The position numbers were made by a program, and so were the translations under genes. The notes below the pieces were generated by a model, which saw nothing but the letters and a program-made list of their open reading frames with translations, did not search any database and was not told the origin of the DNA. Positions 1 to 21,880 of a stretch of 21,880 nucleotides of DNA are shown piece by piece (within the stretch, counting starts at the first letter, position 1; each line of letters starts with the position of its first letter). Origin of the DNA: Candidatus Mcinerneyibacteriota bacterium (lineage in GTDB: Bacteria; Macinerneyibacteriota; Macinerneyibacteria; Macinerneyibacteriales; DSCS01); assembly GCA_016937175.1 (NCBI GenBank), contig JAFGWL010000003.1, positions 1-21,880 of the forward strand, given 5' to 3'.

Positions 1-3
1 ATT

Positions 4-24
4 AAAATGAACAACGTTCATTTT
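4..24. repeat. 9-bp inverted repeat upstream of the fab operon promoter
   Basis: The arms 4-12 (AAAATGAAC) and 16-24 (GTTCATTTT) are perfect complements around a 3-nt spacer, and a T-run continues to 27. It lies 24 nt upstream of the TTGACA box of the yceD promoter. It could be a weak A+T-rich terminator of a gene to the left, or a palindromic operator for a fatty-acid regulator. The core TGAAC-n3-GTTCA has the symmetry of many TetR-type sites, but no regulator gene is visible to support this. Confidence 0.45.
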
Positions 25-48
25 TTTATTTAAAACCCCACTTTTCGC

Positions 49-75
49 TTGACAATAGATAGGGATATCTATACT
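49..75 (+). promoter_or_regulatory. Sigma-70-type promoter of the yceD-rpmF-fab operon
   Basis: A perfect TTGACA (49-54) and a near-perfect TATACT (70-75) are separated by 15 nt, shorter than the usual 16-18. The nine bases after the -10 box are all pyrimidines, and the first purine is the A of the yceD ATG at 85. Initiation at that A would give a leaderless transcript. The TTG at 49 is therefore promoter sequence and not a start codon. Confidence 0.7.
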
Positions 76-84
76 CTTTTCCCT

Positions 85-594
85 ATGAGAATTGATCTGG
101 GAAGCGTAAAAAAAGAGGCAAAACACCTTGAGGAGACTTTCGACCCGGAACTACCCGAAGTCGAAGGTGCAACGGCCTTTCAGGGAGAGATCATTGAAAT
201 CTCCGGCGGGTATGAGCTGACAGGGTTTCTGGACGGGATGTATCGATTGAACTGCTCCCGATGCCTGGAATCTTTTACACAGCCGTTTCATTTACCCGTC
301 CGACTGATCCTGAAGCCCCGTCCCGAGTTCGTTGAACCGGAGAGGGACCTGGCCGCCGATGAGTTGGATCTTCTTTTTTATGACGACCATATCATTGATA
401 TCGGGAAAATTTTGAGGGATGAAATCGTTGTAAACATGCCTTTGAAGCCGGTCTGTGACCTGAAGTGCCGTGGATTGTGTCCCCAGTGCGGGCAGAATCT
501 GAATAAAAAAGAGTGCAGCTGTGAGCGTGAGGCAGACGGCGGGGCGTGGAGCGCCTTGAAATCGATTAAAAAGGCAATATACGGAGGTGAGTAG
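85..594 (+). CDS. yceD: YceD/DUF177 family protein (23S rRNA accumulation factor)
   Basis: The 169-residue product belongs to the YceD (DUF177) family, which is linked to 23S rRNA accumulation and is typically encoded just before rpmF, as here. The start at 85 is chosen because the family opens with a short 'M-x-IDL' strand (MRIDL here) and because an in-frame TTG at 49 lies inside the promoter. Visible features are a CxxC at residues 57-60, then a Cys-rich tail with cysteines near 124, 128, 132, 135, 144 and 146 that looks like a zinc site, and a basic C-terminus ending near a W-x-x-L motif. There is no Shine-Dalgarno before the ATG, so translation is probably leaderless. The gene ends 2 nt before rpmF. 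Confidence 0.9.
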   Translation: MRIDLGSVKKEAKHLEETFDPELPEVEGATAFQGEIIEISGGYELTGFLDGMYRLNCSRCLESFTQPFHLPVRLILKPRPEFVEPERDLAADELDLLFYDDHIIDIGKILRDEIVVNMPLKPVCDLKCRGLCPQCGQNLNKKECSCEREADGGAWSALKSIKKAIYGGE

Positions 595-596
595 AA

Positions 597-776
597 ATGG
601 CAGTACCAAAGAGAAAAGTATCAAAACAGAGAAAACATAAAAGAAGAACACACTGGAAGCTTTTTGCCCCCAAACTTGTCAAATGTGAACAGTGCGGAGC
701 GTTCAAAAAGCCTCACACTGTCTGTGATGAATGCGGGACATATAAAGGAAAACAAATCGTCGCCACCGGAGAATAA
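597..776 (+). CDS. rpmF: 50S ribosomal protein L32
   Basis: This 59-residue protein is an unmistakable bL32, a small zinc-ribbon protein of the large ribosomal subunit. It opens with MAVPKRKVSK, is strongly basic over the first 25 residues, and carries two CxxC pairs (CEQC and CDEC) about 13 residues apart. It is therefore the zinc-binding C+ form. A strong GGAGGTG at 584-590 spans the end of yceD and sets the start. It is followed after 2 nt by fabH, so ribosome and lipid synthesis are linked in one transcript, the arrangement known from many bacteria. Confidence 0.97.
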   Translation: MAVPKRKVSKQRKHKRRTHWKLFAPKLVKCEQCGAFKKPHTVCDECGTYKGKQIVATGE

Positions 777-778
777 AA

Positions 779-1765
779 ATGCCCTACGCAAAGATTATTG
801 CTACGGGCGCTTTCCTGCCGGAGAAGCTGGTCACGAATTTTGACCTGGAGAAGTTTGTCGACACCACCGATGAATGGATAAGGACGCGCACGGGCATTCG
901 CGAGCGGAGGATATCAGCCCCAGATGAACCGAGTTCAGTTTTAGCGGCCAACGCCCTGACTGATGCTCTGGATTCTATCGGAATGGAGAAAGGCGAACTA
1001 GACTATATTATCGTAGCGACGGTAACTCCGGACACCATGTTCCCTTCAACTGCCTGCTGGCTTCAAAAACATCTTCATATTACACATATCCCTGCCGTGG
1101 ATGTCTCAGCCGCCTGTTCAGGATTTATGTACGGCCTCTCCATGGCCCGGGCCTATATTGAGTCGGGGATGTACAAGACGATTGCTGTTATCGGGGTGGA
1201 AGAGCTGACAAAGATCACAAACTGGGAAGACCGGAGCACATGTGTCCTGTTTGGTGACGGGGCCGGGGCAGCCATCCTCCAGGCCACTGAGGATAAAGAG
1301 GGTGGACGTATTCTTTCCAATTATCTCGGAGCTGACGGACGCTACGGTAATCTCCTTATGAAAGAGGCCGAAGGGACATTACACCCGGCCACTCATGAGA
1401 CCCTGGACAAGGGAATGCATTACATTACCATGGAGGGCCAGGAGACATTCAAACATGCTGTCCGCGTGATGAAATCCGCTTCTGTCGAAGCTCTGAAACG
1501 AGCCGGCCTGAAAGAGGAGGATCTTGACCTTGTGATCCCCCATCAGGCCAATATCCGGATCATTGACGCTCTGGCGAACCGGCTTAAAGTGGATTATGAG
1601 AAAGTGCAGATCACTATCGACCGTTATGCCAACTCCTCGTCAGCGACGATTCCCATCGCGTTGAACGAAGCCAACCGGGACGGGAAGATCAAGTCCGGGG
1701 ATAAGATCCTTATGGTGGCGTTCGGAGGGGGATTGACCTGGGGCAGTGTCGTGGTGAGGTGGTAA
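779..1765 (+). CDS. fabH: 3-oxoacyl-ACP synthase III (KAS III)
   Basis: This enzyme performs the first condensation of type II fatty acid synthesis, acyl-CoA plus malonyl-ACP to 3-oxoacyl-ACP, in the cytoplasm. At 328 residues it is full length. The Cys-His-Asn triad is intact: Cys113 in SAACSGF, His255 in PHQANIR and Asn285 in YANSSSA. The C-terminal GGGLTWGS motif is also typical. A GGAG at 768-771 precedes the ATG at a suitable distance. The gene starts 2 nt after rpmF stops and ends 1 nt before fabD. plsX, which commonly sits between rpmF and fabH, is missing here. Confidence 0.97.
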   Translation: MPYAKIIATGAFLPEKLVTNFDLEKFVDTTDEWIRTRTGIRERRISAPDEPSSVLAANALTDALDSIGMEKGELDYIIVATVTPDTMFPSTACWLQKHLHITHIPAVDVSAACSGFMYGLSMARAYIESGMYKTIAVIGVEELTKITNWEDRSTCVLFGDGAGAAILQATEDKEGGRILSNYLGADGRYGNLLMKEAEGTLHPATHETLDKGMHYITMEGQETFKHAVRVMKSASVEALKRAGLKEEDLDLVIPHQANIRIIDALANRLKVDYEKVQITIDRYANSSSATIPIALNEANRDGKIKSGDKILMVAFGGGLTWGSVVVRW

Positions 1766-1766
1766 T

Positions 1767-2684
1767 ATGAAAAAAGCAGCTCTCTTTTCAGGACAAGGGT
1801 CACAGTACGTCGGTATGGGCCGCTCCCTTTATGAGTCTGACCCATCCTTCCGGGATCTTTGCCTGCAGGCGGATAAACTCCTGGGGAGAAGCCTGACCGA
1901 TCTTATGTTTGAGGGCCCGGAGGAACTTCTCCGCTCTACAGAAAATGCTCAGGTGGCTCTATTGACCATGGATTATGGAATTTTTCAGATCCTGTCTCAG
2001 CGGGGACAGAAGTTCGATTATGTCGCCGGGCACAGCCTGGGAGAATATGCCGCTTTGACGGCTGCCGGGGTCTTACGCTTTGAAGATGCCCTGGCTATTG
2101 TGGCCCGGCGCGGGTCACTCATGGCCCAGGCCGGTGAGATGGAGCCCGGGACCATGGCCGCAATCATCGGAATGGATTTTAATTCTGTTGAGGAGATCTG
2201 CCGGAGAAACGGAGCTGATATGGCTAATTTCAACTCGGCAGAACAGGTTGTGATCTCCGGACGGATCTCTGCTGTGGAAAAAAGTATGGAAGAGTGTAAG
2301 GAAGCGGGAGCCAAAAGGGTCCTCCCCTTGAATGTATCCGGTGCTTTCCATTCCAGACTTATGGAACCAAGCGGTGAGGAGCTGGCTCAGGTCATCCGTT
2401 CCGTTCCTTTCAATGCTCCCCGGATCTCTGTGGTCATGAACGTGACAGGGGAAGAGGAGAAAGATCCTGAGAAGATGAAAGAAAATCTTATCGCACAGGT
2501 CAGTTCTCCTGTAAAATGGATGCACAGTATGGAATTTATGCTTCAGCAGGGAGTGACTCATTTTGCAGAATGCGGGCCAAAAAATGTCCTGTCGGCCCTG
2601 GTCAGGCGGATTTCGTCTGATGCTGTGTCCGTTACCACGGATACGGCAGAGGGGATCGAAAAAGCTTTGGAGGTATTGGCATGA
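1767..2684 (+). CDS. fabD: Malonyl-CoA:ACP transacylase
   Basis: FabD moves malonyl groups from CoA to acyl carrier protein, supplying FabH and FabF. The 305-residue product is full length. It has the N-terminal GQGSQ (residues 9-13), the nucleophile Ser90 in GHSLGEYAAL and the catalytic His195 in SGAFHSRLM. The start codon is 1 nt after the fabH stop, and its own stop overlaps the fabG start (ATGA at 2681-2684), so translation is probably coupled. Confidence 0.97.
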   Translation: MKKAALFSGQGSQYVGMGRSLYESDPSFRDLCLQADKLLGRSLTDLMFEGPEELLRSTENAQVALLTMDYGIFQILSQRGQKFDYVAGHSLGEYAALTAAGVLRFEDALAIVARRGSLMAQAGEMEPGTMAAIIGMDFNSVEEICRRNGADMANFNSAEQVVISGRISAVEKSMEECKEAGAKRVLPLNVSGAFHSRLMEPSGEELAQVIRSVPFNAPRISVVMNVTGEEEKDPEKMKENLIAQVSSPVKWMHSMEFMLQQGVTHFAECGPKNVLSALVRRISSDAVSVTTDTAEGIEKALEVLA

Positions 2685-3424
2685 TGGATCTTGAAGGACG
2701 GATTACCCTGGTGACCGGCTCAGCCCGGGGAATCGGGTATGCTATCGCCGAATCATTGGCCCGGGCCAAAGCCCGTGTGGTCATTTCAGATATCAATATA
2801 GAGGATGTGGATAATACTGTCCGAAGCCTGAAAGAAAAGGGTTATGACGTTTTGGGGATTCCTTGTAATGTCGCATCGGAAGAATCAGTGAACCAGGCTG
2901 TGGAGCAGATCAAAAAGGAGGCAGGCCCGGTAGAGATCCTCGTCAATAATGCGGGAATCACACGGGATATGCTTTTTATGCGTCTGGATAAGGAGAAGTG
3001 GGACAGTGTCCTTTCAGTGAACCTGACCGGAGCCTATCTGACATCCAAAGCTGTGATCCGGGATATGGCAAAAAACCATTACGGACGGATCATCAATATC
3101 TCTTCTGTCGTGGGGCTCATCGGCAATGCCGGCCAGGCCAATTATTCTGCCTCGAAAGCCGGCCTTCTGGGCCTGACAAAGAGTTTGGCTAAAGAGTTCG
3201 GCCAACGTAATGTCACAGTGAATGCTGTGGCTCCGGGGTTCATCGAGACAAAGATGACCCATGTCTTAAGTGATGATGTTAAAAGTTCATTTTTACAAAA
3301 TATTCCCATGAAAAAGATGGGAACACCGGAAGATGTTGCCAATGTCGTTCTATTTTTGGCATCGGAGCTGGCGTCCTATATTACCGGACAGGTAATACAT
3401 GTGGACGGCGGCATGGTTATGTGA
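2681..3424 (+). CDS. fabG: 3-oxoacyl-ACP reductase
   Basis: This short-chain dehydrogenase reduces 3-oxoacyl-ACP to 3-hydroxyacyl-ACP, normally with NADPH. The 247-residue sequence shows the TGSARGIG nucleotide loop (about residues 12-19), NNAG at 89-92, catalytic Ser141/142 in NISSVVG and Tyr155-x3-Lys159 in YSASK, and Asn114 of the tetrad. The GGAGGT at 2669-2674 lies 6 nt before the ATG at 2681; a second ATG at 2684 is a possible alternative. The gene overlaps fabD by 4 nt and is followed by acpP. Confidence 0.96.
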
Positions 3425-3447
3425 ACGTCAATAAGGAGGTGTGGATA

Positions 3448-3684
3448 ATGAATGCAGAAATCCTGGAAAAAGTAAAAGAGATCGTTGCGAGCCAGTTGGG
3501 CAAAGAACAGAGTGAGATCACCGATACGGCTTCGTTTATTGATGATCTCGGCGCTGACTCTTTGGATACCATGGAACTCGTTCTGGCTCTGGAAGATGAG
3601 TTCGGTATCAAAATCGAAGATGAAGATGCCGAGAAGATCAAGACCGTAAAAGACGCTGTCGAGTATATCGAGAAAAATAAATAA
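3448..3684 (+). CDS. acpP: Acyl carrier protein
   Basis: This 78-residue acidic protein carries growing acyl chains on a phosphopantetheine arm attached to Ser38 in the DSLD motif ([10 protein letters not shown]). Length, acidity and the four-helix pattern match standard ACP. A longer frame opens at a GTG at 3421, but the perfect AGGAGGT at 3434-3440 sits 7 nt before the ATG at 3448, and the sequence from there fits the normal ACP N-terminus. This is the strongest Shine-Dalgarno noted in the operon, as suits a highly expressed protein. A very stable hairpin follows directly. Confidence 0.97.
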
Positions 3685-3692
3685 TCTCACCC

Positions 3693-3722
3693 GGCACAAA
3701 GGGGCTTCGGCCCCTTTGTGCC
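3693..3722 (+). terminator. 13-bp UUCG-capped hairpin between acpP and fabF
   Basis: Bases 3693-3705 pair perfectly with 3710-3722 around a TTCG loop closed by a C-G pair, the exceptionally stable cUUCGg tetraloop. The stem begins 8 nt after the acpP stop. No T-run follows (the next bases are CCACTACAACTTTCT), so it is not a textbook intrinsic terminator. It could attenuate read-through into fabF, stabilise the 3' end of an acpP message, or act as an RNase III site, since rnc lies two genes downstream. Confidence 0.75.
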
Positions 3723-3754
3723 CCACTACAACTTTCTAATCGGAGGAGTCAACT

Positions 3755-4996
3755 ATGGCAAACAGAGTTGTAATCACGGGCATGGGCGCTGTTACCCCGC
3801 TCGGAAATGAAATAGAGACTCTATGGGAAAATCTTTTAGCCGGGAAATCCGGTGTCCGGCTCATCGACCGTTTCGACACAGAGGAGTTTTCGTCAAAGAT
3901 CGCAGGTCTGGTCGATGAATTTTCCATTGAGGGCTATATCGATCCAAAAGATGCCCGGAGAATGGATCAATTTGTACAATACGGTCTCGTCGCCTCTTGT
4001 AAAGCCATTGAGGATGCCAGATTAACCATCGATGAATCGAATGCCCATCGGGTAGGTGTCGTCGTGGGTTCGGGAATCGGAGGAATGCAGACGTTATGTG
4101 ATCAGCATGCGGTCCTGGTAGAAAAAGGCCCGCGCCGGCTCTCCCCCCTCTTTATACCCATGATGATTCCCAATATCCTGGCCGGGCAGATATCCATATA
4201 TACAGGGGCCAAAGGGCCCAACTTCTGCGTAGTGACGGCATGCGCCACTGCGACCCACTCCATAGGAGAGGCATTTAAGACCATTCAAAGAGGGCAGGCG
4301 GATGTCATCATCTCCGGCGGAGCTGAAGCACCTGTCATTCCCCTGGGTGTCGGAGGGTTTACAGCGATGAAAGCTCTCTCCACAAGGAATGATGAACCGC
4401 AAAGAGCGTCCCGCCCCTTTGACAGGGACCGTGACGGTTTCGTTATCGGGGAAGGTGCCGGGATCCTGGTCCTGGAAGAGCTTGAGCACGCCTTGAAAAG
4501 AGGAGCTAAGATCTATGGTGAGATCGTGGGTTACGGCGCTTCCGGTGATGCTTACCATATAACGGCTCCGGAAGATAACGGAAGCGGTGCAGTCCGTGCC
4601 ATGCGGGCAGCCATCAGGGATGCCGGTATTCAGCCGGAAGATGTGGGATATATCAATGCCCACGGGACATCCACGGAGTTGAATGATGTCATCGAGACCC
4701 GGGCGATCAAGAACCTTTTCGGCGACCATGCAAAAAAACTTCTGATCAATTCAACGAAATCCATGACTGGGCATCTCCTCGGTGCCGCCGGGGCTGTGGA
4801 AGGGATCGTCACTGCTCTTTCGCTTCAGAAAGGCCTTTTCCATCAGACTTTGAACCTGGATAATCCCGATGAGGAATGCGATTTGAACTATATTCCCGGA
4901 AAGAATGCTGAAGCGGATATTAAATACGGCTTAAGCAACTCTTTCGGATTCGGCGGACACAATGGGGTCCTTCTGTTCAAACGCTATGAAGAGTAA
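3755..4996 (+). CDS. fabF: 3-oxoacyl-ACP synthase II (KAS II)
   Basis: FabF carries out the elongation condensations of fatty acid synthesis. The 413-residue product starts with [17 protein letters not shown] and holds the Cys-His-His triad: Cys163 in TACATATH, His303 in NAHGTST and His340 in [10 protein letters not shown]. The FGFGGHN motif closes the C-terminus. GGAGGAG at 3742-3748 lies 6 nt before the ATG. The gene sits 70 nt after acpP, with the hairpin in the gap, and its end overlaps or abuts rnc. Confidence 0.97.
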
Positions 4997-5666
4997 AGAG
5001 GACCTTTTTCAGGAACATTACTCCATGACATTTAAGAACCAGGGCCTTCTCCGGAGGGCCCTGACTCACCGTTCCTGCCGCGATGAGGATGACGGTAACA
5101 ACGAGAGGCTGGAGTTTCTCGGGGATTCCGTGGTAGGGCTGGTCATTACCGAATATCTCTATTCCAAAACAGATCTCCCTGAAGGGGAGATGGCCAAGAT
5201 CAAAGGAAAAGCCGTGGGGCGTGAGATCATGGCCGAGATCACAAAAGAAATCGGCCTGGATCGCTTCATATATCTGGGGAAAAGCGAAGAGACACGGAAG
5301 ACGAAAAAGAGAAACCTCTATGCCAATATCCTGGAAGCGGTGATCGGTGCTGTGTATCTGGAAAAGGGACTTGACGAAGCACGGGATTATGTGATGGCTT
5401 TATGGGCCCCTTATCTGCAGAGGATCTTTCAGGGGGAGTATTCCGATTCCAAATCAGAACTTCAGGAGTTTCTTCAGAAAAGGGGAGAAGAGCTTCCGGA
5501 ATACCGGGTGATCTCGGAGACGGGGCCGGATCACGATAAGGAGTTTCTCATCGAATGCCTGGTCAGCGGAAGGGTTTTAGGCCGGGGGAGAGGGCGGAGC
5601 AAGAAGTCTGCAGAGATGACGGCCGCAAAAGCCGCCCTGACTTTTCTGCAGGGAGAGGGACTTTGA
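4986..5666 (+). CDS. rnc: Ribonuclease III
   Basis: RNase III cleaves double-stranded RNA in rRNA and mRNA processing. The product (226 residues from this start) has the signature [10 protein letters not shown] with Glu40, Glu43 and Asp47, a second catalytic helix [10 protein letters not shown] with Glu117, and a C-terminal dsRNA-binding domain from about residue 155. The position equivalent to E. coli Asp114 is Asn (AAT codon). Three in-frame ATGs compete: 4962 (overlaps fabF by 35 nt), 4986 (overlaps by 11 nt) and 5025 (preceded by AGGAAC). I chose 4986 because it gives the usual short helix before the first motif. The rnc stop overlaps the start of the next gene. Confidence 0.93.
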
Positions 5667-6616
5667 AACACTACATTATTCCCTTTTTTCTCACTTTTCA
5701 GGGGTGTCCTCATCGATGTATCTATTGTGACCAGCAGGCGATCGCCGGAGAGCCTACCGGTGAAGTGGCCTCTGTCATGGAGACTTTTCTGAAATATCAC
5801 GGTTCAGAAGAGTATTCAGCGGAAATAGCCTTTTTTGGAGGGACTTTTTCGCTTCTTCCTTTAAAAAGACAGCAGGAATTGCTGGAGAGCGTTGTCCCCT
5901 ATATCGAAAAGGGTGAAGTCCGGGGGATCCGTTTCTCCACACGCCCCGACGCCCTGGATGAAAAGAGGCTTATCTGGTATAAGGAACGCTTTGTCACTCA
6001 TATTGAGCTGGGAGTCCAGTCTTTTCAGAAAAAGTTTCTTGACCTCCTCCGGCGCGGATATACCCCTCAAACGGCCCGTTCTGCTGTGGAAATGGTAAAA
6101 AAAAGTGGGATCGGGGTGGGAATCCAGCTGATGCTCGGCTTTCCCGGCCAGGACAGAGAGATGTTTTTCAAGGATATCGATGAGATCAGAAGGCTCAAGC
6201 CGGAAGATTGCCGGCTTTATCCTCTTTCGGTGATCAGCGGGACTCCTCTGGAAAAAGAGTATCAGAACGGGGGGATGAACTTTATATCTCTTGAGACAGC
6301 GGTAGATTGGGTCGCAGATGCCGTGGAAGTGATCGAGAAAGAGGGGATCGGGATCCGGAGGATCGGATTGCCTCATTCACCCGAGTTAGAGGAAAAGATC
6401 ATCGCGGGGCTTTATCACCCTTCCTTTGCCGATAAAGTCCGCTTCGAGTTACTGCGTCGCTCTTTTGATAAAGCCGATATCCGGTCAGGCCAGACGCTTT
6501 CAGTCCATCCCGCGGACTTGCAGTATACTTACCGGATCGCCCGGATAAAAAAGAAACAGGTCAATGTTGTTCCCGACTCTTCTCTGAGACGAAGCACGAT
6601 CATCATTCAACAGTAA
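5663..6616 (+). CDS. Radical SAM protein, Elp3-like family, partner of rnc
   Basis: The N-terminus carries the radical SAM cluster motif CPHRCIYC (Cys15, Cys19, Cys22), which binds a 4Fe-4S cluster and SAM. FGGTFS (the GGE-like SAM-binding stretch) follows, with an FSTRPD stretch and a LMLGFPGQ motif typical of the Elp3/coproporphyrinogen-oxidase-like branch. A longer frame opens at 5555 inside rnc, but the first 36 codons have no family resemblance. The TTG at 5663 overlaps the rnc stop as TTTGA and is preceded by GGGAGAGGGA (5651-5660), giving 317 residues. From memory, related proteins lie beside rnc in clostridia. The substrate is unknown; tRNA or other RNA modification is only an inference. 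Confidence 0.85.
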   Translation: MKHYIIPFFLTFQGCPHRCIYCDQQAIAGEPTGEVASVMETFLKYHGSEEYSAEIAFFGGTFSLLPLKRQQELLESVVPYIEKGEVRGIRFSTRPDALDEKRLIWYKERFVTHIELGVQSFQKKFLDLLRRGYTPQTARSAVEMVKKSGIGVGIQLMLGFPGQDREMFFKDIDEIRRLKPEDCRLYPLSVISGTPLEKEYQNGGMNFISLETAVDWVADAVEVIEKEGIGIRRIGLPHSPELEEKIIAGLYHPSFADKVRFELLRRSFDKADIRSGQTLSVHPADLQYTYRIARIKKKQVNVVPDSSLRRSTIIIQQ

Positions 6617-7046
6617 ACTCGAGAGTATCCAGGTCGAAGGTCACCTTGATCGTCCCGTGAAAAGGGATAGAAGAGGTGCCTGTAAAGACAATAGTTCCTG
6701 AAAGATTGAGAATATCGCCGGTAAAGTAGTATTGTGCTGAAACGTCGATATCCCATCGGTCTTTGATCTCCACAGGGAGTGTCATCCCAAGCCGCGATTC
6801 CAGGTCAGCTTTGGTGCAGGAGAGCTGCATGGAGGGGCCGGTATTGATCTCCCCCGTCCCCATATAGCCGTATCGGGTCAGATTACTTTTGAGCTGGAGG
6901 ACGATCCTGTCGATATTCAATTTAGCTTCAGACATCCGGGCTTCTTTGACATGGGAAAAATAGACAGGAGTCCCTACCCCGACTAAGATGCCGAGAATGA
7001 CCATGGTTATGACCAGTTCAAGAAGCGTGAATCCTTTTTTTCCCAT
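6603..7046 (-). CDS. Type IV pilin-like protein (pseudopilin)
   Basis: This 147-residue protein has a prepilin leader MGKKG cut before Phe6 (G|FTLLE), the essential Glu at mature position 5 and a hydrophobic helix continuing for about 20 residues. Prepilin peptidase would process it in the inner membrane, and it could join a type IV pilus or a type II secretion pseudopilus. The globular part shows one Cys and no C-terminal disulfide loop. The ATG at 7046 lies exactly 6 nt after a TATAAT box and has no Shine-Dalgarno, so translation looks leaderless; a TTG two codons upstream directly follows the -10 box and cannot be in the transcript. No other pilus gene is nearby. Its 3' end overlaps the radical SAM gene by 14 nt. 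Confidence 0.88.
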   Translation of the reverse strand: MGKKGFTLLELVITMVILGILVGVGTPVYFSHVKEARMSEAKLNIDRIVLQLKSNLTRYGYMGTGEINTGPSMQLSCTKADLESRLGMTLPVEIKDRWDIDVSAQYYFTGDILNLSGTIVFTGTSSIPFHGTIKVTFDLDTLEFTVE

Positions 7047-7052
7047 ATTCAA

Positions 7053-7080
7053 ATTATATCGGTTGTTGAGATAAAATCAA
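7053..7080 (-). promoter_or_regulatory. Promoter of the pilin-like gene, leaderless arrangement
   Basis: Read on the minus strand, TTGATT (7080-7075) is followed after 16 nt by a perfect TATAAT (7058-7053). Six bases then lead to the ATG at 7046, which places the transcription start at the A of the start codon. It is back to back with the promoter of the nitroreductase in the 107-nt gap. Confidence 0.75.
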
Positions 7081-7092
7081 GCCCGGTTATGC

Positions 7093-7121
7093 TTTTCATA
7101 TGCAGAAAACTAGCTTATAAT
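7093..7121 (+). promoter_or_regulatory. Promoter of the nitroreductase pair
   Basis: TTTTCA (7093-7098) and a perfect TATAAT (7116-7121) are separated by 17 nt. The predicted start is near 7127-7128, giving a leader of about 26 nt before the ATG at 7154. That leader begins with an ATG of its own and ends in GGGGTGGTG, a plausible Shine-Dalgarno for the nitroreductase. Confidence 0.65.
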
Positions 7122-7126
7122 AAAAT

Positions 7127-7150
7127 ATGAGAAAAGAAACGGGGTGGTGA
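7127..7150 (+). CDS. Possible 7-codon leader ORF ahead of the nitroreductase
   Basis: An ATG five bases after TATAAT opens MRKETGW and stops at 7148-7150, three bases before the nitroreductase ATG. If initiation occurs at 7127, this would be a leaderless mini-ORF whose termination could feed reinitiation. The Shine-Dalgarno-like GGGGTGGTG of the real gene lies within its last codons. It is too short for coding statistics, so the call rests only on position. Confidence 0.25.
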   Translation: MRKETGW

Positions 7151-7153
7151 CAG

Positions 7154-7693
7154 ATGTTCAGAGAGTTATTGGAAAAAAGGCGAGCATACAGAGCTCTTGA
7201 CCCGGTTGAGATCTCCTCGGACAACCTGAAGGATCTTGCAGAAGCTGCTTCTCTTGCTCCTTCCTGCTTTAACAATCAACCATGGAGATATGTCTTTGTG
7301 ACCGATCATAAGAAAAGGGAGGAACTTCATGATGCTTTGACCGATGGAAATTACTGGGCCAAAAGAGCCTCTCTCATCATCGCAGCCTATACTTATGATG
7401 AGTCGGATTGTGTCATCAAAAAAAGGAGGTATGCAGCGTTTGATACTGGAATGGCTACATTTTCCCTTATCATGGCTGCTACTGAGATGGGGCTGGTAGC
7501 CCATCCTATTGCCGGGTTCAGCCCTTCCAAAGTAGCCGGAATCCTGGAGATCGATCCGAAACCGGAATTTATGGCGTTGATCATCGTGGGAAAGCACAGT
7601 GAAGATGATTCTCTTCTGGAGGAGCGCCACAGGGCCGAAGAGAAGAAGAGGCCTCTCCGGAAACCGGCGACAGAATTTGTCCGCCTTATCTGA
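7154..7693 (+). CDS. Nitroreductase family FMN-dependent oxidoreductase
   Basis: The 179-residue protein has the layout of a short nitroreductase: an N-terminal RRAYR FMN-phosphate motif (residues 9-13), APSCFNNQPWR typical of the flavin-binding loop, and a conserved GLVAHPIAGF stretch. These cytoplasmic, usually dimeric flavoenzymes reduce nitro groups, quinones or flavins using NAD(P)H; the true substrate cannot be read from sequence. The ATG at 7154 is preceded by GGGGTGGTG. It has its own promoter and is followed after 16 nt by the gene for a secreted superoxide-reductase-like protein, so the two probably form a small operon. Confidence 0.88.
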   Translation: MFRELLEKRRAYRALDPVEISSDNLKDLAEAASLAPSCFNNQPWRYVFVTDHKKREELHDALTDGNYWAKRASLIIAAYTYDESDCVIKKRRYAAFDTGMATFSLIMAATEMGLVAHPIAGFSPSKVAGILEIDPKPEFMALIIVGKHSEDDSLLEERHRAEEKKRPLRKPATEFVRLI

Positions 7694-7709
7694 ATGAAAG
7701 GAGTGGAAC

Positions 7710-8054
7710 ATGAAAAAGGTTTTGATCCTGATACTGGCCTTGCTCATGGGGGTTCTTACAATGAATGCACATCCCGCCCAGGTAGTCCAGATGACCTATA
7801 ATGCCGAGATGAAAGTCCTTTCGCTGGATGTCATCCATCCGACGAATGACCCTGCCGGGCATTTTATCCAGCAGGTGACTCTCACATTGAACGGGGAGGA
7901 GTGGGTCATCCAGAGATTCCGGGCCCAGACAGACAAACAGGGACTTCGGCTGAACTACTATATCCCGGGATTAAAAAAGGGGGATGAGATCAAAGCAACG
8001 GTGAAGTGCAATAAATTCGGAAACAAAGGCGGACGTCTCATCATCGGTCAATGA
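7710..8054 (+). CDS. Secreted superoxide-reductase-like (desulfoferrodoxin-fold) protein
   Basis: A signal peptide (MKK plus a hydrophobic run to about residue 18) ends at NA|HPA, which would leave His21 as the mature N-terminus. The roughly 94-residue mature part reads as an Ig-like beta sandwich. Motifs resemble the iron centre of superoxide reductase: His43 in IHP, His51 in GHFI (compare HP...HY/FI) and Cys100 in CNKFG (compare CNxHG), with Phe103 where the last iron-binding His is expected. AAGGAG at 7697-7702 precedes the ATG. It may bind iron or another metal in the periplasm, but this is inference; activity is uncertain because one ligand is missing. Its end overlaps the convergent hydrolase by 14 nt. 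Confidence 0.6.
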   Translation: MKKVLILILALLMGVLTMNAHPAQVVQMTYNAEMKVLSLDVIHPTNDPAGHFIQQVTLTLNGEEWVIQRFRAQTDKQGLRLNYYIPGLKKGDEIKATVKCNKFGNKGGRLIIGQ

Positions 8055-9069
8055 TGTGATGAAGGCGCAGAAAATCAAGGAGAGCGGCCTTAAAAGCCCC
8101 GGGATTTTCCAGCATGGGAAAGAAAGCGGAGCGGGGGATAGTATCGCAGGCAGAACCTTTTTCCTTTTTGTCGCCTACACTCGTAAACCAGGGGTCGTGT
8201 TCTCCCTGCAGAAGAAGAACGGGAATAGAGCTCTTTTCCCCCGGGATAGTCTCATCTGAATTATAATAAGAAGAGGAATAGAGGTAGGGAAGCATATCTT
8301 TTGCCGAATGGAGAGGGAGGAAAGCTCCTGTCTTGAGCAGTTTCCGGACGGTTTTCTGCGTCTTTTTATCCACAGGCTGATAAAAATAGAGTTCCGGCAC
8401 ACTCCCCAGAAGTGAAAAAAGAATCTCCGCTTCTTCGGGAGAAAGCCTTTTGGCGCCGCGAAGGCTTAAAAGCCGGGTCTTTTGCTCCAGAGCTTTCAAC
8501 CCGCTGACACTGTTTTCGTCAACGGACCTTTCAAATGTCTCGTAAAGCTTCTCCGTGAGAAAAGAAAGTTCCCCGGGATAATCAAGGCGCGGGCTGACCC
8601 CCGCAAAGAAGAGGACCCTCCGGGGGGCTTTCCGAAGGAGCCGGGCTCCTACAAAGGCTCCGAAATCGTGTCCCAGGATCCCGAACTTCTCTATTCCCAG
8701 AGTGGTCATGAGAGAGAGGATCAGATCCGCCTGTTCACCAGGTGAGATCCCCTCGACGGGCCGCCGGTCATAGATAAGGGGCCGGCCGGAAGGGAGGGAA
8801 CGGCCCGAATAGTAATAGTCGATGAAGACAAGCCTTAAAACCTTGTCGAATAGAGGCGGCAGGCTCTCTTCCAGGTAGTGGGATGAGGAGCCGGGGCCGA
8901 AGGGGAGGCATACCATGGCGGGTTTTCTTTCATCATCGCCGTACACGGCAATATGGACTGTTTTCCCGTCGATATTCATCACTCCCTGATACAAGGGGCC
9001 TCCCTGAAGGAGCTCCGGAGAGATAAGAAGAAAAAGAAAGAGCGGCAACCATCTGTATACATTCTTCAT
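8041..9069 (-). CDS. Secreted alpha/beta hydrolase with a degraded active site
   Basis: The 342-residue protein has a signal peptide (first ~23 residues, LPLFLFLLI core) and an alpha/beta hydrolase fold. The nucleophile elbow is GHDFGA with Asp135, as in epoxide hydrolases and haloalkane dehalogenases, and an acid candidate is Asp292 in LLQGEHDPW. The C-terminal stretch expected to read GHFPMLENP reads AFFPMLENP, so the catalytic His is replaced by Phe316. The oxyanion region HGxPG reads FGPG. It may be a non-catalytic relative or use another mechanism. The ATG lies 6 nt after TATACT with no Shine-Dalgarno, so it is probably leaderless. Confidence 0.82.
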   Translation of the reverse strand: MKNVYRWLPLFLFLLISPELLQGGPLYQGVMNIDGKTVHIAVYGDDERKPAMVCLPFGPGSSSHYLEESLPPLFDKVLRLVFIDYYYSGRSLPSGRPLIYDRRPVEGISPGEQADLILSLMTTLGIEKFGILGHDFGAFVGARLLRKAPRRVLFFAGVSPRLDYPGELSFLTEKLYETFERSVDENSVSGLKALEQKTRLLSLRGAKRLSPEEAEILFSLLGSVPELYFYQPVDKKTQKTVRKLLKTGAFLPLHSAKDMLPYLYSSSYYNSDETIPGEKSSIPVLLLQGEHDPWFTSVGDKKEKGSACDTIPRSAFFPMLENPGAFKAALLDFLRLHHIIDR

Positions 9070-9075
9070 AAGACA

Positions 9076-9081
9076 AGTATA
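9076..9081 (-). promoter_or_regulatory. -10 element of the hydrolase gene, leaderless arrangement
   Basis: TATACT on the minus strand (9081-9076) is followed by exactly six bases and the ATG at 9069, matching the spacing at the pilin-like and TPR genes. The -35 region is weak (TTTATT at a 16-nt spacer). Confidence 0.6.
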
Positions 9082-9146
9082 GGGGAGATGATGAAAAAAT
9101 AAAGGGGAAAGGGTGATCAGGACGGGAAATGCCGGAGGCCTTTCTC

Positions 9147-9174
9147 TTGAAATCCCTCTCTGTTCGTGTATGAT
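9147..9174 (+). promoter_or_regulatory. Promoter of the glycan operon
   Basis: TTGAAA (9147-9152) and TATGAT (9169-9174) are 16 nt apart, with the start predicted near 9181. The leader of about 23 nt contains AAGGGAAG (9191-9198), a Shine-Dalgarno for the thioesterase ATG at 9204. It diverges from the hydrolase promoter within the 134-nt gap. Confidence 0.6.
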
Positions 9175-9187
9175 AAGATAATCGAAA

Positions 9188-9211
9188 ATGAAGGGAAGAG
9201 CTTATGGATAA
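9188..9211 (+). CDS. Possible 7-codon leader ORF overlapping the thioesterase start
   Basis: An ATG at 9188 opens MKGRAYG and stops with TAA at 9209-9211, overlapping the thioesterase ATG (9204) in another frame. It begins about 7 nt after the predicted transcription start. The size and place parallel the mini-ORF before the nitroreductase, but chance is a real alternative. Confidence 0.15.
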   Translation: MKGRAYG

Positions 9212-9584
9212 CGGACTCTGTTTTGTGTGCGGGCAGGAGAACGAACAAGGGATGAAGGTCGTCTTTGAGACGGATCCCGCGGGAGAGGCCCGGGCCGATC
9301 TTGTCGTCTCTCCGGCCTATCAGGGATACACCCAAGTGACCCATGGAGGTATAGTCGCGACGCTCCTTGATGAGGCCATGGCCAAGGCTTGTCTGGCAGC
9401 AGGACTTGATGCTTTTACCGCTGAGATCTCCGTGAAGTTCCTCAAGCCTTTACCTGTGGGGAGCCGTGTCCGGGTCGAAGGGAAAATCTGCACACAGAGG
9501 CATCGGCTGATCACCACGAAGGCTTTTCTCTATGTAGACAGGGAACCCTTTGCGGCAGCTGATGCAAAATTCTTTGTACGGTGA
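9204..9584 (+). CDS. Hotdog-fold thioesterase (PaaI-like)
   Basis: This 126-residue protein matches the PaaI/4HBT acyl-CoA thioesterase group, cytoplasmic enzymes that hydrolyse acyl- or aryl-CoA. It has the N-terminal CFVCGQ-x-N motif common in this subgroup, HGGIVATLLDEAM (His47-Gly-Gly with Asp56 as the likely catalytic acid) and a closing hotdog strand pattern. AAGGGAAG precedes the ATG. It leads an eight-gene glycan operon: the epimerase begins 3 nt after its stop. Whether it serves glycan acylation, lipid supply or housekeeping is not evident. Confidence 0.88.
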   Translation: MDNGLCFVCGQENEQGMKVVFETDPAGEARADLVVSPAYQGYTQVTHGGIVATLLDEAMAKACLAAGLDAFTAEISVKFLKPLPVGSRVRVEGKICTQRHRLITTKAFLYVDREPFAAADAKFFVR

Positions 9585-9587
9585 GCG

Positions 9588-10709
9588 ATGAGGTGGGCTT
9601 TTATTGTCGGGGCACGGCCCCAGTTTATCAAACTGGCTCCTCTGGCCCATGAGTTGCAGCGCTGCCGGATACCTTTTCAGATCATTCACACCGGCCAGCA
9701 TTACGATGACAATATGTCCCGTCTTTTTTTTGAGGAACTCAATATCCCCCGGGCTGATATCAATCTGAATATAGGGTCTATGAGCCATGGAGCCCAGACG
9801 GGAGAGATGCTTGCACGGATCGAAGATTCCTTAAAGGAAAAACGCCCCGCTATCGTCTGTGTCTTCGGAGACACGAATTCAACCCTGGCCGGTGCTCTGG
9901 CAGCTTCCAAACTCAAGATCCCCGTGGCTCATGTGGAAGCCGGACTGCGAAGCTACAATTTTGAGATGCCCGAGGAGCAGAACAGGATAGTCACTGACCA
10001 TCTCTCCACACTTCTTTTTTGCCCGACACAGAAAGCGATGGCTCAGTTAAGCGACGAGGGTATCGAAGATGGGAAAAAGTATTCAGGCTCTTATCTCAGG
10101 GAAAGGACTGTGGTCTTGAGCGGTGATGTCATGGCAGATGCCCTCTTTTCCTTTTCCCTGAAAGCAGCTGAAAAGAGGAGTGCTCTGGCCCTGGGCCTGG
10201 AGGAGGACGGTTACGCTCTGGTGACTTTGCATCGGGCGGAAAATACAGACCCGCCGGGCCGCCTCAGAAAGATCATACACGAACTGGGAGAGCTTCAGCT
10301 CCCCCTTGTCTTCTCACTTCACCCCCGCACAGAAAAGGTTTTAAGGAAGGAACAGATCGAACTTCCGGAGAATATCCGTATCATCGAGCCCCAGGGCTAT
10401 CTTGAGATGATCAGCCTGGAACGTACCGCCCGCTGTATAATCACCGATTCGGGAGGGGTCCAGAAGGAGGCCTACCTTCTCAAAGTCCCCTGTATCACTG
10501 TGCGGGCAGAAACTGAGTGGCCTGAGACCCTGACCCATGGATGGAATCGTCTGGCGGAGAGGGACGGGACCCTTCATGTGACGGAAAAAGTGGAGGAAGC
10601 CATGGCTCTGGACAGGGATAAGGCCCAGTGGCCGGCCTGCTACGGAGACGGCCATGCCGCCGAAAAGATACGGGAAAGTATTGTGTCATGGGAAGAGCGC
10701 TTTTTATAG
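9588..10709 (+). CDS. Non-hydrolysing UDP-sugar 2-epimerase, WbpI/WecB family
   Basis: The 373-residue enzyme inverts C2 of a UDP-HexNAc sugar, giving for example UDP-ManNAc or its 3-acetamido uronic acid analogue. Catalytic residues of the family are present: Asp95 in GDTNST, Glu117 in HVEAGLRS, Glu130 in PEEQNR and His215 in HRAEN. Details such as GARPQFIK, HTGQHYDDNMS, GYLEMI and DSGGVQKEA-x(10)-RAETEWPE are closer to the WbpI branch (acting on UDP-GlcNAc3NAcA) than to WecB/MnaA, which usually starts GTRPE and has HRRE. The substrate is therefore open. It starts 3 nt after the thioesterase and overlaps the following glycosyltransferase by 22 nt. Confidence 0.92.
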   Translation: MRWAFIVGARPQFIKLAPLAHELQRCRIPFQIIHTGQHYDDNMSRLFFEELNIPRADINLNIGSMSHGAQTGEMLARIEDSLKEKRPAIVCVFGDTNSTLAGALAASKLKIPVAHVEAGLRSYNFEMPEEQNRIVTDHLSTLLFCPTQKAMAQLSDEGIEDGKKYSGSYLRERTVVLSGDVMADALFSFSLKAAEKRSALALGLEEDGYALVTLHRAENTDPPGRLRKIIHELGELQLPLVFSLHPRTEKVLRKEQIELPENIRIIEPQGYLEMISLERTARCIITDSGGVQKEAYLLKVPCITVRAETEWPETLTHGWNRLAERDGTLHVTEKVEEAMALDRDKAQWPACYGDGHAAEKIRESIVSWEERFL

Positions 10710-11725
10710 TCTGTGAGGCTTACAAGAAAAGGGGCGTCGAAAGAAAGGTCCGGGCGCAGGCTGAGGCTTTGCGAAAAATCGGAGGGTTTGCGACGGTTTG
10801 TTTTTCTCCGGCTCATGTCCTGGACCGCCTTTGGACATCCCAATGCCGGGTGGTCAGACAAGCCCGGGAGGCCTCTCTTATTTATTACCGTTACGCTTCT
10901 CTCAACTGGATGATCCACCTTTTTCTGGTCACTAAGATGAAAAAGCGGTATCTTATCGAGATAAATACCCTGAACAGAGAGGAGCTGAAACAGGAGAGGG
11001 GACTGAAAGGGTTTCTGAAACGCTTGTTCAACTCTCTTTTTGAAAAGAGCCTTTTAAAACAATCCCGGGCTGTCCTGGTTGTCTCTCCGCAGATCAAAGA
11101 GGATGTCCTCTCCCTTTCTCCCGATTCAGACGTCCGGATCATCGATAACGGATATGAGAAAAGAGCGGTTACCCCTCAGATAGACCGTGATGTCGCCCGA
11201 AGAGTCCGGGAATGGCGGGCAAAGGGTTATCTCGTAGCTCTCTTTGCCGGGTCATTTTTCCCCTGGTCGGGCGTGGACCGAATTATCAAAAGGTTAAAGG
11301 CGTGGCCCAAGGTGGGCCTGATATTGGCGGGCTCCGGGCCTGAACTGAAGGGACTCCTCTCCACGGTGGATGTTTCTCTTCGGGAGCGTATTCTTTACAC
11401 AGGCCCGCAGACAGAGGAGGAGCTTGCCGGCCTCTATGAATCGGCCGATTTCGCCTTCAGTTCGCAGGCCCTGGACCGTATCGGCATCCGGGATGCCCGT
11501 CCTCTGAAGACAAGGGAGTATCTGGCTTACGGCCTTCCTGTCGTGTGCGGATACCGGGAAAACCCTGAACTCGTGGAAACGGGGCTTATCCTCTCTCCCG
11601 ATATTTGCCCGGAGGAGCTGGCAAAGGTGTGCAGGCAGGAGAGTAAAGAGGAGCGGATGAAACGTACACTTCCCCTTCTCTCCTGGGACAGGGTCTATGA
11701 AAAAACAGGAGACCTTTTCCCATGA
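10688..11725 (+). CDS. GT-B glycosyltransferase (family 4-like)
   Basis: The 345-residue product shows a two-domain GT-B pattern. The N-terminal acceptor half is divergent. The C-terminal donor half has a FAGSF strand, a linker into LILAGSGPE, and YTGPQTEEELAGLYESAD, then PLKTREYLAYGLPVV, the usual nucleotide-sugar pocket with an E in the expected region. A longer frame opens at 10628 inside the epimerase, but the residues before the ATG at 10688 are not family-like, while MGRALFIV begins a normal first strand. It is predicted to be cytoplasmic, adding a sugar to a lipid-linked acceptor. It overlaps the next gene by ATGA. Confidence 0.85.
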   Translation: MGRALFIVCEAYKKRGVERKVRAQAEALRKIGGFATVCFSPAHVLDRLWTSQCRVVRQAREASLIYYRYASLNWMIHLFLVTKMKKRYLIEINTLNREELKQERGLKGFLKRLFNSLFEKSLLKQSRAVLVVSPQIKEDVLSLSPDSDVRIIDNGYEKRAVTPQIDRDVARRVREWRAKGYLVALFAGSFFPWSGVDRIIKRLKAWPKVGLILAGSGPELKGLLSTVDVSLRERILYTGPQTEEELAGLYESADFAFSSQALDRIGIRDARPLKTREYLAYGLPVVCGYRENPELVETGLILSPDICPEELAKVCRQESKEERMKRTLPLLSWDRVYEKTGDLFP

Positions 11726-14034
11726 AAGAGACGCTGATCCTGATCACCGACCATTTCCCCTACGGGACAGGAGAACCTTTTTTAGAAGAGGAGCTTCCCT
11801 TTTTATCGGAGGCCTTCGACGAGGTGATCCTTCTGGCAAGAAATAAAGGAAAAAATGTCCGCCCCCTCCCGGCGAATACTTTCGCGGTTCCTCTTCGTAA
11901 AAGACTTTCGTTAGGATCTTCTTTTTCATTTCTGCTTTCTGTCGGTCTTTCGGAGATGAAAAGGAAGCCTCTTCCTCTGCGGATGGAAGCGATGAAGCAT
12001 ATCTGGCGTTCCTCTCAGATCATCGATGAGCTGGAAGCCCTTTTGAAAGCACGCCTGGGCCGGGAAAGGATCACCCTCTACTCCTATTGGCTCTATTACG
12101 GAGCCCTGGCGCTGGCCCGGATCAAAGGAAAATATCCCGGCCTGAGAGCTGTCTCCCGGGCTCACGGGTATGACCTCTACGAGGAGAGAAGAACGGAAAG
12201 CTCAATCCCCTTCCGCCCCCTGGTCGCCCGTAGTCTGGACCGTATCTTCTTTATTTCAGAGCACGGGAAAGAGTATTTTGAGAGTCGTTATCCGGAAGGA
12301 AAAGAAAAGTATCATCTTTCCTATCTGGGTGTCGGGAGCACAAAAAGGCTTGAAAAAAAGGAACCCGGGTTTTTTCACGTGGTGAGCTGTTCGAGCCTGA
12401 CGCCCAACAAAAGGGTGGATACAATCGCCCGGGCACTGGCCGGGCTCAAAGGAATCCCCCTGCACTGGACTCATTTCGGAGGGCCTCTGAGAGGAGAGGA
12501 GATGGAGAAGGTGAAGGCTGCCCTCGAGGAATCTCCTCAAATCCAATGGAATTTTCCCGGCTGGGTTTCCCGGGAAAAGATCCGCTCTTTCTATGCAGAA
12601 GGGAAGATCCACTGCTTTGTCAATGCTAGCATGACTGAAGGGCTGCCCGTTTCCATCATGGAGGCCATGCAGGCAGGGATCCCCGTGATCGCTCCGGCTG
12701 TAGGGGGAATCGGCGAGATCGTGGATTCAGAAAGCGGGTTTCTTCTGCCTGAGGCCTGTACCTCTGAAGAGATCGGTGAAGCCTTGCTGCAGCTGATGAA
12801 AGATCCTGAGAAGAGGGATGAGATGGGCCGAAAGGCTTATGAAAAAGCATCCTGTCTCTTTTCAGCAGAAATCAACTACAAAGCCTTTTCAAAAACCCTG
12901 CACCAAAGGGCCAAACGGATCCTCTATCTCTACTGGGGGCAGCTGAGTGAAAGCAGCGGGCCTGTCGGCCATGTCCTGGGACTCATCAAAGGGTGGATCA
13001 AGCAGGGATATGAAGTGGATCTTCTCTCTTTTTCTTCAGAGTGGTCTCCCGAAATCTCCGGAATGAACCATGTAAGCCTTCAGCGCAGGGGGACACCCTG
13101 GGAGCGTATCGTCTCCTTCCGGCGCAAAGCCTTCCGGCTGATCCGGGAAAACCCCTATGATTTTCTCTATCTGCGCATGAGCCAGCAGCTTTTTTTCGGT
13201 TCCGGGACAGGCCTTCCGGCCCTGTATGAAGCCAACGGCATCATCGAAGTGGAAGCTCCTCTGATCAAAGAGAAGTATCCTCTCTATGCCCGGCTGGAAC
13301 GGGCCTATTGCCTTCCCCGGCTTATCCGGGATATGCGCCGGGCCCTGGGTGTCATCGTCATCACGTCACGGATGAAAGAGTATTTTATCCGGAAATACGG
13401 GATCGAAGAGGAACGGATTCTGGTCACAGGAAACGGGGCAGAACCCTCACCGGAACCGGCCTCTTCCCGAAAAGGGGAAGCGAAACTCTCGCTGGTCTTT
13501 GTGGGAAATCTGCGCAAGTGGCAGGGGATCCACCGTGTCGTCGATGAGATGATCACAAGAGACAGGCGGGACTTTTCGCTCACGGTGATCGGGGGCGGAG
13601 AGCTTTTTGACGTCCTCAAGGAAAGAACCCGGCAGAACCCCGCTGTCTCCATCACCCTGACAGGCCCCCTTCCGCGTGAAGAAGCCCTGGACCGCCTGCG
13701 AGGATGTGACATCGGGCTGCTTCCCATCACCGGCCAGAGAGTGAACAGAGTGAGGGGGGTCTATCCGCTGAAGTTGAACGAATACTGGCTGGCCGGCCTT
13801 CCCATCCTGGCCTCTGATATCCCCGATATGGATATTGTGGAAAGAGTCGGAGGAGGTTTCAATTTCCGGGCTGATGATTATGATGATTTCTTCAGCCAAC
13901 TGGACCGGTTTGCCGCTCTCTCCCCGGAGCAAAGGCGGGAAATGGGAGAGAAGGGACGGGACTATGTTTTGAAACACAAGACCTGGGAGATGATCAGCCG
14001 GGATGTCGTGTGCTTTATGAAAGGAGATCTATGA
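11722..14034 (+). CDS. Tandem fusion of two GT-B glycosyltransferases
   Basis: The 770 residues contain two complete GT4-type units. Unit 1 (about 1-395) starts LILITDHFPYGTGEPF and has RAHGYDLY, the VSCSSLTPNKR strand and the E-x7-E motif Glu306/Glu314 in EGLPVSIME. Unit 2 (about 398-770) restarts with a fresh Rossmann strand RILYLYWGQ, then NGAEP, LVFVGNLRKWQG, a GGGE turn and PLKLNEYWLAGLPI. The frame is continuous with no sign of a missed stop. The arrangement suggests two successive sugar additions by one polypeptide. Unit 1 is clearly related to the glycosyltransferase at 15919. The gene is linked to both neighbours by ATGA overlaps. Confidence 0.9.
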   Translation: MKETLILITDHFPYGTGEPFLEEELPFLSEAFDEVILLARNKGKNVRPLPANTFAVPLRKRLSLGSSFSFLLSVGLSEMKRKPLPLRMEAMKHIWRSSQIIDELEALLKARLGRERITLYSYWLYYGALALARIKGKYPGLRAVSRAHGYDLYEERRTESSIPFRPLVARSLDRIFFISEHGKEYFESRYPEGKEKYHLSYLGVGSTKRLEKKEPGFFHVVSCSSLTPNKRVDTIARALAGLKGIPLHWTHFGGPLRGEEMEKVKAALEESPQIQWNFPGWVSREKIRSFYAEGKIHCFVNASMTEGLPVSIMEAMQAGIPVIAPAVGGIGEIVDSESGFLLPEACTSEEIGEALLQLMKDPEKRDEMGRKAYEKASCLFSAEINYKAFSKTLHQRAKRILYLYWGQLSESSGPVGHVLGLIKGWIKQGYEVDLLSFSSEWSPEISGMNHVSLQRRGTPWERIVSFRRKAFRLIRENPYDFLYLRMSQQLFFGSGTGLPALYEANGIIEVEAPLIKEKYPLYARLERAYCLPRLIRDMRRALGVIVITSRMKEYFIRKYGIEEERILVTGNGAEPSPEPASSRKGEAKLSLVFVGNLRKWQGIHRVVDEMITRDRRDFSLTVIGGGELFDVLKERTRQNPAVSITLTGPLPREEALDRLRGCDIGLLPITGQRVNRVRGVYPLKLNEYWLAGLPILASDIPDMDIVERVGGGFNFRADDYDDFFSQLDRFAALSPEQRREMGEKGRDYVLKHKTWEMISRDVVCFMKGDL

Positions 14035-15137
14035 CCAAAAGGGCCCTTTTAGTGGTCTATTCCGACCTGTCAAGAGATTCAAGGGTACAGCGGCATCTGC
14101 TTTTTTTAAAGGAGGTGGGGTATCATGTGGATGTCTGGGATCATTCACTCTTATTCCAGCGCTATAACAGATCATTCCGTGACAAGGCCCTTTTCTATTT
14201 CTACCTTCTGTTTCAGCCCCTCAAGGCTTATGAGATGATCTTCCGGACTAACAGCCTGCCTGAAGAAAAGGAGTACGACCTTGTTATCGCCAACGACTGG
14301 AATGCGCTTCCGCTGGCTTTCAGAGCCCCTCTTTCGAAACAGGGTGTTGTAATTTACGATTCCCATGAGTTCGCTCTCCACCAAAACCGGGAATCTTTCA
14401 AATGGAAGCTGACCTTTCCGCGGATCATCAGGGCCGTGGAAAAAAAATATATCTCCCGGGCCGATCATGTGATAACAGTCAATGAGGATATTGCCGGGAT
14501 CCTAAAAGAAATATATGGGATCCCCCGCTGCGGAGTCGTCCGTAATATCCCTTTCCAAAGAAAGACGGGCCCCGGAGCCGGCAGAAGAGGGGCAGGAGAA
14601 GAGGTCCGGCTCTATCATCACGGCGGGTATATCCCCCGGAGAAGGCTTGAAGTGATCCTGGAGGCGGTTTTAAAGGTAAATCGCCCCCTCTCCTGTTATC
14701 TGAGAATCGATCCTGCAGGAGCCGCTCTCCTTGGGAAACGATTTAAGGAAGGAAACAGATTCCATTATCTTGACATGGTGTCTCCTGAGCGTCTCTTTTC
14801 TCTCGAGGAGTCATACGACCTGGGGGTTGCTGCCATTGCGCCGGTCAATCTCAACCATGTCTACTCCCTCTCCAATAAGTTTTTTGAATATCTCTTCATG
14901 GGATTACCTGTCCTGGTGACACAGGAGAACAGGACCATGGCCCGGTATGTAGAGGAGTATGGGATCGGGTTTGTGGCGGAGTCCTTTACAGCACAGAGCT
15001 TGATAAAACTTCTCTCCCGGTTGAGCCTCGCGGAGATCGAGCAAAAGAGGTCCGGAGTCATCTCATTTCTGAAGAACCTGGATGAACGATCGGATTACAA
15101 GAGATTGATGAGTGAGATAAGAAAAAGGGAGGCCTGA
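14031..15137 (+). CDS. GT-B glycosyltransferase
   Basis: The 368-residue product opens with YSDLSRDSRVQRH, the 'D-x-R' start typical of GT4-like enzymes, then VIANDWNALP, IYDSHE, ISRADHVITVN and, in the donor half, SLSNKFFEYLFMGLPVLV with the usual acidic residue before GLP. The start at 14031 overlaps the previous stop (ATGA) and has AAGGAG at 14021-14026 just upstream; a GTG at 14010 in the same frame is less likely. The donor and acceptor cannot be named. The stop shares one base with the methyltransferase start. Confidence 0.87.
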   Translation: MTKRALLVVYSDLSRDSRVQRHLLFLKEVGYHVDVWDHSLLFQRYNRSFRDKALFYFYLLFQPLKAYEMIFRTNSLPEEKEYDLVIANDWNALPLAFRAPLSKQGVVIYDSHEFALHQNRESFKWKLTFPRIIRAVEKKYISRADHVITVNEDIAGILKEIYGIPRCGVVRNIPFQRKTGPGAGRRGAGEEVRLYHHGGYIPRRRLEVILEAVLKVNRPLSCYLRIDPAGAALLGKRFKEGNRFHYLDMVSPERLFSLEESYDLGVAAIAPVNLNHVYSLSNKFFEYLFMGLPVLVTQENRTMARYVEEYGIGFVAESFTAQSLIKLLSRLSLAEIEQKRSGVISFLKNLDERSDYKRLMSEIRKREA

Positions 15138-15922
15138 TGAGCCGCATTGAAGAGTTTTATGATGAGTTCAGTGATTACCTGATCCAGGATTATATTATTG
15201 TCAATCCCCGCCATCAAAAGATCAGGTCGTTTTTAAAAAAAGAGTTCTTTTTCCATAAACATCAATCCGTCCTTGAGCTGGGATGCGGGGCAGGGGTTTT
15301 GACGGGTTTTTTTCTGAAGCGGAAGACCCGGGTGACCGCTGTGGATATCTCCGGGAAAAACATCAGAGTAGCCCGGGCGATCCACGGGAAGGGCCCCTTT
15401 CTTCAGGGGGATATCCTCAAGCTGGACCTCGGCCAGAGTTATGACTTTATTGCTCTTTTTGATGTCATCGAACATATTCCCGAAGACCGGCTTAAAGATC
15501 TCATCTCAGTCATCGAAAGCCATACACATGAGTCATCGCGATTGGCCCTGACTTTTCCCTATCCTCTGTATACTGATTATCTTAAAGAGAATAAGCCGGA
15601 ACTCCTTCAGGTCGTTGATGAGACTGTTTCTATCGGCGGGATTATCCGGCGATTGGGAGAAATCGGTTTTACATTGGAGTCTTTCGATCTTTTCGGGACA
15701 CGGTGGACAAACCAGTATTCTCTTATGGTCCTGGAACGGAGCGGGCACTTTTCCCCCAGGCCCCACAGGTACTACGGCCCCTTGCCGGTCCGGATCCTCA
15801 AAAAAGGGGGTGCGATGCTAAAAACCTATCACATAAGGCTGGCATTCATGAGGCTTGCAGGAAAGATCAAAAAAAGAATGATCAAAAAAAAGTTGCAGAA
15901 AGAGGGGATCTCTCTCCAATGA
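15137..15922 (+). CDS. SAM-dependent methyltransferase, class I
   Basis: The 261-residue protein has motif I LELGCGAG (residues 46-53), an acidic motif II in VTAVDIS, and post-motif FDVIEHIPED (108-117) of the UbiG/Methyltransf_11 type. Its place among glycosyltransferases suggests it methylates a sugar or a chain end, a known way of capping or varying polysaccharides; this is inference. A lysine-rich tail (KKRMIKKKLQK) could favour membrane or RNA contact. It starts with TGATG coupling and ends with ATGA overlap. Confidence 0.87.
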   Translation: MSRIEEFYDEFSDYLIQDYIIVNPRHQKIRSFLKKEFFFHKHQSVLELGCGAGVLTGFFLKRKTRVTAVDISGKNIRVARAIHGKGPFLQGDILKLDLGQSYDFIALFDVIEHIPEDRLKDLISVIESHTHESSRLALTFPYPLYTDYLKENKPELLQVVDETVSIGGIIRRLGEIGFTLESFDLFGTRWTNQYSLMVLERSGHFSPRPHRYYGPLPVRILKKGGAMLKTYHIRLAFMRLAGKIKKRMIKKKLQKEGISLQ

Positions 15923-17169
15923 AAGGAAAAGTGGCCGTCCTTCTAACCCATCGGTACCCTTATGGAAGGGGAGAAGAGTTCGTCCATCAGGAAGCCGGGT
16001 ATCTAGCCCAAGGGTTTTCACGCCTGATCATCATTCCCGAGGAGAAGTCTTCCGCCAGGAGGACTTTCCCCGGGGAAGCTGCTCTGGAAGAGCTTTCCTG
16101 GGAGCTCCCGGGAAGATTGAAAAGATGGCTTTTCTATGGAACGGCTCTTTTCCGTCCCGCCTTTATCGGAGAGTTCATTAATATTAAGCGCAGGTACCGG
16201 GTAAAACTCAGCTTTTCCTTAGTGAAGCACCTGATATTCTATCTCTTTCTGGCTCATCTGAAAGCCCGGGGAATCGAAAAATGTATTACTCCACTTCTCC
16301 GGGAAGGAACCGAGGTGACCCTCTATTCCTACTGGTCGGGGCTTATGGCCGTCGCAGCAGCCAGGGTGAAAAACAAGATGAAAAAGGATGTGAAGCTGGT
16401 GATCCGGGCCCATGGCGGCGACCTTTATTTTGAACGCAGCCCTTATCAGTATATCCCTTTAAGGCGTTTTCTTTATAAGGCCTGTGATTATATGTCTTTT
16501 GTCACCCGCCAGGGGCAGCTCTATTTCATGGAAAAGCATCAGATCAGTGCTTCAGAGAAGATGGGGGTCGACTACCTGGGAAGTGAGAAGATGGAGATGT
16601 CAGGGGCTTTTGACATGAAGGTCTTCCGTATGTTGAGCTGTTCCCACGTGATCCCCTTGAAGAATCTCACGCTCATTGCTGAAGCCCTCAGAGGCGTAGA
16701 TCAAAGAAGGGTCGAATGGATCCATGTGGGCGACGGAGCGATGTATGAGACCGTAAAAAAGTCCTGTGAAGAGATTCTTTCCGGTTTTCCTAATGTCTCT
16801 GTACGGTTTGTCGGTTATCTTCCCCCTGAGGATTTAAAAGCCTTTTATAAGGAGTCGTTTTTTCACCTCTTTGTCAATGTCAGCCGCTCAGAAGGGCTGC
16901 CGGTAACCATTATGGAGGCTCTCTCCGCCGGGATACCTGTCATGGCTCCGGATATCGGCGGAATCGGAGAGTGTATCCATGAACAAAACGGGCTCTTGCT
17001 GACCTCGTCACCGGGACCTGAAGAAGTCAGGGAAGGGATACTCAAATTCAGCAGGCTGGATGAGCAGGAGTGGCGGGCCTATTCCCGGGAAGCTTTACGG
17101 ACCTGGGAAGCCATGTTTTCTCCCGCCAGGACAGCCGCCTTATTTGTGAAGAAGATAAGGGATGTGTGA
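15919..17169 (+). CDS. GT4 glycosyltransferase, paralog of the fused enzyme's first unit
   Basis: The 416-residue product begins VAVLLTHRYPYGRGEEF and parallels unit 1 of the 770-residue fusion throughout: TLYSYW, RAHGGDLY versus RAHGYDLY, LSCSHVIPLKN versus VSCSSLTPNKR, and the E-x7-E motif Glu325/Glu333 in EGLPVTIME. The frame is open back to 15703 inside the methyltransferase, but the ATG at 15919 overlaps the previous stop (ATGA) and gives the family start. It probably uses a related nucleotide-sugar donor to the fusion enzyme. Confidence 0.9.
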   Translation: MKGKVAVLLTHRYPYGRGEEFVHQEAGYLAQGFSRLIIIPEEKSSARRTFPGEAALEELSWELPGRLKRWLFYGTALFRPAFIGEFINIKRRYRVKLSFSLVKHLIFYLFLAHLKARGIEKCITPLLREGTEVTLYSYWSGLMAVAAARVKNKMKKDVKLVIRAHGGDLYFERSPYQYIPLRRFLYKACDYMSFVTRQGQLYFMEKHQISASEKMGVDYLGSEKMEMSGAFDMKVFRMLSCSHVIPLKNLTLIAEALRGVDQRRVEWIHVGDGAMYETVKKSCEEILSGFPNVSVRFVGYLPPEDLKAFYKESFFHLFVNVSRSEGLPVTIMEALSAGIPVMAPDIGGIGECIHEQNGLLLTSSPGPEEVREGILKFSRLDEQEWRAYSREALRTWEAMFSPARTAALFVKKIRDV

Positions 17170-17173
17170 TCAT

Positions 17174-18490
17174 ATGAAAGGAGTCAAAGAGACAGGCCGG
17201 GAGGGACAGGCCTCTGTGAGCGGGACCTGGTTTCAAGGCCTGCTCTGGATGGTGAACAAGGGATTCCTTCACCTTCTGTCGGCGAACATCCTCAATAAGG
17301 CCCTTCTCTTTCTGACGACGATTATCGTCGTCAGGCTTCTTTCAAAGGAGGCATACGGGACCTGGGCCTATGCCAATAATATTTTGAATTTTTTCATGCT
17401 CTTCAATGGCCTTGGGGCAGTACAGGGGGTTTTGCAGTTCGGAAGCGCTGCCCAGGGGCTGAAGAGAGAAGAAGCTCTTCATAAGGGATTGGCTCTGGGT
17501 ATCGTCAGCAATCTTGCTATCAGCCTGACTATCCTTATGGGCACCTTTCTCTTTTCTCTTCCTGTGAAAGGGAGTACAGACATCCTGCGCGCCTTGGCCT
17601 TTATTCCTCTTCTGACGGGATTATTCCAGATCCTTCTCATCTATAAAAGAGTCCTTCTCCTGAACAGGAGCTATTCCTTTTTTGCCGTGATGCAGACAGG
17701 CCTTCATCTCATCCTGATGGCTGTTTTAGGATATTGGGGGGGACTGACAGGGATCATTGCCGGGAAGTATCTGGCACTGGCGTTTGCATTAGGGGCTCTG
17801 GGATTCTCTTTGCGGATGAGTCTTCCCGGAATCAGAGCCTGGAGAGGATTTGTCAGACAGATCGACAGGGCTTTTTTCAAATTCTGTGTGACGGTATCCC
17901 TGACCAACTCGGCCTCTTCGGCTTTGTATCTCGTAGATACTCTTCTTATCGGGATCATTTTGAAAGACTCTGTTGAAATCGCCTCCTACCGGGTCTCTTC
18001 CAGTATCCCCTTTGCGCTGAACGTCATATCTGCTACAGTCATCATGTTCGCCTATCCCTATTTCGTCCGGATGGCGGGTGATCTGAAAAAAGCGAAACGG
18101 TATTTTTTCAAACTTCAGGGGGGGATCGCTCTATTTCAGTTTTTTCTCACCGGAGCTCTTTTTCTCTTTGCCCCGATTATTGTAAGATTTATTTACGGAG
18201 GGGAATATAACGACTCTGTCGAGGCGTTCAGAGTCCTTCTTCTGGGATATTACTTTGTCAGTGCAGTGCGGATTCCCGGGGGGAATTTTATTGCCAGCCA
18301 GCTCCATGTCCGATTCAATTTGATTTTAACCGGTATCAGCGGGGCCGGGAATATTCTTTTGGACATCTTTCTCATAAGACGGTATGGGAGGCTGGGAGCA
18401 GCCATGGCCACTTCGTCGGTTTTTATACTCTCTTCCCTGGCGATTATGGTCTATATTGCTGTGATGAAACCGAAAGTTAAACAAGAGTGA
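17174..18490 (+). CDS. Polysaccharide flippase, Wzx/MATE-like
   Basis: About 438 residues with a dozen or so hydrophobic segments match the polysaccharide transporter family that moves lipid-linked oligosaccharides across the inner membrane. The N-terminal layout (short polar lead, then LLTTIIVVRLLSKEAYGTWAYA-like helix pattern with a G-x-W/Y turn) is typical of Wzx proteins. The start is uncertain: ATG at 17162 overlaps the previous stop by 8 nt with a poor ribosome site, and ATG at 17174 is preceded by AGGGAT. As the last gene of the glycan operon, it gives the export step. Confidence 0.9.
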   Translation: MKGVKETGREGQASVSGTWFQGLLWMVNKGFLHLLSANILNKALLFLTTIIVVRLLSKEAYGTWAYANNILNFFMLFNGLGAVQGVLQFGSAAQGLKREEALHKGLALGIVSNLAISLTILMGTFLFSLPVKGSTDILRALAFIPLLTGLFQILLIYKRVLLLNRSYSFFAVMQTGLHLILMAVLGYWGGLTGIIAGKYLALAFALGALGFSLRMSLPGIRAWRGFVRQIDRAFFKFCVTVSLTNSASSALYLVDTLLIGIILKDSVEIASYRVSSSIPFALNVISATVIMFAYPYFVRMAGDLKKAKRYFFKLQGGIALFQFFLTGALFLFAPIIVRFIYGGEYNDSVEAFRVLLLGYYFVSAVRIPGGNFIASQLHVRFNLILTGISGAGNILLDIFLIRRYGRLGAAMATSSVFILSSLAIMVYIAVMKPKVKQE

Positions 18491-18519
18491 GTCCCGGACT
18501 GACATGAAACCTCTTGTTT
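18479..18519. repeat. 9-bp inverted repeat spanning the glycan operon end
   Basis: AAACAAGAG (18479-18487) pairs perfectly with CTCTTGTTT (18511-18519), with a 23-nt loop that contains a smaller AGTC-CCG-GACT stem. The left arm runs up to the flippase stop codon, and the right arm includes the -35 box TTGTTT of the TPR gene and is followed by a short T-rich stretch. It may terminate the glycan transcript, act as an operator for the next promoter, or both. Confidence 0.45.
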
Positions 18520-18541
18520 CTTTTGTGCCCTTCCTTATACT
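18514..18541 (+). promoter_or_regulatory. Promoter of the TPR gene, leaderless arrangement
   Basis: TTGTTT (18514-18519) and TATACT (18536-18541) are 16 nt apart. Exactly six bases separate the -10 box from the ATG at 18548, putting the predicted start at that A. No Shine-Dalgarno is present. Confidence 0.7.
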
Positions 18542-18547
18542 GTATCT

Positions 18548-19489
18548 ATGACAAGAGTCATCACCTATTATCCTCTGGAAGAAGTCAATTCTCTTGTGAA
18601 GGGGCTTTTTAAAGATCCGGATGTCAGTTTCCGTATCAAAAGATCCCTTCCGGAAAGGAAGGAAGTTTCCCGGCCAAACGGGATTATTGTACTTACCGGG
18701 GAGGACCCTGATATTATATGGGAAGCTTTGAGAAGGATAAAGGCATTTGACCTCATTTCTCCCCTGGTTCTTGTTACAGAACGGTTGTCACGGATCACAG
18801 CGGATAGCCGGCTTTACCCTCTTAATGATATCATCGATTCCCGGGGCCCCTCTTCGGGTATCAGGGAACGGATTATGTCAGCCTTCAGGGAGATCCCCCT
18901 CATGTACCTTCGCTACTATCAATGGGCGAATATCCTGCGCTTGTCGGGCAAGAGAGAAGAAGCTACACGGATGTATGAAGCAGCCATGAGCCTCAATCCT
19001 TCGTTTCTTCCCCCCGCTATCGACCTCTGCTGGCTCTCATACCGGGAAAAGGATTACAAAAGAGCCGAAGCGGTCATCAGGAGGGTCCCGGGACATGAAC
19101 ATATCCCGGAATTCCTGCAGCTGAAAGGGAAGATCGCCTTTTTAAAAGGGGAGTTGAACAGGGCGCGCAAATATTATAAAAAGGCCCTCTCTCTGGCCCC
19201 CTTCTCCTTAAAAATGATCTTGGAGTACGGGAGGATCCTGGCCAGGAGCAGGGCTTACGGCGAGATCGTGCGGATGATCCTCGGAAAGGTTCCTGAATTC
19301 CTGGAGATGAGGGAAAAGATGAGAAGAGCTGTGAGACGGGCTGTCGCAGAAGGGAATAACGGGGATTCCTACACAGCCTCGCGGATGGCTCTAAGGTATT
19401 TTCCGGGGGACAGGGAATTTCTGGAGGTCTACAGGAAATCATCCCGGGCTCTGGGAATTGAGGAAGGGAAAGAGGAGGCAGAGAAATGA
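18548..19489 (+). CDS. TPR protein with a receiver-like N-terminal domain
   Basis: The 313-residue protein has no signal peptide. Residues 1-115 read as alternating strands and helices like a response-regulator receiver (GIIVLTGED, then SPLVLVTERL, then NDIIDSRGPSSG before a final helix), but the acidic pocket and phospho-Asp are not there. From about 120 to 225 there are tetratricopeptide repeats, with clear units near 125-155 (AxMYEAAMSLNP) and 190-222 (ARKYYKKALSLAP). Such proteins usually act as cytoplasmic adaptors. The ATG is leaderless, six bases after TATACT. Its stop overlaps the next gene (ATGA), and an NtrC-type regulator follows, so a role in that pathway is plausible but inferred. 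Confidence 0.75.
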   Translation: MTRVITYYPLEEVNSLVKGLFKDPDVSFRIKRSLPERKEVSRPNGIIVLTGEDPDIIWEALRRIKAFDLISPLVLVTERLSRITADSRLYPLNDIIDSRGPSSGIRERIMSAFREIPLMYLRYYQWANILRLSGKREEATRMYEAAMSLNPSFLPPAIDLCWLSYREKDYKRAEAVIRRVPGHEHIPEFLQLKGKIAFLKGELNRARKYYKKALSLAPFSLKMILEYGRILARSRAYGEIVRMILGKVPEFLEMREKMRRAVRRAVAEGNNGDSYTASRMALRYFPGDREFLEVYRKSSRALGIEEGKEEAEK

Positions 19490-20202
19490 AAAGAGGAATC
19501 GGAATGTTTCTTTTGGTTTTTCTTATTATCGGTTTCTCGGCGGGGGAGGAGGCCCGGATCCTCTCCTTTTTTGCCGATGACCCCCTGCTGGCGCCCTATG
19601 TCACGGAACTGGAGCCGGAATCCACTCTTTCCGGACGCGATGAGGCGGACATCATCTTCTATAACGGGCTCCTTCAGAAGGAGGCTGAGAAGAGGGCCTT
19701 TGACTATACCCTGGGTATGGGCGAGGTCCTGGCAGGGGCGGACAGGGAAATGAATCCCTATATTATCTATAATTTTGATAACCTGGGCAGGGCTGTGGAT
19801 AATATGGCACAGGTGCTTGCTCTGTACCATCCTGAGAGGGCCGAAGATTATACCGAGCGAGCCCGGCTTATCCGGAAAAGGTTGCAGGAAGAAAAAAAAG
19901 ACTCTAAAATAGACAAAAGTCTTGTCCTGGCCATGGGAGAGCTTTTCGACTATCTCCTGAAAGAGATGGGAGTGAAAAAAGTCAGTGTGGACCGCTTTTT
20001 TATCTATCGGGAGAAAGCAGCAGGGGTCATCCCGCCCGCCCAGGTCTTATGTGAGAGCCTGCCCGAAAGCGACCTGGAACTTCAGCTGAAGTACCACCGC
20101 TATTTTCCTTCGGCTGTGAAGAGAGAAGAGTTCACACGGGTGGAAGATTTTCTCAAAGCTGTGGCAGAGGAGGTGAAGCATGGGAAATATTCTGGTTCTT
20201 GA
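19486..20202 (+). CDS. Secreted ZnuA/TroA-like protein lacking the metal ligands
   Basis: The 238-residue product has a signal peptide (LLVFLIIGF core, no lipobox) and then a pattern matching zinc/manganese ABC solute-binding proteins: EADIIFYNGLLQKE (compare ADLVVYNGLGLE), NPYIIYNFDNLGRAVDNMA (compare DPHVWLDPKNA) and a long backbone helix with YHPERAEDYTERA. The histidines that bind metal are replaced: the first segment is absent, DPH reads NPY, and the third His position lies in GELFDYL. It is shorter than the usual 280-310 residues and no permease or ATPase is nearby. GAGGAGG precedes the ATG. It may be a sensor or scaffold rather than a transporter part; the fold assignment is from motif reading only. 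Confidence 0.6.
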   Translation: MKRGIGMFLLVFLIIGFSAGEEARILSFFADDPLLAPYVTELEPESTLSGRDEADIIFYNGLLQKEAEKRAFDYTLGMGEVLAGADREMNPYIIYNFDNLGRAVDNMAQVLALYHPERAEDYTERARLIRKRLQEEKKDSKIDKSLVLAMGELFDYLLKEMGVKKVSVDRFFIYREKAAGVIPPAQVLCESLPESDLELQLKYHRYFPSAVKREEFTRVEDFLKAVAEEVKHGKYSGS

Positions 20203-21517
20203 CGATGAACAGGGCATGCGCGATATGCTTCAGATGATGCTGGAAGAGGAAGGCTACAACGTGACCACTGTGCCCGGCATTGCAGAAGCCACCGCCGCCG
20301 TGAAGCAGAATGTCTATGACCTGATCATCTCCGATCTGCGCCTGGAAGACGGGAACGGTATCGACTTCCTTTCAACCGTCAAAGAGATATCCCCTTTCAG
20401 TTCCGTGATCATCATAACGGCCTATGCAACGCTTGAGAGCGCTCTCAAAGCCATCCGGATAGGTGCCTATGACTATATCCTTAAACCCTTCAAGATCGAT
20501 ATGCTCCGGAACACGGTGCGGAACGCCTTTCAAAAAAAGACCTTGGTGGAGGAAAACCTCTATCTCCGTGAATTGGCCGACAGGGCGAATATTTATGATA
20601 ATATAGTGGCGGAAAGCCGCATCATCCGGAACCTCATCGACCTCTCCTACAAAGCGGCCCAGAGCGATGCCAATATCATGATCACCGGGGAGAGCGGTGT
20701 GGGAAAAGAGATGTTTGCCCGCTTCATCCACAAGAACAGCCGCCGGAAAGAGGAGCCTTTCATTGCCATCAACTGCGGAGCTTTGCCGGAAAACCTTCTG
20801 GAAAGCGAGCTCTTCGGCTATGTAACGGGAGCTTTTACAGGAGCCAATAAAAACAAGGAAGGGCTTTTTGTCGTGGCCAACAAGGGGACCATATTCCTTG
20901 ATGAGATCTCCGAGACGACGAATAATTTTCAAGTCAAACTCCTCAGGGTGATCCAGGAACAGGAGATCCGCCCCGTAGGAAGCAGCAGTGTCAAAAAGAT
21001 CGATGTCCGGATCATCGCCGCTTCCAATAAAGATATGAGCGTCATGGTGGAGGAGGGCTCCTTCCGGAAAGACCTCTATTACCGGATCAATGTCATCCCG
21101 GTCCATATTCCTCCGTTACGGGAAAGGCGGGAAGACATCCCCCTCCTGGCAGATCATTTTCTCCGTCAGTATGGAAACAACAGGAAGAAACTGGCCCCCG
21201 ATGCCCTGGAGATGCTGCTTCGCTATGAATTCCCCGGGAATGTGCGGGAACTTCAGAATATTATCGAACGGGTCTGTGTCCTCACCCAGGGGTCCCTGAT
21301 CACAAAAGAGGATCTCTACTTTTTAGAACCTTCCGGGGAAGAGGGGTATGGAGAGACAGCGCTTATTCCCTTGAAAGAAGTGGAAAAGCGGCATCTTCTG
21401 AGGGTTCTCAGGGCTTGTGAAGGGAATAAGAGCCGGGCTGCGGATATCCTCGGGGTGAGCCGGAAATTTATCTATTCAAAGGTCAAAGAGTATCAACTGG
21501 ATGAGAATGAAGCATAA
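20180..21517 (+). CDS. NtrC-family sigma-54 response regulator
   Basis: The 445-residue protein has three classic parts. The receiver (1-120) has acidic Asp8/Asp9, phospho-acceptor Asp52 in ISDLRLEDG, Thr80 and Lys102 in LKPF. The AAA+ domain (about 140-375) has Walker A GESGVGKE (170-177), the sigma-54 contact GAFTGA (217-222) and Walker B GTIFLDE (236-242). A Fis-type helix-turn-helix follows at about 395-440 (NKSRAADILGVSRKFIY). It activates sigma-54 promoters when phosphorylated. AGGAGGTG at about 20168-20175 precedes the ATG, which overlaps the previous gene by 23 nt. No histidine kinase gene lies in the window. Confidence 0.95.
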   Translation: MGNILVLDDEQGMRDMLQMMLEEEGYNVTTVPGIAEATAAVKQNVYDLIISDLRLEDGNGIDFLSTVKEISPFSSVIIITAYATLESALKAIRIGAYDYILKPFKIDMLRNTVRNAFQKKTLVEENLYLRELADRANIYDNIVAESRIIRNLIDLSYKAAQSDANIMITGESGVGKEMFARFIHKNSRRKEEPFIAINCGALPENLLESELFGYVTGAFTGANKNKEGLFVVANKGTIFLDEISETTNNFQVKLLRVIQEQEIRPVGSSSVKKIDVRIIAASNKDMSVMVEEGSFRKDLYYRINVIPVHIPPLRERREDIPLLADHFLRQYGNNRKKLAPDALEMLLRYEFPGNVRELQNIIERVCVLTQGSLITKEDLYFLEPSGEEGYGETALIPLKEVEKRHLLRVLRACEGNKSRAADILGVSRKFIYSKVKEYQLDENEA

Positions 21518-21880
21518 TCTCTACTATACTCCGGAACTCCTCGCTTTTCTCGAATCCTATTCCGCTTTTCCCGTGCCGGAGCTGGACAGGCTTCTGGAGA
21601 GAGAGGAGGAGGGGGTGAACCCTTCTGTGGGACAGCGCACCGGGGCCTTTCTTTCTCTGCTTGCAAGCATCGCGCAACCCGCCCGTATTCTAGAGCTGGG
21701 GGCCTGTGAAGGGGCGTCAGCCATTATGATGTCCAGGGCCTGCCCGGAAGCCGAGATCATCACGATAGAGATACGCCCCGAGCTGGCGCAAAGAGCCCGC
21801 GCTCATTTCAGGGAGTTCGGTGTGGAGGAGAAGGTTACTCTTCTTGAAGGGGATATGATGGAGATCGTCCCGGCTCTCAG
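21507..21880 (+). CDS. O-methyltransferase, partial (runs off the right edge)
   Basis: About 124 residues are visible and the frame is open to the edge. The start region MKHNLYYTPELLAFLESY leads into VNPSVGQRTGAFLSLLA, then motif I ILELGACEGASA and IITIEIRPELAQRARAHF, which resembles the COG4122/YrrM group of SAM-dependent O-methyltransferases. An in-frame ATG at 21501 is an alternative start. It overlaps the end of the regulator gene and so belongs to the same transcript. The substrate is unknown. Confidence 0.8.
   Translation, partial: MKHNLYYTPELLAFLESYSAFPVPELDRLLEREEEGVNPSVGQRTGAFLSLLASIAQPARILELGACEGASAIMMSRACPEAEIITIEIRPELAQRARAHFREFGVEEKVTLLEGDMMEIVPAL

Follow-up and report, generated by a model that had tools for sequence, protein, structure and literature searches.

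Three genes in one stretch of DNA start exactly six nucleotides behind a TATA(A/C)T hexamer, which raises the question of whether their mRNAs begin on the start codon itself and carry no 5′ leader. The stretch of 21,880 nt (the window) is an entire contig (C26) of a 1.88-Mb genome assembled in 71 contigs (G000), whose RpoB was at most 50% identical to any match listed, these being a mixture of KSB1, Deltaproteobacteria and Nitrospirota. The collection searched contained one genus mate (G001, the sister genome) and one order mate (G002), and the remaining neighbours were of the same domain and nothing closer. The sequences were analysed as stretches covering 1.33 Mb of G000, 0.80 Mb of G001 and 0.18 Mb of G002. 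Genes were called by a simple codon-usage caller that chose the start from coding score and codon only and was blind to upstream motifs. A gene was considered operon-start-like when its upstream neighbour was divergent or more than 25 nt distant.

Promoter boxes and genes of the window

The shared TATA(A/C)T-6-ATG arrangement that had been reported for the type IV pilin-like, alpha/beta hydrolase and TPR genes was found at all three sites by direct reading (Table 1). The −35 TTG at 16–18 nt was present upstream of the TPR (18548) and pilin-like (7046) genes and was weak for the hydrolase gene (9069), where the corresponding hexamer is TTTATT at 9103–9098 on the minus strand. The starts of the pilin-like and hydrolase genes are fixed because both carry N-terminal signal sequences: the former encodes the prepilin signal MGKKG/FTLLELV, which anchors its start codon, and the N-terminus of the latter looks like a signal peptide. 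The pilin-like gene has kept its start and promoter in the sister genome at a protein identity of 69%. The TPR gene is the first gene of a TPR/ZnuA-like/sigma-54 response regulator operon. Its box was not conserved in G001, where the ortholog is not leaderless and lies 44 nt behind another gene, and the first 70 residues of the protein matched G001 weakly; no relative of it was found among the candidate stretches searched. We are highly confident in predicting leaderless mRNAs for the pilin-like and hydrolase genes, and regard the same prediction as likely for the TPR gene.

Table 1. Promoter elements and genes of the window (positions are those of the whole stretch)
Feature	Position	Strand	Basis and remarks
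TATAAT TTGAAT ATG, pilin-like gene	7058-7044	−	Direct reading
TATACT TGTCTT ATG, hydrolase gene	9081-9067	−	Direct reading
TATACT GTATCT ATG, TPR gene	18536-18550	+	Direct reading
−10 TATACT of TPR-gene promoter	18536-18541	+	Direct reading; spacing-6 class enriched genome-wide
−35-like TTGTTT, spacer 16 nt, TPR gene	18514-18519	+	Direct reading; absent from the list of the stricter consensus scan
TPR-repeat protein gene, predicted leaderless	18548-19489	+	ORF, Pfam
−10 TATAAT of pilin-like gene	7053-7058	−	Direct reading; kept at spacing 6 in G001
−35 TTGATT, spacer 16 nt, pilin-like gene	7075-7080	−	Direct reading; TTGATTTTATCTCAAC conserved in G001
Type IV pilin-like gene, predicted leaderless	6603-7046	−	Pfam N_methyl
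−10 TATACT of hydrolase gene	9076-9081	−	Direct reading; kept at spacing 6 in G001
Alpha/beta hydrolase gene, predicted leaderless	8041-9069	−	Pfam; promoter box and CCTTTATTTTTT conserved in G001
yceD promoter: TTGACA (49-54), 17 nt, TACTCT (72-77), 7 nt, ATG	49-77	+	Direct reading

A fourth, near-leaderless candidate in the window is yceD, the first gene of the contig, with its ATG at 85 on the plus strand and no Shine-Dalgarno (SD) site. An alternative −10 for this gene, TATACT at 70–75, would have a spacer of 15 nt and lie 9 nt from the ATG.

Spacing between the −10 hexamer and the start codon across the genome

As TANNNT is a loose pattern and the intergenic DNA is rich in AT, the three occurrences noticed in the one window might be a matter of chance. 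The pattern is indeed common: the 538 operon starts gave a background of about 7 at each spacing, and the raw genome count of TATAMT-N6-ATG was modestly above that of the N10 version (43 versus 30). The genome-wide search that the earlier note had called for nevertheless revealed a sharp TANNNT spike 6 nt before gene starts in both G000 and G001. In G000, the pattern stood at exactly this spacing in 35 of the 538 operon-start-like genes (mean of nearby spacings 7.0; Poisson p 4e-14) and in 8 of 591 operon-internal genes (mean 3.7), the two groups differing with a Fisher p of 6e-6. The sister genome gave 22 of 298 operon starts (mean 4.6, p 4e-9) against 3 of 377 internal genes (mean 2.2). G002 had two cases at spacing 6 among 55 operon starts, a gene number too small for a test. 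A broad second mode of TANNNT at about 18–30 nt before the start corresponds to ordinary leadered promoters. The spike at spacing 6 was restricted to ATG starts, and GTG and TTG starts were without a comparable one.

The −35 element was independent of the selection, as the genes had been picked by TANNNT-6-start alone. Of the 35 spacing-6 genes of G000, 23 had a −35 TTG at a distance of 16 or 17 nt upstream, as compared with 17 of the 503 remaining operon starts (p 3e-21); the corresponding figures for G001 were 18 of 22 and 22 of 276. The T at −34 was nearly universal (32/35 in G000 and 20/22 in G001) because the 16- and 17-nt spacers have that column in common. The excess stands at one spacing, occurs only in first genes that start with ATG, is accompanied by a correctly placed −35 and, as described below, is conserved in orthologs. 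This leaves chance an extremely improbable account of the three sites; for the class as a whole, it was refuted by the spacing, −35 and ortholog evidence.

The spacing was also counted more strictly, by considering all plausible in-frame ATGs and requiring a −35 TTG with a spacer of 16 or 17 nt. At spacing 6, this count gave 33 cases in G000 and 23 in G001, and 0–4 at each of most other spacings between 0 and 14, the exceptions being spacing 7 (11 in G000 and 6 in G001) and spacing 9 (6 and 5). Transcription might start a few bases off the A of the ATG, or from several promoters per gene, leaving some mRNAs with very short or longer leaders. The shoulder of 11 at spacing 7, some promoters at 8–9 nt, and yceD, which fits a spacing of either 7 or 9 nt, agree with such a possibility. 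The sharpness of the peak at 6 and the identical spacing in orthologs point to the A as +1 for most genes, and we consider starts off the A rather unlikely, though a possibility of some weight.

The predicted leaderless genes were functionally mixed and included hybrid kinases, TetR and ArsR regulators, photolyase, cytidylate kinase, glycosyltransferases and others. An A-rich second codon was considered as a further feature and was dropped, with p 0.0015 in G000 but p 0.50 in G001.

Conservation of promoters and start codons in the sister genome

Orthologs were defined as reciprocal best hits within the 0.80 Mb of G001 that was examined. TANNNT at exactly 6 nt was kept in the ortholog of 15 of 21 predicted leaderless genes as compared with 6 of 194 others (p 6e-14), and in 17 of the 21 after the G001 start was moved upstream in two pairs. 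When these 17 pairs were aligned, columns −34, −12, −11 and −7 were identical in all of them, of which −12, −11 and −7 are identical by selection of the genes and −34 is not, and much of the spacer and discriminator had diverged. Furthermore, an identical spacing was kept in 14 of 20 pairs with the promoter 5–7 nt from the start, and in 19 of 71 pairs with the promoter at 15 nt or more (p 0.001).

The promoters could be real and the ATG wrong, in which case the transcript would run through a short leader to an SD-led start further downstream. This is the pattern of two hits among the 35 in G000 (L069:14102 and L096:7493), where an SD-led ATG lies 5–6 codons in and the G001 orthologs start there; they look like false starts, of which there are at least two in total. 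An SD-preceded in-frame start within 30 codons was, however, found in only 4 of the 35 genes as against 86 of 454 other operon starts, and conservation of the N-termini, with synonymous changes, began at the first Met. In 12 pairs aligning from the Met, codon positions 1, 2 and 3 were 68, 84 and 47% identical from codon 2 onward; third positions thus diverge most from codon 2 on, and the ATG is therefore the translated start. The signal sequences of the pilin-like and hydrolase proteins likewise begin at the predicted ATG. A misplaced start is accordingly very unlikely as an explanation of these sites.

The cytidylate kinase gene (L098, G000:C51, 806-1453) is predicted to be leaderless in both G000 and G001, and a gene for a six-S1-domain protein (C51:2982-4472) lies about 1.5 kb downstream of it. 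In both species, a gene whose 104-aa product had no match in Pfam (L022:6684-6998 on the minus strand; G001:C1:16207) carries TANNNT at 6 nt but lacks a −35. On the upstream side of its box, about 25 nt were unusually conserved (CGCTCAYGCCCTGAGT), and this sequence may be another element.

Predicted leaderless initiation, Shine-Dalgarno sites and known systems

The leaderless reading put forward in the earlier note was supported by the spacing-6 spike at operon starts, its limitation to ATG, the matching −35 and the conservation in G001. It is very probable, to judge from the DNA, that these are ordinary sigma-70-type promoters whose transcripts begin with the A of the ATG and so are leaderless. 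The geometry of the promoters is enriched across the genome, restricted to operon starts and to ATG, and conserved in the sister species; from this we infer where transcription actually begins and how the ribosome enters, as follows. A sigma-70-type RNA polymerase would recognise the −10 hexamer at −12 to −7 together with the −35 TTG 16–17 nt upstream of the −10. Six discriminator bases would separate the −10 from +1, the A of the ATG, so that the mRNA would have no 5′ leader and begin at the start codon. The ribosome would engage the 5′-terminal AUG directly, with no SD pairing. Leaderless genes would form a minority and be first genes only, other operon starts would have leaders, many of them with SD sites, and internal genes would start by SD or overlap. 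Published work, done mostly in E. coli and reviewed in PMC4611024, indicates that leaderless mRNAs require an AUG at the 5′ terminus and rely on IF2, that IF3 antagonises them, and that they may load 70S ribosomes; the ATG-only spike fits this AUG requirement. The six-S1-domain protein encoded in G000 is probably ribosomal protein S1, in which case the leaderless mode does not stem from a loss of S1.

The lack of an SD site at the three window sites, to which the earlier note had drawn attention, is true and yet is not independent evidence, as a TANNNT at −12 to −7 leaves almost no room for one. SD was absent in 32 of the 35 spacing-6 genes, and when pyrimidine-type control patterns were placed there instead, 0 of 56 had one; the SD is thus lacking because the motif occupies its position. 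The comparison of 3/35 with SD against 248/503 was dropped as evidence for that reason. The 16S rRNA, which would carry the anti-Shine-Dalgarno of the lineage, had no match in the assemblies of G000, G001 and G002.

A switch of initiation mode by operon position had also been proposed, and it held in so far as the leaderless class is confined to operon starts. An SD 4-mer was, however, present at 47% of operon starts, and of the 227 operon-start genes in which a TTG-16/17-TANNNT promoter could be recognised no more than 60 nt from the start only 41 had it at 4–9 nt, the distribution being bimodal with 6 at 10–14 nt and 177 at 15–59 nt. The switch had been called striking, but it is rather to be expected because leaderless initiation is closed to the internal genes of a polycistronic mRNA, the restriction to first genes being a requirement of leaderless initiation (Zheng et al, 2011; PMC3160421).

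Leaderless genes are already known and widespread in bacteria. Genes with TANNNT about 12 bp upstream were described in 207 of 953 bacterial genomes (Zheng et al, 2011; PMC3160421), and a later survey, as cited in PMC9581028, predicted leaderless transcription in 21.6% of bacterial species. The TA-led genes of Zheng et al and the leaderless bacterial class of GeneMarkS-2 (as cited in PMC9581028) agree with those of G000 in having TANNNT about 12 bp upstream, counted from the first T, in being first genes only with SD-led distal genes, and in forming a minority in most lineages. G000 differs in belonging to a deep lineage apparently outside these surveys and in a low share of a few percent of genes. 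The most familiar examples are Deinococcus and Mycobacterium tuberculosis. The “−10 region adjacent to ORF” of Deinococcus-Thermus (PMC12340547) is likewise a TANNNT about 6–7 bp upstream and is read as leaderless mRNA; it concerns nearly one third of genes in D. radiodurans, whereas in G000 the share is about 5–8% of operon-start genes and a −35 TTG is clear. Mycobacterium tuberculosis (PMC3898074) resembles G000 in TANNNT, in transcription starting on the start codon (predicted in G000) and in the coexistence of SD-led genes. It differs in that 22–26% of its genes are leaderless, with no conserved −35 and with GTG leaderless starts too, whereas G000 has the −35 and a spike on ATG only.

What is new is thus the occurrence of predicted leaderless genes in this deep lineage, which would be added to the bacterial lineages that have them. 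We put at about even the chance that this essentially unstudied lineage has a strictly AUG-only zero-leader class with full −35/−10 promoters and avoidance of leaders of about 4–8 nt, the mode being largely inherited between species and changed in some genes such as the TPR gene (18548). Spacing, −35 and ortholog conservation together can establish leaderless starts from DNA alone, and gene finders that score SD alone will misplace some starts in this genome.

Raw pattern counts in 60 genomes were tried as a ranking of genomes and rejected as too noisy without gene starts. The TATAMT-N6-ATG count against the N10 count was 22 versus 2 in G021 and 36 versus 16 in G018, both of which share only the domain with G000, and this suggests abundant leaderless genes in these two genomes.
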